A stretch of 64,000 nt of DNA. Origin: Sphingomonadales bacterium (GTDB lineage Bacteria > Pseudomonadota > Alphaproteobacteria > SMXS01). Below are positions 1 to 64,000 of this stretch, one piece after another. The stretch lies in contig JALHLV010000008.1 of assembly GCA_022844405.1 (NCBI GenBank), forward strand, positions 1 to 64,000. The letters run 5' to 3'. The notes under the pieces were generated by a model. It was not told the origin of the DNA, did not search any database, and saw nothing but the letters and a program-made list of their open reading frames with translations. Made by a program: the position numbers and the translations under genes. Every line of letters begins with the position of its first letter. Position 1 is the first letter of the stretch.

Positions 1-118
1 CTCGTCTTCGGCGTAGTCGTCGCATTCGCGTGCAACTTCACAAGCATCGGCGTTCCTCCACCCAGCGGATGCCACAGGCTACACCAAAGCTATCAACCCA
101 ACCCTCCGGGACGCAACA

Positions 119-140
119 CCTTCGCCGGGATGACGGCTGG
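119..140. repeat. Partial copy of a dispersed palindromic repeat
   Basis: These 22 bases are identical to the outer right end of the palindrome at 2175-2278 and its flank (2264-2285), but no matching left arm lies here. It looks like a decayed half-copy of the same element. I see no convincing gene in 1-234. Confidence 0.6.
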
Positions 141-175
141 TGTGGGGCGCGACTCCGTCCTATCAGAGTCAACAG

Positions 176-205
176 GTGACAGGTCCCCGATCCTGGGCGG
201 ATAAT
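176..205 (+). promoter_or_regulatory. Candidate sigma-70-type promoter of the Rieske oxygenase gene
   Basis: A -35 box GTGACA (176-181) and a -10 box GATAAT (200-205) are separated by 18 bases. Each matches consensus at five of six positions. Transcription would start near 212, and a GGGGAG ribosome binding site follows just before the ATG at 235. The call is by eye only. Confidence 0.45.
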
Positions 206-234
206 GCGGCACCTGATCACGGGGAGTTACGTCC

Positions 235-1620
235 ATGACCGCACCGAATCCCGCTTGGGCCAAGGAGCCCGCGCCGCGTTATCCGGCGCCCAGCTTCAAG
301 GGCAGCAAGATCGAGGGCTTCCGCTATCACTCGAAGGAATTCTTCGAGAAGGAGTGGGAATACATGTGGACCAAGGTGTGGCTGCTGCTCGGCCGCGCCG
401 ACGACATTCCCGAAACCGGCGACTACCAGCAGGAAGAGGTCGGCCCGGAATCGATCCTGATGGTGCGCCAGGAAGATGGCGCCGTCCGCGCCTTCTACAA
501 TGTGTGCCAGCATCGCGGCGCACGCCTGATTTTCAACGACCTCGGCACGGTCGACGCCTTCACCTGCCCCTATCATGGCTGGCGCTGGGAGATCGACGGC
601 CAGCTCACCTTCGCGCTCGACCCGGAGGATTTCCCCGAGGGCGATCCCTGCGGCAAGCTGACCCTGAACGAGATCCGCTGCGAGGTGTTCGCCGGATTCA
701 TCTGGGTCAACATGGACCCGGACTGCGTGTCGCTGAAGGACTATCTCGGCCCGCTATGGGACGAGTGGTCGGCCTATGAGCTGGACCACTGGAAGCGATA
801 CTTGGCGCAGACCTGCACGGCGCCGATCAACTGGAAGGTGATCCTGGACAACTTCAACGAGTCCTATCACCTGCCCACCGTTCACCCGCAGGCCGCCGGC
901 AAGACCGAGGAAAGCTACCTGTCGACCCAGTACGACATGGCGCCCGAGGGCCATGCCCGCATGTGGATGCAGTCGGGCAAGCCGTCCAGGCAGATGGAGT
1001 GGAACGGCGGCCAGGTGAAGATCGAACCGGTGCTGGAGCGCCAGCTGCGGCTGTGGGAGCTGGATCCGGACGAGTTCCGCGGCGGCCGCGAATACGAGAC
1101 CCGCGAGGCGATCCAGCAGGCCATGCGCAAGCTGGGCAAGGAGCGCGGCTACAACCACTTCGACAATTTGCGCGACCACCAGCTCACCGACGTCTACCAC
1201 TACTTCCTGTTCCCGAATTTCGCGGTGTCGCTGTGGGCGACCGGTTTCCACTTCCTGCGCGCCCGGCCGCACCCGACCGACCCGACCCAGAGCGTGTTCG
1301 ATCACTGGTGGTATTCGCCGGTGCCGCACGACCTCGACACGCCGATCTACACCCCCAACGGCGTGTTCAAGGCCGGCGACGATGTGGAGCACGAGGTATT
1401 CAGGTATGGCGAACAGAGCTTGGGCATGCTGATCGACCAGGACATGGGCGTGACCACCGGCCAGCAGCTCGGCTTCCGCAGCCGCGCCTACAAGGGCGTC
1501 TACCTGTCCGGCCAGGAAGCGCGCATCCGCCGATACCACGAGGTCATCGACGAGTACATCGAAGGCAAGGGCAAGCGGGCAACGCAGAGCAATCCGCACA
1601 CGGCTATCGCCGCAGAGTAA
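235..1620 (+). CDS. Rieske aromatic ring-hydroxylating dioxygenase, large (alpha) subunit
   Basis: A 461-residue protein of normal length for the oxygenase component of a Rieske non-haem iron oxygenase. The N-terminal Rieske domain has the 2Fe-2S ligands C91-x-H93 and C111-x2-H114 (CQHRGARL and CPYHGW). The catalytic domain has the mononuclear iron site in DNFNESYHLPTVHP, with H212 and H217 as likely ligands; an Asp near the C-terminus (IDQDMGV) probably completes the triad. Such enzymes insert O2 into aromatic rings or carry out related oxidations, using electrons from a reductase. No reductase, ferredoxin or small subunit gene lies nearby, so the partner is encoded elsewhere. The start is set by GGGGAG upstream of the ATG. 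The substrate cannot be read from sequence; the neighbouring P450 and flavoenzymes suggest a hydrophobic cyclic compound. Confidence 0.93.
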   Translation: MTAPNPAWAKEPAPRYPAPSFKGSKIEGFRYHSKEFFEKEWEYMWTKVWLLLGRADDIPETGDYQQEEVGPESILMVRQEDGAVRAFYNVCQHRGARLIFNDLGTVDAFTCPYHGWRWEIDGQLTFALDPEDFPEGDPCGKLTLNEIRCEVFAGFIWVNMDPDCVSLKDYLGPLWDEWSAYELDHWKRYLAQTCTAPINWKVILDNFNESYHLPTVHPQAAGKTEESYLSTQYDMAPEGHARMWMQSGKPSRQMEWNGGQVKIEPVLERQLRLWELDPDEFRGGREYETREAIQQAMRKLGKERGYNHFDNLRDHQLTDVYHYFLFPNFAVSLWATGFHFLRARPHPTDPTQSVFDHWWYSPVPHDLDTPIYTPNGVFKAGDDVEHEVFRYGEQSLGMLIDQDMGVTTGQQLGFRSRAYKGVYLSGQEARIRRYHEVIDEYIEGKGKRATQSNPHTAIAAE

Positions 1621-1642
1621 TTTGCTTCAGGGAGTTCGGAAA

Positions 1643-1668
1643 AGGGGCGCTTCGGCGCCCCTTTTTTT
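1643..1668 (+). terminator. Rho-independent terminator after the Rieske gene
   Basis: A perfect 8-bp stem (AGGGGCGC / GCGCCCCT) with a TTCG tetraloop is followed by a run of seven T. It lies 22 bases after the Rieske stop codon and marks the end of a monocistronic transcript. Confidence 0.9.
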
Positions 1669-1726
1669 GTTGGTGGCTTGCAGCTGACAATCTCCGAGCA
1701 ATCCTGCCAGCGCACGGTGGAACAGA

Positions 1727-2104
1727 TCAGCACGGACCATGCCAATAAACGCCTGGGTAAGCTTCTGAAAGACATTCGACCGGCCTACCTAGGTCTTGCT
1801 TGGTTCGCGGCACCTCATATCCCCAGCCGCCATCGAAGAAAGGCTTCATCAAGATATCGACGCGCGTGCGGGAGACGGAGACGGACGCTGGCCCGAGGCT
1901 CGCTATCACCGGCGGTAGTTCGCTTGCTGGGATCTCCACCCAATCATTGGGCGGTTGAATAGGATAACGTTCCATCAATGACAAGGCTTCGCTTCTGATC
2001 GCCCTCAGTTTCACGGGATTGGTAGTCGGCCGATAGGTGCTGCAAAACGCCAGGATGGCCAATAGGCTGGCAAACAACGCAATAATGATTACTCGGCGGA
2101 ACAT
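1727..2104 (-). CDS. Hypothetical exported or membrane-anchored small protein
   Basis: A reading frame of about 125 residues that I do not recognise. It opens with MFRRV followed by a hydrophobic stretch of about 18 residues ending at a cysteine (LAILAFC), like a signal peptide or single membrane anchor. The site is not a good lipobox because F precedes the Cys. The rest is soluble and mixed (WVEIPASELPPVIASLG, FFDGGWGYEVPR). An ATG nine codons upstream (2131) is possible. Neither start has a clear ribosome binding site. It stands alone between the Rieske gene and a palindromic repeat. Confidence 0.5.
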   Translation of the reverse strand: MFRRVIIIALFASLLAILAFCSTYRPTTNPVKLRAIRSEALSLMERYPIQPPNDWVEIPASELPPVIASLGPASVSVSRTRVDILMKPFFDGGWGYEVPRTKQDLGRPVECLSEAYPGVYWHGPC

Positions 2105-2174
2105 TGCCGAAGTTAAGCACACGAAGCGCATCTACGCTATTGGCCGATACACAGCGGCTGCCTCACCTTAGTTT

Positions 2175-2278
2175 GTCATCCCGGCGAAGGCCGGGACCCA
2201 GACTAGGCAACCCAGATCAACCGCCGCAGGATAGAGCGTGGACTGTCAAGTCTGGGTCCCGGCCTTCGCCGGGATGAC
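2175..2278. repeat. Palindromic repeat element with perfect 30-bp arms
   Basis: The arms at 2175-2204 and 2249-2278 are perfect reverse complements separated by 44 bases. The arm core GTCATCCCGGCGAAGGCCGG is itself partly palindromic. A half-copy occurs at 119-140. It resembles the dispersed intergenic palindromes common in alphaproteobacterial genomes. As RNA it would form a long hairpin and could act as a transcript end between the converging VOC gene and its surroundings. Confidence 0.85.
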
Positions 2279-2323
2279 GGCTGGACGGGTGGCGACGGAC
2301 GAGGGATATGCCCCTTGTCCCAT

Positions 2324-2842
2324 TCACATCCCGACGAGTATTTCCTTCCCGTCCCAGTTCGCCGCGCGCTCCGACACCACGCGGTAGAGGTTCCGGATAC
2401 CCGGATAGTCGGTGTAGAGCTCGACCATGCCGCCGGTCAGGTGGCGGGCGTCCATGTAACAGGTGCGGTTCTCCGTGCCGCCGAAGATCATCGTCGTCGG
2501 GCAGCCCATCGCCTCGTAGCGGGCGCGTTCCTTCTCGAAGTCCTCGCACAGCACGGCGACGTGGTGGAAACCTTCCTGGCCCTTCGGCCAGGTGTCGCGG
2601 TAGCAGGACGGGCCGTCATAATGCTGCTGGATCAGCTCGATCTGGATCGGGCCGGCCTGGCAGAGCGCCGCCGACAGCTCCATCTCGGCCGGCTGGCCGC
2701 GGTAGAGCACGTTCGGCAGCCTGATGTGCGGCAGGTGCACGAACGGCCCGATGCCGAAGGTGCGGTTCCATTTCTCCGCCGCCGCGCGGATGTCATTGAC
2801 CACATAAGCCTGCTGAACGATTGCGCCGTAAGGCATGTCCAT
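2324..2842 (-). CDS. VOC-family (glyoxalase/dioxygenase fold) protein
   Basis: A 172-residue protein with the vicinal-oxygen-chelate look. The N-terminal half has an AYVVNDIRAAAEKWNRTFGIGPF module. A second half contains GFHHVAVLCEDFEKERARYEAMG and a C-terminal GGMVELYTDYPG, where the Glu is the usual metal ligand. The family includes epimerases, extradiol dioxygenases and glyoxalases; which one this is cannot be told. The ATG at 2842 is preferred because the homologous part begins at MDMPYGAIVQQAYVV. It sits 59 bases downstream of a tetR gene on the same strand, so the two are probably co-transcribed. Confidence 0.82.
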   Translation of the reverse strand: MDMPYGAIVQQAYVVNDIRAAAEKWNRTFGIGPFVHLPHIRLPNVLYRGQPAEMELSAALCQAGPIQIELIQQHYDGPSCYRDTWPKGQEGFHHVAVLCEDFEKERARYEAMGCPTTMIFGGTENRTCYMDARHLTGGMVELYTDYPGIRNLYRVVSERAANWDGKEILVGM

Positions 2843-2901
2843 GGAACGGTCCTTTCGTTTTCTCCCCTGACAAGTAGTAGCCGCCCGCTGGGGTCGCGGA
2901 T

Positions 2902-3576
2902 TCAGACCAGCTTTTCCTGGCAGGCCTGGAGGCGGGCGCGCACGGTTTCGGCGGTTTCGCCCTGGGTGATGCCGCCGAGGGTGAGCAGCATGACGTATTT
3001 CTGCCGTTCGGCCAGCGTGTCGGACGGCACCTGGCCGATCGCCCATTCATGCACCACGGCATATTCGTGGTTGGCCAGTTCCGACGCCGCCAGGCCGACG
3101 TTCACCCAGGGCGCCAGGCCGCCGTCCCGCTGCATGCCGGTCAGCAGCCCAGCGTAGGTCGTCGAGGTGATCTGGTGCAGCAAGTCGCGCACGACGTTCT
3201 CGGCGCTGCCCGAGAAATACACGGTGACCATGGCGCGGGCATATTCGGGCATGCGGAGGATTTCGCTCGCGATCCATTCGATCCGGCTGAGTTCGCCGTC
3301 GAGGCCGCCGCCGCTGTGCCGCAGGCCCTGCGCCATCTGCTCCTCGAACAGCTCGGAGACCGCCGTGGCGATCAGCGTCTCCTTGTTGCCGTAGATGTTG
3401 TAGAGCGTGGCCGAGGCGACTTCCGACCGCTCGGCCAGCAGCCGCATGGTGACGCCGTCATAGCCGGCCTCGGCGATCAGCCGGCGGGTTTCCTCGAGCA
3501 CCCGGCTGCGCCGGCGCGCCATCGCCTCGCTGGCGTAAGACGAACGCTTCTGAGTTGCCGCGTCCACCCTGGTCAT
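2902..3576 (-). CDS. TetR-family transcriptional regulator
   Basis: A 224-residue protein. The N-terminal helix-turn-helix (about residues 22-70: ETRRLIAEAGYDGVTMRLLA, SEVASATLYNIYGNKETLI) is a typical TetR DNA-binding domain, and the C-terminal helical region is the variable ligand-binding domain. It is divergent from the P450 gene at 3741 and upstream of the VOC gene. A 33-bp interrupted palindrome and a sigma-70-type promoter lie between it and the P450 gene, so it probably represses the P450 operon and itself until a substrate or metabolite binds. The ligand is unknown. Confidence 0.9.
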   Translation of the reverse strand: MTRVDAATQKRSSYASEAMARRRSRVLEETRRLIAEAGYDGVTMRLLAERSEVASATLYNIYGNKETLIATAVSELFEEQMAQGLRHSGGGLDGELSRIEWIASEILRMPEYARAMVTVYFSGSAENVVRDLLHQITSTTYAGLLTGMQRDGGLAPWVNVGLAASELANHEYAVVHEWAIGQVPSDTLAERQKYVMLLTLGGITQGETAETVRARLQACQEKLV

Positions 3577-3599
3577 CGCCGGTCCGCCGTGGTTTCGAG

Positions 3600-3632
3600 G
3601 GTGAAGGTGATGCAGGGCCTGCAGCCTTCACC
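3600..3632. promoter_or_regulatory. Candidate TetR operator (interrupted palindrome)
   Basis: The outer arms GGTGAAGG (3600-3607) and CCTTCACC (3625-3632) enclose an inner palindrome TGCAGG-G-CCTGCA (3611-3623). It lies in the divergent region between the tetR and P450 genes, where a TetR dimer would be expected to bind. A further 8-bp inverted repeat, CCGCCGCT/AGCGGCGG, follows at 3631-3649. Confidence 0.45.
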
Positions 3633-3676
3633 GCCGCTTGTAGCGGCGGCACCGCCGCGATTCAAGACCCAGCCCC

Positions 3677-3705
3677 TTGACCGGATTGCTCGTCGCCTCT
3701 AAAAA
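3677..3705 (+). promoter_or_regulatory. Candidate promoter of the P450-flavoenzyme operon
   Basis: TTGACC (3677-3682) and TAAAAA (3700-3705) are separated by 17 bases. The -35 box matches consensus at five of six positions and the -10 box at four of six. It is 36 bases before the P450 start codon and close to the palindrome at 3600-3632. Confidence 0.4.
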
Positions 3706-3740
3706 TTTACCGCGTTCCATTTTTTTTGGCTGGGGAATCC

Positions 3741-4937
3741 ATGGACGACTTCTTCGACATCAAGGACCGGGAATTCCAGGACAACCCGCATCCGGTCTAC
3801 AAGCGGCTGATCGCCGAATGCCCGGTGCACAAGTCCGAGCGCTACGGCTTCTATTCGGTCAGCCGCTACCAGGACGTGAAGGAAATCCTGCGCGACACCG
3901 CCATGTGGTCGAGCAAGTTCGGCCCGGGCACCACGTATGCGGACCCGAACGCGCCGAACGCGCTGGTCAACGTGGACCCGCCCGAGCACGACTTCCAGCT
4001 CAAGCTGGTCAACAAGGCGTTCACCCGCCAATCCATCAACGCGCTGGAGCCGGATATCGCCGGCTATGTGACGCAGCTGATCGACGGGCTGAAGCCGAAG
4101 GGCCGCGCCGACCTGATGCGCGACTTCGCCATGCACATCCCGCTGTTCGTCATCGCCCGCATGCTGGGTGTCGATCCCGATGACGGCCTGATGTTCCGCG
4201 GCTGGGTCGAGGAGCTGACCATGGGCGTGTTCGGCGACGCCGATCCCGCCGTGATCCAGCGCGTCCAGGCCGAGTTCGGCGGCTATTTCACCAACGAGGT
4301 ACAGAAGCGCCACAAGGTCATCGAGGCCGGCGGCGAACTGGGCGACGACCTGATCACCCGGCTGCTCACGGCCGAGGTTGACGGCAAGAAGCTGGAGCCG
4401 GCCCGCGTGCTGGGCTTCATCTCGTTCCTGCTGGTGGCCGGCAGCGGCACCACGACCATGCTGGTGTGCAACACCATCCACCATTTGCTGAACCATCCCG
4501 ACCAGATGGCCAAGGTGCTGGCCAATCCGGCCGCGCTGATCCCGGCGGCGGCCGAGGAATCCATGCGTTTCACCGCGCCGGTGCACGGCCTGTTCCGCAC
4601 CAACAACGAGGACGTCACCCTGCACGGCGTGCGCATTCCCAAGGATTCCAAGGTGATGTGCCTGTTCGCCGCGGCCAATGTGGACGAGGCGCAGTTCTCC
4701 AACCCCGAGAAATTCGACGTGGAAAGAGACGCGAATGAACTTCGCAAGCAGCTCGGCTTCGGCTGGGGCACGCATATCTGCACCGGCGCGCCGCTGGCCC
4801 GCATGGAGGCGCGCATCGCGCTGACCGAAATCCTCACCCGCCTGCCGAACCTGCGCGCCGACGGTCCGGCGGTGCAGACCGCGCCGTCGGTGCTGTATGG
4901 TTTCGACCATCTGCCTGTCGCCTGGGATGTCGACTAA
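3741..4937 (+). CDS. Cytochrome P450
   Basis: A 398-residue soluble bacterial class-I-type P450. The I-helix oxygen-binding motif reads LVAGSGTTTML, the K-helix ExxR is in AAEESMRFTAPV, and the haem loop FGWGTHICTGAPLAR carries the Cys ligand and every signature residue. It would hydroxylate a hydrophobic substrate with electrons from a ferredoxin, but no ferredoxin gene is nearby. The ATG at 3741 follows TGGGGAATCC and gives the normal MDDFFDI start; a TTG five codons upstream is less likely. It is the first gene of an apparent operon with the luciferase-like enzyme (21 bases downstream), the enoate-reductase-type flavoenzyme and a SnoaL protein, probably under control of the divergent TetR. 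Confidence 0.93.
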   Translation: MDDFFDIKDREFQDNPHPVYKRLIAECPVHKSERYGFYSVSRYQDVKEILRDTAMWSSKFGPGTTYADPNAPNALVNVDPPEHDFQLKLVNKAFTRQSINALEPDIAGYVTQLIDGLKPKGRADLMRDFAMHIPLFVIARMLGVDPDDGLMFRGWVEELTMGVFGDADPAVIQRVQAEFGGYFTNEVQKRHKVIEAGGELGDDLITRLLTAEVDGKKLEPARVLGFISFLLVAGSGTTTMLVCNTIHHLLNHPDQMAKVLANPAALIPAAAEESMRFTAPVHGLFRTNNEDVTLHGVRIPKDSKVMCLFAAANVDEAQFSNPEKFDVERDANELRKQLGFGWGTHICTGAPLARMEARIALTEILTRLPNLRADGPAVQTAPSVLYGFDHLPVAWDVD

Positions 4938-4957
4938 AGCCGTTGGGGAGTAGGCCG

Positions 4958-5845
4958 ATGGAGTATTTCGCCAACTACAACACCGGGATCGATCTCGACC
5001 CGGCGCAATGGGCCCTGGCGCGCGAGGCCGAAGGCTATACGGGCGTGGTCGTCAGCGACCATTTCTGGGTGGGCGACAAGCCCTATCCGCATGTGTGGGT
5101 GACGCTGACCCGCATCGCCTGCGCGACGACGGACCTGCGGTTCGGCTCGTCGTTCTGCAACAATCTGTTCCGCTCGCCGGTGGAGTTCGCCCAGGCGAGC
5201 CTGACCCTGCACCAGGCGGCCAAGGGCCGCTTCGAGGCAGGCCTGGGCGCCGGCTGGTCGGAGAACGAGGTGTCGGGCGGGCTGGGCCAGTACTATCCAC
5301 CGCCGGGCGAGCGCGCCGGCCGCTATAAGGAGGCGATGACCATCGTCCGCGAGATCTTCGACACCGGCAAATGCCGGTTCGAGGGCGAATACTACAAGGT
5401 GAACGTGCCCGTGATGGGTCCGCCCAACGGCGGCAAGCCGCTGCTGGTGGGCTCTGCCGGCGGGCCGCGCACAAGGCGCGAGATCACGCCGCTCGTCGAC
5501 CGGGTGGAAGTGTTCGCCGGCGAGTTCATCCGCGGCGGCGCCCTCGACTTCGCGGCGCTGGCCGCCGTCACCGACGACGATGTGAAGGAGATGATCGCCA
5601 GGGTCCGCGAGATCAAACCGGACATCCCGATCGGCTACTTCACGCTGATGGCCGCCGGCGAGAACGAGGCGGTCAAGGGCCTGGAGGCCATGCTGGGCAG
5701 CAATTTCGCCAGCGGGCTGGTCGGCCATCCGGAGAAGGTCGCCGCCAAGATCGCGCAGATGGAATCCTGGGGCCTGGGCCGCGTCCAGCTTACCGAGCTG
5801 GTGCCCGGCAGCTACACAATCCTGGCGCCGTACATCAAGCGCTGA
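4958..5845 (+). CDS. LLM-class (luciferase-like) flavin-dependent oxidoreductase
   Basis: A 295-residue TIM-barrel protein of the bacterial luciferase/F420-dependent superfamily. It has the characteristic segments VVSDHFWVGD, a central RFEAGLGAGW turn and GERAGRYKEAMTIVREIF before the C-terminal barrel strands (PLLVGSAGG). Members use FMNH2 or F420H2 to oxidise alkanals, ketones or cyclic substrates; the cofactor cannot be decided here. The ATG follows GGGGAG by seven bases. Its place between a P450 gene and an enoate reductase gene suggests successive oxidation or reduction of the same substrate. Confidence 0.88.
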   Translation: MEYFANYNTGIDLDPAQWALAREAEGYTGVVVSDHFWVGDKPYPHVWVTLTRIACATTDLRFGSSFCNNLFRSPVEFAQASLTLHQAAKGRFEAGLGAGWSENEVSGGLGQYYPPPGERAGRYKEAMTIVREIFDTGKCRFEGEYYKVNVPVMGPPNGGKPLLVGSAGGPRTRREITPLVDRVEVFAGEFIRGGALDFAALAAVTDDDVKEMIARVREIKPDIPIGYFTLMAAGENEAVKGLEAMLGSNFASGLVGHPEKVAAKIAQMESWGLGRVQLTELVPGSYTILAPYIKR

Positions 5846-5878
5846 CGGCATCCGAACGCCCAGCTGAAGGGGAGTCAC

Positions 5879-7840
5879 ATGGCGCTCACGCATGTTCTGC
5901 AACCGATCCGGATCGCAGGCAAGACGATCAAGAACCGGGTGGTCCGCACCGCCCACGCCACCGGCATCGGCGGCGGCACGCTGTCGGACGACCTGATCGC
6001 CTATCACGAGGCGCGCGCCCGCGGCGGCGTCGGCCTGTCGATCCTGGAGATCCTGTCGGTCCACCCGACCAGCCCCGCGCCGCTCAACATGTTCGACCCG
6101 ACGCTGGACGAGGGCTACGGCAAGCTGATGGAGGCCGTCCGGCCGCACGGCATGGCGGTGTTCCAGCAGCTCTGGCACGCCGGCCACAACGGCACGCCGG
6201 TCGACGGTAGCCCGCCCTGGTCGGCGTCCGACATCCCCAATCCGCTGGGCGGCGCGGTGCCGATCCCCATGTCGAAGGGCATGATCGACGAGATCATCGC
6301 CGCCTATGCGGCCACCGCCGCGCGCTGCGACAAGGCGGGCATCGACGGCGTCGAGCTGCACTGCGCCCATGGCTACCTGGTGCAGCAGTTCCTGTCGCCC
6401 AACCTCAACAAGCGCACCGACGACTATGGCGGGCCGTTCGAGAACCGCGTCCGGTTCATGGTGGAGACGCTGCGCGCGATCCGCGCCGCGGTGCGTCCCG
6501 GCTTCGCCGTCGGCATCCGCGTCGCCCCGGACATGACCGGCGGCGGTGTCGGCGTGGAGATGAACCAGGCGGCGGTCGAGCGGGTCCAGCAGGAGGGGCT
6601 GGTGGACTTCGTCAACGTCTCCATGGGCAACTACAACAGCTTCCCGAAGATGATCGGCGGCATGCACGAGCCCATGGGCTACGAGCTGCCGACCAGCGTG
6701 CCCGTCACCCGGGTGGCGACGGTGCCGACCATCGTCATCGGCCGCGTGCGCACGCTGGAGGAAGCCGACCAGATCATCCGCCAGGGCGAGGCCGACATGG
6801 TCGGCATGACCCGCGCCAACATCGCCGACCCGGACCTGGTGCGAAAGACCATCGAGGGCCGGGTCGAGGAGATCCGCCCCTGCATCGCCTGCAACCAGGG
6901 CTGCGTCGGCAATCTGCTGGGCCCGGCGCGGCGCATGGGCTGCGCGGTCAATCCGGGCGTGGGCTTCGAGCGCGCCATCGGCGACGACCGCATCGGCACC
7001 GCCGAGACGAAGAAGAAGGTGCTGGTGATCGGCGGCGGCCCGGCCGGGCTGGAAGCCGCGCGCGTCGCCGCGCTGCGCGGCCACAGGGTGGTGCTGGCGG
7101 AAGCGACCGGCGAACTCGGCGGCATGATGAACTTCGCCGCCAGGCTGCCCAAGCGCCACGGCATCGCCGACATCACCAAGTGGCAGGAAGCCGAAATCTT
7201 CCGGCTGGGCGTCGAGGTCCGGCTGGGCACCTACATGGAGATGGACGACGTGGTCGCCGAGAATCCGGACGCGGTCATCGTGGCGACCGGCTCCATGCCA
7301 CGCATGGACGGCATCCAGTCGACCAACCCGGGCGAGCCCATCGGCCATTTCGAGCGGCCCAACGTGCTTTCGTCCATCGACCTGCTGACCCACGGACGCA
7401 ACCGCATCGGCAAGAGCGCCGTGGTGGTCGACGACGTCGGCCATTACGAGGCCATCGGCGTCGCCGAATATCTGATGGAGGCGGGAGCATCCGTCAGCTT
7501 CATCACCACCCAGGCCATGTTCGGCCCCAAGGTGGAAAGCGCGCTGATGACCGAGCCGGCGCTGGAACGGCTGAACAAGGGCAAGTTCCAGGTCTACACC
7601 CGCTACCGGATGACCGACATCGGCGACGAGGAAGCCACCATCCAGCCCACCTATGAAGGCGCGCCGCTTTCGGTGCCGGCCGAGACCGTGGTGTTCGTAT
7701 CGGCCAACCGGCCCAACCGCGACCTGTTCAACGCGCTGCGAGGGAAAATTCCCGAGGTTCATGTGGTCGGCGATGCAAATTCGCCGCGTTTCCTGCAGAC
7801 TGCCATCCGCGAAGGCCACCTGGCCGCCAAGGCCATCTGA
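5879..7840 (+). CDS. Old-yellow-enzyme / 2,4-dienoyl-CoA reductase-type flavoprotein
   Basis: A 653-residue two-part enzyme. Residues 1-330 form an FMN TIM barrel (PIRIAGKTIKNRVVRTAHAT, GIDGVELHCAHGYLVQQFLS, KRTDDYGG). Next comes a 4Fe-4S site with the cysteine pattern CIACNQGC plus a later Cys. The C-terminal half is an FAD/NAD(P) module (VLVIGGGPAGLEAARVAALR). This is the layout of FadH, trimethylamine dehydrogenase and bile-acid-inducible NADH:flavin oxidoreductases, which reduce conjugated enones or dienoyl-CoAs. The gene follows the LLM oxidoreductase by 33 bases and precedes the SnoaL gene by 19, so all are likely one operon. The exact substrate is unknown; enone reduction of a cyclic ketone would fit. 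Confidence 0.92.
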   Translation: MALTHVLQPIRIAGKTIKNRVVRTAHATGIGGGTLSDDLIAYHEARARGGVGLSILEILSVHPTSPAPLNMFDPTLDEGYGKLMEAVRPHGMAVFQQLWHAGHNGTPVDGSPPWSASDIPNPLGGAVPIPMSKGMIDEIIAAYAATAARCDKAGIDGVELHCAHGYLVQQFLSPNLNKRTDDYGGPFENRVRFMVETLRAIRAAVRPGFAVGIRVAPDMTGGGVGVEMNQAAVERVQQEGLVDFVNVSMGNYNSFPKMIGGMHEPMGYELPTSVPVTRVATVPTIVIGRVRTLEEADQIIRQGEADMVGMTRANIADPDLVRKTIEGRVEEIRPCIACNQGCVGNLLGPARRMGCAVNPGVGFERAIGDDRIGTAETKKKVLVIGGGPAGLEAARVAALRGHRVVLAEATGELGGMMNFAARLPKRHGIADITKWQEAEIFRLGVEVRLGTYMEMDDVVAENPDAVIVATGSMPRMDGIQSTNPGEPIGHFERPNVLSSIDLLTHGRNRIGKSAVVVDDVGHYEAIGVAEYLMEAGASVSFITTQAMFGPKVESALMTEPALERLNKGKFQVYTRYRMTDIGDEEATIQPTYEGAPLSVPAETVVFVSANRPNRDLFNALRGKIPEVHVVGDANSPRFLQTAIREGHLAAKAI

Positions 7841-7859
7841 AGCCATCCAGGGGAAGACG

Positions 7860-8372
7860 ATGAACGACGACCTGAAGTACCTGCGCGACCGCGCCGACCT
7901 GACCGACCTGATCAACAAATACGCCACCGGCATCGACACCCGCGACTGGAAACTCTACCGCTCGATCTTCGCCGACGAGGTCGATATCGACTTCTCGTCC
8001 TACTCGGGCGTCCCCGGCACCCGCATGAAGGGCGACGACTGGGCCAAGGGCGTGCAGGCCATGCTGCCGGGTTTCGACGCCACCCAGCACCTGCTGGCCA
8101 ACATGGTGTTCGACATCAGGGGCGACGAGGCGACGGTTACCGTCTACATGCAGGCCGAGCACTTCCTGCCCAACAGCCTGGGCGATTCCAGCCACACGCT
8201 GGGCGGCTACTACACCCACAAAATCAAGCGCGGCAAGCTCGGCTGGAAGATCCATGGCACGAGGCTGACCGTCACCTGGAGCCGCGGCAACCGCCACGTC
8301 TACGAGCTGGCCCGTCAGCGCGTCGCCGAACGGGCCGCGGCGAAGACGAAGAAAGGCAAGAGGGCCAGGTGA
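7860..8372 (+). CDS. SnoaL-like / NTF2-fold protein
   Basis: A 170-residue protein with the conical alpha+beta barrel pattern of the SnoaL/ring-hydroxylating-beta-subunit group: an N-terminal helical LRDRADLTDLINKYATGIDT, FADEVDIDFSSY, then beta strands ending at KIHGTRLTVTWSRG. Family members are dehydratases, isomerases, cyclases or small accessory subunits. The tail is strongly basic (AAKTKKGKRAR). A GGGGAAG ribosome binding site precedes the ATG. It is the last clear enzyme gene of the P450 operon, and its stop codon overlaps the GTG of a very small downstream frame. Confidence 0.87.
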   Translation: MNDDLKYLRDRADLTDLINKYATGIDTRDWKLYRSIFADEVDIDFSSYSGVPGTRMKGDDWAKGVQAMLPGFDATQHLLANMVFDIRGDEATVTVYMQAEHFLPNSLGDSSHTLGGYYTHKIKRGKLGWKIHGTRLTVTWSRGNRHVYELARQRVAERAAAKTKKGKRAR

Positions 8373-8461
8373 GTCCGGAACGCCTGCGGCTGATCCTGCT
8401 GGTCGCCGCCGCGGCGGTGATCGCCTTCAATGTCTACATGTACCTCACCTGGCCCGAATAA
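8369..8461 (+). CDS. Possible 30-residue single-pass membrane peptide
   Basis: The GTG start overlaps the TGA of the SnoaL gene (GTGA). The frame encodes about 30 residues with a central hydrophobic run LILLVAAAAVIAFNVYMYL flanked by SPERLR and TWPE, a clean single transmembrane helix with positive residues on the N-terminal side. The overlap and the membrane-like composition favour a real coupled gene; the very short length leaves doubt. I know of no named family. Confidence 0.45.
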   Translation: MSPERLRLILLVAAAAVIAFNVYMYLTWPE

Positions 8462-8491
8462 ACGGTTCATCCCGGAATAGCAGGGCACCGA

Positions 8492-8570
8492 AATGCGGGG
8501 ACATAATACCTATTCCGGCACTCCGCCGGCCGCTTGGCCGCCGTCGAAATAGGTATTATGTCCCCGCATT
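8492..8570. repeat. Palindromic element with perfect 23-bp arms (REP/MITE-like)
   Basis: The arms 8492-8514 and 8548-8570 are exact reverse complements around a 33-base G+C-rich loop. The arm contains GGGGACATAATACCTATT, more A+T-rich than the surrounding genes. It lies between the converging SnoaL genes. It has the look of a small mobilised palindrome such as those linked to IS200-like or RAYT transposases, or a bidirectional terminator. No transposase is encoded in the window. Confidence 0.85.
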
Positions 8571-8579
8571 AAACGGCGA

Positions 8580-9053
8580 CTAGGCCAGCCGGCTCGGCTC
8601 GGTGCTGTAGGCGCCGGATTCCTCGACGGTGACGTGCAGCGCCTCGAACAGCCACTGGCCGTTCACCCGCACATACTCTTCCTCGTAGAAGCCGATGATC
8701 CGGTGGTACTGCAGCGTGCCGTCCGGCACCTTGCCGGTGAACTGCATGACGAAGCGCCAATGGCCGGTCGCGCGGTCGCCCACGGGCGCGATGATCGGGT
8801 TGAACACCATGTGGGCGCAGTTGCGGATGCGGCCGCTGTCGCGCACGCCGCCGATATATTCCTTGATCGCGGCATGGCCCCTGGCGTGGACGCCGATGTT
8901 CCGGCCTTCCCACAGTCCGTCCTCGACGAAGCAGGCGGCCACCCGGTCCGGATTGTGGTCGTCGTCGCAGGCCTGGCAGTAGCGGGCCTTGAGCTGCTTG
9001 ATCGCCTCGATGTCCTCGAGCCGCTGGATCCGTGCTTCGAGCGATGCACTCAT
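8580..9053 (-). CDS. SnoaL-like / NTF2-fold protein (second copy)
   Basis: A 157-residue protein of the same superfamily as the product at 7860 but clearly divergent. It has the N-terminal helix RIQRLEDIEAIKQLKARYCQ, then CFVEDGLWEGRNIG, then core strands (ATGHWRFVMQFTGK, YHRIIGFYEEEYVR, WLFEALHVTVEESG). Such proteins accompany sterol, polyketide and aromatic catabolic genes as isomerases or dehydratases. The ATG at 9053 is chosen because the family begins at this MSASLEAR helix. It lies downstream of a second tetR gene on the same strand (53-base gap) and is probably controlled with it. Confidence 0.85.
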   Translation of the reverse strand: MSASLEARIQRLEDIEAIKQLKARYCQACDDDHNPDRVAACFVEDGLWEGRNIGVHARGHAAIKEYIGGVRDSGRIRNCAHMVFNPIIAPVGDRATGHWRFVMQFTGKVPDGTLQYHRIIGFYEEEYVRVNGQWLFEALHVTVEESGAYSTEPSRLA

Positions 9054-9106
9054 GATCGGTCTCCCCTTCGTCGGGGAACCGTAGCACAAACCGGGCGGCT
9101 GAAAAG

Positions 9107-9829
9107 CTATTCGCCGGGAACGCCGCGCTTGACGTCGTAGGAGGCGATGGCTTCCTCGACCTGCCTGGGGATGCCGTCGCGCAGCAGCACGCGGATGTGT
9201 TCCTTCAGGTCCTCGAGCAGCCGGCGCTTGCGATAGTCGGCGTCGGTCCACATGAAGCTGACGGCCATGCCGATCATGGCGTATTGCGCCAGGTCGGCGG
9301 TCAGGCCGAACCGGTCGTCCTGGTCGGACAGGGCGTGGGAATGATCGCGGCCGATGCGGTCCCATTCCCGTTCATATTCTTCCTGCGCCGGACGCAGGAT
9401 GCTCTCCAGTTCGGGATCGGTGCGGGCGGCGACGGTCAGTTCGTTATACGCCATGAACAGCGGGTCGGAGATCTGCTGCCACAGCGTCTCGAGCGCGTGG
9501 CCGACGAAATCCTGCTCGCCCTCGATCTGCTCCAGGGTATCGCGGTAGATGGCCAGCCGCTTCTGCTGCAGGTAGGAAACCGCCGCCTTGGTCACGTCCA
9601 CCATGGATGGGAAGTGATAGATGATGGCGCCGCGCGACAGGCCGGTGCGGTCGGCGATCTGCTGCAGCGTGGTGCGGCCATAGCCGACCTCGATATAGGA
9701 GCGGATGACGGCGTCGAGGATTTCGGTGCGGGTCTCCGCGCTCTTGCGCGATTGCCAGGTTTCCCGCCCGTTTTGCCCACGCGCCTTGCCCTTGACCAGT
9801 TCCGACATTTCACCGCCCATCATTGACAT
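9107..9829 (-). CDS. TetR-family transcriptional regulator
   Basis: About 240 residues with an N-terminal TetR helix-turn-helix (TRTEILDAVIRSYIEVGYGR, TTLQQIADRTGLSRGAIIYH) and a longer C-terminal ligand domain. The ATG at 9829 is preferred because AGAGG stands seven bases upstream; in-frame starts reaching 9982 exist, and MSK at 9880 is a second option. Upstream, three copies of a TA(A/C)AGTCG-like half-site lie at 9847-9946, a likely operator. It probably controls the adjacent SnoaL gene and itself. Confidence 0.87.
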   Translation of the reverse strand: MSMMGGEMSELVKGKARGQNGRETWQSRKSAETRTEILDAVIRSYIEVGYGRTTLQQIADRTGLSRGAIIYHFPSMVDVTKAAVSYLQQKRLAIYRDTLEQIEGEQDFVGHALETLWQQISDPLFMAYNELTVAARTDPELESILRPAQEEYEREWDRIGRDHSHALSDQDDRFGLTADLAQYAMIGMAVSFMWTDADYRKRRLLEDLKEHIRVLLRDGIPRQVEEAIASYDVKRGVPGE

Positions 9830-9846
9830 CGCCTCTTCGTCCGCAC

Positions 9847-9946
9847 ATCCGACTATACACAGCCGACCGCTTTTTGACATAACAGTCGGATTTGATTGGC
9901 CTTGACGGTCGAGCGTCCTTGTGTAACGATTGTCATACAGTCGAAA
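9847..9946. promoter_or_regulatory. Candidate operator region of the second TetR regulator
   Basis: ATCCGACT (9847-9854) and AGTCGGAT (9884-9891) form a perfect inverted pair. A third related half-site, ATACAGTCGAAA, lies at 9935-9946. All three share the core A-CAGTCG or its near match. The region directly precedes the tetR gene on the minus strand, where autorepression sites are expected. Confidence 0.35.
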
Positions 9947-10079
9947 CGCCGCCAAACACGGTCCCGGGGAGACCGCCTGCAAGACCCAGAAGATCAGCCA
10001 TAGCTATACACCGAAAACGTTGCCGACCGGTAACATATGTGCGTAACGGCTGACTTGCGCAATATTCAGGGTCCCGGGT

Positions 10080-10225
10080 TTCTCCCACCGACTGACGCGC
10101 TTCTCGATGCGGCCCCTTGCCGCATCGGAGGGGGACACACGGCACGGCATCCGCCACGTGTCCCTTACCCTCCTCCCTGAGGGAACTGAGCACCACCGGT
10201 CCCCGCTGGTGGTGCTCATTTTTTT
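10080..10225 (+). ncRNA. Candidate trans-acting small RNA with anti-Shine-Dalgarno motif
   Basis: On the plus strand, in a gap flanked by minus-strand genes, three hairpins lie in tandem. The first is GATGCGG/CCGCATC (10106-10126). The second is GGGACAC/GTGTCCC (10132-10164). The third is a strong terminator with a 10-bp stem, GAGCACCACC/GGTGGTGCTC (10188-10217), followed by seven T (10219-10225). Between hairpins two and three stands CCTCCTCCC (10169-10177), the anti-Shine-Dalgarno type of loop known from the alphaproteobacterial alpha-r14/NfeR1 sRNA family. No plus-strand gene precedes it that would need this terminator. The 5' end is not defined; 10080 is an estimate. Confidence 0.55.
10188..10225 (+). 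terminator. Rho-independent terminator of the candidate sRNA
   Basis: A perfect 10-bp G+C-rich stem with a 10-base loop is followed by A and seven T on the plus strand only. The minus strand has no T run next to the stem, so it does not serve the histidine kinase gene. Confidence 0.85.
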
Positions 10226-10283
10226 CATCACGGCGGCGCGGGCGCGTTGCAGGGACGGGCAGCCCCCGGCGCAGCAGCGGTCT

Positions 10284-13200
10284 TCAGCCATCCAGCAGCT
10301 CGCGCACCTTGCTGGCGAGCAGTTCGCGCGGGAACGGTTTGGACAGCAGCACGACGCCGTCGTCCAGCCTTCCATGGTGCATCACCGTGTCCTCCGTGTA
10401 GCCGGACATGAACAGGATACGGCACGACGGTACCCGGGCGGCGACCGCCTCGGACACGTCCTTGCCGCTCATGCCCTTGGGCAGCACCACGTCGGCGAGC
10501 AACAGGTCGGGCCGCAGTCCGCCGACGATCAGCTCGACCGCCGCCGGGCCGTCGGGCGCGGCGATCACCTGGTAGCCCAGCGACTTGAGCAACCGGTCGA
10601 CGGTCTGGCGCACGTCCGCATCGTCCTCGACCAGCAGAATGGTCTCGCGGCCAGGCCGCACCGTCTCCTGCACCGGCTTGCGCGACGGCAACGACACCGG
10701 TGCGGCATGGGCGCGGCGAAAATGCAGCGTCACGCGCGTGCCCTCGCCCAGCTTGCTGTCGATGGCGACATGGCCGCCGGACTGCTTGACGAAGCCGTAG
10801 ACCATGGACAGGCCGAGGCCGCTGCCCTTGCCCACCTCCTTGGTGGTGAAGAACGGATCGAACGCCCGCGCCAGCACCTCGGGCGGCATGCCGGTGCCGG
10901 TATCGCTGACCGCGATGCGGACGTGTTCGCCGGGCGAGACGTCGTCGTGTTGCTCGGTGTCGGCGGGCGCGAGCACCACATTGGCGGTCTCGATCCGCAG
11001 CCCGCCGCCATCCGGCATGGCATCGCGCGCATTGACGATCAGGTTGAGCAGCGCCGCCTCGAGCTGGCCGGGATCCACCTCCATGGGCCAGATCGCGGGG
11101 TCCAGCAGGGTGCGGGTCTCGATGTTCTCCTGAAGCAGCCGGTGCAGCAGCTTCATCATGTCGCGGATCAACTCGTTGGCGTCGATGACGCGGGGTTGCA
11201 GCGGTTGCTGGCGCGAGAAGGCGAGCAGGCGCCTGGTCAGTTCGGCACCGCGGTCGACGGCGTCGAGCGCCACGGTGATCGACTCCGACACTTCCGGCCG
11301 GTCGGTCACCAGCATGCCGGCGAGCTCGAGGTTGAGCTGCATGGCCATCAGCAGGTTGTTGAAATCATGGGCGACGCCGCCGACGAGCTGGCCGACGGTC
11401 TCCATCTTCCGGGCCTGGTTCAGGCGCGCCTCGGCCTTCTTCCGGTCGGTCTGGTCGCTGGCGCTGACGATCAGCACCCGCCGGTCGCCGAGGCGCATTT
11501 CACCGACGGCGAGTTCGACGGGAAACTGTTCGCCGCCGCGCCGCACGCCGGTCAGCTCGCGCGGCGCGCCAACCGCCTGCCCGGCGTGGAACGCGGGCAT
11601 CAGCATGGCGATGTCGCGACCTGCTACTTCGGCCGCGTCATAGCAGAACAGCCGCTCGGCCTCCGGATTGAAGGATTCGATCATGCCGCGCTCATCGGCG
11701 GTGATCAGCGCGACCGAGACCGATTCCATGATCGCCCTGTTGCGCGCCTCGCTTTCCTGCAGCTGCTCGACGACGTTCTGCTCGGCCGTGATGTCGGCCA
11801 CATAACCTTCGAGCGCGACCACCTTGTCCTGGTCGTCGCGGATGGCGCTTCCCTGCTCGAGCACCCAGCGCAATTCGCCCTGCCTGGTGTTGACCCGGTA
11901 GGAGAGCTGGAAGGTGCGGCGGTCGCCGATGGCGGTCTGGATCCCGTCCCAGACGCGTTGACGGTCGCGCGGGTCGATCACCTCGCTGTACGAGATCACC
12001 TTGTTGTCGATCAGGTCCTCAGCCTCGTAGCCAAGGACGCGGCGGCAGGCGTCGCTGACGAACCGCATGGTCCACCGCTCGTCGTTGTCGCAGCGATAGA
12101 CCACGCCCGACAGGTTGCGCATCAGCGCCGACATGGCGCGTCCGGTCTCGCGGTGAGCCTCCTCCAGCTGGCGGAATCCGGTGACGTCCTGGAGCAGACC
12201 AGCGAGGCCGGTCACGTTGCCGGCGCCATCGCGTTCGGTTTCCAGCATGACCCGGAGATGGATGGCGCCGCCGTTCGGCGAGAGATAGCGGTACTGCAAC
12301 TGGGCGTTGTCGGCATCGCCGCGTCTGAGACGCTGGAAGGTTGTTGCGACGCGCTCCAGGTCATCCGGATGGACCTCCCGCATCGCCACCTCGGCGCTGT
12401 AGACGGCATGATTGTCGTCAAGGCCCAGAATCTTTCGCGTTTCCGCAGGTATGGCGTAGAAACCCATGGCCATGTCGTAGTGCCAGGGCCCGAGCCGCGC
12501 CAGCGCCTGCGCCTGGCGAAGCTGGCCTTCCCGCCGCGACAGTTCGGCGAGCGCCCTATTGCGTTCGGTCACGTCCAGGTAGGACCCGATGACGCGGAAC
12601 GGCTCGCCCTCCTCGTCGCGCACGACGCCGGCGAGGATCGCCACGTCGAACTCGCTGCCGTCGGCCCTCACCATGCTCACCTCGCCGGTCCAGCGGCCGG
12701 TCTCACGCAGGACATCGGCTGAGCCGGCGACCTTGTCAGGCTCGGTGATGAAGTCGAGGAAGCGGCTGCCGACGACATCGTCGAACGACGAATAGCCCAG
12801 CAGTTCCACGAACGCGCTGTTGCCATAGGTGTAGTAACCGTCGAGCGTCGCCATGGTGAGCGGGCTGGCGGCGGTCTCGAAAGCCCGGTCGCGGAAGGCC
12901 AGCTCCTGCTGTGCCAGGCGCTGGTCGGTGATGTCCTGGACGGTGCCGTGGATCAGCGAGGGCTCGCCAGCGCTGTCCCGGCTGGCCCGGATGGCAAGGC
13001 GCAGCCAGATGGTGGCGCCGTCCGGCCTGACGACACGGGTCATCAGTTCGGGACGCGGCTCGAGCCCCGATCGGGCGCGGGCGACCCTTTCGGCCACGTC
13101 CGCCGCGTCCGAGGGGTGGACATGGGATACCAGTTCACTCATCCGGATGGTGATCGCCTTGTCGCCCAGACCCAGCAGCCGGCACATCTCGGGCGAACAG

Positions 13201-13721
13201 AAGACCCTGTCGGTCTTCACATCCCAGTCCCAGGTGCCCACATGGGCGATCTGCTGGGCGATCTCCAGGGTCCTCTCGGTGGCTTCCTTCGCCGCCTCGG
13301 CCTCGACGAGCCGGGTGATCACTTCCGTCAGCATGATCATGCCGAGCGGCAGGCCTGCATCCGCCTTCAGCGGCACCAACTCCCGGCGAATATGGACGAC
13401 GCTGCCGTCCGACCGCTCGAAGCGATCTTCCTCGCACAGCAGCGTTTCGCCCGCGAGGCACCGCGCATGCTCGGCCTTCCAGCGTTCCGGCACGTCGGGA
13501 AACACGTCATAGTGGCTGCGGCCGAGGATCTGCTGGTCGCCCAGCTCGTAGTCCTCGTACCAGCGGCGGCTGGCCGCCAGATACCGCATGTCCCGATCGA
13601 CCATGGCGATGGCCGAAGGCGCCCGCTCGAACAGCAGACGCACGAAGTCGCCTCCCGCGCCGCCTGAAAACAGCCCATCGAGCGCGCCGAGATCCACATA
13701 CTCGCGTTCAGCCAGGCTCAT
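10284..13721 (-). CDS. Multi-PAS hybrid sensor histidine kinase with C-terminal receiver
   Basis: A 1145-residue protein with no obvious membrane segment. I count six PAS-like modules from about residue 15 to 770 (for example SAIAMVDRDMRYLAASRRWY, HVGTWDWDVKTDRVFCSPEM, SVALITADERGMIESFNPEA). After them come an H-box GGVAHDFNNLL, an HATPase domain (SGLGLSMVYGFVKQSGG) and a receiver domain with phospho-acceptor Asp in LLLADVVLP and Lys in LLSKPF. It is probably a cytoplasmic sensor of redox, light, gas or ligand signals with internal phosphorelay. No separate response regulator gene is adjacent, so output must pass through a distant partner. The ATG at 13721 has a reasonable context (GGTTCATG). 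Confidence 0.93.
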   Translation of the reverse strand: MSLAEREYVDLGALDGLFSGGAGGDFVRLLFERAPSAIAMVDRDMRYLAASRRWYEDYELGDQQILGRSHYDVFPDVPERWKAEHARCLAGETLLCEEDRFERSDGSVVHIRRELVPLKADAGLPLGMIMLTEVITRLVEAEAAKEATERTLEIAQQIAHVGTWDWDVKTDRVFCSPEMCRLLGLGDKAITIRMSELVSHVHPSDAADVAERVARARSGLEPRPELMTRVVRPDGATIWLRLAIRASRDSAGEPSLIHGTVQDITDQRLAQQELAFRDRAFETAASPLTMATLDGYYTYGNSAFVELLGYSSFDDVVGSRFLDFITEPDKVAGSADVLRETGRWTGEVSMVRADGSEFDVAILAGVVRDEEGEPFRVIGSYLDVTERNRALAELSRREGQLRQAQALARLGPWHYDMAMGFYAIPAETRKILGLDDNHAVYSAEVAMREVHPDDLERVATTFQRLRRGDADNAQLQYRYLSPNGGAIHLRVMLETERDGAGNVTGLAGLLQDVTGFRQLEEAHRETGRAMSALMRNLSGVVYRCDNDERWTMRFVSDACRRVLGYEAEDLIDNKVISYSEVIDPRDRQRVWDGIQTAIGDRRTFQLSYRVNTRQGELRWVLEQGSAIRDDQDKVVALEGYVADITAEQNVVEQLQESEARNRAIMESVSVALITADERGMIESFNPEAERLFCYDAAEVAGRDIAMLMPAFHAGQAVGAPRELTGVRRGGEQFPVELAVGEMRLGDRRVLIVSASDQTDRKKAEARLNQARKMETVGQLVGGVAHDFNNLLMAMQLNLELAGMLVTDRPEVSESITVALDAVDRGAELTRRLLAFSRQQPLQPRVIDANELIRDMMKLLHRLLQENIETRTLLDPAIWPMEVDPGQLEAALLNLIVNARDAMPDGGGLRIETANVVLAPADTEQHDDVSPGEHVRIAVSDTGTGMPPEVLARAFDPFFTTKEVGKGSGLGLSMVYGFVKQSGGHVAIDSKLGEGTRVTLHFRRAHAAPVSLPSRKPVQETVRPGRETILLVEDDADVRQTVDRLLKSLGYQVIAAPDGPAAVELIVGGLRPDLLLADVVLPKGMSGKDVSEAVAARVPSCRILFMSGYTEDTVMHHGRLDDGVVLLSKPFPRELLASKVRELLDG

Positions 13722-13978
13722 GAACCGTCATTATTCCGTGACATCCGACCAAAACCCAATTCGGGTAATGCCAGCATAGCCGATCGGCCCGAAGCCTCAT
13801 ACGAGACTTTGTTACCAACCGGTCACGCCGTCAGACAGCGAAAGCGCCGCGCCGGAGCGAGACGGCGGTCGCCCATCCGTGCGAGTAGCTCTGGACGCGG
13901 TCCGATCAACGCTTTATCTCCTGTGCCCGCCGGACTCCCGGCAAGCCGCTGTTGGACCGATCGAGAACGCAACCCGCC

Positions 13979-17137
<3,159 letters not shown>

Positions 17138-17190
17138 ACGGATGGTCGCTTTCCGCTAAGCTTCTGTCCTGGGAATAGCGGAGACTCGCC

Positions 17191-17610
17191 ATGTACACCA
17201 ATCTTCTCGCGCCGATGATCGCCCTGGTGCTGTGGACATTCGTGATGTGGGCCTGGCTTTACGCCACGCGCATCCCGGCGATCCGGCGGCTGCGAGTCCC
17301 GCTGGAAGCCAACCAGCCGAAGGAAGCGTTCAACGCCCAGCTTCCGCCGGAAGTGCGCTGGAAGGCGGACAACTACAACCACCTGCTGGAGCAGCCGACA
17401 CTGTTCTATGCGGTGGTGATCGCCTTGTGCCTGCTGGAGCAGGACAACATCCTGAACGCCGCGCTGGCATGGCACTATGTGGGATTCCGGGTCATGCACA
17501 GCCTGGTGCAGGCGACGGTCAACATCATCCTGCTGCGGTTCGGCCTGTTCATGCTGTCGAGCCTGATGCTGCTCGCGCTGACGGTCCGCGCCGCGCTGGC
17601 GGTGTTTTGA
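17191..17610 (+). CDS. MAPEG-family membrane protein
   Basis: A 139-residue protein with four hydrophobic segments, at about residues 5-28, 72-90, 95-110 and 112-138. It has the family-like EANQPKEAFNAQLPPEVRWK loop and NNHLLEQPTLFYAVV-like helix 2 (seen as NYNHLLEQPTLFYAVVIALC). MAPEG proteins include microsomal glutathione transferases and eicosanoid enzymes; bacterial members are poorly defined and may act in glutathione-dependent detoxification. It sits 53 bases after ileS and 68 before a P450 gene, and could be cotranscribed with either. Confidence 0.85.
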   Translation: MYTNLLAPMIALVLWTFVMWAWLYATRIPAIRRLRVPLEANQPKEAFNAQLPPEVRWKADNYNHLLEQPTLFYAVVIALCLLEQDNILNAALAWHYVGFRVMHSLVQATVNIILLRFGLFMLSSLMLLALTVRAALAVF

Positions 17611-17678
17611 GCAAGCAGGCGTGACTGTTCTGTCGCGGCCTGTTACTGTCGCCGTCCGTCGCGGACGCAGGGGAGTGC

Positions 17679-18959
17679 ATGATGGGTTTCGAGGACGCCA
17701 AAAAGCCGGAGGACGTCAACCTGCTGGACAAGGACATCCAGGAATGTCCGTACCAGGCCTACAAGGTGCTGCGCGAGCAGGCGCCGGTCTACAAGGACCC
17801 GAACACCGGCTTCTATGTCGTCACCAAGTATGACGACCTGAAGGAAGTGCTGCGCAACTACGACCTCTACACCCGCGACATCTCGGGCACCTACGACAAG
17901 ACCGTCGAGACCAAGCGCGCCGGCTACTGGCGCAACGCCGACGCGGTGCGCGCCATCTTCCGCGAGAAGGGCTGGCCGCAGGTCGACAGCTTCGGCCGCG
18001 AGCCGCCGACCCATGGCGAGCTGCGCCGCTATATCGACCCGTCCTTCACCGCCGGCCGCATCAGGAAGAGCGAGCACAAGATCGTCGAGCTGATCGAGGA
18101 CCTGATCGACCAGTTCATCGACGACGGCGAGGTGGAGTTCATCGGCCAGTTCTGCGTGCCGCTGCCCATGCATGTCATCGCCGACCGTCTCGGCCTGCCC
18201 AGCGAAGACCTGCCGAAGCTGAAAGCATGGTCGCAGGACCAGTTCATCGCCATGAGCCAAGGACTGAGCGAGGACGAGGAGATCGCCTGCGCCACCCGGC
18301 TGACCGAGTTCCAGCACTATCTGGTGAAGAAGTTCGACGAGAAGCGCGCCAACCCGCAGGAAGACATCATCTCCGACCTGGTGACGGCGAAGAACGACCA
18401 GGGCGAGCCGCTGTCCCTGATCGAGTTGCTGGGCACCACCTTCGCGCTCAACATCGGCGGCAACGAGACCACCACCAATTCCATTGCCGCCGGCATGCTG
18501 ATGCTGATGCAGCAGCCCGACAAGCTGGCCGAGATCCAGGCGGACCGGTCGCTGCTGAAGAATTTCATCGAGGAGATCATCCGGCTGGAGACCCCGGTGC
18601 AGAGCCTGTTCCGCATCGCCCGCAAGGAGTCGGTGCTGCGCGGCGTGACCATCCCGAAGAACGCCATAATCGACATGCGCTTCGGCGCCGCCAACCGCGA
18701 TCCCGACGAGTTCGAGAACCCGGACGACATGGACCTGCACCGCAAGAGCCCCGGCAAGCACATGGCCTATGGCACCGCGCACCATCACTGCATCGGCGCG
18801 CCGCTGGCCCGGCAGGAAATGATGCTGGCGTTCGGCATCGTGCTGGACCGCATGGCCAACATCAGGCTGGCGCACGGCAAGAACGACTTCACCCATCATC
18901 CGCACTTCGCCCTGCGCGGGCTGAAACAGCTTCACCTGACGTTCGACAAGACGCGGTAA
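17679..18959 (+). CDS. Cytochrome P450 with altered haem-loop signature
   Basis: A 426-residue P450. The I-helix reads LNIGGNETTTN, and ExxR is in EEIIRLETPVQ. The haem loop AYGTAHHHCIGAPLAR keeps the Cys ligand and the His two before it, but has Tyr for the usual Phe at position -7 and Ala for Gly at -4. The N-terminus (VNLLDKDIQECPYQAYKVLR) is strikingly like that of the P450 at 57965, so the two are paralogues of one subfamily. The ATG follows GGGGAG. It is followed by a signalling block, so no pathway context is evident beyond the upstream MAPEG gene. Confidence 0.92.
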   Translation: MMGFEDAKKPEDVNLLDKDIQECPYQAYKVLREQAPVYKDPNTGFYVVTKYDDLKEVLRNYDLYTRDISGTYDKTVETKRAGYWRNADAVRAIFREKGWPQVDSFGREPPTHGELRRYIDPSFTAGRIRKSEHKIVELIEDLIDQFIDDGEVEFIGQFCVPLPMHVIADRLGLPSEDLPKLKAWSQDQFIAMSQGLSEDEEIACATRLTEFQHYLVKKFDEKRANPQEDIISDLVTAKNDQGEPLSLIELLGTTFALNIGGNETTTNSIAAGMLMLMQQPDKLAEIQADRSLLKNFIEEIIRLETPVQSLFRIARKESVLRGVTIPKNAIIDMRFGAANRDPDEFENPDDMDLHRKSPGKHMAYGTAHHHCIGAPLARQEMMLAFGIVLDRMANIRLAHGKNDFTHHPHFALRGLKQLHLTFDKTR

Positions 18960-19071
18960 CCGGACGGCGATCGCCTGTTTCCGACCTGGCCTTTTTTTGG
19001 CGCGGTTGCGGTTTACGGGCGCGTCAAGAAAGCTTAATCATTCCGCAGGGCCAACAACCTTCCGGACCGTC

Positions 19072-20208
19072 ATGCCGTCACCCGATCCGCTTGAAAGCAC
19101 CATGGTCTTCTCGACCGCGCCGGCGCGTTCCGTGCGCGCCGAGGCTGATGAGATGGGGCACTACCTGTTGATCCTGGAAGGTGCCCAGGCCGGCCAGCGC
19201 TTCGAGATTGGCAACCAGCCGCTGGTCATCGGCCGCGAAGCCGGGTGTGACCTGGTGTTGCCGGACGGCCAGGTGTCTCGTCGGCATTGCTCGGTCGAAC
19301 TGCGGTTCGAAACCGCCATCCTGACCGACCTTGGGTCGACCAACGGCACCCATGTGGCCGGCACCCGCATCAGCCAGCCATTCACCCTGACCGAGGGCCT
19401 GGTGTTCACCCTCGGCGGGCACGTGCTGCAATATGAGCGCCGGAACCGGCGCGAAACCAAGGAATCACAAGACCTGGACCGGGCGCTGGCCAAGGCCAGC
19501 AGCTACGTCCACTCGCTGCTGCCCGCGCGGGTCTTCGAGGGTCCCATCCTCACCGACTGGTTCTACCTGCCCTGCGAGCGGCTGGGCGGCGACGCGTTCG
19601 GTTACTACCGCCTCGATGACGAGCATTTCGTGGGCTACATCGTCGACGTGTCGGGCCACGGCGTCGCCGCGGCCATGCATTCGGTGTCGCTGCTCAACGT
19701 GCTGCGCCAACGCGCGCTGCCCGAGACCGACTTCAGCGACCCGGGTCAGGTGCTGCGCAAGCTGAACCGCATGTTCCCCATGGACCAGCACGACGACATG
19801 TACTTCACCATGTGGTACGGCGTGTTCAACACCCGCACCCGCGTGCTGAAATTCGCCTCGGCCGGCCACCATGCCGGCTTCCTGGTGCCCGCGCGGCGCG
19901 CCGACGCCGCGCCGCTGCCGTTGCAGTGCCGCGGTCCGCTGATCGGCATGTTGCCGGATTTCGAGTTCAGGTCCGAGACGGCGACGATTCCCGAGGGCGC
20001 CACGCTCTACCTGTTCAGCGACGGCGTGTTCGAGATCGTCACCGATGCCGGCCAGGAGTGGAGCATGGACGAATTCAAGGACCTGCTCTGCCAGCCGCTC
20101 GATCCCATGCTGACCGAGCCCGAGCGGCTCCACGCTCATGTGCGCGCCCTGTCGCGCCCCGGTCCGTTCGACGACGACTTTTCGATCCTGACCGTAACAT
20201 TTCATTAA
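19072..20208 (+). CDS. FHA domain - SpoIIE-type PP2C phosphatase
   Basis: About 378 residues. An N-terminal FHA domain, which binds phosphothreonine (about 35-115: IGREAGCD, SRRHC, GSTNGTHV), is followed by a short helix and a SpoIIE/RsbU phosphatase domain (about 150-378: ERLGGDAFGYY, DVSGHGVAAAM, LYLFSDGVFE, DDDFSILTVTFH). RsbU-type phosphatases dephosphorylate a STAS protein, and the next two genes encode a STAS protein and an anti-sigma-type ATPase, so a partner-switching module is clear. The FHA domain would couple it to Thr phosphorylation, plausibly by the kinase at 30165. Starts at 19072, 19102 or further upstream are all possible; none has a strong ribosome binding site. Confidence 0.9.
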   Translation: MPSPDPLESTMVFSTAPARSVRAEADEMGHYLLILEGAQAGQRFEIGNQPLVIGREAGCDLVLPDGQVSRRHCSVELRFETAILTDLGSTNGTHVAGTRISQPFTLTEGLVFTLGGHVLQYERRNRRETKESQDLDRALAKASSYVHSLLPARVFEGPILTDWFYLPCERLGGDAFGYYRLDDEHFVGYIVDVSGHGVAAAMHSVSLLNVLRQRALPETDFSDPGQVLRKLNRMFPMDQHDDMYFTMWYGVFNTRTRVLKFASAGHHAGFLVPARRADAAPLPLQCRGPLIGMLPDFEFRSETATIPEGATLYLFSDGVFEIVTDAGQEWSMDEFKDLLCQPLDPMLTEPERLHAHVRALSRPGPFDDDFSILTVTFH

Positions 20209-20273
20209 CATTCGGCCCTTACTATCGGGCCGGGCTGGGCGGTCGGGTGACCGCGCTATTGAAGGGGCGTATC

Positions 20274-20612
20274 ATGGATATGGATGTCACCGACCTGGGC
20301 AACAACACGGTGAAGATCGCGCTGCACGGCCGGCTGGATACGCCCGGCGTGGACCAGATCGAGACCCGCTTCTCGGCCACCATCGTGCCGAAGGGCAAGC
20401 ATGCCATCGTCGACCTGTCGGGCGTGTCGTTCGTGGCGTCGATGGGCCTGCGCATGTTCATCTCGGTGGGCCGCGCGGTGAACGGCAAGGACGGCAAACT
20501 GGTGCTGCTGAACCCGCAGAGCCTCGTCAGCGAAGTGTTCGACAACGCCGCCCTGAGCCAGATCATCCCGGTCGTGTTCGACGAACAGGAAGCCCTCAAG
20601 CTGGTGGCGTGA
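20274..20612 (+). CDS. STAS-domain anti-sigma-factor-antagonist-type protein
   Basis: A 112-residue single STAS domain like SpoIIAA/RsbV. The phosphorylation loop reads DLSGVSFVASMGLRMF; Ser56 aligns with the phosphorylated Ser58 of SpoIIAA, while the preceding Asp is replaced by Ala. In the standard scheme the adjacent ATPase phosphorylates this Ser, and the SpoIIE-type phosphatase upstream removes the phosphate. GAAGGGGCG precedes the ATG. It lies 65 bases after the phosphatase gene and 31 before the ATPase gene. Confidence 0.92.
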   Translation: MDMDVTDLGNNTVKIALHGRLDTPGVDQIETRFSATIVPKGKHAIVDLSGVSFVASMGLRMFISVGRAVNGKDGKLVLLNPQSLVSEVFDNAALSQIIPVVFDEQEALKLVA

Positions 20613-20643
20613 CCGGTCGCGTCGGTTCCCCATGGAGGCGGCG

Positions 20644-21063
20644 ATGACATCCGGCCAAACGCTGCTGCGGATCGGTCGCGGCATGAAGGAACTGACCCGC
20701 GGCCTCACCGAGCTCGGGGACGTGCTTGACGCCCATGGCGTCAGCGCCCGCGGCCGCTTCCAGGCCGAGCTGGTGTTCGAGGAGATGGTCACCAACGTCA
20801 TCCGCTACGGCTATGACGACGAGGAGCTGCATGTCGTCGATGTGGCGGTCGGCGTCAACGATGACGACGTGGTCCTGGTGGTGAGCGACGACGGCCGTCC
20901 GTTCAATCCACTGGAACGGCCGGACCCGGCGCTGCCAAAGTCGCTGGACGAGGCGCAAGTCGGCGGCCTGGGCATCATGCTGGTGCGCAAGGCCGCGCGT
21001 GCGGTGTCCTACGCCCGGACGGACGGGCGCAACCACCTGACCGTGGTCATTCCCCGAGACTGA
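20644..21063 (+). CDS. Anti-sigma-factor-type serine kinase (GHKL ATPase, RsbW-like)
   Basis: A 139-residue GHKL ATPase. The N-box is in ELVFEEMVTNVIRYGY, the Asp-Gly loop is DDGRPFNP, and the G2 box is GGLGIMLVRK. It lacks a dimerisation/H-box, so it is a serine kinase or anti-sigma factor rather than a histidine kinase. GGAGG is placed five bases before the ATG at 20644, making it preferable to the ATG at 20632. It completes a phosphatase-STAS-ATPase module. No sigma factor gene is adjacent, so the final target is unknown and need not be a sigma factor. Confidence 0.9.
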   Translation: MTSGQTLLRIGRGMKELTRGLTELGDVLDAHGVSARGRFQAELVFEEMVTNVIRYGYDDEELHVVDVAVGVNDDDVVLVVSDDGRPFNPLERPDPALPKSLDEAQVGGLGIMLVRKAARAVSYARTDGRNHLTVVIPRD

Positions 21064-21118
21064 TCCGTCGCCGCGGCTTTCGCACGCCACGGCGAGACCG
21101 CCCCTGCCCGCAAGCGCC

Positions 21119-21880
21119 CTAACCCGCCTCGATGATCACGAAGGACAGATTGTCGGGCGCGCCCCGGTCGAGGCAGGTCACCTCGATGGTTTCGGCGGCG
21201 TCCATCAGATTGCCGATACCGGACATGTTCGCGAGCTCGGGGTCGCTGAGCACCCCGGTCACGCCGTCCGTCGCCAGCACCAGCCGGTCTCCCGGTTCGA
21301 TCGGACCATGGCAGGTGTCCACCTGCAGTTCCTGGTGGGCGCCGAGCGCGCGGGTGATGACGTTGCGCATCGGGTGGACGCTGGCGTCGGCCTGGCTGAG
21401 TTCGCCCGCGTCGACGAGCTGCTGGACATAGGAGTGGTCGCGGGTGAGCCGGGTGAGCGCGCCCTTGCGCAGCCGGTAGAGGCGGCTGTCGCCGACCCAC
21501 AGGCAGGCATAGAAGTCCTGGTAGATCAACACCGCGACGACCGTGCTGCCCATGGTTCGCTGCTGCGACTGGCGGGTGCCCTGGGCATAGAGGTCGTCGT
21601 TGATCCGGTACAGGTCCTCGCGCACCTCCTTCAGGAAGGTACGGCCGTCGATCGGCGGCTTCACCTTGGCGAGGCGTTCGATGATCATGGCGCTGGCCAC
21701 ATCGCCTGCCCGGTGTCCACCCATCCCGTCGGCGACCACCCACAGGCCGATATCGGTGCGTTCGAGGAACGCATCCTCGTTGTGCGGACGCACCTTGCCG
21801 GTGTGCGTCCTGCCGATCGACCTGAAGCTGAGCTTTCCTCCGTACACGGCGCTGCTTTGCCCGTTTCTCGCTAATACCAT
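21119..21880 (-). CDS. PP2C-type Ser/Thr phosphatase (T6SS PppA-like)
   Basis: A 253-residue PPM/PP2C phosphatase with all metal-binding motifs: RPHNEDAFLE, VVADGMGGHRAGDVAS, TMGSTVVAVL, WVGDSRLYRL, VLATDGVTG and DNLSFVII. It reverses Ser/Thr phosphorylation by eukaryotic-type kinases. It is the last gene of a minus-strand operon after the DotU-like gene, with which it overlaps by ten bases (ATGGTATTAG serves as both start and stop), so translation is coupled. PppA phosphatases occupy the same context in type VI secretion loci. The kinase at 30165 is the natural partner. Confidence 0.94.
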   Translation of the reverse strand: MVLARNGQSSAVYGGKLSFRSIGRTHTGKVRPHNEDAFLERTDIGLWVVADGMGGHRAGDVASAMIIERLAKVKPPIDGRTFLKEVREDLYRINDDLYAQGTRQSQQRTMGSTVVAVLIYQDFYACLWVGDSRLYRLRKGALTRLTRDHSYVQQLVDAGELSQADASVHPMRNVITRALGAHQELQVDTCHGPIEPGDRLVLATDGVTGVLSDPELANMSGIGNLMDAAETIEVTCLDRGAPDNLSFVIIEAG

Positions 21881-23193
21881 CGGGGCAGAAGGTACGCGTC
21901 GTTGTCCAGCGATGACGGATGTACCCCCTTTCCCAGCACGATCTTGATGCCGTCATCAGGCGGCGCCGATGGCCCCCCCATCGGCTCGGTGATGATGCTC
22001 ATGAGACGTTGCCCCCTTTCCCTTGCCCAGGGATCGAGCTGGCGGCCCAGCGCCGCCAGCCGTTGCGCCGCGAGATCCGGCACCGCCGGGTCCCGTTGCG
22101 CGATCAGATAGACCGGCCCGCGCGCCGCCCCGGCGGCGGCCCCGATCCTACGGACGACGCCACTGTTGGCCTGGTCCGGCGTGGCGGTTCCGGTGTGGAA
22201 AATCAGGTCGCCGGACACGCCGACGACCAGCGACGGCCCCCTGTCGTCGAAGTTCACCACCTTGGTGGCGATGTCGCCCTGAAGCAATGAGCGGACCTTG
22301 CCCGGCACCATGTCCGGCTGCGGCTGAAGCTCGGCGCTGCGCAGCACGGCGGGGTCGCCCTCGGCGCCTCCGGCGACGATCGTGGGCGCGGTGTCGCCGA
22401 AAATCCAGACCGCGACGGCCAGCGAGGCGATGACGAACAGCACCAGGCCGATGGCCATGGTGAACGGATTGAGATAGGCGAGCGCCTTGTGCGCGCCGCT
22501 GTGGGCGGCCAGCGACACCGAGGTGCGCGGACGGGATTGGCCGTGCTCGCGGATCGCCGTCAGCAGCCGCTCGCGGTACTGGATCAGCAGCAGCGGCCCG
22601 CGCGCGTCGGTGCGCATGGGACCCTCGAAGCCCAGCGCCAGCGCCACGTAAATCAGCTCCAACGTGTCGTAGAACCCGGCCGGCGCGGCGAGCGCCTCCT
22701 CCATCAGGTCGAACACCTGCTGGCCGTCGCGTGCTTGCGCCGCCAGCAGGTGCTGGCGCCACTCGGCCTTGCCGGGCCACGGACCGTTGAGCGCGATGTC
22801 GTCGAGCAGCGCGGCGAGGATCAGTTCGCCGTTGCGCGACGGCCCGTCATCGACCGGCTGGCGATTGATCTGGTTGCGATAGGCCTGCAGGCCGCGCTGC
22901 GCGGCCGAGCGGATATCGGCCATGGAAAGGTAGTCGTCCGGCTTGTTGCGCAGGCTTTCGGCCAGGGTCAGCATCTCGGCGCCGGCCACCACCAGCGGGT
23001 TGCCGCGCTTGAGATTCACCTCGACGCGGCCGAATGTCAGCTTGTCCAGCGCCTCGCCCGGCGCGTGGTCCGACGCGCCGCCCAGCAGGAACGGATTGAG
23101 CGACTCCACCGCCTCGGCGCGCGCGGCGCGGCGCGGCGCGCGCGCGCCGCCTCCGCCGTTGCCGTCGAACTCGAATGGGTCGTTGGACTGCAT
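21871..23193 (-). CDS. DotU/TssL-family inner-membrane protein with periplasmic extension
   Basis: A 440-residue protein. A flexible N-terminus has NDPFEFDG and SLNPFLLGG. A cytoplasmic DotU domain spans about 60-240 (AAQRGLQAYRNQ, NGELILAALLDDIALNG, YDTLELIYVALALGFEGPMR). One transmembrane helix follows near 245-268 (AIGLVLFVIASLAVAVWIF), then a 170-residue periplasmic part resembling a degenerate OmpA-like domain. In type VI and IVb secretion DotU pairs with IcmF/TssM to anchor the machine. No IcmF gene or structural T6SS gene is present in this window. It lies between the TagH-like gene (68-base gap) and the PP2C gene (overlap), so it probably works with phosphorylation signalling. Confidence 0.88.
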   Translation of the reverse strand: MQSNDPFEFDGNGGGGARAPRRAARAEAVESLNPFLLGGASDHAPGEALDKLTFGRVEVNLKRGNPLVVAGAEMLTLAESLRNKPDDYLSMADIRSAAQRGLQAYRNQINRQPVDDGPSRNGELILAALLDDIALNGPWPGKAEWRQHLLAAQARDGQQVFDLMEEALAAPAGFYDTLELIYVALALGFEGPMRTDARGPLLLIQYRERLLTAIREHGQSRPRTSVSLAAHSGAHKALAYLNPFTMAIGLVLFVIASLAVAVWIFGDTAPTIVAGGAEGDPAVLRSAELQPQPDMVPGKVRSLLQGDIATKVVNFDDRGPSLVVGVSGDLIFHTGTATPDQANSGVVRRIGAAAGAARGPVYLIAQRDPAVPDLAAQRLAALGRQLDPWARERGQRLMSIITEPMGGPSAPPDDGIKIVLGKGVHPSSLDNDAYLLPRWY

Positions 23194-23261
23194 GGCCCTC
23201 GTTGCCTTGTCCCTAGCCTTGTTTCATCGGGGCGCCCGCAAAGGCGCCATGTCGATTCCGC

Positions 23262-24305
23262 TTACAGATCCGCATTCTGCAGTTGCCTCAGCCTGTCGTC
23301 GTAGCCGCGCCGGAAATCCGCCATGAACGAGCTGCGGTCCAGGTCGGCGATGTCGCGCTCGAGCTGCTCGAAATACGCCCGGTAGGTGTCCCACGCCGCC
23401 GCCTTCTTGCCGCCCGCGGTGACGATCGACATGGTGCTGCGCTTGCCCAGCAACTCCTCGATCTCGTCCGGGTTGAGCCGGTTCACCAGGCCCACCAGCG
23501 CCCGGTGCATGCCCGACAGCACCGCGATCTGGTGCCGCTTGACGTCGCGGAACGTGGCCTCGACCGCTTCCTCGGACGCCAGGTAGCCGGTCTGGTCGCC
23601 GCGCAACAGGCGCACCGCCAGTTCGTCCGGCATCAACGACTTGAACGGATTGGCGTTGGCCGGCGTGACCATGGTCTGCTCGGCGCGGAACTGCGCCTTC
23701 ACCGCCGACCGGTCGCGCAGCAGGTCGTGCACATGGCCGATGATCTGGCGGTAGAGCCGTCCGGCGCGCTTGAGCACCGCCGTCGCATCGGCGCCGCGCA
23801 TGGTCGACAGGTCGAGCCTCGCGCCATCCATGAACGCGACCAGCGCACTGTCGCGGGGAATCTCCGCGAGCGCCGCGACCGGCTGGGGCGCCCGCACCGG
23901 CTCGGGCTCCGGTTCGCCGAACGGGTTGTCGGGGTTGAATGCGTCCAGGTCGCCCTGGGTGCTGTCCGGATCGGGCTCGCTCTCCTCGACCAGGATGGTC
24001 AGCTCGTACTCACCGATCCGCAACTGATCTTCGTGCTCGACCTCGATGGCGCGCCCGCGTTCCAGGCGCGCGGTGTCGCCATTGAGGAAGATGCCGTTGG
24101 AACTCCTGTCCGTCACATAGATGCGGTCGCCGACCAGGCTGATCTCGCAATGGTGCCGCGACAGCAAGCGCGCACGGTCGGCCAAGACCCAGCCGCAGTC
24201 GGGCGCGCGCCCGAGCACCAGGGAGCCGCCCTGAAGCGTCCGCTCATCCTCCACCACATCGCCATCGTCGCCTGGACGCGTCAGGCGCAACTTCACCAAC
24301 GTCAA
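23262..24305 (-). CDS. TagH/Fha-like FHA-domain protein of type VI secretion type
   Basis: A 347-residue protein. An N-terminal FHA domain (about 25-105: LVLGRAPDCGWVL, LSRHHCEI, DRSSNGIFLNGD) binds phosphothreonine. A Pro/Glu-rich linker contains DNPFGEPEPEP. The C-terminal domain is typical of T6SS-associated FHA proteins (LVAFMDGARLDL, NPFKSLMPDELAVRLLRGDQ, DTYRAYFEQLERDI). In T6SS the phosphorylated Fha/TagH triggers assembly. The TTG start at 24305 has GGGAG seven bases upstream and overlaps the stop of a 31-residue frame; a GTG three codons later is an alternative. It belongs to the TPR-FHA-DotU-PP2C operon. Confidence 0.9.
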   Translation of the reverse strand: MTLVKLRLTRPGDDGDVVEDERTLQGGSLVLGRAPDCGWVLADRARLLSRHHCEISLVGDRIYVTDRSSNGIFLNGDTARLERGRAIEVEHEDQLRIGEYELTILVEESEPDPDSTQGDLDAFNPDNPFGEPEPEPVRAPQPVAALAEIPRDSALVAFMDGARLDLSTMRGADATAVLKRAGRLYRQIIGHVHDLLRDRSAVKAQFRAEQTMVTPANANPFKSLMPDELAVRLLRGDQTGYLASEEAVEATFRDVKRHQIAVLSGMHRALVGLVNRLNPDEIEELLGKRSTMSIVTAGGKKAAAWDTYRAYFEQLERDIADLDRSSFMADFRRGYDDRLRQLQNADL

Positions 24306-24397
24306 GCCGCTTCTCCCTCGATCGCTTCCGGCACGGGCCGCGGTTTCCGCCGCGCCGGCACGTCAGCCCAATCTCCCTGAAAATCTTGACCGGTCAT
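24302..24397 (-). CDS. Possible 31-residue translationally coupled protein
   Basis: The ATG overlaps the TGA of the upstream TPR gene (ATGA), and its own TGA overlaps the TTG start of the FHA gene (TTGA). The frame exactly bridges the gap between two operon genes. The peptide starts MTGQDFQGDWADVPARR and is hydrophilic, Pro/Arg-rich, with an acidic end (EAIEGEAA). It could be a real small protein or only a translational bridge that keeps ribosomes moving to the FHA gene. No known family is recognised. Confidence 0.45.
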   Translation of the reverse strand: MTGQDFQGDWADVPARRKPRPVPEAIEGEAA

Positions 24398-26517
24398 AGG
24401 GACGCGAGCAACCCCATGTCCTTGAGCCGCGCACGGCGCTGGCCACGGTCCGTGTCCAGGTCGGCGACCAGCGCGCGGTAGTCGGGCAACGCGCGCAGCG
24501 AGGCGAGCGCCGGGTCCCAGCTTACCATGGATACCCCGGCGAAGCGCCGGGACACGGCGCGCCGGAGCGCCACCATGGCCTTGTCGGGCTTGCCCTCGAG
24601 CGCGTCGATGCGCGCCTCCAGATAGGCGAAAGAAGGATGTTCGAAGCCCATCGCCCGCTGGCGCTCGAGCCAGACGCGGGCGCCGTCGAGCAACGGCCGG
24701 GCGCCGGCCGCGTCGTTGAGCGCCATGCGGGCGCCGGCCAACGCCATGGCGGGCATGACGATGGGCGAGCGGCCGTAAAGCGGTCCGACGCCGTCCCTCG
24801 AAAACGCCTCGAACGGTGCCAGCAGATCGACGACCGCCCGGTGGTGTCCGGCGGCGTATTCGGCGTCGGCGAGGGCAAACAGCCGCTCCGGGTCGCCCGG
24901 ATCGGTGGCGAAGCGACGCCTGGCTTCGGCGAGGGCATCCTCGGTCCGGCCCTGCGCCAGCAGGACGAGGTCCTTGCCGCCATCGAGCCACTGTCCGGCC
25001 TCGCCGGTCGCGCCCAGGTCGAGATAGGCGACGCCGAGCATCCGCCTGACCTTGGGGTCCGACGGATCGGCCTTGCTGGCGCGCTGCAGTATCTGGATCG
25101 CATCGACCGGCCGCCAGTCGTCGGCAAGCCGCGCGCCGCGGGCCGCCAGCAGGTTCTCGTTGCCGGGATAAAGACGCTCCAGCCGGTCGAGCAGCGCGTC
25201 GGCTTCGAGCCGGCGGTCGCTGACCGCCAGCAGGCGCGACATGTTGAGGCCGATGGCGAGCGAGTCCGGATCCTGCTCGTGGGCACGGGTGAGCTGCGTG
25301 ATGCCGTCGCTCAGCCGGCCGCTCGATGCATAGGCGTGGTGAAGCCACAGCCTGGCCTTGGCGAGGCCGGGTTTCCTGTCGAGCGCCTTCTTGAGCTTGG
25401 CGATGGCGGCTTCGGTGTCGCCGGCGGCGAGGTCGATCAGGCCGCCGGCGGCCTGCGCCTCGGCCAGCGTCGGGTCGAGCGCCAGGGCTTTGGCCACGAA
25501 GGGCCGCGCCTTCGCGACGGCGTCGGGCAGCGGCACCTCGCCATAGGTTTCCCATCCGCGGCCCTGCAGCAGCAGCGCCTCGGCGAGCGCGGCGTAGGCC
25601 GGCGCGGAGGTCGGATTCCGGGTAATCGACTGCTCGAACGACGTGATCGCGGCCGACAGCGCGCCGCCGGTCCGCTGGGCGAGCTTGCCTTGCCCGGCGT
25701 CCATCAGCTTGCGCGCCTGGATGGCAGCGCCGTCCTTGTCGGCTTCGGCCGTCGTGGCCGGCACGATTACCTTGCGCACGTCGTCGACGATGGACTGGCT
25801 CAGATCGTCCTGGACCGCCAGCATGTCGGCCATTTCGCGGTTGAACGTCTTGGACCAGAGCTGCACGCCGCGGTCCGTGTCGATCAGTTGCGCCATGACC
25901 CGCAGCCGGGTGCCGGAGCGCTGCACGCTGCCGTCGAGCACCACGGGGGCGTCCAGCTTCTTGCCGATCTGGCGCAGATCTTCTTCCTCGGCGGGCTTGG
26001 CCGACGCCGGCCCGGCGATCACCTTGAGACCCTGCACGCGGGCGAGGCGGTTGCGTATGTCCGACGTGATGGCGCGGGACACGCCCTCCTGCTCGGGCTC
26101 GACGGACAGATTGGCGAAGGGAAGCACGGCCACGGTGCCGATGACCGGCATTCCCGACTGCACCGTCTCGGCGCCGCGCTGCTGGATCGAATAGCCGATA
26201 TAGGCGCACAGCGCGACGATGCCGATCAGGATAGCATAGTCGCTGTAATGGGCCTGCGTGGCGGCCACGTGCCGGTGATGGTCCAGTTCGCCGGTGCGCC
26301 GCAGCCCTTCCGGCGTCAGCTCGAACGCCCATGTCACCAGCATGATGATCGGGAACGCGATGGCGAGCATCAGGAACACGAAGGTGGTCGACCATTTCGG
26401 CAGATCGAACGCGTCCACCAGCGGCGGAAAGAGCTGGATCATGCTGCCTGCGACAAGCGCGTACACGCCCGCGACCCGGAACATGTTTCGCCGCTTCAGC
26501 TCGTCAAAAACGCGCAC
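24394..26517 (-). CDS. Membrane-anchored TPR protein with FlgO-like domain (adenylate-cyclase-associated type)
   Basis: About 707 residues. The N-terminus (VRVFDELKRRNMFRVAGVYA) and the following helices (transmembrane segments near 20-40, 45-67 and 105-125) match a common bacterial family in which this anchor is fused to cyclase or TPR domains. After WAFELTPEGLRRTGEL come a FlgO-like domain (VAVLPFANLSVEPEQEG, GARVMAQLIDTDRG-like segment) and at least six TPR repeats to the C-terminus. The GTG at 26517 is chosen because AGGAGG lies four bases upstream; an ATG 16 codons earlier is possible. No catalytic domain is visible, so it is probably a scaffold. It heads the FHA-DotU-PP2C operon. Confidence 0.82.
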   Translation of the reverse strand: MRVFDELKRRNMFRVAGVYALVAGSMIQLFPPLVDAFDLPKWSTTFVFLMLAIAFPIIMLVTWAFELTPEGLRRTGELDHHRHVAATQAHYSDYAILIGIVALCAYIGYSIQQRGAETVQSGMPVIGTVAVLPFANLSVEPEQEGVSRAITSDIRNRLARVQGLKVIAGPASAKPAEEEDLRQIGKKLDAPVVLDGSVQRSGTRLRVMAQLIDTDRGVQLWSKTFNREMADMLAVQDDLSQSIVDDVRKVIVPATTAEADKDGAAIQARKLMDAGQGKLAQRTGGALSAAITSFEQSITRNPTSAPAYAALAEALLLQGRGWETYGEVPLPDAVAKARPFVAKALALDPTLAEAQAAGGLIDLAAGDTEAAIAKLKKALDRKPGLAKARLWLHHAYASSGRLSDGITQLTRAHEQDPDSLAIGLNMSRLLAVSDRRLEADALLDRLERLYPGNENLLAARGARLADDWRPVDAIQILQRASKADPSDPKVRRMLGVAYLDLGATGEAGQWLDGGKDLVLLAQGRTEDALAEARRRFATDPGDPERLFALADAEYAAGHHRAVVDLLAPFEAFSRDGVGPLYGRSPIVMPAMALAGARMALNDAAGARPLLDGARVWLERQRAMGFEHPSFAYLEARIDALEGKPDKAMVALRRAVSRRFAGVSMVSWDPALASLRALPDYRALVADLDTDRGQRRARLKDMGLLASL

Positions 26518-26961
26518 CGCCCCTCCTGGGTCAGACAACGGCTTCAGTTTCCCCGATAAGCCCAAGCACTATATGCGATAATCTTGGTGCTGTGTAGCGT
26601 CCCTCACGCAGGCGTGCTTGGAGGCCTCGGGTCGCCTCGATCGATTCGCCGACGCAACGAGGGCGGCCTTCCCGGTTGCCCGGTCCGACCGCCGTGCCGC
26701 GGGACGATCGGACGGCGCGGCACCATCCGATTGACCGGGAACGACGATTGCCGTTCACGGCATTGTGCGCGTGCTGCAAAGCAGCATCATCGACAAAGAC
26801 CATTTACGATTGCGGCCGGATAGCTGATCATAACCGCGCTCAGCACGGGCGTGAACGGTGCAAGCGGATCGGCCACAGTGGAAGCCGTACCGCTAGCAGG
26901 GGGGCTGTACCGGTCTGCTGGCATCGACCTAGCTTGAATCACCTTAAAGGGGGATGTGTCC
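26518..26961. other. 444-bp divergent intergenic region
   Basis: This gap separates the divergent TPR operon and the LysM lipoprotein gene and must hold both promoters. I see no convincing gene: the frames crossing it have no recognisable domain. Notable structures are an 8-bp inverted repeat GTGCCGCG/CGCGGCAC (26694-26701 and 26716-26723) and an A+T-richer patch, CTATATGCGATAAT, near 26569-26582. No -35/-10 pair was clear enough to call. Confidence 0.5.
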
Positions 26962-28104
26962 GTGTCACAGTTCAATACGCTATTGGGCGCCGCGGTCGCT
27001 GCGGCATTGTTGAGCGCTTGCGCGGCGCAGCAGGCCGCGGCGCCGCCACCGCCGCCGCCGCCACCGCCTGTCGCAGCGCCCGTCGAGGCGGCTCCCGCTG
27101 CGGTCGAACCGGTCTATACGGCGACACCCGACCTGAAGCCCAAGGAGCGTTTCAGGAAGGCGGTCAAGGACCTCGAGACCGGCCAGGCCGGACAGGCCAA
27201 GGCCGAACTGCTGCAGTATCTGGTCGACGTGCCCGAGAACAACAGGCGCGCCCAGGCGCTGCTGTCGCAGATCGAATCCCCGATCGAGGAATACTTCCCG
27301 CCGGAAAGCTTCACGGTCGTGGTGGGCACCGGCGAGTCGATCTCGACGCTGTCCCAGACATTCCTGGGCGACGCCCTGAAGTTCTACGCGCTGTCGCGCT
27401 ACAACGGCATTGCCAATCCCAGCCAGGTTTCGGTGGGCCAGACCATCAAGATCCCGCGGACGCCGCAGACGCTGGCGGCCAAGGACGCGCGTGACAAGGG
27501 CATCGTCGCCAAGCCGGCGGCGCCCGAGGCCGCACTGGCCGCCGCCGTCGAGGAAGAGGAGGAGGAACAGCCCGCCGCCGAAACCAAGCCGCCGCCCGCC
27601 AGGGCCGTGCCGAAGGGCACCATGGAAAGAATTCGCGGCATGGCCGCGTCCGGCAACACCGACGGTGCGATCAAGGAGATCGAGGCCAACAAGCTGGGTG
27701 CGGGCCTGTCGACGGCCGACGCGACCTTCGTCGCCGACACCTACCTGGCGAGCGCCAGGTCGTTGCAGGGATCGAACCCGGCTCTGGCCGGAACGCGCGC
27801 CCAGAAGGCCGGCGACATGTATCTGAAGATGGGCGACAAGCCGGACAAGGCGCTGGAAGCCGCCCAGATGGCCTCCACGCTCAACCCCGGCGGCGCCGGC
27901 ACCCAGAAGCTGTTGACCTCGGCCAAGACCGCGGCCGCGGACCGCCACTACCGCAACGGCCTGTCGGCGTTCCGCAAGCAGGAGCTGGATGCGGCGATCA
28001 AGGCGTGGGACAAGGTGCTGGAGATCGACCCCAACCACGAGAACGCCAAGCTGCAGCGCGCTCAGGCCGTTGAACTGAAGGAGAAGCTCTCCAAGCTTCG
28101 GTGA
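26962..28104 (+). CDS. LysM and TPR-containing lipoprotein
   Basis: About 380 residues. A lipoprotein signal peptide ends at the lipobox LLSACA, then a run of nine prolines in a Pro/Ala-rich linker would span the periplasm. A helical region (PKERFRKAVKDLETGQAGQA) precedes a LysM-like motif (VVVGTGESISTLSQTFLG ... NPSQVSVGQTIKIP), which binds peptidoglycan glycan chains. An acidic Glu-rich linker and C-terminal TPR repeats (LSAFRKQELDAAIKAWDKVL) follow. The GTG at 26962 sits eight bases after GGGGG and is favoured over a GTG at 26956. It is followed by a terminator and faces a second TPR lipoprotein gene, suggesting a shared envelope role. Confidence 0.85.
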   Translation: MSQFNTLLGAAVAAALLSACAAQQAAAPPPPPPPPPVAAPVEAAPAAVEPVYTATPDLKPKERFRKAVKDLETGQAGQAKAELLQYLVDVPENNRRAQALLSQIESPIEEYFPPESFTVVVGTGESISTLSQTFLGDALKFYALSRYNGIANPSQVSVGQTIKIPRTPQTLAAKDARDKGIVAKPAAPEAALAAAVEEEEEEQPAAETKPPPARAVPKGTMERIRGMAASGNTDGAIKEIEANKLGAGLSTADATFVADTYLASARSLQGSNPALAGTRAQKAGDMYLKMGDKPDKALEAAQMASTLNPGGAGTQKLLTSAKTAAADRHYRNGLSAFRKQELDAAIKAWDKVLEIDPNHENAKLQRAQAVELKEKLSKLR

Positions 28105-28119
28105 TCGGCTGAAAGTTGG

Positions 28120-28152
28120 AAGGACCGGCGTCCGCGGGACGCCGGTCCTTTT
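28120..28152 (+). terminator. Rho-independent terminator after the LysM lipoprotein gene
   Basis: A perfect 14-bp stem, AAGGACCGGCGTCC / GGACGCCGGTCCTT, with a 3-base loop runs into TTTT on the plus strand. It stands between converging genes; the minus strand has only a weak T run, so any bidirectional action would be partial. Confidence 0.88.
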
Positions 28153-28178
28153 CCTTTGGCGAGCCGCGTCCGCCGCCG

Positions 28179-29132
28179 TCAGTTCTTCGGCTTGGCGGCC
28201 CGGATGCGGCCCAGGTTTTCCTGCATCTTGCGGGCCTGGTTGAGGCTCTGCTTGTAGCGCCAGTTCTCCGGGTCGAGGCTGACTGCTTCGGCGAGCTGCT
28301 CGACAGCCTTGGGCAGGTTCGAGTTCATCACCGCGAGCCCCGCGCTGTAGAGCTGTCCGGCCAGTTCGAGCCGCACGACCTTGGCCTTTTCCTGGAGCGC
28401 AGGCTTCTCGTCGTCGTCGGCCACCTCGGACACCGTGTCCAGATAGGTCAGCGCCTCCCGGTAGCGCCCCTTGGCCCGGCTTTCATCGATCAGGTTGACA
28501 TAAGCCGACTTGCGGTAGCCGGCGGCCGACTTGCTGCCAGGGTTTCGCTTCAGGAACTGGTCCGAGATGTCGATCACCTTGCGGTAGTCGCCCTTCTTCA
28601 GCGGCACGTTGACCTGGGCCTCGAACTCCTCGCTGGTGTCCTGCTCGCGCGCCACCGTCGCGCGATACTCGGTCATCGCCTCCTTGTCCTTCTTGCCCTG
28701 GTTGGCGAGGGCAACGGTCCGGTCGATCGTGCGCAGGCGGGCGACGGCGGTCTCGTCGCCGGGATCGAGCGCGAGCAGCTTGAGGAACGCGGCCTGAGCC
28801 TGCCTGTTCTGTCCCCTGGCCAGCGCGGCATCGCCTTCCTTCAGGTACTCGTCCTTGCGGGCGTCGATGGTCTCGGTCAGGTCGGCGATGCGGGTCCGCG
28901 ACTCCTCGTCCTTGGGATCGGCGGCCGACACGTAGCGCCATTCGCGCCGGGCCTCGACCAGCTTGCCCTTGAGCTCCAGGTCTCTCGCCAGCTGCTTCTT
29001 GCCGGCGACGAAGGTGGTCAGTGCCGTATCGTTGCCCGGCGGCACCGAAACCGTCTCCCAGTTGCTGTTGGTTGTGTTGCAGGCGGCGAGCAGAAGGCCT
29101 GTCAGGACGGCCGGCAGAAGGCGTTGTTTCAT
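28179..29132 (-). CDS. TPR lipoprotein
   Basis: A 317-residue protein with a clear lipoprotein signal (MKQRLLPAVLTGLLLAAC). It is made of TPR-like helical pairs throughout (ELKGKLVEARREWRYVSAADP, GDAALARGQNRQAQAAFLKL, LPKAVEQLAEAVSLDPENWR). It is probably a periplasmic or outer-membrane-attached scaffold. The ATG at 29132 begins the signal peptide; a GTG at 29144 overlapping the TGA of the deacetylase gene is an alternative and would mean direct coupling. It is the third gene of the kinase-deacetylase-TPR operon. Confidence 0.85.
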   Translation of the reverse strand: MKQRLLPAVLTGLLLAACNTTNSNWETVSVPPGNDTALTTFVAGKKQLARDLELKGKLVEARREWRYVSAADPKDEESRTRIADLTETIDARKDEYLKEGDAALARGQNRQAQAAFLKLLALDPGDETAVARLRTIDRTVALANQGKKDKEAMTEYRATVAREQDTSEEFEAQVNVPLKKGDYRKVIDISDQFLKRNPGSKSAAGYRKSAYVNLIDESRAKGRYREALTYLDTVSEVADDDEKPALQEKAKVVRLELAGQLYSAGLAVMNSNLPKAVEQLAEAVSLDPENWRYKQSLNQARKMQENLGRIRAAKPKN

Positions 29133-29140
29133 CGGACCGT

Positions 29141-30160
29141 TCACCGCAGCTTCATGTCGACGCGGACGGCGACATATTTCTGGAAGTCCGACAGCTTGTC
29201 GTCGGAGTAAACCATGTCCCGCCGCAGAATCAGCGGATCGGCGAACGACGGGTTGCCGCCGCGCTGCACCGTCGCCGCGGTGCTGTAGTCACGGTCCCGG
29301 AGGATCGACATCACGGTCGGGCTGGTGTCGCCATAGGGATAGGCGAAGTGCTTGATGGGCTTGCCCAGTTTCGACGACAGCACGCCCTCGGGCGTCACGA
29401 TCTCCTTGGCCACCCGCTCCCTGTAGGCGTTGCCGGTCGATTCGTTGGGCAACAGCGCCATGCTGGTATGGGTCTTGGAGTGCGATTCCACGTCGATCAG
29501 GCCGCTGGCCTCCATTTCGTTCATCTGCGCCCAGGTCATCGCCATGCCGGCGCCGACGAAATCCGAATAGACATAGACGGTTGCCGGGAAGCCGTACTTC
29601 TTCAGGATCGGGAACGCGATGTCGTAGGTCGAGCGGTAACCGTCGTCGATGGTGATCACCACTGCCTTCTCGGGCAGGGCCTTGGCACCGCTCAGGAACG
29701 CATGCATGTCGGACAGGTCGACGACCGTATAGCCGTTGTTCTTGAGCCAGGCCATCTGCTGCTCGAAGGCGTTCTGCGACACCTCCATCCGGTTGCGCGC
29801 CCGGTTGCCCGCGCCGAACTGGTGGTAGCAGAGGATCGGCACCACCTGGTAGCCGTCGGCATCGACCGACCACGCCTTGCCGGCGCGCAGCGGGATGACG
29901 ACGATCTGCCCCGGCGTCACGGTCTGTGTGCCGTTGGCCTCGACGATACCGGCGACCTTGGCCTCGTCGTCGAGGTAGGTCTTCGCCAGGGTGCCCAGCG
30001 TGTCCCTGGGACCCGCCCGGACCAGCACGAAATCATCGGTCCGCGCCACGACGGCGTCGCGCGGCGCCTCGACCCGGACCTGTTCGGTGGCGCAGCCCGC
30101 CAGCATCGCCCCGAAAGCAGCCGCGGAAATCAGCCGCGTGAGAATCCTCGAGATGGTCAT
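29141..30160 (-). CDS. LysM polysaccharide deacetylase lipoprotein
   Basis: A 339-residue protein. A lipoprotein signal ends at MLAGCA. A LysM-like segment (VRAGPRDTLGTLAKTYLDDE, VTPGQIVVIPLR) is followed by a NodB/CE4 deacetylase fold: metal/catalytic motif ITIDDGYRSTYD and SHSKTHTSM with the two His ligands, then PYGDTSPTV. The CE4 family removes acetyl groups from peptidoglycan, chitin oligomers or exopolysaccharide. The first motif is IDDGY rather than TFDDG but keeps both Asp. It lies five bases after the kinase gene and overlaps the TPR lipoprotein region, so phospho-signalling and cell-wall or glycan modification are linked by operon. Confidence 0.88.
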   Translation of the reverse strand: MTISRILTRLISAAAFGAMLAGCATEQVRVEAPRDAVVARTDDFVLVRAGPRDTLGTLAKTYLDDEAKVAGIVEANGTQTVTPGQIVVIPLRAGKAWSVDADGYQVVPILCYHQFGAGNRARNRMEVSQNAFEQQMAWLKNNGYTVVDLSDMHAFLSGAKALPEKAVVITIDDGYRSTYDIAFPILKKYGFPATVYVYSDFVGAGMAMTWAQMNEMEASGLIDVESHSKTHTSMALLPNESTGNAYRERVAKEIVTPEGVLSSKLGKPIKHFAYPYGDTSPTVMSILRDRDYSTAATVQRGGNPSFADPLILRRDMVYSDDKLSDFQKYVAVRVDMKLR

Positions 30161-30164
30161 GGGA

Positions 30165-32072
30165 CTAACGCTTTCTCTTCGACCGCGCGGCCGGCCCGGG
30201 ATCGTCCGGCGCGTCCGCGAAGGGATCGTCCTCGCGCGCCGGCTCGTTCTCGTTGAAGGGATCGCTTTCCAGGAACGGGTTCTCGCGGGTCGGTGCTGGC
30301 GCGGCCGCTCCGCTGGGCGCGATCAGCGTGGCGTCGATCACCGGCCGGACCGCCGGGCCGACCGAAATGGTGGTGAGGTCGCCATCGGTCGGCGGGGAGT
30401 CGTCATCGTCGCGCCACATGGCCGGGATCGGCTTGGCCGATATGTCGGGTACGTCGGAGCCCTCGGCGGCGTGCTTGGCGACGAGGCCGTTCAGCGCCTC
30501 GGCCATACGATTGAAGGTGTTGAACAGTTCGCCGATTTCATCGCGCCGGACTTCCGAGATGCGCTGGTCGAAATCGCCGGCCGCCACCGCCAGCATGACC
30601 TGGCGCAGCCGCTTCATCGGCTTGGCGATCAGGCCGCCGAAAACGTAGAGCATCACCACCACGGCGATCACGGTGAGCACCACCACGCCCATCATCAGCA
30701 GCCGGGTGATCGCCATCACGCGGTCCAGCCCGGCCTTGGAGGTGCTCATATAGATGCGGCCGACCTCCTTGTTCTGGAACAGGATCGGCGTGTCGAAGGT
30801 GAACACGCTGTTGCCGTCCGGCAGACGGACCGTGGACGCGGTGACGTCGGGCGACCGCTTCAGGACCTCCATGTCCTTGGGCGCAATATAGGGCTTGCCG
30901 GCGAGCGCCGGGTCGCTGGCGGCCCGGATGGTGCCGGTGTGGTCGACCACGGACAGATTGGCGAAGGTGTCGCGCTCGCTGGCGTCCTGGACGAAGGTCT
31001 CCAGCCTGATCCAGTCCTCGCTGAGCACCGGGATCGCCGACTCGGTGGCGATGAACTTGGCCAGCGACGATCCGGAATCCAGCTCCTGCTCCTGGATCGC
31101 CCGGCCCTGGAAGTGAAACACGGTGAACATGGCCGCGATCATGAACAACGCGAGGATGCCGCCCATGCTGGCGGCCCACTTGACCTTCAGCGGCACATAT
31201 TTGTTGGCGGCGGCCTCCTGCTCCTGGTCGAGCAGGACATTCAGCTCACGCTGCAGGGCCTCGGCCACTTCGGCGCCGGTCTGGTAACGCTTCTCGGGCC
31301 GTTTGTTGAGCAGTTTGGTGACGACGCGCTGCAGGCCCACGGGCAGATCCGGCGCGCTCTTCCTGATCGGCTCCGGGTCCTGCTGGGTGATCTGCAGCAG
31401 CAGCGAGGTCATGGTGCTGGCGTTGAACGCCTTGGCGCCGGTGAACAGCTCGTAGAGGATGACGCCCAGGGAGAACAGGTCCGAACGCCCGTCGAGCTTT
31501 TCGCCCAGCGCCTGTTCCGGCGACATGTAGCGCGGAGTGCCCAGCACGGTGCCGGCGTGGGTCTTGCCCATGTCGTCGGCGCTGTCGCGGCGGGCGATGC
31601 CGAAGTCGGCCACCTTGATCGTCTCGCTGCCCCGCATGAACAGGATGTTCGCCGGCTTGATGTCGCGGTGGATGATGCCGAGCCGGTGGGCGTAGTCGAG
31701 TGCCTGGGCGAGCTGGATGCCGATAGAGACGATGCGCTTGAGCGGGATCTTCTCGTTCTTTTCCAGGAGGTCGCTGAGCGTCAGCTCCTCCAGGAACTCC
31801 ATGGTGATGTAAGGCTTACGTCCGACGCGGCCCACGTCGAAGATGGTGACGATGTTGGGGTGCGAGATCGCGCCGGCGGCCCGCGCCTCGCGCAGGAATC
31901 GGTTCATGTATTCCTCGTCGACGCACAGCGCGTCCTTGAGGACCTTGATGGCGACGGTACGATCGATCTCGGGGTCGTAGGCCTTGTAGACCTCGGCCAT
32001 CGCGCCTTCCCCGATCATGCCGTCGACCAGATATCGACCGATCGACTTCGTCTCCGTACCGTCTGCAGTCAT
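30165..32072 (-). CDS. Membrane Ser/Thr protein kinase with Cache-like sensor and HAMP domain
   Basis: A 635-residue protein. The N-terminal Hanks kinase (about 13-275) has GEGAMAEVYK, Lys43 in VAIKVL, HRDIKPANI (Asp137), VADFGIA (Asp156) and GTPRYMSPEQ. A transmembrane helix near 300-321 leads to an extracytoplasmic sensor of about 120 residues (SVVDHTGTIRAASDP, GRIYMSTSKAGLDRVM). A second helix and a HAMP domain (LIAKPMKRLRQVMLAVAAGD) follow. The cytoplasmic tail repeats the motifs ENPF, SDPF and DDPF. Kinase before and HAMP after the sensor is unusual: most bacterial Hanks kinases end in PASTA or other outer domains. GGAGG nine bases before the ATG fixes the start at 32072. It leads the deacetylase and TPR lipoprotein operon. 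Confidence 0.93.
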   Translation of the reverse strand: MTADGTETKSIGRYLVDGMIGEGAMAEVYKAYDPEIDRTVAIKVLKDALCVDEEYMNRFLREARAAGAISHPNIVTIFDVGRVGRKPYITMEFLEELTLSDLLEKNEKIPLKRIVSIGIQLAQALDYAHRLGIIHRDIKPANILFMRGSETIKVADFGIARRDSADDMGKTHAGTVLGTPRYMSPEQALGEKLDGRSDLFSLGVILYELFTGAKAFNASTMTSLLLQITQQDPEPIRKSAPDLPVGLQRVVTKLLNKRPEKRYQTGAEVAEALQRELNVLLDQEQEAAANKYVPLKVKWAASMGGILALFMIAAMFTVFHFQGRAIQEQELDSGSSLAKFIATESAIPVLSEDWIRLETFVQDASERDTFANLSVVDHTGTIRAASDPALAGKPYIAPKDMEVLKRSPDVTASTVRLPDGNSVFTFDTPILFQNKEVGRIYMSTSKAGLDRVMAITRLLMMGVVVLTVIAVVVMLYVFGGLIAKPMKRLRQVMLAVAAGDFDQRISEVRRDEIGELFNTFNRMAEALNGLVAKHAAEGSDVPDISAKPIPAMWRDDDDSPPTDGDLTTISVGPAVRPVIDATLIAPSGAAAPAPTRENPFLESDPFNENEPAREDDPFADAPDDPGPAARSKRKR

Positions 32073-32227
32073 GCAAGCCTCCTGCGCCTCCCCCCTGTAT
32101 CCCGGAAGGCAACCTCCATGCGGCATCAACTCTAGTGCAGACAACAGGAATCAGCAAAGATTCTGCGCCGCAGCAAGCGTCAGCCGCCACGAATCCGTTC
32201 CGGTGCCGGAAAGGTGCCCACTCGCCC

Positions 32228-32722
32228 CTAACCGCCCGGATTGCTTAGTGTACGGCCTGCGGCCAGCGGTGCAAGGATACCGTTGTCCGAACCGTCGATG
32301 AGCACCGCGCCTACCGTCCGTGCATAAAACTCGGCCGGCCCCACGCCGCCGATCACGGAATAGGCATAGCCCTGCGACCGCTGGGCGTGAAGCACCGAAA
32401 GCAGCAGCGCCCGTCCGACCCCTTGACTACGCACGGCCTCCGCGACCCCCATGGGGCCGAAGAAATTGCGGCAGGCGGCGTCGTAGCAGGCGAATCCGAG
32501 CAGCTGACGGTCCTTGACGGCAATATGGCACGCGACGGGAAGACGCGAGAACGACACGTCCGTCTCGGCAGTCCAGCCCGGGAACAGCGCCGCCACCCAG
32601 GCCAGAACCGCGGGTTTCTCCAGCACCAGCGCGGGCCGCACGTCGATGCCGCTCGCCGCCATGCGGGCGAGGGCCTCGTCGAGGTCCGGAAGGTCGTAGA
32701 GCTTGGCGAGCATGTCGGGCAT
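32228..32722 (-). CDS. GNAT-family N-acetyltransferase
   Basis: A 164-residue protein whose acetyl-CoA binding motif A reads RSQGVGRALLLSVL, preceded by the beta strand LLGFACYD and followed by YSVIGGVGPAEFYARTVGA. The substrate cannot be predicted. It stands alone upstream of the divergent SDR gene and downstream of nothing obvious; the kinase operon lies beyond on the same strand and starts from its own leader. Confidence 0.85.
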   Translation of the reverse strand: MPDMLAKLYDLPDLDEALARMAASGIDVRPALVLEKPAVLAWVAALFPGWTAETDVSFSRLPVACHIAVKDRQLLGFACYDAACRNFFGPMGVAEAVRSQGVGRALLLSVLHAQRSQGYAYSVIGGVGPAEFYARTVGAVLIDGSDNGILAPLAAGRTLSNPGG

Positions 32723-32824
32723 GGCGCAAGACTAGATCATTCCACCGCCGCCGTCCCGCCATCTTGTGTTGGAGTCGCCCGTGCCGGCGGGCCATAGTGC
32801 CAGCCAACCGAGACGGAGGACCGA

Positions 32825-33610
32825 ATGGAACTGGGGCTGCAGGACAAGGTGGTTTTCATCGCCGGCGCGTCGCGCGGGATCGGCCGGGCCATGGCCGAGG
32901 CGTTCGCGCGCGAGGGCGCCAGGGTGGCGATCACGGGGCGCAGCGAAGAGGCGCTCGAAGAGGCGCGCGCCGCCCTTTCGGCCATTGCCGGAAAGGACAG
33001 CGTCGTTGCTGTGGCGGGCGACATGACGAAGTCCGCGGACATCGCCCGCTCGCTGGACCGTACCGAGGCCAAGCTGGGCGCCATCCACTGCGCCGTCGCC
33101 AATGTCGGCATCGGCAAGGCGCCGCTGGGCGTGGACGTCAGCGACGCGGACTGGGACGCCGACATCGCCCAGAACCTGACAGGCTCCATGTTCCTGGCGC
33201 GCGACGCCATCAAGCGCATGCTGAAGCGGCCGGCCGGGGACCGTGACGGCGCCAACGTGATCATGATCTCGTCCATCGCCGGCGTCGATGCCATGGGCAC
33301 CGCCATACCCTATGCCGCCACCAAGGCGGCGATCAACCACGCCGCCCGCGCCATGGCCAAGCTGGTGGGCAAGGACGGCATCCGGGTCAACGCCATCGCG
33401 CCCGGCAACATCCTGTTCCCGGGCGGCAACTGGGAGAAGATCACCGCCAGCCGGCCCGAGTCATGGCAGCGCTGGATCGACCGGGAAGTGGCGCTGAAGC
33501 GTTTCGGCACGGTGGAAGAGATCGCCGACGCGGCGCTGTGGCTGGCGTCGGGCCGGGCCAGCTTCGTGACCGGCGCCACCATCGTCGTCGATGGCGGGCA
33601 GGTCCGCTAA
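32825..33610 (+). CDS. Short-chain dehydrogenase/reductase
   Basis: A 261-residue classical SDR. The NAD(P) motif is GASRGIGRAMAEAFAREGAR, the catalytic Ser is in MISSIAG, and Tyr-x3-Lys is in YAATKAAIN. The end, FVTGATIVVDGGQVR, is typical. The final substrate is unknown: family members act on alcohols, ketones, sugars or acyl-ACP. It is transcribed alone and converges on the SapC-like gene with a 21-base gap. Confidence 0.93.
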   Translation: MELGLQDKVVFIAGASRGIGRAMAEAFAREGARVAITGRSEEALEEARAALSAIAGKDSVVAVAGDMTKSADIARSLDRTEAKLGAIHCAVANVGIGKAPLGVDVSDADWDADIAQNLTGSMFLARDAIKRMLKRPAGDRDGANVIMISSIAGVDAMGTAIPYAATKAAINHAARAMAKLVGKDGIRVNAIAPGNILFPGGNWEKITASRPESWQRWIDREVALKRFGTVEEIADAALWLASGRASFVTGATIVVDGGQVR

Positions 33611-33631
33611 AGCGCGTTCAGGGAAGCTGAA

Positions 33632-34381
33632 TCAGATGCCCTTGGCGTCCTCGCGGGTGACCAGGTTCTGCCAGCTGTGCATGGAGATCAGGTGGCAGTA
33701 GATGACCGGCAGGGCGCCGCCGGCGCGCAGGGCTTCGAACGCATCGATGGGCAGGGCGTTCAGCTTCTTCTCGTCGACCAGCTTGAACCCGCTCAGCGAG
33801 ACTTTCTCGCCGCTCTCCAGGGTGAACGTGCCGCGGTTGCTGGTGAACAGCTCGTACTGGCTCAGCAGCCTGCTGACCTCGCTGGTCTTCTGGAACTCGG
33901 CCTCGTACGCCTGGCAGAACTTGAGCGCGCTCTGGGTCACCTCGGTGCGTTTGCCGTCGAGGAAGAACGGGTTGTCGCGGTTCTCCATGATCCGCGTCGA
34001 GAAGCGCTCGATGCAGAGCGTCAGCGTCTTGGAATTGGCATTGCGCATGAACACGAACGGATAGCGGCGGACATAGGCCGGCGCATAGATGCCCTTGGCC
34101 CAGCTGCCATCCCTTTCGATGAACAGGTTCGAGCCCTGGCGCAGCCCCATCACCGCGACGGGAAACGGGTTCGGCGTGTCGGTGAACACGATCGGGTAGT
34201 GACGCACGGCGCGCGGCATTTCCGCGGCATTGATCGGCAGCGAATTGGCCGAGCGGGCGAAATCGTACCTCACTTCGGGGACAAGGCTGATGTTCTTGTG
34301 CTTGTCGGCCCGGAGCACTTCCGGCTTCTTGTAGAACAACGGAAGCGTGCGTTCGGAACCCTTGGTCGCGGCGGTCGCCAT
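33632..34381 (-). CDS. SapC-family protein
   Basis: A 249-residue protein matching the SapC family, named for an S-layer-associated gene of Campylobacter. It has LPLFYKKPEVLRADKHKN at the start and the conserved core RYPFVFMRNANSKTLTLCIE near 120, plus a C-terminal LNALPIDAFEALRAGGALP. The family has no proven biochemical function and is widespread in alphaproteobacteria, often near tryptophan halogenase or TonB receptor genes, neither of which is here. The ATG at 34381 or one five codons upstream (34396) could be used; neither has a strong ribosome binding site. Confidence 0.85.
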   Translation of the reverse strand: MATAATKGSERTLPLFYKKPEVLRADKHKNISLVPEVRYDFARSANSLPINAAEMPRAVRHYPIVFTDTPNPFPVAVMGLRQGSNLFIERDGSWAKGIYAPAYVRRYPFVFMRNANSKTLTLCIERFSTRIMENRDNPFFLDGKRTEVTQSALKFCQAYEAEFQKTSEVSRLLSQYELFTSNRGTFTLESGEKVSLSGFKLVDEKKLNALPIDAFEALRAGGALPVIYCHLISMHSWQNLVTREDAKGI

Positions 34382-34494
34382 ATGGTCGTCTCTCATCAAA
34401 GTGTTGGTATCGTTCGAGTCGGGCAGTCTATGGGCCACGGGCCAAAAGTAAATGCCAGAATGGCGCGCCGGCGCGGCCCGGGCGGAGGCCCCGA

Positions 34495-36063
34495 TCAGAA
34501 CTCGGCATGGCTTGCACCGGAGGCCGGCATGGCCCGCGGAATGCGCACGAACAGCATCAGCACGATCGCCGCCAGCGCCGACAACATCAGCCAGTGATAG
34601 CTGTTGATGAAGCTGATCATCATCGCCTGGCGGGTCACCTCGCGGTTGAGGAGCTCCAGCGACCCGGTGTCGGTGAGCGCCGCGAAGGTCTCGGGTATGC
34701 CGGTGCCGGCCAGACGCCAGCTCTCGTAATAGGGCGAGATGAACTGGCTGAGCTCGGCGTGGTTGAGCTGGGTGTACTGGGACAACAGCGCCACGCCGAT
34801 CGACAGGCCCGCCGACGTGCCCATGGCGCGGGTCAGGTTGAACATGGTGGCGGCCTCGACATGCAGGTGGCGCGGCAGGCTGGCGAAGGCGATGGTGTTG
34901 AGCTGGACGAACACCAGGCCCAGGCCCAGGCCCTGAACCGTCGCCGACCGGATGATGTCCCACTGGCTGATGTCGGTGGACAGCCGGGACAGGTCCCACA
35001 GGCCGATGGCCGCCAGGCCGAGGCCGGCGATGACGATCCACCGGACGTCGATGCGGTTCATCAGCCTGGCCGACAGGATCATGCCGATCATGGTGCCGAT
35101 GCCGCGCGGCGCCAGCACGTAGCCGACGGTCAGCGCCGGATAGCCCATGACGTTCTGCAGCATGGGCGGCTGCAGCGCGACGGTGATGTACATGTTGGAG
35201 CTGACGATCACGAACAGCAGCGAACCGGTGATGAAGTTGCGGTCGAGGAACAGGGCGCGGGAGACGAACGGCTTGGCGGCGGTGACCATCTGCACCACGA
35301 ACAGATAGAATGCCAGCGCTGCCAGCCCCGCATAGATCTTGATCTCGGTCGCCTCGAACCAATGCACGGTCTCGCCACGGTCCAGCATGAGCTGAAACGA
35401 GGCGATGGCGATGATCAGCATGGCGAAGCCGAAGACGTCGAAATAGGTGTCGGTGCTCGACTGGTACTCGTCCAGGAACACCCAGACCCCGGCCATCGAG
35501 ATGACGCCGAGCGGCACGTTGACCAGGAACACCCAGCGCCAGTTGGCCACTTCGGTGATGTAGCCGCCGATGGTCGGCCCCAGGATGGGCCCCAGCATCA
35601 TGCCGACGCCGATGATCGCCATGGCCTTGGCGAAGTATTCGCGGGGGTAGATGCGCATCATCACCGCCTGGGCGAGCGGCAGGAGCGCCGCGCTCGACAG
35701 GCCCTGCAGGGCGCGGAACAGCACCATCTGCTCGAGCGTCGCGGCGACCCCGCACAGCACCGAGGTGACGGTGAAGCCGGCCAGCGAGGCGAGCAGTACC
35801 TTCTTCTGGCCGATCCTGGCCGCCAGCCAGCCGACCAGCGGCGTGCCCACCGCCGAAGCGACGATGTAGCTGGTCAGCACCCAGGCGATCTGGTCGATGG
35901 TGGCGGCGAGCGATCCCTGCATATAGGGCAGGGCGACGTTGGCGATAGTGCCATCGACCGACTGCATGGTGGCGCCGATCATGATGAACACCACCACCAT
36001 GGTGTTGCGGAAGCCCAGCCGGAACGGCTGGCCGGGCGCCGCGGCTGGAGCGGCGGTGGACAC
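34495..36063 (-). CDS. DHA2-family MFS multidrug transporter (EmrB-like)
   Basis: A 522-residue protein with about 14 transmembrane helices. It has family motif segments such as MIGATMQSVDGTIANVALPY in helix 1, GWLAARIGQKKVLLASLAGF (motif A) and PILGPTIGGYI (motif C). It would export hydrophobic drugs or metabolites with the HlyD-type partner encoded immediately upstream; the GTG start overlaps the partner's TAG by one base (TAGTG), a sign of coupled translation. No outer-membrane TolC-like gene is adjacent. Confidence 0.92.
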   Translation of the reverse strand: MSTAAPAAAPGQPFRLGFRNTMVVVFIMIGATMQSVDGTIANVALPYMQGSLAATIDQIAWVLTSYIVASAVGTPLVGWLAARIGQKKVLLASLAGFTVTSVLCGVAATLEQMVLFRALQGLSSAALLPLAQAVMMRIYPREYFAKAMAIIGVGMMLGPILGPTIGGYITEVANWRWVFLVNVPLGVISMAGVWVFLDEYQSSTDTYFDVFGFAMLIIAIASFQLMLDRGETVHWFEATEIKIYAGLAALAFYLFVVQMVTAAKPFVSRALFLDRNFITGSLLFVIVSSNMYITVALQPPMLQNVMGYPALTVGYVLAPRGIGTMIGMILSARLMNRIDVRWIVIAGLGLAAIGLWDLSRLSTDISQWDIIRSATVQGLGLGLVFVQLNTIAFASLPRHLHVEAATMFNLTRAMGTSAGLSIGVALLSQYTQLNHAELSQFISPYYESWRLAGTGIPETFAALTDTGSLELLNREVTRQAMMISFINSYHWLMLSALAAIVLMLFVRIPRAMPASGASHAEF

Positions 36064-37124
36064 TAGCCGCCGAACGGCAGGCCGCGCTTGCGGCCGGTGT
36101 CGATCGACACGTTGGCGCTCATGCCGGCGCGCAGCGGCACGCCGTGCGGATCGCCGGTCAGCTCCAGGCGCACCGGCACGCGCTGGGTGATCTTGACCCA
36201 GTTGCCCGTCGCGTTCTGCGCCGGCAGGACGGAATATTCCGAGCCGGCCGCCGGGGAGATGCCCGACACCACCGCGCGCAGCTCCACATCCGGATAGGTG
36301 TCGATCACCAGCGTCGCCTTCTGGCCGGGGCGGACATGGGTCAGGTCGGTTTCCTTGACGTTGGCCTCGACCCAAACCGAATCCGTCGCCATCAGCGCGA
36401 ACATGGTCTGTCCGGCATTGACGTACTCGCCCGGCTGCAGGCCGGTCTTGGCGACGATGCCGTTGACGCGCGTGCGCACCGTGGTGTTGCGCAGGTTGCG
36501 CTTGGCTTCCTCCAGCTTTGTGCGCGCCTTCAGCACCTTGGGATGCCGGTCGGGAGCGCCGCCGGCTCCCAGTTCGGCGATGACGGTGTCGATGTCGCGT
36601 TTGGCGGTCGCCGCGCGGTTGCGAGCCTCGGTGAGACGGTGCTCGACTTCCTCCAGCTTGGCCCGGGAGATGGTATTGGACTGGGCGAGCCGCGAATAGC
36701 GGGCGAACTCGTTCTGCTGGTACGCCACGTCGGACGACGCCGTCGCCAGCTCGGAACGCTTCATGTCCAGCCTGGCCTTCATCGACTCCACATCCAGCCT
36801 GTTCTCGGCCAGCTCGGCTTCCGCCTCGGCCACGGCGATCTCGTATGGCTCCGGGTCGATCTGGAAGAGGATGTCCCCGGCCTTCACCGCCTGGTTCTCG
36901 CGGATCATGATCTGGACGATCTCGCCGCTCACATTGGCCGCCACCGAAACCATACCCGCCCGGACATAGGCGTTGTCGGTGGTCACGTAGCGCCCGCCGG
37001 TGACATAGAAATATCCGGCGACGGCCAGCGCCACGAGCGGTCCGAGCACGAGCAGGGCGATGCGCGCGGTGCGGCGACGGTGCACAGGTCGCACCAGGCT
37101 GCTATCTCCCCAGTTTTCCGTCAT
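36063..37124 (-). CDS. HlyD/EmrA-family periplasmic adaptor
   Basis: A 353-residue membrane fusion protein. An N-terminal membrane helix (ARIALLVLGPLVALAVAGYF) is followed by a biotinyl-lipoyl half (VSVAANVSGEIVQIMIRENQ), a long coiled-coil hairpin (about 95-190) and the second half (TRVNGIVAKTGLQPGEYVNA), then a beta barrel. It pairs with the MFS protein encoded next and connects it to an outer-membrane channel. No regulator gene adjoins it. Confidence 0.93.
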   Translation of the reverse strand: MTENWGDSSLVRPVHRRRTARIALLVLGPLVALAVAGYFYVTGGRYVTTDNAYVRAGMVSVAANVSGEIVQIMIRENQAVKAGDILFQIDPEPYEIAVAEAEAELAENRLDVESMKARLDMKRSELATASSDVAYQQNEFARYSRLAQSNTISRAKLEEVEHRLTEARNRAATAKRDIDTVIAELGAGGAPDRHPKVLKARTKLEEAKRNLRNTTVRTRVNGIVAKTGLQPGEYVNAGQTMFALMATDSVWVEANVKETDLTHVRPGQKATLVIDTYPDVELRAVVSGISPAAGSEYSVLPAQNATGNWVKITQRVPVRLELTGDPHGVPLRAGMSANVSIDTGRKRGLPFGG

Positions 37125-37254
37125 ACGCGCTTATTGTTCTTGGCAGCGCCACGTTACCCGAATTCGCCATGGGCCGAAGCTGGTTTTTGGTGCCCGCCCC
37201 AACTTTGTGGGCACGCCGCGGTAACGCGCGCCGCGACGCGAGACACATGATCAC

Positions 37255-37390
37255 ATGTTCGGCGTCGAGGACCCGTCCCATGCGAATACCGCCGAGCTGC
37301 TCGGGCCGCGCGCCAGCACGGTGAAGTCCCGCCTGTTCCGGGCGCGAGAGAAGCTGCACGCCCCGACGGGATGCCGCCGCTCAGCGGCGC
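37255..37390 (+). pseudogene. Remnant of a sigma-factor region 4 (ECF type)
   Basis: An in-frame stretch reads ANTAELLGPRASTVKSRLFR followed by AREKLHA, which matches the sigma-70 region 4.2 recognition helix of ECF sigma factors (the usual form is I-AELLG-P-GTVKSRL-RAR). A TAA lies ten codons before, there is no region 2, and the reading frame runs on into the antisense of the superoxide dismutase gene. It is best read as the broken 3' end of a lost sigma factor gene. The match is short, so coincidence is possible. Confidence 0.4.
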
Positions 37391-37986
37391 GCCGCACGCA
37401 AATTGGCGGCGGCGAACTCCCAGTTGAGCCGCTCGTCGATCACCGCCTTCACATAGTCGGGGCGGACATTCTGGTAATCCAGGTAGTAGGCATGCTCCCA
37501 GACGTCGATGCACAGGAGCGGCACCGCGTCGCCCTCGCAGAACGGGGGAACGGCGTCGTGGGTGTCGCGGATGCGCAGCGCGCCGCCCTCCAGCGTCACC
37601 CACGCCCAGCCGCTACCGAAGTGGCCGATCGCCGCCTCCACCAGCGCGTCGCGCAGCCCTTCGAACCCGCCGAAGCCATCGGCCAGGAGCGTGTCGAAGG
37701 CCTCGTCGGGCTTTCCGCCGCCCTCGGGCGACAGGGAACGCCAATAGAAACCGTGATTCCAGGCCTGAGCGGCCTGGTTGAAAAGTTGCTTGCGGCTTTC
37801 GTCGCCGTGCGTCCGCCGGATAATGGTCTCCAGATCGGCGCCGGCGAGCGCGGTTCCCTCGATCAATTCGTTGGTCTTGTCCACATAGGCGGCGTGGTGC
37901 TTGTCGTGGTGCAGGGCAAGGGTCCGCCGAGAAATGCACGGCTCCAGCGCGTCATAGGCGTAAGGCAAGGCAGGCAGTGTGATCAT
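37381..37986 (-). CDS. sodB: Superoxide dismutase, iron type
   Basis: A 201-residue Fe/Mn superoxide dismutase, converting superoxide to O2 and H2O2 in the cytoplasm (no signal peptide). Metal ligands are His26 (LALHHDKHH), His78 in AAQAWNHGFYW, and the Asp and His of DVWEHAYYLDYQN. The Gln in AAQ at position 74 is the iron-type marker. The start at 37986 follows GGAGGA by five bases; ATGs further up lack such a site. Upstream, a minus-strand GGAAC-N17-CGTT motif resembles the EcfG general stress promoter of alphaproteobacteria. Confidence 0.95.
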   Translation of the reverse strand: MITLPALPYAYDALEPCISRRTLALHHDKHHAAYVDKTNELIEGTALAGADLETIIRRTHGDESRKQLFNQAAQAWNHGFYWRSLSPEGGGKPDEAFDTLLADGFGGFEGLRDALVEAAIGHFGSGWAWVTLEGGALRIRDTHDAVPPFCEGDAVPLLCIDVWEHAYYLDYQNVRPDYVKAVIDERLNWEFAAANLRAARR

Positions 37987-38066
37987 CGACTCCTCCGTCA
38001 TGTGGCGCCTTGACGCGCCCCCTTGCATCGCATTGAGCAAACGGGGAAAATTCAGCGGCGCTGTCG

Positions 38067-38091
38067 GGAACTTTTCCCGTATGCCCCGGTT
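38067..38091 (+). promoter_or_regulatory. Candidate EcfG-type stress promoter toward the secreted repeat protein
   Basis: GGAAC (38067-38071) and GGTT (38088-38091) are separated by 16 bases, close to the alphaproteobacterial general-stress consensus GGAAC-N16/17-CGTT. It points toward the gene at 38280, about 190 bases downstream, which is a long leader. It is weaker than the oppositely directed motif at 38110-38135. Confidence 0.3.
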
Positions 38092-38109
38092 TCGGGGGAT
38101 CGGTGAAAG

Positions 38110-38135
38110 AACGCGGCGGCACGGGACGGGGTTCC
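38110..38135 (-). promoter_or_regulatory. Candidate EcfG-type general stress promoter of sodB
   Basis: On the minus strand GGAAC (38135-38131) and CGTT (38113-38110) are separated by 17 bases, an exact match to the EcfG consensus. Transcription would begin near 38103, giving a leader of about 117 bases before sodB. A stress-regulated superoxide dismutase is biologically sensible. Confidence 0.45.
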
Positions 38136-38279
38136 GTTGAAATCGCGTTGCCATGAATCCGCCATCTTCGGTTCACGTCGGGTTCAGCACCAACGGAGCA
38201 CACTGCAATGTATGGGTGATGCCGGGACACCAGGAGAGTCTGCCCGGCCGCCACCTTCAACCCGCATAGGGAGAGACCG

Positions 38280-39575
38280 ATGCGAAGGAGTCTAACGTCC
38301 ACCCTCAAGCAGGTGCTAATCTCGGGCACGGCCTGCGCGCTGCTCATGGGGTCGTCGGCGGCCTTTGCGCGCGATGACGAGGAAAAACAGCGCCAGAAGC
38401 AGGAACGCCAGCTGGAGCGCCAGCAACGCCAGCAGGAACGCCAGCAGGACAGGGGCGACCGTACCCCGCGCGGCGCCCAGCAGCAGCAACAGTGGCAGCA
38501 GCCGCAGCAGCAGAGCCCGTCGCAGCGCGACGCGGCCCGCGACTGGCAGAACAACCGCGGCGGCGGCGATAGCCGCGGCGGCGAAAACAGGCGCACCTAC
38601 GAGCAGCCACAGGACCGTCAGCGGCACTATATCCAGCCACAGCAGCAGAGCCCGTCGCAGCGCGACGCGGCCCGCGACTGGCAGAACAACCGTGGCAACG
38701 ACGGCAGCCGCAACGCCTGGCAGAACAACAACCATCGCAACGGGCAGCCGGGTGGCGCCGACGACCGCAACCCGTATGGCAACACCTGGGACAAGGGGGA
38801 CAAGCGAGAGTACCGGGCGGAACGGCGCGACGACCGGCAGGACCACAAGCAGGACCGCCGCGAGGACCGGGCCGACCGCCGCGACGAACGCCGCGACGGC
38901 ACCTGGAGCAAGCAGGACGGGAGGGACTACCGCGAGGAGCGGCGCGACGACCGGCGCGACTACAAGCAGGATCGCCGCGAGGATCGCGCCGATCGGCGGG
39001 AAGCGCGCGACAACCGCAACGACTGGCGCCACGACCATTGGCGGAACGACCGCAACGACTGGCGCCACGACCGGCATACCTGGGAGCGCCGCTGGTACGA
39101 CCGCAACCGGCACGATCACGGCTGGGTCTGGCACCGCGCGCCGCATCGGCACTATTCCTGGTACCGGCCCGGCTTCTCGATCGGCTACCTGCCGCGCGGC
39201 TATCGTCCACTGCGGGTGGGCTACCGCGACTACTACTACCATGAGGGCCTGTACTATTCGCGCGGCTCGGCCGGCTACACGGTCGTGACCGCCCCGTTCG
39301 GCGCGCTGATCGCCAGCCTGCCGATCGGCTACAGCACGCTCTACTATGACGGAAGGCCGTATTACTACTACTACGGCACCTACTATGCGTGGGATCCGCG
39401 CTACGGCCAGTACGTGGTTACAGAGCCGCCGGAAGGACTGGCGGTGGACTACCTGCCGGAGGGCTACGAGACCGAGTATCGCGGCGGAAACCTGTATTAC
39501 CGCTACGGCGACACTTGGTACCGCCCGGACTACCGCGACGACGGCAGCGAGGTGTTCATCAGCGTCCGCTTCTAG
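38280..39575 (+). CDS. Secreted Gln/Arg/Asp-rich repeat protein with C-terminal Tyr/Gly-rich domain
   Basis: A 431-residue exported protein with a signal peptide (TACALLMGSSAAFARDD). The mature protein begins with a Gln/Arg-rich segment. Then comes a block repeated twice (SPSQRDAARDWQNNRG, encoded by an exact 53-bp repeat). Next are two highly charged Arg/Asp repeats (DYKQDRREDRADRR type), and finally a folded C-terminal part of about 150 residues rich in Tyr and Gly (PRGYRPLRVGYRDYYYHEGL, LPEGYETEYRGGNLYYRYGD). The C-terminal part resembles the DUF6515/RcnB-like proteins of unknown function. GGGAGAG precedes the ATG. It carries its own terminator and possibly a stress promoter. Confidence 0.85.
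   Translation: MRRSLTSTLKQVLISGTACALLMGSSAAFARDDEEKQRQKQERQLERQQRQQERQQDRGDRTPRGAQQQQQWQQPQQQSPSQRDAARDWQNNRGGGDSRGGENRRTYEQPQDRQRHYIQPQQQSPSQRDAARDWQNNRGNDGSRNAWQNNNHRNGQPGGADDRNPYGNTWDKGDKREYRAERRDDRQDHKQDRREDRADRRDERRDGTWSKQDGRDYREERRDDRRDYKQDRREDRADRREARDNRNDWRHDHWRNDRNDWRHDRHTWERRWYDRNRHDHGWVWHRAPHRHYSWYRPGFSIGYLPRGYRPLRVGYRDYYYHEGLYYSRGSAGYTVVTAPFGALIASLPIGYSTLYYDGRPYYYYYGTYYAWDPRYGQYVVTEPPEGLAVDYLPEGYETEYRGGNLYYRYGDTWYRPDYRDDGSEVFISVRF
38505..38557 (+). repeat. 53-bp direct repeat, copy 1
   Basis: This stretch is identical base for base to 38640-38692, 135 bases downstream and in the same frame, inside the secreted repeat protein gene. Identity at the synonymous sites as well points to recent duplication or gene conversion. 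Confidence 0.9.
38640..38692 (+). repeat. 53-bp direct repeat, copy 2
   Basis: Second exact copy of the unit at 38505-38557. The 135-base offset is a multiple of three, so loss or gain of a unit would keep the reading frame. Confidence 0.9.
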
Positions 39576-39604
39576 GGGACGTTCGATCCCTACCGTCGGG
39601 AATG

Positions 39605-39635
39605 AACCCGCCCGGCATGCGCCGGGCGGGTTTTT
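39605..39635 (+). terminator. Rho-independent terminator after the secreted repeat protein gene
   Basis: An 11-bp stem, ACCCGCCCGGC / GCCGGGCGGGT, with an ATGC loop is followed by a T run. It separates the gene at 38280 from the sulfatase gene, which must have its own promoter within about 70 bases. Confidence 0.9.
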
Positions 39636-39707
39636 CTTTGTGCCGCTTTCAAACCGTGGGCGACTCCACTAGCCTCGGCAGGCAAACGAGCCATTCACGA
39701 GCGAGAC

Positions 39708-41210
39708 TTGGCCGAACTGAAGAGGCGGAGCGTTCTGGCGCTAGGCGCAGCGGGGCTGGCGTGGCCGGCTCTGGGGCAGACCCCGGCGGGCCGGGGCGCC
39801 GCCAACGTGTTGTTCATCTGCGTCGATGACCTGAACGAGTGGGTCGGCTGCCTGGACACCCAGCCGGCCACCCGGACGCCGAACATCGACCGTCTCGCCG
39901 CCGCCGGCACGCTGTTTCGCAACGCCTATACGCCCGTGCCCGCCTGCAAGCCCGCCCGCGAGGCGGTGCTGCGCGGCCTGCTTCCCATGCGCACCGGCGT
40001 CTACGTCAACGAGGACGCCGTGCCCGGCTGGCTGCGCGCCCGCACCAGCCTGCCCCGCCTGTTCCGCCGCGCGGGATACCGGTCCCTCGGCGGCGGCAAG
40101 ATGTTCCATGGCCAGTTCCACTATGCCGGCCTGAACACGCTGGGCCGGCGCTCGGCACCCTGGGAGGAGGACTACGCGCAGGAGGAGGACTGGGACGAGT
40201 TCCACCATTTCGACTACGAATGCCTGCCCAGTCCATGGCCCGCGGCGGGCATCGGCCGGCGGGCCTACGACTGGGGCGAGGCGCCCGCGGGCCATCCGAC
40301 GCCCGACGAGGGCCTGGCCGATTGGGCGGCAGGCCTTCTCCGCCGGCCGAGCGACAGGCCGTTCTTCCTGGCCGTGGGCTTCTACAAACCGCATATCCCC
40401 TGGTATGCGCCGAAGGCATTCATCGACCTGATCGACGACGACGCGATCGGCATGCCCGACAATCCGCCCGAGGCGATGAAAAGGCTGTATCCGGCCTATG
40501 ACAGCAGCATCTACCGCGATCCCATCGAGAAGAAGGGCCTGACCCGGGCCGCCATCAAAGGCTACCTGGCGGCGATCGCCTTCGCCGACCATCAGATCGG
40601 CCGGGTTGTCGATGCGCTGCACGCCGGTCCCCATGCCGGCAACACCCACGTCATCCTGTGGAGCGACAACGGCCACCACCTGGGCGAAAAGCGGCAATGG
40701 GGAAAGCAGACATTGTGGGAGCAATCGACCCATGTGCCCCTGATCATCGCGCCGGCGGGCGGCGCGGCGGGTCAGCGCTGCGACCAGTGCGTGTCGACGA
40801 TCGACCTGATGCGCACGGTGTGCGGACTGGCCAATGTGGCGGCGCCCGCGGATGTGGACGGGCGTGACCTGGCGCCATTGCTCCATGCACCGGAGACGCC
40901 CTGGCGCTATCCGGCGATCTCCGTCAAGGGGCCGGGCTCGGTCTCCCTTAGGTACGGGCCTTACCGCTATACGCGCTATGCCACCGGCGCCGAGGAACTC
41001 TACGACCACCGCGACGACCGCAAGGAGTGGAACAACCGCGCCGAGAGCGCCGCCTACGCGCCGGTCGTGCGTCAGTTCGACGCCCTGTTCCCCAAGCATT
41101 TCGCCGAATCCGCGACCGGGCCGCTGATGATGAGGCTCCGCCGGAAGATCGGGAGCTACACCGACTGGCTCGACACCGCCCTGTCGTTTTCGGATCCCTG
41201 CGACAGCTAG
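39708..41210 (+). CDS. Exported arylsulfatase-type sulfatase
   Basis: A 500-residue type I sulfatase, most like iduronate-2-sulfatase types. The N-terminal signal has a twin arginine (LKRRSVLALGAAGLAWPALG), suggesting Tat export. Metal ligands begin at CVDDLNEW (Asp40, Asp41). The formylglycine site is CKPAR, with Cys80 converted by a maturation enzyme encoded elsewhere. Later LWSDNGHHLGE completes the metal site. It would remove sulfate esters from a sugar or polysaccharide. The TTG start is the only one that retains the signal. It converges on the exopolysaccharide locus, which encodes two sulfotransferases. Confidence 0.92.
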   Translation: MAELKRRSVLALGAAGLAWPALGQTPAGRGAANVLFICVDDLNEWVGCLDTQPATRTPNIDRLAAAGTLFRNAYTPVPACKPAREAVLRGLLPMRTGVYVNEDAVPGWLRARTSLPRLFRRAGYRSLGGGKMFHGQFHYAGLNTLGRRSAPWEEDYAQEEDWDEFHHFDYECLPSPWPAAGIGRRAYDWGEAPAGHPTPDEGLADWAAGLLRRPSDRPFFLAVGFYKPHIPWYAPKAFIDLIDDDAIGMPDNPPEAMKRLYPAYDSSIYRDPIEKKGLTRAAIKGYLAAIAFADHQIGRVVDALHAGPHAGNTHVILWSDNGHHLGEKRQWGKQTLWEQSTHVPLIIAPAGGAAGQRCDQCVSTIDLMRTVCGLANVAAPADVDGRDLAPLLHAPETPWRYPAISVKGPGSVSLRYGPYRYTRYATGAEELYDHRDDRKEWNNRAESAAYAPVVRQFDALFPKHFAESATGPLMMRLRRKIGSYTDWLDTALSFSDPCDS

Positions 41211-41222
41211 GGCGGCGGCCGT

Positions 41223-42641
41223 CTAGTAGGCGTTCCTCTGGAACAGCACCACCGAGGCCGTGCGCAGCAGAATCTGCATGTCCAGCCAAGGCGACCAGTT
41301 GTCCACATAGGCAAGGTCATAGACGATGCGGCGCTGCATATCCTCGATGGTCCGGGTCTCGCCGCGGGCGCCGTTCACCTGCGCCCAGCCGGTGATGCCC
41401 GGCTTGATCTTGTGACGCGCCAGATAGTCGTCGATCTGGTCGGCGTACTCGGCGTTCATGGAAACCGCATGCGGCCGCGGCCCGACCAGCGACATGTCGC
41501 CGCGCAGCACGTTCACCAGTTGCGGCAGTTCGTCGATGCTCATGGCGCGCAGCAATCGTCCGATCCGGGTGATCCGCGGGTCACCCCGCGTGGCCTGCCT
41601 GAAGCCGGATTCGCCCTCGGCGAGCATCGTGCGGAACTTGAAGATCGAAAACTCGCGTCCCTGGAAGCCGACCCGTCGTTGCACGTAGAACACCGGGCCG
41701 GGTGAATCGAACTTGATCAGGACCGCGACCACCACGAGCAGCGGCAGCAGCGCCAGCAGCATGACGCTGGCCAGCAGATAGTCGGCGGCGAGTTTGATCA
41801 CCCGCCCGTGCCTGGACAGCGGGCTGCGCATGAGATTCATAGCCGGCAGTCCGCCCAGCGTGGTGATGGGACGGCCGATCCACTCGTGCCCCAGCCGCGG
41901 CAGCATCAGCTCCACATCGAGCGCCAGGCTGCGGAGCAACGCGACGCAGCGGTCGATGATTTCGGGCTCGCGCCAATTGAACAGCAGCACGACGCGGTCG
42001 GGCCGCAAGGTCCCAGCCATGTCGGCCAGTTGATCCATGCCCGTGCGCACCGGGCAGCCATCGACCGGGGCGGGCATATCGCCACCGACCGAGACGATGC
42101 CCAGGACCTTGAGCACCCGGGGATTCCTGGTGGCGAGCCAGGCAGTGAAGCTGGCGATGCGCTCGTTATCGCCGACCAGCAACAGCCGGTCGCAGAGCGC
42201 GCCGTTGTCCTGGGCAGCCCGGACGAAGGCCGCGCGCACGAAGAACCACGCGACCAGCCCCAGCGAACTGATCATCATCCACAAGCCGAACCAGATGCGC
42301 GAGAAGTCGGCCGACGTCTTCGAGCCGAATCCGATGCCGAGCAGGATCAGCGTCACCAGCATCTGCGCGCCGACCAGCATCACCGTCTGCCGGGCGCGCT
42401 TTGCATAAGTCTCCAGCGCGTAGAGCTGGCGCCAGCGGAAGATGTTGACGGACAGGATCGCTCCCAGGATCACCGGAAACAGATAGCTCGGGGCCAGCGC
42501 GAACTCGCCGACCCGCACCAGCGAGGCAATACCGGCCGACACCAGGATGACCGCCACGTCGCCAGCCATGGCGACGAGTTCGATCATCCGCGGCGTCCAG
42601 CGGAGGTCTGTTTGACCCGCCGGCGCCGCGCACTTGATCAC
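41223..42641 (-). CDS. Polyprenyl-phosphate sugar-1-phosphate transferase (exopolysaccharide priming enzyme)
   Basis: About 472 residues of the WcaJ/CpsE type. Four N-terminal membrane helices are followed by a nucleotide-binding-like CoA fold, a fifth helix (LLASVMLLALLPLLVVVAVL) and the catalytic bacterial sugar transferase domain: RVGFQGREFSIFKFRTM, DELPQLVNVLRGDMSLVGPR, KPGITGWAQVNGARGET. It transfers hexose-1-phosphate to undecaprenyl phosphate to start repeat-unit synthesis. The GTG at 42641 has AGAGGGGG five bases upstream; an upstream start nine codons earlier is less likely. It is divergent from the flippase gene, with a 10-bp inverted repeat in between. Confidence 0.93.
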   Translation of the reverse strand: MIKCAAPAGQTDLRWTPRMIELVAMAGDVAVILVSAGIASLVRVGEFALAPSYLFPVILGAILSVNIFRWRQLYALETYAKRARQTVMLVGAQMLVTLILLGIGFGSKTSADFSRIWFGLWMMISSLGLVAWFFVRAAFVRAAQDNGALCDRLLLVGDNERIASFTAWLATRNPRVLKVLGIVSVGGDMPAPVDGCPVRTGMDQLADMAGTLRPDRVVLLFNWREPEIIDRCVALLRSLALDVELMLPRLGHEWIGRPITTLGGLPAMNLMRSPLSRHGRVIKLAADYLLASVMLLALLPLLVVVAVLIKFDSPGPVFYVQRRVGFQGREFSIFKFRTMLAEGESGFRQATRGDPRITRIGRLLRAMSIDELPQLVNVLRGDMSLVGPRPHAVSMNAEYADQIDDYLARHKIKPGITGWAQVNGARGETRTIEDMQRRIVYDLAYVDNWSPWLDMQILLRTASVVLFQRNAY

Positions 42642-42699
42642 GACCCCCTCTTTACCCGTCTGAAGCACGCGCGATTGCCCCTGTCTGCGCCTTCCTGTC

Positions 42700-42736
42700 C
42701 AATGGCGGAGATTTTGCGTTCAATGATCCGCCATTG
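42700..42736. promoter_or_regulatory. Inverted repeat in the divergent exopolysaccharide promoter region
   Basis: CAATGGCGGA (42700-42709) and TCCGCCATTG (42727-42736) are perfect reverse complements with a 17-base spacer, located between the priming transferase and flippase genes. No gene lies here. It could bind a dimeric regulator of both operons or form a leader hairpin. Confidence 0.35.
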
Positions 42737-42842
42737 CCAGTCAAAACGCCCCGCGGACGCGCGGGCGACAGGATTGCGCGGGAGAACCGTGCCAGTGTAT
42801 GCCATGCCGGCGAACAGCCGCGACTGAGGGGATGCCGGTCCG

Positions 42843-44357
42843 TTGCAAAAGCCCGATCAATCCGAGGAAGGACTGGCCTTCGGCGACGATATCGGCGAGC
42901 TGAAACGGAAAACCTTCCGCGGCGGCGTCGCTTTCGCCCTCATGCAGGTCTGCCAGATCCTCCTGCAGATCGCCTCGACCATCGTGCTGGCGCGGCTCCT
43001 CACGCCGGCGGACTTCGGCCTTGCCGCCATGGTCGCGCCGCTCGCGGTCGCCGTCTCGGTGATCAGCGACCTGGGGCTGGGACAGGCGGTGCTTCAGCGC
43101 AGGGACCTGACATACGCGCAACTGTCGAACCTGTTCTGGGTGTCACTCGCCTATCACCTCGTGCTGCTGGTCGTCTTCCTTGCCTTGTCCCCACTGGTCG
43201 GCCTGTTCTACGGGCGGCCCGAACTGGCGACCGTCGCCGCCATCTACTGCAGCCTGTTCCTGATCAACGGCCTCGGATCGCTGCACCGCGCGGTGCAGAC
43301 CAGGCGGCTGCAATTCGCACGGCTGGGGCTTCTGCGTTTCTTCGCCACGCTGTTCGGCACCTGCGTGGGCATCTTCGTCGCGGCGAAGTGGCACACGTTC
43401 TGGGCGCTGGTGGCCATTCCGGTCGCCGGGAGCATCGCCGGGCTGATACTGGCCTGGTTGCTCAGCGGCTGGCGTCCCGGCCTTCCCGACCGGCGTGTCG
43501 ACGTCCGCGGCATGATCGGCTTCGGTGGCAACGTCGCCTCGGTCAGGGTCATGAACTTCGTCTCCAGCTACGCCGACTCGGTGATGATCGGCAAGGCGTG
43601 GGGCGAAGTGGCGCTGGGATATTATGACCGGGCCTATCGTCTGATGGTTACGCCGACCAGCCTGATCACCGCGCCGCTCGCCAGCATGGCGCCGACGGTG
43701 TTCGCCCGCCTGCTCGACAGACGCGACGCCTATCGCCGCGCGGTACTGGGGCTGATGCGCCTGGTGCTGCTGGGAGCCATACCGGCAATGGCGTTCGCGG
43801 TGGTGATGGCGCCCCTGCTGATCCCGCTGGTCTATGGCGATGCGTGGGACGCGGTGATTCCGATTTTCCAGGCCTTCGGCATCGCCGCCCTGGTGCGGTT
43901 CCAGATGGTCATGCTGGAATGGCTGTTCGTCGCCGAGGACCGCACCCGCGAATTCAGGACCTGGGCGGTGATCAGGACGATCCTCACGGTCGGTTCCTTC
44001 GCGGTGGGCCTGCCGTGGGGCGGCCTGGGTGTCGCGACGGCCTATGCGGGCGCCATGCTGCTGCTGATGCTGCCCGTGCTCGTGGTCATGGCCACCCGCG
44101 GGTCGTACATCCGGCTCGGCGACATCGGGCTGACCATCGCCATCTTCCTGCCCGGCACCGCGCTCGCCGCCGGCGCGATGGCCGCGGTGTCCCTCGCGAC
44201 CCGGCTGCCGGAGTGGCTGACCCTGTTGATCTGCCTTGGACTGTCCTACGGCATCATCTGGGGCACCGCCTGGCTCTACCCCTCGGGACGCCGGTCGTTC
44301 CGGCTCGGCCTGAACGTGATCCGCCATGCCCGGGCGGACGGAGGCGGCGCGGCGTGA
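42843..44357 (+). CDS. Wzx/MOP-type polysaccharide flippase
   Basis: A 504-residue membrane protein with about 12-14 helices, of the polysaccharide transporter family: RKTFRGGVAFALMQVCQILL, VLARLLTPADFGLAAMV, GYYDRAYRLMVTPTSLITAP. It flips lipid-linked repeat units across the inner membrane. TTG at 42843 is the only reasonable start in this frame, with GAGGGG about 12 bases before it. Its TGA overlaps the GTG of the next gene. Confidence 0.92.
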   Translation: MQKPDQSEEGLAFGDDIGELKRKTFRGGVAFALMQVCQILLQIASTIVLARLLTPADFGLAAMVAPLAVAVSVISDLGLGQAVLQRRDLTYAQLSNLFWVSLAYHLVLLVVFLALSPLVGLFYGRPELATVAAIYCSLFLINGLGSLHRAVQTRRLQFARLGLLRFFATLFGTCVGIFVAAKWHTFWALVAIPVAGSIAGLILAWLLSGWRPGLPDRRVDVRGMIGFGGNVASVRVMNFVSSYADSVMIGKAWGEVALGYYDRAYRLMVTPTSLITAPLASMAPTVFARLLDRRDAYRRAVLGLMRLVLLGAIPAMAFAVVMAPLLIPLVYGDAWDAVIPIFQAFGIAALVRFQMVMLEWLFVAEDRTREFRTWAVIRTILTVGSFAVGLPWGGLGVATAYAGAMLLLMLPVLVVMATRGSYIRLGDIGLTIAIFLPGTALAAGAMAAVSLATRLPEWLTLLICLGLSYGIIWGTAWLYPSGRRSFRLGLNVIRHARADGGGAA

Positions 44358-45160
44358 CGGACGCGATCGATCAGCGCGCGCCCATGACGCCGCGGCCGGT
44401 GCGTCATATCGTCATCGGCGGCGTGCCTGCCGCCGTGCTGGGCTCGGGCGACCTGGCGGACCGCATGATCGCCGACTGCCAGGCGCACCGGGCACAGCCC
44501 GGGGGTTCGCCGACGATGGTGTTCTGCACCAACGGCCATACAGTGTCGAAGGCCGCCCTCGACAGGGAGTTCCGCGACGATTTGCTGCGGGCCGACATCA
44601 TCCATGCGGACGGCGGCGTGATCGTCGCGGCCTCGCGACTGACGCACGCGCCCATTCCGGAACGCACGGCGACCACCGATTTCATCCATCACGCGTCGCG
44701 GGCGGCGGCGGACGCCGGAGGGCTGCGGTTCTTCCTGCTGGGGTCGACGGAGGAGATCAACCGGGCGGCCGGCGACAAGCTGGCGGCGCTCTATCCCGAT
44801 GTCGGCGTCGCCGGGCGCCACCATGGCTATTTCGGACCCGAGGACGAGGCGCGCATCTGCGGCCTGATCAACGATTCCGCCGCCGACGTGGTCTGGGTCG
44901 GCCTGGGCAAAGGGCTGGAAGAGCGGTTCTGCGTGCGCAACCGCCACCGCATCCGTGCCGGGTGGATGATCACCTGCGGCGGATGCTTCCACTTTCTCGC
45001 CGGCGACTACGCGCGGGCGCCGCGCTGGATGCAGCGATCCGGGCTGGAATGGCTGCACCGCATGATGTTCGGACCCAGGCACCTGATCGCCCGTTATCTG
45101 ACGACCAACCCGCACGCGCTGTACCTGATCGCCACCCGTACCCGGCGGCATCCCGAATAG
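44354..45160 (+). CDS. WecG/TagA/CpsF-family glycosyltransferase
   Basis: A 268-residue GT26 enzyme with the diagnostic motifs HADGGVIVAAS, FLLGSTEEINRAAGDKL, VWVGLGKGLEERF and the C-terminal PRWMQRSGLEWLHRMMFGPR. The family adds ManNAc, ManNAcA or glucose-type residues to lipid-linked intermediates. The GTG start overlaps the flippase TGA (GTGA), so the two are coupled; an ATG ten codons later is the alternative. It converges on the ligase/polymerase gene with only two bases between. Confidence 0.92.
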   Translation: MTDAIDQRAPMTPRPVRHIVIGGVPAAVLGSGDLADRMIADCQAHRAQPGGSPTMVFCTNGHTVSKAALDREFRDDLLRADIIHADGGVIVAASRLTHAPIPERTATTDFIHHASRAAADAGGLRFFLLGSTEEINRAAGDKLAALYPDVGVAGRHHGYFGPEDEARICGLINDSAADVVWVGLGKGLEERFCVRNRHRIRAGWMITCGGCFHFLAGDYARAPRWMQRSGLEWLHRMMFGPRHLIARYLTTNPHALYLIATRTRRHPE

Positions 45161-45162
45161 AA

Positions 45163-46476
45163 CTACTGAAGGCGGTGCGGCAGGCCCGCGCCCATGGCAC
45201 CCAGCGGCGGCTCCGGCTCGAGGTCGGCGCCGGCGGGTTCGGCGATACGCCACCTCAGCGCCATCAGGCCGGTCATGAACAGGACCCAGGTCATCTCCGA
45301 GTGAACGAAGATGACCTTTTCCGCGATGCTGTAGATCAGGATGAAGACGAGCAACCCGCCGTAGAACTGGCTCAGGGCATCGTCATGTTTCAACGAATAA
45401 CGTGTCGTCCGTACAAAGGCCTGGATCAGGAGAAGCAACAGCCCGGCCAGACCGACGAAGCCCAGTTCGAGCCACGCGTCGAGATAGCCATTGTGGCCAT
45501 TGCCGATCCGGGTGTTGCCGCTGCCGAACATGTTGAAAAACGCGGTGGCCGCGTGCCGCTCGATCCAGAATGAGTCGTAGCCCGCCCCCAGGACCGGGTG
45601 CCGCCATCCCTGCTCGTAGGCCGCGTTCCAGACGAAGACCCTGTTGGTCAACGTACCGTCGCGTCCCAGGATGGCGAGCACCTCGTTGAAATAGAACGGT
45701 GCCGTCAGCAGGAGCACCATGGCGAACAGCGCGCCGGCGCTCAGCTTGGCGGGAAGCGGCAGGTCGAACGGCTTGCGCGACCAGATCAGCACGATACTGA
45801 CGAAGGCGGCGAACACCGCGGCCAGCGCGGTCGCGGCGTGCGCCTGATAGGTGCACAGCAGGAACAGGCCGAACACGAGGACGTCGTAGCGCTGCAGTCC
45901 CCAGCTCGACCGGCGCAGGCACCAGACCACCAGGATGCCGAGCGCCATGAAGCGGCCGAAGGCGGTGTTGATGGTACAGATCCCCCGCCACCAGCCGAGC
46001 TTGCGGCCATATGGCTCCTGGCCGAGCTCGGGAAACAGGACGACGGCTATCACGCTGGCGACGGCCACGGCGAACAGGGCCCAGGCCGCGAGCTTGAGAA
46101 TATCGGTCGGCGAAAACCGCAGCACCAGGTAGGCGCAGAAGGTCGCCGTCAGGGCATAGGCGAGGGAACGTCGCAGCGTCGTGGGCGGATCAACCGCCCA
46201 GATTGTCGACGCAACGATGTAGATCACCACCGCGGCCAGCAGCTTGTTCTGGGCGAGCAGCCTGGCGAAGTCACGCCCATGATGGACGAGCAACAGCCAC
46301 AACGCGATCCCGTAAAGGATGGCAAGCAGGGCGAACCGGGCCGGCGAGCTGTCGCCGAGCGATGCCTGGCCGCCGGCGTCGCCGCCCATGACCAGCAGGC
46401 GGTCGAACCCGCGGCAGCACGTGAAGAGCGTGATGCCGACGTAGACCCGCTCCCAGACACGTGCTTGCGATGACAA
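45163..46476 (-). CDS. O-antigen ligase / Wzy-like polymerase family protein
   Basis: A 437-residue membrane protein with 10-12 helices and the Wzy_C signature region: the large periplasmic loop has HPVLGAGYDSFWIE and GNGHNGYLDAWLELGFVGLA. Members either polymerise repeat units or ligate polymers to a carrier. In this Wzx/Wzy-type locus a polymerase role is more likely. It is downstream of the glycosyltransferase gene at 46548 on the same strand (71-base gap). Confidence 0.9.
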   Translation of the reverse strand: MSSQARVWERVYVGITLFTCCRGFDRLLVMGGDAGGQASLGDSSPARFALLAILYGIALWLLLVHHGRDFARLLAQNKLLAAVVIYIVASTIWAVDPPTTLRRSLAYALTATFCAYLVLRFSPTDILKLAAWALFAVAVASVIAVVLFPELGQEPYGRKLGWWRGICTINTAFGRFMALGILVVWCLRRSSWGLQRYDVLVFGLFLLCTYQAHAATALAAVFAAFVSIVLIWSRKPFDLPLPAKLSAGALFAMVLLLTAPFYFNEVLAILGRDGTLTNRVFVWNAAYEQGWRHPVLGAGYDSFWIERHAATAFFNMFGSGNTRIGNGHNGYLDAWLELGFVGLAGLLLLLIQAFVRTTRYSLKHDDALSQFYGGLLVFILIYSIAEKVIFVHSEMTWVLFMTGLMALRWRIAEPAGADLEPEPPLGAMGAGLPHRLQ

Positions 46477-46547
46477 GAAGGCTCCCTTCCCATTGGCCGC
46501 GCCGCGACGGGCGTCCGTCCGTTACATACTATGTGCGGCGCCGCGCG

Positions 46548-47699
46548 TCAGCAGCCTCGCGCCGCCCGCTCGAACCCGTCGACCATGCGGTCCACGGTGA
46601 AGTGACGCACCCGTGCGCTGGCCGCGTGCGCAAGCGACGCGCGCAGATCCGGATCGCCGACCAGCCGGCCGAGGGCCCGGATCCACGCATCCAGGTCCCG
46701 CGCCGGCACCAGCAGGCCCGCATCCTGGCCGGCGGCGTCGCGCAGGGTCTCGACCTGCTCGGGTATGTCGCTGGCGACGATCGGCATGGCTTCGGCCATC
46801 GCTTCGAGCAGCGCATTGCTCTGGCCCTCGAATACCGAGGCGAGCGCAAAGACGTCGCAGGCGCGGAACAGATCCGACAAGGCGCCGCGCGGCAGGTGAC
46901 CGGGGAGATGCAAACGCCCACCGAGCCCGAGCGAGCCGGCAAGCCGCTCGATCTCGCCGCGCAACGGCCCGTCGCCGGCGATGACCAGATGAACGCCCTC
47001 GAGCCGGGCGACCGCGTTGACCAGCAACGGATAGTTCTTCTGCGCGGCGATGCGGCCGACGGCCAGCACCACCGGCGCGTCGCGGGGCAGTCCGAAGGCG
47101 GCGCGCGCGTCATCGCGGGCCATGGTGCTCGGCACCCGGTCGACGCCGTTGTGGATGACCCGCACGCGGCGGCGGTACGATGCGGGATAGGCGGCGACCG
47201 ACGCGCGAACCGCCTCGGACACCGCCGCGATGCCGGTGTACCCGCCGATGCTGCCCAGCAGCCGGTCGCAGGCCCGCAAGCCCGGGCTGTACCGATCGCA
47301 GACCACCCGGTGGGACGCGATCCGCTGACGGACGCCGGCCGCGGCGGCCGCGACCTGGCCAATGACATGCGCGAGCGGCGAGAAGCTGATGACGGCGTCG
47401 GCGCGGAAGCCGACGAGCCGTCGAAACACCAGCCAGGGCAGCACCAGGTATCCCAGCGTTCCGCTGATGTCGCGGTCCAGCAGGATTGAACACGAATCAT
47501 GCGGCAGCGGCTGGTCGGAACGCCGGTACAGATACCAGACCTCGACCGTGTGGCCGCGCGCCTGGAGAGCCGCGCCGACCCGCGCCGCGACGCTGGGCGC
47601 GCCGCCCCGCGACCAGAACGAGACGATGAACGCGATGCGAAGCGGGCGCGCCGCTGAACGAGACTTGCCCGGCCTGGCTGACTTGCGGAAATCCAACAT
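46548..47699 (-). CDS. GT4-family glycosyltransferase
   Basis: About 383 residues with a GT-B fold. The N-terminal domain has IAFIVSFWSRGGAPSVAAR. The C-terminal nucleotide-sugar domain has VVLAVGRIAAQKNYPLLVNA, LVIAGDGPLRGEIERLAGSL and the EX7E region FALASVFEGQSNALLEAMAE. It would add a sugar to the exopolysaccharide repeat unit. The ATG at 47699 is favoured because homology begins shortly after it; longer frames overlap the divergent sulfotransferase leader. Confidence 0.9.
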   Translation of the reverse strand: MLDFRKSARPGKSRSAARPLRIAFIVSFWSRGGAPSVAARVGAALQARGHTVEVWYLYRRSDQPLPHDSCSILLDRDISGTLGYLVLPWLVFRRLVGFRADAVISFSPLAHVIGQVAAAAAGVRQRIASHRVVCDRYSPGLRACDRLLGSIGGYTGIAAVSEAVRASVAAYPASYRRRVRVIHNGVDRVPSTMARDDARAAFGLPRDAPVVLAVGRIAAQKNYPLLVNAVARLEGVHLVIAGDGPLRGEIERLAGSLGLGGRLHLPGHLPRGALSDLFRACDVFALASVFEGQSNALLEAMAEAMPIVASDIPEQVETLRDAAGQDAGLLVPARDLDAWIRALGRLVGDPDLRASLAHAASARVRHFTVDRMVDGFERAARGC

Positions 47700-47848
47700 T
47701 CTTGCCCGATGCGATTGCCCGAACCCTGTATAACCGCGCGAGCCGGCGATCTCCAGCGCCCGCACCTTTCGTGATGCATGGCGGGCGCAATGCCGCTACC
47801 TTCTCGCCGATCCGGCGAGGACCACCGAGAGCAGTGACCAACGCTTCC

Positions 47849-48715
47849 ATGCAAGGCCGCATTCCACTCAAGTACAAGCGGATCCTGCGCGATCAGACCG
47901 CCAGGATGTCGGATATCCGCAGGCGGTTTTTCCGCTACAAGGGCAATCCCTTACCGAACTGCCTGATACTGGGGGCGCAGAAGGGCGGCACGTCGTCGCT
48001 GTTCAGCGACCTTCTCCAGCATCCGGGCGTGCAGGGATCGTCCCGCAAGCAGGTTCACTACTTCGATCGCCATTACCGGCACGGGCTGGACTGGTACCGC
48101 TCGTTCTTTCCCGCGCCATCGGAGGGCGAGACTTGCCCGATCCGGCTGGAGGCGACGCCCTATTACCTCTACCACCCGGCGGTTCCCGGGCGGGTCAGGG
48201 AGACGCTGCCCGATGCGCGGTTCATCGTTCTGCTGCGCGATCCCGTGGAGCGCGCCTATTCCCATTATCTGCATTCGCGCGAGCGCGGCTTCGAGCCGCT
48301 CGGCCTGACCGAGGCGCTGGACGCGGAGGCCGGCCGGCTTGCCGGCGAGGAGGACCGTCTGCTCGCCGATCCGGGCTACGCCAGCTACGCGCATCAGCAC
48401 CAGTCCTATCAACAACGCGGCCTCTACGCCCGGCAACTGGCGCGCTGGCTGGCGCTGTTTCCCGCGGATCGTTTCCTGCTGCTCAAGTCGGAGGACCTCT
48501 TCGAGCGGCCCGAGGCGGCCATACGCCGGCTGCTCGATTTTCTCGAATTGGGGCCATCGCCCGACGTGAAACCGCTGGCCTTGAACGTCAATGATGGGAA
48601 GTTCCCGATTCCCCAGGCGGTGCGCGAACGTCTGCAGGACTTCTACAGGCCGGCCAATCGCGAGCTGCGAGCCCTCGCCGGGACCGAATTCGACTGGGAC
48701 GATCCGGCGGGGTAG
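47849..48715 (+). CDS. Carbohydrate sulfotransferase (heparan-sulfate-type)
   Basis: About 288 residues of the PAPS-dependent sulfotransferase superfamily. The 5'-phosphosulfate loop is LILGAQKGGTSSLF, the 3'-phosphate motif is VLLRDPVERAYSHYLHSR, and YQQRGLYARQLARWL and LLLKSEDLFERPE follow. This subtype sulfates sugars, as in heparan N- and O-sulfotransferases and rhizobial Nod-factor or EPS sulfation. The ATG at 47849, a GTG at 47834 (after GAGAG) or an ATG at 47906 could be used; homology favours one of the first two. It is a single plus-strand gene between minus-strand glycosyltransferase and lyase genes. Confidence 0.92.
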   Translation: MQGRIPLKYKRILRDQTARMSDIRRRFFRYKGNPLPNCLILGAQKGGTSSLFSDLLQHPGVQGSSRKQVHYFDRHYRHGLDWYRSFFPAPSEGETCPIRLEATPYYLYHPAVPGRVRETLPDARFIVLLRDPVERAYSHYLHSRERGFEPLGLTEALDAEAGRLAGEEDRLLADPGYASYAHQHQSYQQRGLYARQLARWLALFPADRFLLLKSEDLFERPEAAIRRLLDFLELGPSPDVKPLALNVNDGKFPIPQAVRERLQDFYRPANRELRALAGTEFDWDDPAG

Positions 48716-48762
48716 GCCGCCTCACCGATCCGCGCAGTCAGCACCGCATCGTTGAACCGAAA

Positions 48763-49911
48763 TCAGCGCTCGCTCTTCGGCACCGAGTCCCGGATCCGGC
48801 CGGTGCGGTGCTTCACCTCGGACAGGATGCGGAGATCCGTCGCGTCGCGATCCCAGGGCCGCGCGCCCACCTTAGCCACCACGGCCTCCGGCAGTAGCCG
48901 CGCCGGCATCAGCCGGATCGCGGGCGCCGGCGTGACCGGCGGCCGGCCGACGAACGGATCGAACGGCAGCCGCTTCCCCTTGCCGAAGGCATTGATGCCG
49001 TCCGAGATGTTGTCGCGCATGTAGATGCGGCTCGACGGGGCGATGCCCTGAATGCCGAACATGTCCTGGCGCCGCTTCGACGACGGCCCCCCGCGCGCCA
49101 CGTTTCCGACGACCATGGCCAGCGAGGGCCCGCGGCCCTCGTTTCCGTAGAAATGCACCGCCTGGTGCCCGGGGTTGTAGATGAGGTTGTTCGCCACCAC
49201 GGCGGTCACCCCGGCTGTCAGCACCGGGTTACGCCAGCCATTGTGCGCCAGCAGGTTGCCCTGGATCAGCACGTTGGTCGAGCCCGGCCCGACCAGCAGC
49301 CCGGTGGAATGGCTTCCCTTCGGGTGCAGCGACTTGTCCAGCGATTCCGAGATGATGGTGTTCCGGATCGTGATCCCGCTGATGTTGGGAAACCACAGGC
49401 TGATCCCCTCGTCGATGGCCCACGAGACCGAGCAATGGTCGATCAGGACGTTCTCGGTCCTGAGCTTCCCGTCGCGGTCGCCGACGATGCTGATGCCGTC
49501 GCGGTTGAAGGGCGGCGGCCCGGGCTCGGCGCCAACCCGGACCCGCAGGTGCCGCAGGATCACGTCGCTGGCCCAGATGCGGACCGAGGCGCCGCGCAGG
49601 GTGATGCCGGGCGACGGCGCGGATTCGCCTGCAATGGTGATGCGCGAGCGCCTGATCTTCAGGTCCCCGGCCAGCCGGATGTCGCCGCCCACCGCGAAGC
49701 GCACGATCCGCGCCCCGTCCGCGTCGATCGCCGCCCGCAGGCTTCCCGGCCCTGAATCGTTCAGGTTGTCGACGACGATCACCCGTCCGCCCTCGCCGCC
49801 CCGCGTCACCGCGCCGGTGATGACCGGTGGCGAGACCGGATCGGCCGCCCTGCCGGAAAGCGCGGGCAGGACGGCGGCGGCCGTGGCAATGATCAGCACC
49901 GCCCATTTCAT
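48763..49911 (-). CDS. Secreted pectate-lyase-like right-handed beta-helix protein
   Basis: A 382-residue exported protein with a signal peptide (AVLIIATAAAVLPALSGRAA). It has the start typical of bacterial pectate lyases (VIVVDNLNDSGPGSLRAAID) and beta-helix rungs (ILRHLRVRVGAEPG, VLIDHCSVSWAIDEGISLWF, NNLIYNPGHQAVHFYGNEGR). DHCSVSWAIDE resembles the calcium-binding strand of polysaccharide lyase family 1. It may cleave or trim a uronic-acid-containing polymer, possibly its own exopolysaccharide. It is the last gene of the six-gene export operon, eight bases after a sulfotransferase gene. Confidence 0.87.
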   Translation of the reverse strand: MKWAVLIIATAAAVLPALSGRAADPVSPPVITGAVTRGGEGGRVIVVDNLNDSGPGSLRAAIDADGARIVRFAVGGDIRLAGDLKIRRSRITIAGESAPSPGITLRGASVRIWASDVILRHLRVRVGAEPGPPPFNRDGISIVGDRDGKLRTENVLIDHCSVSWAIDEGISLWFPNISGITIRNTIISESLDKSLHPKGSHSTGLLVGPGSTNVLIQGNLLAHNGWRNPVLTAGVTAVVANNLIYNPGHQAVHFYGNEGRGPSLAMVVGNVARGGPSSKRRQDMFGIQGIAPSSRIYMRDNISDGINAFGKGKRLPFDPFVGRPPVTPAPAIRLMPARLLPEAVVAKVGARPWDRDATDLRILSEVKHRTGRIRDSVPKSER

Positions 49912-49919
49912 GATCGCCT

Positions 49920-50651
49920 CTAGCGCCCCAAAAGCCGGCGTATGGCGGCGCGGACATGGGTCAATGTCTCCCAAAGGTTGCCCGCGACGGATCTTTCCGC
50001 GCGCCACGGCATCGGATGCCGGAGCTCGATCCCGCCGCGCACGCGCTCCAGCGTCTCGGGACCGAGGTCGAGGCCGGCCTGTTCGGCGAGCAGCGGCAGC
50101 TCGGACGGCAGGTTTTCATAGGACAGGCGCAGATACCGCCGCATGGCCGGGCGGCCGTCGAGGATGCGGCGGTTCATCGCCACGTAGAACGCGCGTGCGC
50201 GGCCGAAGCCGATGAACTGGCGGCGGCGCACCAGGCTGCGGGCAACCTCGTCCGGGTTGCGCTCGATATGGACGTACAGGGCATCGGGATAGATCTCGAG
50301 CCATGACGGCAAGAACATGACCGCCGTGGGAGACTTCCAGTGCCACGGCCGCGACACCCTGTCCGGAAAGCCGTCGGCCAGCGACTGCTCCAGCCAGTGG
50401 CGGATGTCCGGCACCCAGCGCCGGTCGTCCCGGAAATCGCGGACGAACTCCATGTCGAAAACCGTCCCGGTCCATCCCTTCGGGCTGACACGCTCGACAA
50501 GCCGGCGATGGATGTCGAGGAACGTCTGGTCCTCGAGCCACTCGTTGTCGATGCGTCCGCCATCGCTGCCGCACGCCCGCAAGATATCCACGACCACGCG
50601 CGTGCCCGAATGATTGGCGCCGAGCACGATGATGGGAGGCCGCTCATTCAC
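49920..50651 (-). CDS. Sulfotransferase-family protein
   Basis: A 243-residue protein with a 5'-phosphosulfate-type loop IIVLGANHSGTRVVVDIL at the very N-terminus and a HIERNPDEVARSLVRRRQF segment matching the 3'-phosphate site (VRNPDEVARS). It is distinct from the sulfotransferase at 47849. It probably sulfates a sugar of the exopolysaccharide. Its ATG overlaps the TGA of the upstream glycosyltransferase gene (ATGA), placing it firmly in the export operon. Confidence 0.85.
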   Translation of the reverse strand: MNERPPIIVLGANHSGTRVVVDILRACGSDGGRIDNEWLEDQTFLDIHRRLVERVSPKGWTGTVFDMEFVRDFRDDRRWVPDIRHWLEQSLADGFPDRVSRPWHWKSPTAVMFLPSWLEIYPDALYVHIERNPDEVARSLVRRRQFIGFGRARAFYVAMNRRILDGRPAMRRYLRLSYENLPSELPLLAEQAGLDLGPETLERVRGGIELRHPMPWRAERSVAGNLWETLTHVRAAIRRLLGR

Positions 50652-51796
50652 GCCGCCACGCCCCCTTCGCCCAGGAGAAGCGCCACATAGGTGTCAGCCG
50701 CACGCGCGACCGTGAAGCTGTTGCCGCGCGCCATCAGCGCGGCGCGGCGCGGCGCCACGTCCAGGGCCCGCAGCATCGCATCGGCGAAGGCCCGTTCGTC
50801 GCCGACCGGAACAAGCGAACCGAGGTCGCCGTCGAGCAGGATTTCCCGGGGGCCGCTCGGGCAATCGGTCGCGACCGCAGGCGCGCCGCAGGCCAGCGCC
50901 TCGACCAGCACGGTCGGGAAGCCCTCCCATTGCGACGACAGGACGAACAGATCGGCCCGCGCCATGTAGGCATAGGGATTGTCGGTATAGCCCGGCATCG
51001 CGACATGCTCGCCGATGCCCAGCTCGCCGATCAAGGCCTCGATCCGCGCCCGCTCGGGCCCCTTGCCGACGATCAGCAGGCGGGCGCGCCGCCGCCTCAG
51101 CAGCAGCGCGAACGCCCGCACCAGCATGAGGTGGTCCTTGGCGGGGGTGAGCCGGCCGACCGCCAGCACCAGCGGCACTTCCGGATCGCCGGCCCATGGA
51201 TGCGGACACGGGCGCCCGGCCAGTTCGGCCAGTTCCGGTGGCACGATGGGATTATGGATGATCCGCATCCTGGCGGGCGTCATGCCGGCATAGCGGCACA
51301 GGGAGTCGCGCACGCCTTCGGACACGCAGACGATCGCATGGGCCCATGGGTAGCTCCAGCGGATCGCCCGGTAGGACAGGCTGCCGTAATACGCCGCGCC
51401 CCGGTCGACCTGGTTGTGCTCGACAAGCACGATCCTGGCGCCTGTCATCGCCAGCTTGCCCGCCGCGACGGCCGCCACGTTGCCGGATACCATGACGCCG
51501 ACGACCGCCGTCGGCCTCGTCCGCCGGATCAGCCTCGCCAGCGGCAGGATCGCCGCCGCCCATCCCGCCCCGCCAACCTCGATCAGCTGGACCCGGGTGC
51601 TGACCTGGTCGATGAAGTCGCCGTGCTTGACGTAGGCCGCGATGGCCACCCTCAGGCCGCGGGCGGCCAGCTCGTTGGCCAGCAGCACCGTGACCCGCTC
51701 GGCGCCGCCCGCCTGCAGGTGCGTGATGACGAAGAGCACGTCCAGCCGGCCGGCTGACGGATTCCTCGACTCCTCGTTCGCGGCAACGGAGGTCAC
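50648..51796 (-). CDS. GT4-family glycosyltransferase
   Basis: About 382 residues with a GT-B fold: LDVLFVITHLQAGGAERVTV at the N-terminus, and LVLAVGRLTPAKDHLMLVRA, LLIVGKGPERARIEALIGEL and VLSSQWEGFPTVLVEALACG in the C-terminal domain. The GTG at 51796 has GAGGA upstream; a longer start (51865) would overlap the Wzc-type gene by 50 bases and has no conserved sequence. It is the fourth gene of the export operon and probably assembles the repeat unit. Confidence 0.9.
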   Translation of the reverse strand: MTSVAANEESRNPSAGRLDVLFVITHLQAGGAERVTVLLANELAARGLRVAIAAYVKHGDFIDQVSTRVQLIEVGGAGWAAAILPLARLIRRTRPTAVVGVMVSGNVAAVAAGKLAMTGARIVLVEHNQVDRGAAYYGSLSYRAIRWSYPWAHAIVCVSEGVRDSLCRYAGMTPARMRIIHNPIVPPELAELAGRPCPHPWAGDPEVPLVLAVGRLTPAKDHLMLVRAFALLLRRRRARLLIVGKGPERARIEALIGELGIGEHVAMPGYTDNPYAYMARADLFVLSSQWEGFPTVLVEALACGAPAVATDCPSGPREILLDGDLGSLVPVGDERAFADAMLRALDVAPRRAALMARGNSFTVARAADTYVALLLGEGGVAA

Positions 51797-51815
51797 GGTC
51801 CTCGATCCCTGGCGA

Positions 51816-54026
51816 TCAGGACGAATAGTAGCTCTTGTAGGCGTTGCCGTAATACGCCGTGCCATACTGATAGGACGACAGGCGGTCCATGTCCGCGCGC
51901 GTCATCACCACGCCGGCGACGGGGGCGGCATTGCCTTCAAGATGCTTGAGGCCGTCGACCAGCGTGTTGCGGCCGGTCTTGCCCCACCGCACCGCGAACA
52001 CCACGGAATCGCAGCGCTCGGCGATCACCTTGGCGTCGGCGACCGCCAGCAGCGGCGGCGTATCGACGACGATCAGTCCGAAATGCGGCTTCATCTGCGT
52101 CAGCAGCGTTCGCAGCTTCTGCGATTCGATCAGGTTCAGGACGTTCTGGGTCTCGCTGCCCGCGGTGATGTACTGGAACCGGTAGCGCTCGTCCGTGCGC
52201 ATCACCGCCTCCAGCTCCACCTGGCCGGCCAGGTAATCGACCAGACCGGGACCGCGTTCGACGCCCAGTTCGTGATGCAGCCGCGGCCGCCGCAGATCGC
52301 AATCCATGATCAGCACGCGCTTGCCCGCCGCCGCCGCGGTCGCGGCCAGCGACATGCTGGTGACGGTCTTGCCCTCGGCCGGATTGGACGATGTCACCGC
52401 GATGATCTTCGGCGGGTTGTCGACATTGGACAGGTTGAGCCCGACGAGCAGGTTTCGGTAGCTTTCGGCATAGCGGGACAGGGGCGCCGAGACGATCTGC
52501 ATTGGCCTGCTGCCACTTACCGCCGACTTGCCCTTCAGCTCGGGGACGACGGTCAGGACCGGCAGGCCCGTCCAGCGTTCGACGTCGCGGCTGGTATGGA
52601 TGCCGCTGTCCAGCCGCTCCACCATCACCGCGATGGCGATGCCGAGGCCCGTTGAAGCGAGGACGGCCAGCAGCAGGGTCAGCATGGTCCGGGGCGAGCT
52701 GGGCGCCGATGGGGGCTGGGCGCGGGAGATCACCCGGGCGTCCGTGGTCTGCAGGTTGGCCTCGTCGCTCAGTTCCTTGAAGCGGCCGAGGAAGGTCTCC
52801 ATCAACGCCCTGTTGGCGTCGGCTTCGCGGGTGAGTTCGCGCAGCTTGATGCCGCGCTGGTTCTGGCTCGACATGTTGCCTTCCAGCCGGCGTTGCGCGC
52901 CGAGCAGGGAATTCTCGCGCGACCGGGCGATCGCCACCTCGCCCTCCAGCGAGGCGACGATCTTGGCCACCTCGCCCCTCAGTTTCTGCTGCGTGTCGGC
53001 CAGCTCGACCTCGGCCTGGAGGATCTGCGGATGCTTCGGGCCATAGCGCTGGCTGAGCGCCGCCATGTTGCGCCGGAGCGTGCCTTCCTGTTCCTGAAGC
53101 CGCTGGATCAGGTCGTTGCCCAGCACCTCGGACACCGAGCCCGTGCCCTCGGCGCTGTTCATCAGCGACCGCACATTGCTCAGCCTGGCTTCCGCCTCGG
53201 CGCGCTGGGTGCCCGCCAGCACGATCTGGGTGCTGAGCGTGGTCATCTGATCGGCCGACGACAGCGCCGAATCCTTGCCCTCGATGAGGCCGGCTTCCTG
53301 CCGGTACTGCTCGACGGCCTGTTCCGCCCTGCGCACCTGCTCCTTGAGCTCGGTCAGCCGCTTGTTCAGCCAGACCGAGGTGCGCTGTGTCGCCTCGAAC
53401 TTGGCGTCCAGCTGCGACACCAGGTAGGCGTCGGCGACGGCGTTCGCGAGCCGGGCGGCCTTTTCGGGCGACTCCGCCTCGACGCTGATCGAGAGGACGC
53501 GGCTGCGTCCGCTGCTGGTCGCCGATGTGACGCCCGCCAGCGCGTCCGTCGCTCCGCGCTCGAGTTCTTCCTGCGTCGGCGGCCGCTCGTCGCCCCGGAG
53601 CAGGGCGTTGAGCATCCTCCTGCCGAACCAGACCGATTTCAGGCTGGCGTTGAATTCGGGATCCCTGGTCAGCGACAGTTCGCGCACCACCTTGCGGAGC
53701 AGGCCGTGCGAGGTGATGACCTCCAGCTCCGTCTGAATGGTCTCGAAGTCGTTCGGCAGGTTCGACAGCACCGAGGTCGAATCGGCGACCCGGTTGACCC
53801 GCGGCTCGATCAGCACCAGCGCCGTCGAGGTGTATTTCGGGGTGGTCAGCAGCAGCGCGACCGCCGTCAGGATCGTGACGACGACCACCGTCGCGCCGGC
53901 GACCCAGCGCCGGCGCCACAGCAGGCTCAACAGATCGCGGAACGCGGCGTCGTCCTGATCTCGGCCGGCCCACATGCCATACAGCGACAGCATGCTGCGG
54001 CGTCGCGTCTCGGACTGCTCGTTCAT
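51816..54026 (-). CDS. Wzc/ExoP-type polysaccharide co-polymerase and tyrosine autokinase
   Basis: A 736-residue protein. The N-terminal Wzz domain is flanked by membrane helices (near 37-57 and 440-460), with a long periplasmic coiled coil between. The C-terminal BY-kinase has a Walker A in SSNPAEGKTVTSMS, Walker A' VLIMDCDLRRP and Walker B LIVVDTPP. The last residues form a tyrosine cluster (YQYGTAYYGNAYKSYYSS) for autophosphorylation. It controls chain length and export of Wzx/Wzy-dependent polysaccharide with the Wza-type protein encoded upstream. No separate tyrosine phosphatase (Wzb) gene is visible. Confidence 0.95.
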   Translation of the reverse strand: MNEQSETRRRSMLSLYGMWAGRDQDDAAFRDLLSLLWRRRWVAGATVVVVTILTAVALLLTTPKYTSTALVLIEPRVNRVADSTSVLSNLPNDFETIQTELEVITSHGLLRKVVRELSLTRDPEFNASLKSVWFGRRMLNALLRGDERPPTQEELERGATDALAGVTSATSSGRSRVLSISVEAESPEKAARLANAVADAYLVSQLDAKFEATQRTSVWLNKRLTELKEQVRRAEQAVEQYRQEAGLIEGKDSALSSADQMTTLSTQIVLAGTQRAEAEARLSNVRSLMNSAEGTGSVSEVLGNDLIQRLQEQEGTLRRNMAALSQRYGPKHPQILQAEVELADTQQKLRGEVAKIVASLEGEVAIARSRENSLLGAQRRLEGNMSSQNQRGIKLRELTREADANRALMETFLGRFKELSDEANLQTTDARVISRAQPPSAPSSPRTMLTLLLAVLASTGLGIAIAVMVERLDSGIHTSRDVERWTGLPVLTVVPELKGKSAVSGSRPMQIVSAPLSRYAESYRNLLVGLNLSNVDNPPKIIAVTSSNPAEGKTVTSMSLAATAAAAGKRVLIMDCDLRRPRLHHELGVERGPGLVDYLAGQVELEAVMRTDERYRFQYITAGSETQNVLNLIESQKLRTLLTQMKPHFGLIVVDTPPLLAVADAKVIAERCDSVVFAVRWGKTGRNTLVDGLKHLEGNAAPVAGVVMTRADMDRLSSYQYGTAYYGNAYKSYYSS

Positions 54027-54162
54027 CGGATCGACAATACCTCGAATTGGTCTGCGCGCGCCAGTCGGCGGCGTGCGGGCTTCGCGAAGCGGCCGGCCGC
54101 CATGCCGCGAGGCGATCGAGCGCGACGGCGCCGGAGAGCGATGGTGAGGCCAAGCACCATGA

Positions 54163-54750
54163 TCAGAAGTACCGCTCGCGGATCTTGATGACGTCGCCGG
54201 GCATCACGGCGGTTTCGATCGGCAACAGGGTTTCCTGGGAGCTGGCGCCCGCCGTGCGCTTGATCAGCACCTGCTCGGTCCTGGCGCGGTAGGTGAACCC
54301 GCCGGCCAGGGCCACGGCCTCGAGCGCGGTCATGCCGCTGACATAGGGATAGCTGCCGGGCTTGTTCACCTCGCCGATGATGAAGAACGGCCGGTAGCTC
54401 ATCACCTCGATGTTGACTTGGGGGTTCTTCACGTAATCGGGCGTCAGCATTGCGGCGATGCCCTGCTCGAGCTGGGACGGCGTCAATCCCTTGGCCGCGA
54501 TCTGGCCGATGAGCGGCAGCGAAATGGTGCCGTCGTCGCCAACCTTGAACTCGCCCGAAAGGTCGGCCTCGCCGAACACGGTAAGCCGCACCTGATCGCC
54601 GGGGCCGAGGATGTATTGCTGCTTCTGGTCCGCGGGGCCAGCAGCCGCCGGCAGCGCGACCGACAGGAAGACCAGGGCCAGCACGGCCGCCGCCGCCCGC
54701 ATCAGCCGGCGCGGCGTTCCCGCCGGGAAAGCGCTCTCAGTAGTCGACAT
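54163..54750 (-). CDS. Wza-type polysaccharide export protein (short form)
   Basis: A 195-residue exported protein with a Sec signal peptide but no lipobox Cys at the expected place. It contains one polysaccharide export domain (YILGPGDQVRLTVFGEADLS, LPLIGQIAAKGLTPSQLEQG) and one SLBB domain (FFIIGEVNKPGSYPYVSGMT). At half the length of Wza it lacks the C-terminal outer-membrane helix, so the beta-barrel protein encoded just upstream may supply the outer-membrane pore. The two genes overlap by 14 bases. Confidence 0.93.
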   Translation of the reverse strand: MSTTESAFPAGTPRRLMRAAAAVLALVFLSVALPAAAGPADQKQQYILGPGDQVRLTVFGEADLSGEFKVGDDGTISLPLIGQIAAKGLTPSQLEQGIAAMLTPDYVKNPQVNIEVMSYRPFFIIGEVNKPGSYPYVSGMTALEAVALAGGFTYRARTEQVLIKRTAGASSQETLLPIETAVMPGDVIKIRERYF

Positions 54751-56035
54751 GAAGGTTCACATACGCGCTGTTGATGTCGAACCCGTCGCCGGCGAAGGTC
54801 GAACGGCGGGAATTGTAACTATACCCTGCCCGCAACCGGAAGTGGCGACTGATGAGGTACTGCATGCCGATGCTGCCGCGCCAATTGTCGTCGTTGCGCG
54901 CGATGCCTTCGTAGTCCCGGTTCAGGTAGGTTCCCGACACCGTGAGGATCAGGTTGCGGCGCAGCTCATGGTCCACGGTAAGGCGGAACAGCGTGTTGAG
55001 CGACGCGGTGCCGCCAAGCACCGTGGTCTCCTCCACGGTCCGCTCGCCGGTGATGGTGACGGTGGTCAGCTTGGTCGGCGCCCAGATGACATTCAAGCCG
55101 CCGGCGGCACCCTCGACGTCGACCAGCTGGGGGTCCTTGAACGACTGCTGGCGGAAGCCCAGATAGGCTTCGGCCGAGATCGTGCCGGTCACCTCGACAA
55201 TGACCCCGCCGAACACGCCGAAACCCTTGGAGTCCCTGCTGAAGCCCTGATCGTCGACAGGTTCGTCATAGGTGCGGTGGTCGATCAGCCCGCTGACATA
55301 GAGCTGGACGTTCTCGGACACGTCGTAGCCGGCGCGGCCTTCCACGGTCCAGGTCAGCCGGTCGCGGTCATCCTCGTTGATGACGGCGCCCGAGCCGGTC
55401 TCGACGTCGTTGAAATCCAGATAGTCGACGGTTCCCTTCAGCCGCAACGCCACGCGGTTGATCCGCTGGTCGAAGGTCAGTTCGGGCGTCAGCCGGTATA
55501 AGATCGTCGGCGTGGCGCCCCGCGCGTCGTCGGGAGAATCGCGCCGTTCGTGGTCGCGCTCGGCCCGCAGCGTGGCGGTGAGCCGGCTGTGCTCGGCGAT
55601 GTCGATGCGGGCGTCCGTCCTGACCCCCGCATCCTCGTAGTTCTCGCTGGAATTGTCCGCGAAGATGCCGAAGTCGCCATAGGCAGCCACGTTCAGCGCG
55701 TGACGCTCCCAGAGCGAGCGTCCGGTGACCTGCGGCCTGATGCCGATGATGAAGTCGTCCACCTTCCCGGCCCGATCGGCGAAGATGTTGTCGTTGTACT
55801 GGCCGCTCGCGTCCAGGCTGGGAAAAAACATGAAGCTGCCCGCCCGGATGCCCACGGGTTGATAGCCGCTCTGCACCCGGCCCTGCACGGTGTTTTCGAT
55901 CACCGCCTTGCCGAATTCAACCGCTGCGGCGGGCCGGGAGACCAGAAGGCACGCGGCCAGAATTGGAGCGACCGCCGCCACACGCCACAAGGCGCCCGAC
56001 GCCGTCGCAATCCCAGGTCTTGCCGCTGTCACCAT
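54737..56035 (-). CDS. Outer-membrane beta-barrel protein of the exopolysaccharide operon
   Basis: A 432-residue protein with a signal peptide (ending near SRPAAAVEFG) and many alternating amphipathic strands with aromatic ends. It terminates in HVDY, an aromatic C-terminal residue as in barrel proteins. Repeated features such as FPSLDASGQYNDNIFAD and LRAGYSYNSRRSTF match the putative exopolysaccharide outer-membrane proteins (OMP_b-brl_2/EpsL-like). It is the first gene of the operon continuing with Wza-, Wzc-, glycosyltransferase-, sulfotransferase- and lyase-type genes, and probably forms the secretion pore with the short Wza-type protein. Confidence 0.85.
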   Translation of the reverse strand: MVTAARPGIATASGALWRVAAVAPILAACLLVSRPAAAVEFGKAVIENTVQGRVQSGYQPVGIRAGSFMFFPSLDASGQYNDNIFADRAGKVDDFIIGIRPQVTGRSLWERHALNVAAYGDFGIFADNSSENYEDAGVRTDARIDIAEHSRLTATLRAERDHERRDSPDDARGATPTILYRLTPELTFDQRINRVALRLKGTVDYLDFNDVETGSGAVINEDDRDRLTWTVEGRAGYDVSENVQLYVSGLIDHRTYDEPVDDQGFSRDSKGFGVFGGVIVEVTGTISAEAYLGFRQQSFKDPQLVDVEGAAGGLNVIWAPTKLTTVTITGERTVEETTVLGGTASLNTLFRLTVDHELRRNLILTVSGTYLNRDYEGIARNDDNWRGSIGMQYLISRHFRLRAGYSYNSRRSTFAGDGFDINSAYVNLHVDY

Positions 56036-56259
56036 GTCGGACCCCCTTGCCCTCTACAAGTCAGGTCCGCGGAATCCCTTCAGATTCCGTCTGGCTGCCT
56101 CGGGCGCCGCGAGGCACACCCGATTTGTCGCTGGCCCTGACAAACCCTGCTATCGGCAGTGTTCGTTTGTACGATACATATTTTATTCCGCGACACATGT
56201 CACGGCGCGTTGCCATGCTTGGGGCACATGGATACGCGGTCCAATCGGCAGAGGAACAC

Positions 56260-57246
56260 ATGAGCGGCAGGGTTCTCGTGACCGGCGGCGCCGGTTACAT
56301 CGGCAGCCACACGGCGCAGCAGTTGATCGATGCCGGGAACGACGTCGTCATCCTCGATAACCTGTCGAACGGCGACCGTTCGATGGCGCCCGACGGCGCG
56401 CGGTTCGTCCAGGGAGACCTCGCCGACCGGGGCCTGCTTGACGACATTCTCGGTTCGGGCGTCGACGCGGTGCTGCATTTCGCCGGCTCCATCGTCGTGC
56501 CGGACTCGGTCGCCGACCCGCTCGGCTATTACCGCAACAACACGCTCAACACCCACGGCCTGCTGCAGGCCTGCATCGAGCGGGGGGTGGACCGGTTCAT
56601 CTTCTCGTCGACGGCGACCGTTTACGGCGATCCGGCCTCGACCCCGCTGCGCGAAACGGACCCGACCCAACCCATATCGCCCTATGCCACCTCCAAGCTG
56701 ATGAGCGAGTGGATGCTGCGCGACACGGCCGCGGCCCACGGTCTGCGCTATGTGGTGCTGCGCTATTTCAACGTCGCCGGCGCCGACCTGAAGGGACGGC
56801 GCGGCCAGGCGTCGAGGAACGCCACGCATCTGATCAAGCTGGCGGTAGAGGTGCTGACCGGCCAGCGGGACAGACTGTCGATCTTCGGCGACGACTACCC
56901 GACATCCGACGGCACCGGCGTGCGCGACTACATCCACGTGACCGACCTCGCGAACGCCCATGTGCGCACGCTGGACCACCTGATGGCAGGCGGCGCGAGC
57001 GAGGTGATGAACTGCGGCTACGGAAAGGGCAGCACGGTGAGGCAGGTGATCGCCGCGCTGGAGTGCGTGGCAAACCGTCGAATCCCCACGGAGGTGGCGC
57101 CCCGCCGCCCCGGCGACGTGGCGGAACTGGTCGCCGACGTGAGCCGCATCCGCGAGGTGCTGGGCTGGCGGCCCGAGCATGACGACCTGGAGCTGATCGT
57201 CAGGACCGCGCTCGACTGGGAGCGCAAGCGGATCAGGGCTTCCTGA
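56260..57246 (+). CDS. galE: UDP-glucose 4-epimerase
   Basis: A 328-residue extended SDR. The NAD motif is VLVTGGAGYIGSH, the active site is SSTATVYG with YATSK, and the family segment RYFNVAGAD and the end RPGDVAELVAD are typical of GalE. It interconverts UDP-glucose and UDP-galactose (or the N-acetyl forms), supplying precursors for the polysaccharide. The ATG is preceded by GAGGAAC. It is divergent from the exopolysaccharide export operon and shares a 224-base promoter region with it. Confidence 0.94.
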   Translation: MSGRVLVTGGAGYIGSHTAQQLIDAGNDVVILDNLSNGDRSMAPDGARFVQGDLADRGLLDDILGSGVDAVLHFAGSIVVPDSVADPLGYYRNNTLNTHGLLQACIERGVDRFIFSSTATVYGDPASTPLRETDPTQPISPYATSKLMSEWMLRDTAAAHGLRYVVLRYFNVAGADLKGRRGQASRNATHLIKLAVEVLTGQRDRLSIFGDDYPTSDGTGVRDYIHVTDLANAHVRTLDHLMAGGASEVMNCGYGKGSTVRQVIAALECVANRRIPTEVAPRRPGDVAELVADVSRIREVLGWRPEHDDLELIVRTALDWERKRIRAS

Positions 57247-57281
57247 TCCACCCGGCAAGCGCCATTTGCACACCGCCTATC

Positions 57282-57319
57282 CCTTCTCCCCACCCGGGGA
57301 GAAGGTGCCGCGAAGCGGC
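57282..57319. repeat. Intergenic hairpin repeat
   Basis: A perfect 10-bp inverted repeat, CCTTCTCCCC/GGGGAGAAGG (57282-57305), is followed directly by a second hairpin, GCCGC-GAA-GCGGC (57307-57319). The composition and tandem form match a dispersed non-coding palindrome common in alphaproteobacterial genomes. It lies between converging galE and AhpD-like genes and may stop transcription, although no T run follows. Confidence 0.65.
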
Positions 57320-57362
57320 GGATGAGGGGTGAGCCGCGATAGCGGCTTCCCGGTTAAGAGCG

Positions 57363-57953
57363 TTACCGGACCAAAATCGCTTCCTGCTTCCAGGGCGCGA
57401 TCACTTCCTTGCTCTCCTGGAAGGTCTTGGGCAGCTCTTCCACCATGTGCCAGGTGGCGGCGAGGCGGCCGAAGCCGACGAAGAACGCCACGGTGGTGCC
57501 CAGCTCGACGATCTGCGCTTCGGTGAAGTGTTTGCGGAGGTTGTCATAGACCGCGTCGTCGATCGACAGATGGTTGGTCGCGAAGCGCTCGCCATAGTCG
57601 ATGGCGGCCTTTTCCGCCTCGGTGAGGTTGGTCGCCTGGGCCGGGCGCTCCAGCGAGCAGACCAGGTCCTCGGTGACGCCGTCATTGGCGGCCTCGGTAT
57701 AGCGGATGGCCATGCACGACCGGCACTGGTTGTGGAACGCCACGCGCAGGCGCACCAGCTCGACGAGGCGCGGCGACAGGGTGCGCGTCATCTTCATGGC
57801 GCCGCCGAACTTGACGAACGCCTTCGCCAGGTCCGGCACATTGGCGAAGATGCGCATCAGGCCCTGCTCCAGCGGCGTCGCCTCGTCGGCGCGGGTCATG
57901 GCGCGCAGTTCCGGATCCCAGTTCTCGATCTCGACCTTGGCAACTCGGGTCAT
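57363..57953 (-). CDS. Carboxymuconolactone decarboxylase / AhpD-like protein
   Basis: A 196-residue protein of the CMD/AhpD superfamily, with the redox motif in FHNQCRSCMAIRY (Cys-x2-Cys, with conserved His nearby in other members) and LTEAEKAAIDYGERFATNHL. CxxC members act as thiol peroxidases or reductases; members without it are decarboxylases. With CxxC present, a redox or detoxification role is more likely. It follows the P450 gene on the same strand by 11 bases, so it belongs to that operon. Confidence 0.88.
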   Translation of the reverse strand: MTRVAKVEIENWDPELRAMTRADEATPLEQGLMRIFANVPDLAKAFVKFGGAMKMTRTLSPRLVELVRLRVAFHNQCRSCMAIRYTEAANDGVTEDLVCSLERPAQATNLTEAEKAAIDYGERFATNHLSIDDAVYDNLRKHFTEAQIVELGTTVAFFVGFGRLAATWHMVEELPKTFQESKEVIAPWKQEAILVR

Positions 57954-57964
57954 TGGTTCGGCTC

Positions 57965-59260
57965 CTATTTTCTAGGCGTGAATTCGATGTGCAGTTCCTT
58001 GAGCGCCCGCAGGCAGAAGTTCGGCTGGTGGCGCAGCTTGTTGCGGCCGGGCGCCAGCCAGAAGTCGTCGATCCTGTCGACGAAGGCCTTGAAGCCCCAG
58101 AAAAGCTCGCGGCGGGCGAGCGGCGCGCCCAGGCAGTGATGGATGCCCGAGCCGAAGGCCAGATGGCTGCCGGCGTTCTTGCGGTCCAGGTCCAGCCTGT
58201 CCGGGTTCTCGAAGTGGCGCTCGTCGCGGTTGGCGGCGGCGTAGCGGGTGTTGATGACGGCGCCCTTCGGGATGGTGACGCCGTGCATCTCGATGTCGCG
58301 GGCGGCGACGCGGAACAGGCCCTGCACCGGGCCTTCCAGCCGCAGCACCTCCTCGCAGAAGGTCTTCAGGTATTTGTCCGGATCGGCCTTCAGCTTGAGC
58401 CAGCTATCCTTGTCGTCGGCCAGCAGCATGATGCCGGCCGACAGCGCGTTGGTGCTGGTCTCCGAGCCGCCGACGAAGGTGTCGCCGGTCAATTCGGCGT
58501 GCAGTTCGTTCTCGTTGAGCGTGCGGCCCCATTCCGGAATGAAGGTGTTCACCAGATCCGACAGCAGGGAATTGTCCGGTTCCCGGCGCAGCCGCTCGAT
58601 GATCGGCTGGAAATAGTGCTGCTGCTGCAGCTCCATCTCGACGGACCAGCGCTCTTCCTCCTCGGTCTGCATCATGCCGAGGCGCTTCACCCAGGCGTCG
58701 GTCCACGCCTTGATCTGCCAGATGTCCTCTTCCTTGGCGCCCATCTGCCTGCCGATGATGATCAGCGGCAGCGGCACGGCGAACTGGCGCACCCAGTCGC
58801 AACGGCCGTCGGCGATGAAGTCGTCGATCAGCCGGTAGGCCAGCGCCTCGACGTCGCCGTCCAGTTCCTTGATCCTGCCGGCGCGGAAGGTCTTGTCGAA
58901 GAGGTTGCGCAGCGCACGGTGGTCCGGGTCGTCGCGGGCGGCCAGCGTCGCGGCGGGCAGCCAGCCCTTTTCCTCGTAGAGCTTCTTCATGCGCCTGGCG
59001 CGCTCGGTGTTGATGCGGGTGTCCTCGACGCTGCGGTCGCTGGAGAACGCCTCGGTGTCCATCAGCACCTGGCGCAGATCGTCATAGCGGGTGACGGTGT
59101 AGAAGCCGGTGACAGGATCCTTCCAGATCGGCGCCTCGTCGCGCAGCATCTTGTAGGCGGGATACGGGCATTCCTGGGTCTCGACGTCGAGCAGGTTCAC
59201 GTTCTCGGGGGAATCCGGCCGGATGGGGTCGGCCATGCGGTTCACTTCGACGTCGGTCAC
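57965..59260 (-). CDS. Cytochrome P450
   Basis: A 431-residue P450. The I-helix is FVGGSETSTNALS, ExxR is in EEVLRLEGPVQ, and the haem loop FGSGIHHCLGAPLARRE is complete. The N-terminus (VNLLDVETQECPYPAYKMLR) is close to that of the P450 at 17679, showing a recent common ancestor. The GTG start has GAGGAGA seven bases upstream. It forms an operon with the AhpD-like gene and is divergent from the EthD and acyl-CoA synthetase genes. No ferredoxin gene is nearby. Confidence 0.94.
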   Translation of the reverse strand: MTDVEVNRMADPIRPDSPENVNLLDVETQECPYPAYKMLRDEAPIWKDPVTGFYTVTRYDDLRQVLMDTEAFSSDRSVEDTRINTERARRMKKLYEEKGWLPAATLAARDDPDHRALRNLFDKTFRAGRIKELDGDVEALAYRLIDDFIADGRCDWVRQFAVPLPLIIIGRQMGAKEEDIWQIKAWTDAWVKRLGMMQTEEEERWSVEMELQQQHYFQPIIERLRREPDNSLLSDLVNTFIPEWGRTLNENELHAELTGDTFVGGSETSTNALSAGIMLLADDKDSWLKLKADPDKYLKTFCEEVLRLEGPVQGLFRVAARDIEMHGVTIPKGAVINTRYAAANRDERHFENPDRLDLDRKNAGSHLAFGSGIHHCLGAPLARRELFWGFKAFVDRIDDFWLAPGRNKLRHQPNFCLRALKELHIEFTPRK

Positions 59261-59427
59261 GGCGGTCTCCTCGCAGGTCTACGGAGCGCAAGCCATCCCC
59301 ACGGTCGCGCTCCCCTCGCATCCACGGTAAAGGATGCGTCAGGCGGCGAGGTGAGTCCAAGGAAATTCACGCGTGACCGTATGCTGGCCGCGTGCTGAAA
59401 TGCACCGGGACATGGGGAGAGAATGCG

Positions 59428-60099
59428 ATGCTGAAGGCCGTTGAGTTCTTCCGGAAGCGTCCGGGCATGCCCGACGACGAGTTCTACGACTACTGGCTGA
59501 CCAACCATTCCAGGGTGGTGATGGGCCTGCAGGGGCTTGTCCGCTACACCCAGAACCATCCGCTGACCGAAACGCGCGCAGGCGCGACGCCACTTTACGA
59601 CGGCGTCGTCGAGGTGTGGTTCGAGAGCGCCGAGGCGCTGAAGCGCAATACCGAAAGCAGCTACTGGCCCGAAGTGGTCGCCGACGAGATGAAATTCATC
59701 GACCGGCCGTCGCTCGCATTGCTGCTGGTCGACGAGCACGTCATCGTCGACGGCGCGTGGCCGCGCACGGGCGTGAAAAGCATCAAGACCACGACCCATA
59801 AATCAGGCATGGACATCGCCGCGTTCCAGCGGCACTGGAAGGACGTCCACGGCCCGCTGGTCGCCGCCATTCCGGGCGTGCGCCGGCATGTGCAGAACCA
59901 TGTGAAGGCGGGCGCCTACCGGGCGGGCGCCAGCGTGTTCTGCGACGGCTATGGCGCCACCTGGTTCGACAGCCTGGCCGACGCGCGCGCTTCGGGACCG
60001 ACGCCGGAGCACAAGGTGGTGGACGCCGACGAGGCGGCGTTCAAGGATACCGCCGCGACCATCCGCATGATGGTGACCGAGCACGTGATCAAGGCCTGA
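59428..60099 (+). CDS. EthD-domain protein (two tandem EthD units)
   Basis: A 223-residue protein with two dimeric alpha/beta-barrel units. The first has LKAVEFFRKRPGMPDDEFYD and VRYTQNHPL. The second has HKSGMDIAAFQRHWKDVHGP and RRHVQNHVK. EthD proteins are small ferredoxin-fold proteins found with P450 catabolic genes (first seen with ethyl tert-butyl ether degradation); some act as decarboxylases or dehydratases. The ATG at 59428 follows GGGGAGAG. Its TGA overlaps the ATG of the second EthD gene. Confidence 0.87.
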   Translation: MLKAVEFFRKRPGMPDDEFYDYWLTNHSRVVMGLQGLVRYTQNHPLTETRAGATPLYDGVVEVWFESAEALKRNTESSYWPEVVADEMKFIDRPSLALLLVDEHVIVDGAWPRTGVKSIKTTTHKSGMDIAAFQRHWKDVHGPLVAAIPGVRRHVQNHVKAGAYRAGASVFCDGYGATWFDSLADARASGPTPEHKVVDADEAAFKDTAATIRMMVTEHVIKA

Positions 60100-60677
60100 T
60101 GCTGAAATTCGCCTCGTTCTTCCGCAAGCGGCCGGATATCGGCCATGACGAGTTCCACGAATACTGGATCGGCACCCACGCCGAACTGGTCATGCGGATG
60201 CCGGGGCTGGTGCGCTACGTACAGAACCATCCGCTGCCCGGCACGCTGAGCGCGGCGTCGCGCTTCCACGGCGTCGCCGAGGTCTGGCTCGAAAGCGCCG
60301 ACGCCCTCATCCGCGAGCCGGACTCGCCGTTCTGGGAGGAAGTGGCGTTCCAGGAAGCCATGTTCATCGATCCCGACAGCCAGGTCGTGCTGCCGGTCGA
60401 CGAGAAGGTGGTCAAGGACGGCAAATGGCCGCGCGAAGGCATGAAGATCCTGCGCACGCTGCGGACCATGGCCGGCAGGGTGCCGCCGGTGTTCGCCATG
60501 CCGGCGGTCGGCCGCTATTCCCGCCACACGCTGCGCGGCGGCGCGCCCGCGTTCTGCGGCGGTTATGATTCCTCGTGGTTCGCCAACCCGGGCGTCGCCC
60601 ATGCCGCCGCGCCTGCCATGAAGGACCCGTCGAGCCTGGAGATCATGATCGTCAAGGAGTTCGTCGTTAAGCAATGA
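60099..60677 (+). CDS. EthD-domain protein
   Basis: A 192-residue protein clearly related to the first half of the preceding protein: LKFASFFRKRPDIGHDEFHE, VRYVQNHPLPG and EVWLESADALI align with their counterparts. The second half is more divergent, and its EthD signature (xxHWxxxHG) is lost. The start overlaps the previous stop (TGATG), so the pair is coupled. Both probably act on an intermediate of the adjacent P450 and acyl-CoA synthetase steps. Confidence 0.85.
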   Translation: MLKFASFFRKRPDIGHDEFHEYWIGTHAELVMRMPGLVRYVQNHPLPGTLSAASRFHGVAEVWLESADALIREPDSPFWEEVAFQEAMFIDPDSQVVLPVDEKVVKDGKWPREGMKILRTLRTMAGRVPPVFAMPAVGRYSRHTLRGGAPAFCGGYDSSWFANPGVAHAAAPAMKDPSSLEIMIVKEFVVKQ

Positions 60678-60756
60678 ACGAGGCTTGACGGCCCGCCGTC
60701 CCTGCTGGTCTGCTGCGGTTCGGGGAAAAACCGCACGGTAACAAGGGGAACTGGCG

Positions 60757-62310
60757 ATGAACGATCCGTTGACCGACATCTCGCGCGCGCAGCCGGACAA
60801 GCTGGCGGTGATCGACGACCGGCCCGACGGCACGATCATCCGCTGGACCTATGCCCAGCTGGAAGAGAACGCCAACAAGCTGGGCAACGCCTTCCTCAAG
60901 CTGGGGCTGGAGCCGAAGCACCGGGTCGTGTGGTTCGGCCGCAACTCGCCCTGGATCGTCGCCATGATGGCCGCCGGGCGCAAGTGCGGCGCCACGTCGG
61001 TGCCGATGAACTACCGCCTGGCGCCCGAGGAAGTCGCCTACATCGCCGACAATTCGGACGCCGACTTCATCTTCGCCGACGCCGAGTTCGCGCCGGTGCT
61101 GGAGCAGATCCGCAAGGACATCCCCAAGGTGCGCCAGATCGTCATCTTCGACGGTCCGCCCGGCAAGGACATGCTGAGCGCCGAGGCACTGATCGCCAAC
61201 TCGACCGCCGACACCATCATGCCCCGGCTGCTGCCCGGCCAGGCCAACTCCATGATCTACACCTCGGGCACCACGGGACGGCCCAAAGGCGCCTACCGCG
61301 ACAACATGGGCAACGCCGAGCTGGCGATGAAGCTGATGGAGCTGATCGGCTACCGGCCCGACGACATCTACATCACCACCGGTCCGCTCTATCACTCGGG
61401 TCCGGCCTCGTTCATGGCCATCGGCCTGGGCATGGGCCAGACCGTGATCCTGCAACGGAAGTTCGACGCCGAGGACTGGCTGCGGCTGGTGGAGAAGTAC
61501 AAGGTCAGTTCCACCTTCTCCGCGCCGACGCCGGTGCGGCGCATCTGCCAGGTCGACGACGCGGTGTTCGCCCGGTACGACGTCAGCTCCATGCGGGTGC
61601 TGATCGCCAACGCGGCGCCGTGGTCCTACGCGCTGAAGAAGATGTATCTGGACAAGTTCCCGCCGCTGTCGCTGTTCGAGGTCTACGGCTCGACCGAGCT
61701 GGGCGTGAACACCGTGCTGACGCCCGAATACCAGCTGTCGAAGCCTGGATCGTGCGGCAAGCCGGCGCCGGGCGTGGAAATCTTCCTGCTCGACGACGAC
61801 GGCAACATCGTCACCACGCCGCATACGCCGGGCGAGCTGTTCATCCGCAGCCCGGGCGTGTTCACGGAATACTACAAGGCGCGCGACCAGTTCCTGAAGG
61901 ACCGCAAGGGCGACAAGCAGACCGTGGGCGACGTCGCCTATTTCGACGAGGAAGGCTTCTACTACATCTGCGACCGCAAGAAGGACATGATCATCTCGGG
62001 CGGCATGAACATCTATCCGGCCGAGATCGAGGACGCGCTGGAGCACCATCCCGACGTGATGGACGTGGCGGTGTTCGGCATTCCCAGCGAGGAATGGGGC
62101 GAGAGCGTCCACGCCATCGTCGTGCCGCGTCCCGGCAGCCGCCTGACGCCGCAGGAGGTGATCGCCTATGCCCGCGACCACATGGCGGGATACAAGGTGC
62201 CGCGCTCGGTGGACTTCATCGACGACATCCCGCGCACCGGCTCGGGCAAGATCCTGAAGCGCGAACTGCGCGAGCCCTACTGGAAGAACCAGGCCAGCCG
62301 GGTCGGTTGA
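60757..62310 (+). CDS. AMP-dependent acyl-CoA synthetase/ligase
   Basis: A 517-residue adenylate-forming enzyme. The P-loop MIYTSGTTGRPKGAYR lies at about 165-180. FEVYGSTELGVNT and the hinge region YICDRKKDMIISGGMNIYPA follow, and the catalytic Lys is in GSGKILKRELR near the C-terminus. It activates a carboxylic acid to its CoA thioester; the cluster suggests an acid formed after oxidation of a cyclic or branched substrate. ACAAGGGGAACT precedes the ATG. It is the third gene after the EthD pair and converges on the YbhN-type gene. Confidence 0.94.
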   Translation: MNDPLTDISRAQPDKLAVIDDRPDGTIIRWTYAQLEENANKLGNAFLKLGLEPKHRVVWFGRNSPWIVAMMAAGRKCGATSVPMNYRLAPEEVAYIADNSDADFIFADAEFAPVLEQIRKDIPKVRQIVIFDGPPGKDMLSAEALIANSTADTIMPRLLPGQANSMIYTSGTTGRPKGAYRDNMGNAELAMKLMELIGYRPDDIYITTGPLYHSGPASFMAIGLGMGQTVILQRKFDAEDWLRLVEKYKVSSTFSAPTPVRRICQVDDAVFARYDVSSMRVLIANAAPWSYALKKMYLDKFPPLSLFEVYGSTELGVNTVLTPEYQLSKPGSCGKPAPGVEIFLLDDDGNIVTTPHTPGELFIRSPGVFTEYYKARDQFLKDRKGDKQTVGDVAYFDEEGFYYICDRKKDMIISGGMNIYPAEIEDALEHHPDVMDVAVFGIPSEEWGESVHAIVVPRPGSRLTPQEVIAYARDHMAGYKVPRSVDFIDDIPRTGSGKILKRELREPYWKNQASRVG

Positions 62311-62323
62311 CCCCGCACGGCTC

Positions 62324-63322
62324 TCAGGGGCGCACCTGATCCAGGTCGTCCTCGACCATGTCCGCGGGGTCGATGGTCTCGCCGCGCGGCGCGTGGTCGC
62401 CCACCGAGGTCAGCAGGAAGAAGCCGAGATTCACCGCCTGGAACAGGGCGCCCGACACCAGGAACATGCCGGCGACGGCCGCTTCCGGCGCATCGACATA
62501 ATGGGTCAGGCTCATGGCGAGGCCGACCGTCATCAGGTCCTGGTTGGGCAGGAAGGGCAGCCTCGTCAGCACCATCTGGGCGGTCAGGAACAGCAGCCAG
62601 GTGAGGAACGGCACATGCGGGAACACGACCGCCCACTGTGCCGTCTGCAACAGCAATATCGCCATCACCCGCGCGGCGTGGATGAAGGTGATCCTGGCCG
62701 CCATCGGGAACGGTGTGCCCATGATCCTGCGGTTGAGCCCCAGCACCACCAGCACCATCAGCACGCCGACGAGAACCGTGGCGGCGATGTAGCTGCCGGC
62801 GTCGGGCTCGGCCCGGGTAATGGTGTCGAGCTGGCCGGTGGCGAAGAACGCCGCCACCAGCAGCAGCGTGAACGAGTTGGACGCCAGGCCCGACAGCAGG
62901 TTGTTGTCCTTGACCATGGACAGGATCCGCCGGCCCGTGAAGTTCAGGTGGCGCTTGGCCCACAGGAACATGTAGGCCTCGCCCGAATAGCTCATCACCG
63001 CGTAGTTGTAGACGCGCTTGCGCACGAACATCGGCAGGCTGGAGAAGCCGATCGGCCAGCGCATCACCTTGTAGCTGACCAGTTCGGACACCGGGATGAC
63101 GAAGTACATCACCCCGAACAGCAGGTAGAACCAGATGGACTCGGGCAGTGAGCGGCGCACCTCGCCCCAGCCGATTTCGGACACGCGGCCGATCAGGTAG
63201 ATCACCACGCCGCCGACCAGCAGGAACTGCAGCGCCTTCAGCGCCAGCTTGACCGACCGGCGCGACAGCCACTCGTTCCATGCCGGCGCCGAGAAGATCC
63301 GCGATTTCCGCCCTGAAGCCAA
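62324..63322 (-). CDS. YbhN/LPG-synthase-TM-like integral membrane protein
   Basis: A 332-residue protein with about eight hydrophobic segments, beginning with a basic cytoplasmic start (NEWLSRRSVKLALKALQFLL). Its layout resembles the flippase-like transmembrane half of lysyl-phosphatidylglycerol synthase (UPF0104/YbhN group), without the catalytic C-terminal domain. Such stand-alone proteins are often next to glycosyltransferase genes and are thought to move or modify lipid-linked molecules. It follows the glycosyltransferase gene at 63407 by 84 bases. Confidence 0.75.
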   Translation of the reverse strand: MASGRKSRIFSAPAWNEWLSRRSVKLALKALQFLLVGGVVIYLIGRVSEIGWGEVRRSLPESIWFYLLFGVMYFVIPVSELVSYKVMRWPIGFSSLPMFVRKRVYNYAVMSYSGEAYMFLWAKRHLNFTGRRILSMVKDNNLLSGLASNSFTLLLVAAFFATGQLDTITRAEPDAGSYIAATVLVGVLMVLVVLGLNRRIMGTPFPMAARITFIHAARVMAILLLQTAQWAVVFPHVPFLTWLLFLTAQMVLTRLPFLPNQDLMTVGLAMSLTHYVDAPEAAVAGMFLVSGALFQAVNLGFFLLTSVGDHAPRGETIDPADMVEDDLDQVRP

Positions 63323-63406
63323 CCGCGTCCCCGTGTTTGCGCGCTGTTCGTAGTAGTTAGTGGCCGAGGGAAATACTGGATTGTCAGGTGCTTGGGAAGC
63401 CCGGCG

Positions 63407-64000
63407 TCAGGTCAGCGCGGCGTCGTCGACCAGCACGCCACGCCGGCCGGCGCCTTCGGGCGCACCGCCGACGACGTCCATGCGGTGCCTGTCGAGCACT
63501 TCGCGGTACTGCTCCACCAGCGCGTCAATCACCGTGTCCCAGGTATAGCGGCGCGACAGCTCGTGGGCGGCGGCACCCATGTCGGCGCGCAGCGCGGGGT
63601 CGGCGATCAGCCGCCTCACCGCGTCGATATAGCCGGCGTCGTCATCGGGCCGCACCAGGAAGCCCGACTCGCCATGCGCCACCAGCGACCGCGACCCGGT
63701 GGCGTCGGCGCAGACCGCCGGCAGGCCGGCCGCCATGGCTTCCAGGGTGACGATGCCGAACGTCTCGGTGACGCTGGGATTGAGGAACAGGTCCGATGAC
63801 GCATAGGCCCGCGCCAGGGCATCGCCGCCGAGATGGCCGGTGAACACGGCGTCCTCGGGCAGCTGCTCGCGGAACCGGACCCGCTCGGGACCGTCGCCGA
63901 CCACCAGCACCCGGTGCGCCGCGCCGCATTGGCGCAGGCCGGCGACCGTTCGGGCGAAGGAATCGATGCCTTTCTCCAGCACCAGCCGGCCGACGAAGGC
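63407..64000 (-). CDS. GT4-family glycosyltransferase (5' end beyond the window)
   Basis: The C-terminal 197 residues of a GT-B enzyme. The frame is open to the window edge (AFVGRLVLEKGIDSFARTVA), followed by VLVVGDGPERVRFREQL, the EX7E region LNPSVTETFGIVTLEAMAAG and SGFLVRPDD. The N-terminal acceptor domain lies outside. It resembles transferases that mannosylate phosphatidylinositol or diacylglycerol lipids and probably works with the YbhN-type protein, but acceptor and donor are not known. Confidence 0.9.
   Translation of the reverse strand, partial: AFVGRLVLEKGIDSFARTVAGLRQCGAAHRVLVVGDGPERVRFREQLPEDAVFTGHLGGDALARAYASSDLFLNPSVTETFGIVTLEAMAAGLPAVCADATGSRSLVAHGESGFLVRPDDDAGYIDAVRRLIADPALRADMGAAAHELSRRYTWDTVIDALVEQYREVLDRHRMDVVGGAPEGAGRRGVLVDDAALT

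Follow-up and report, generated by a model that had tools for sequence, protein, structure and literature searches.

Organization of the locus

The window, that is, the whole 64-kb stretch of DNA analyzed, carries on its plus strand a putative structured RNA element placed between two minus-strand genes, a divergent TetR-family regulator gene and a convergent hybrid histidine kinase gene (Table 1). The three hairpins, the anti-Shine-Dalgarno (anti-SD) motif and the terminator that the preliminary description had placed in this gap were confirmed in the sequence and in the predicted fold. The minimum free energy of the segment 10070-10226 is -78.3 kcal/mol, versus -54.9 +/- 3.9 kcal/mol for dinucleotide-shuffled sequences (z -5.96, 0/200 shuffles).

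The terminator stem extends from 10187 to 10218 and is followed by seven T at 10219-10225. It is the sole terminator-like site within 9800-10400, and its U-run is found on the plus strand only. As had been claimed earlier, no upstream gene on that strand needs this terminator: the nearest plausible one ends at 8372, approximately 1.7 kb away, with minus-strand genes in between. Of the extent first proposed for the element, 10080-10225, the end was retained and the start was not, given that the conserved unit begins at approximately 10100.

Table 1. Features of the candidate sRNA locus, in positions of the window
Feature	Position	Strand	Evidence and remarks
TetR-family regulator gene, divergent neighbor	9107-9811 (start codon approximate)	-	Pfam TetR_N 6.2e-11; syntenic in 6/6 species
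Upstream box CTATACACCGAAAACGTTGCCGACCGGTAACATATGTG, located between TetR gene and sRNA; promoter/operator candidate	10004-10041	+ (tentative)	38 bp, conserved in 6/6 species
Imperfect palindrome GTTGCCG-AC-CGGTAAC, candidate TetR-family operator	10019-10034		Both strands match, with 0 and 1 mismatch
sRNA core, three hairpins and terminator	10100-10225	+	Sequence, predicted fold, conservation
Hairpin 1, GAUGCGGC / GCCGCAUC, outer CUUC/GGAG	~10100-10131	+	Fold; one compensatory pair
Hairpin 2, GGGACAC / GUGUCCC and inner helix	10132-10164	+	Fold; two compensatory pairs
Hairpin 3, CCCUC-CUCCCU-GAGGG, bearing the anti-SD motif	10168-10183	+	Invariant across six species
Anti-SD motif CCTCCTCCC (RNA form CCUCCUCCC)	10169-10177	+	Single copy, in hairpin 3
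Intrinsic terminator, 14-bp stem, 4-nt loop, U7 tail	10187-10225	+	All cells paired; one compensatory pair
Hybrid histidine kinase gene (PAS repeats, HisKA/HATPase, receiver), convergent	10284-13721	-	Syntenic in 6/6 species

Conservation within and beyond the genus

A search of 60 relatives recovered the locus in six genomes of the genus, including that of the window, and every one of the six genus members with an assembled locus has the candidate sRNA in the corresponding position. The conservation in relatives on which the preliminary description had staked its proposal was therefore found. The gene order, SnoaL, TetR (minus), RNA (plus), kinase (minus) and ileS, is also shared by the six species. 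The sRNA is missing from a seventh member of the genus (G001), where an apparent assembly gap makes this uninformative for absence; in this genome the kinase gene gives only a partial match close to the end of a contig, and the TetR ortholog is likewise absent.

The core shares 89-96% of its bases with the window copy, whereas identity at four-fold degenerate sites of the TetR gene next to it is 52-83%. Identity rises to 90-100% in the half that contains the motif and the terminator, and a 23-nt block that includes the motif, TACCCTCCTCCCTGAGGGAACTG, is invariant in the six species. Four base pairs show compensatory changes, a count matched by 0/500 shuffles, and slid structures score 0-1. Hairpin 3 shows no variation and cannot be tested by covariation. 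Across the six species the loop of hairpin 1 changes in length and an insertion occurs just after this hairpin, which precludes a conserved reading frame across this hairpin. Judged by this conservation in six species, the feature goes well beyond chance.

A covariance model was built from the six genus copies, which themselves score 125-152 bits. With this model, no convincing further match emerged from 289 genomes of the class or from the ten of the order. The sole match outside the genus in the 289-genome search (G121, 25 bits) is weak; it owes its resemblance to the sRNA largely to the terminator and does not contain the motif, and a match in G009 is also mainly a terminator. Plasmid and phage collections and viral contigs gave no match to the sRNA. 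A Clostridium contig contains the exact 21-mer; the flanking bases form neither hairpins nor a terminator and look like coding sequence, and the contig was set aside as a chance match.

Most of the database records that contain the invariant block are metagenome bins, whose titles are unreliable (Alphaproteobacteria bacterium, "Rhizobium sp.", Candidatus Kuenenia). It is from these titles that the genus is assigned to the Alphaproteobacteria. One of these, CALQFM020000058.1 (L062), is titled Candidatus Kuenenia stuttgartiensis and bears the locus of the window's genus; the bin appears to be mislabelled.

The anti-SD motif and its predicted exposure

The 9-mer CCTCCTCCC is not remarkable by itself, either in the window, where it occurs twice versus 0.8 times expected, or in the genome, where its 19 sites fall below the 27 of the reversed control. 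It is the context that sets the sRNA copy apart, since none of the 16 other sites analyzed in the genome has a T-run within 100 bases. In the predicted fold, the first half of CCUCCUCCC is base-paired in the stem of hairpin 3 (CCCUC/GAGGG, closed) and CUCCCU remains exposed in the loop, with a predicted unpaired value of 0.64-1.00 and an open loop in all six species.

Candidate control region

The upstream box is unique in the genome, and the stretch that separates it from the sRNA core varies in both length and letters across the six species. It is the foremost candidate for the sRNA's promoter/operator region, although the TetR gene could make use of it as well. A sigma-70 consensus promoter was not found on the plus strand. 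The palindrome within the box showed no genome-wide enrichment over its reversed control, and it is therefore at most a local site. A further conserved block, closer to the TetR gene than the box, includes a minus-strand promoter-like site. The block CTTTTTGACATAACAGTCGGATTTGATT..CTTGACGGT (9868-9907) is strongly conserved ahead of the TetR gene and is probably the TetR promoter/operator.

Relation to known sRNA families and alternative explanations

Anti-SD sRNAs have been described in Rhizobiales and Rhodobacter. Those of the alpha-r14/NfeR1 type silence transporter or ntrB mRNAs by pairing with the ribosome binding site, and MmgR/alpha-r8 combines a short pyrimidine-rich anti-SD loop with a terminator, as is seen at the present locus. 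The locus had been described as an alpha-r14/NfeR1-like sRNA. Conservation, structure and terminator lend good support to a free-standing anti-SD sRNA, whereas membership in that family is not supported. Comparison with the Rfam covariance models for alpha-r14 and related families, suggested at the time as a check, gave no score above the cut-offs. Nothing was found in the window at gathering thresholds, and the alpha-r14 model (ar14, RF02344, gathering score 58.8 bits; RF02346 is ar35) gave no match at the locus in a region scan with E up to 10. A genome search with RF02344 returned matches only elsewhere, all far below the cut-off. MmgR/alpha-r8 (RF00519, suhB) likewise has no match at the locus.

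The sRNA resembles alpha-r14/NfeR1 of S. meliloti in its ~120-nt class, its several hairpins, the nonamer CCUCCUCCC and the intrinsic terminator, and ribosome-site blocking, the known mode of NfeR1, is also the mode expected for it. However, the defining trait of NfeR1 is the presence of an unpaired CCUCCUCCC in each of three hairpins (PMC10746234, PMC3927594), whereas the window sRNA has a single nonamer, half of it paired in a stem-loop, and its stems are unrelated. What it shares with CcsR1 and the cuckoo RNAs of Rhodobacter (RF02791) is a CCUCCUCCC hairpin with a terminator-like hairpin after it. Both hairpins of the CcsR1 model bear the motif, in contrast to the single motif found here, and CcsR1-4 form an array behind ccaF1 (DUF1127) that is processed by RNase E (PMC10253847), while the window sRNA is a single gene between tetR and the kinase gene.

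It may nevertheless be asked whether the locus holds a true alpha-r14/cuckoo member (NfeR1, CcsR) that has diverged and lost motif copies. The same nonamer does adjoin a terminator hairpin, and CcsR1 is the best sRNA match at the locus (E 0.0017 in a 451-base scan), also matching in three relatives with 19.4-24.3 bits. The score at the locus is nonetheless 23.3 bits versus a gathering score of 65.3, RF02344 is silent there, and neither the half-buried single motif nor the neighborhood fits: there is no DUF1127 gene beside the sRNA, its neighbors being TetR, SnoaL, the histidine kinase and, in three species, ModE. We regard such a descent as decidedly unlikely. The sRNA plausibly works like NfeR1/CcsR and constitutes a separate family that is not listed by Rfam. 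A separate anti-SD family in another lineage, sharing the nonamer and having unrelated stems, suggests that this silencing mode arose, or was rebuilt, more than once.

The remaining alternatives concern the genes around the sRNA. In three of the six species (L010:6419-6778 and the syntenic places in L007 and L008), a ModE-domain gene (TIGR00637 4e-23, a match below the cut-off) separates the RNA from the kinase gene and follows the RNA immediately on its strand. The RNA could act in cis as the 5' leader or attenuator of this gene, kept by descent where modE was lost. Yet in the other three species, that of the window included, modE is absent and no plus-strand gene lies directly downstream, and the RNA is intact there, its motif block unchanged and its terminator perfect, which argues against a mere leader function. 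The predicted folds, moreover, keep the terminator stem fully formed without a competing antiterminator, and we consider the leader unlikely. That the locus encodes no regulatory RNA, and that the element only terminates the convergent genes or belongs to their 3' UTR, might be suggested by the 58 bp that separate the stem from the end of the kinase gene. This is highly unlikely in view of the plus-strand U-run, the lack of a plus-strand gene ahead of the terminator, the conservation of hairpins 1-3, and the compensatory changes that lie beyond the terminator.

Proposed function

The intact RNA in the three species without a downstream plus-strand gene makes a trans-acting sRNA the best reading. 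A free-standing, conserved and structured RNA with its own terminator and a predicted exposed anti-SD loop, as found here, is what characterizes a trans-acting anti-SD sRNA. We estimate at roughly 70% the probability that the locus is the gene of such an sRNA, which would block Shine-Dalgarno sequences and would probably be controlled by TetR.

Plus-strand transcription of the core would start at a promoter that probably lies in or near the upstream box, with the divergent TetR regulator in probable control, and would end at the core's own terminator. The CUCCCU loop of hairpin 3 may start pairing with AGGGAG of a Shine-Dalgarno sequence, and the pairing would extend as the stem opens and frees the rest of CCUCCUCCC. 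The G-rich Shine-Dalgarno sequences (AGGGAGG) of several mRNAs would be bound in this way and their translation blocked, probably with the help of Hfq; hfq is encoded in the genome.

Many strong Shine-Dalgarno sites could pair with the anti-SD block, which leaves target specificity unexplained and counts against the proposal, as do the lack of a plus-strand sigma-70 consensus promoter and the burial of half the motif in a stem. Only some two plausible start sites of the genome carry the full complement of the block, GGGAGGAGG, and none of the neighboring genes stands out as a target. Start sites with AGGGAGGA shared by relatives belong to a clpB-like gene (2/4 species), an SDR gene (3) and a gene for a VOC-like protein (2), all named from sequence. 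These sites are leads and not evidence, because close species conserve Shine-Dalgarno sequences anyway. A more specific version, a genus-restricted and TetR-controlled sRNA family that tunes many mRNAs with strong Shine-Dalgarno sequences (e.g., clpB and SDR) and also acts as the modE leader in some species, is improbable; if true, its role as modE leader would link the sRNA to molybdenum regulation. The locus offers a defined place to test how so general an RNA seed finds specific targets.

An additional candidate sRNA elsewhere in the genome

A second candidate sRNA was noted at L053:1498-1606 (G000:C4, ~27031-27139), upstream of a probable lgt gene. It combines a hairpin with the loop UUUUUCCCUCCCUUAU, a free CUCCCU and a terminator, with a fold z of -7.1. 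This candidate is MmgR-like, its best Rfam match being MmgR/suhB (RF00519) with 29.8 bits versus a cut-off of 41.
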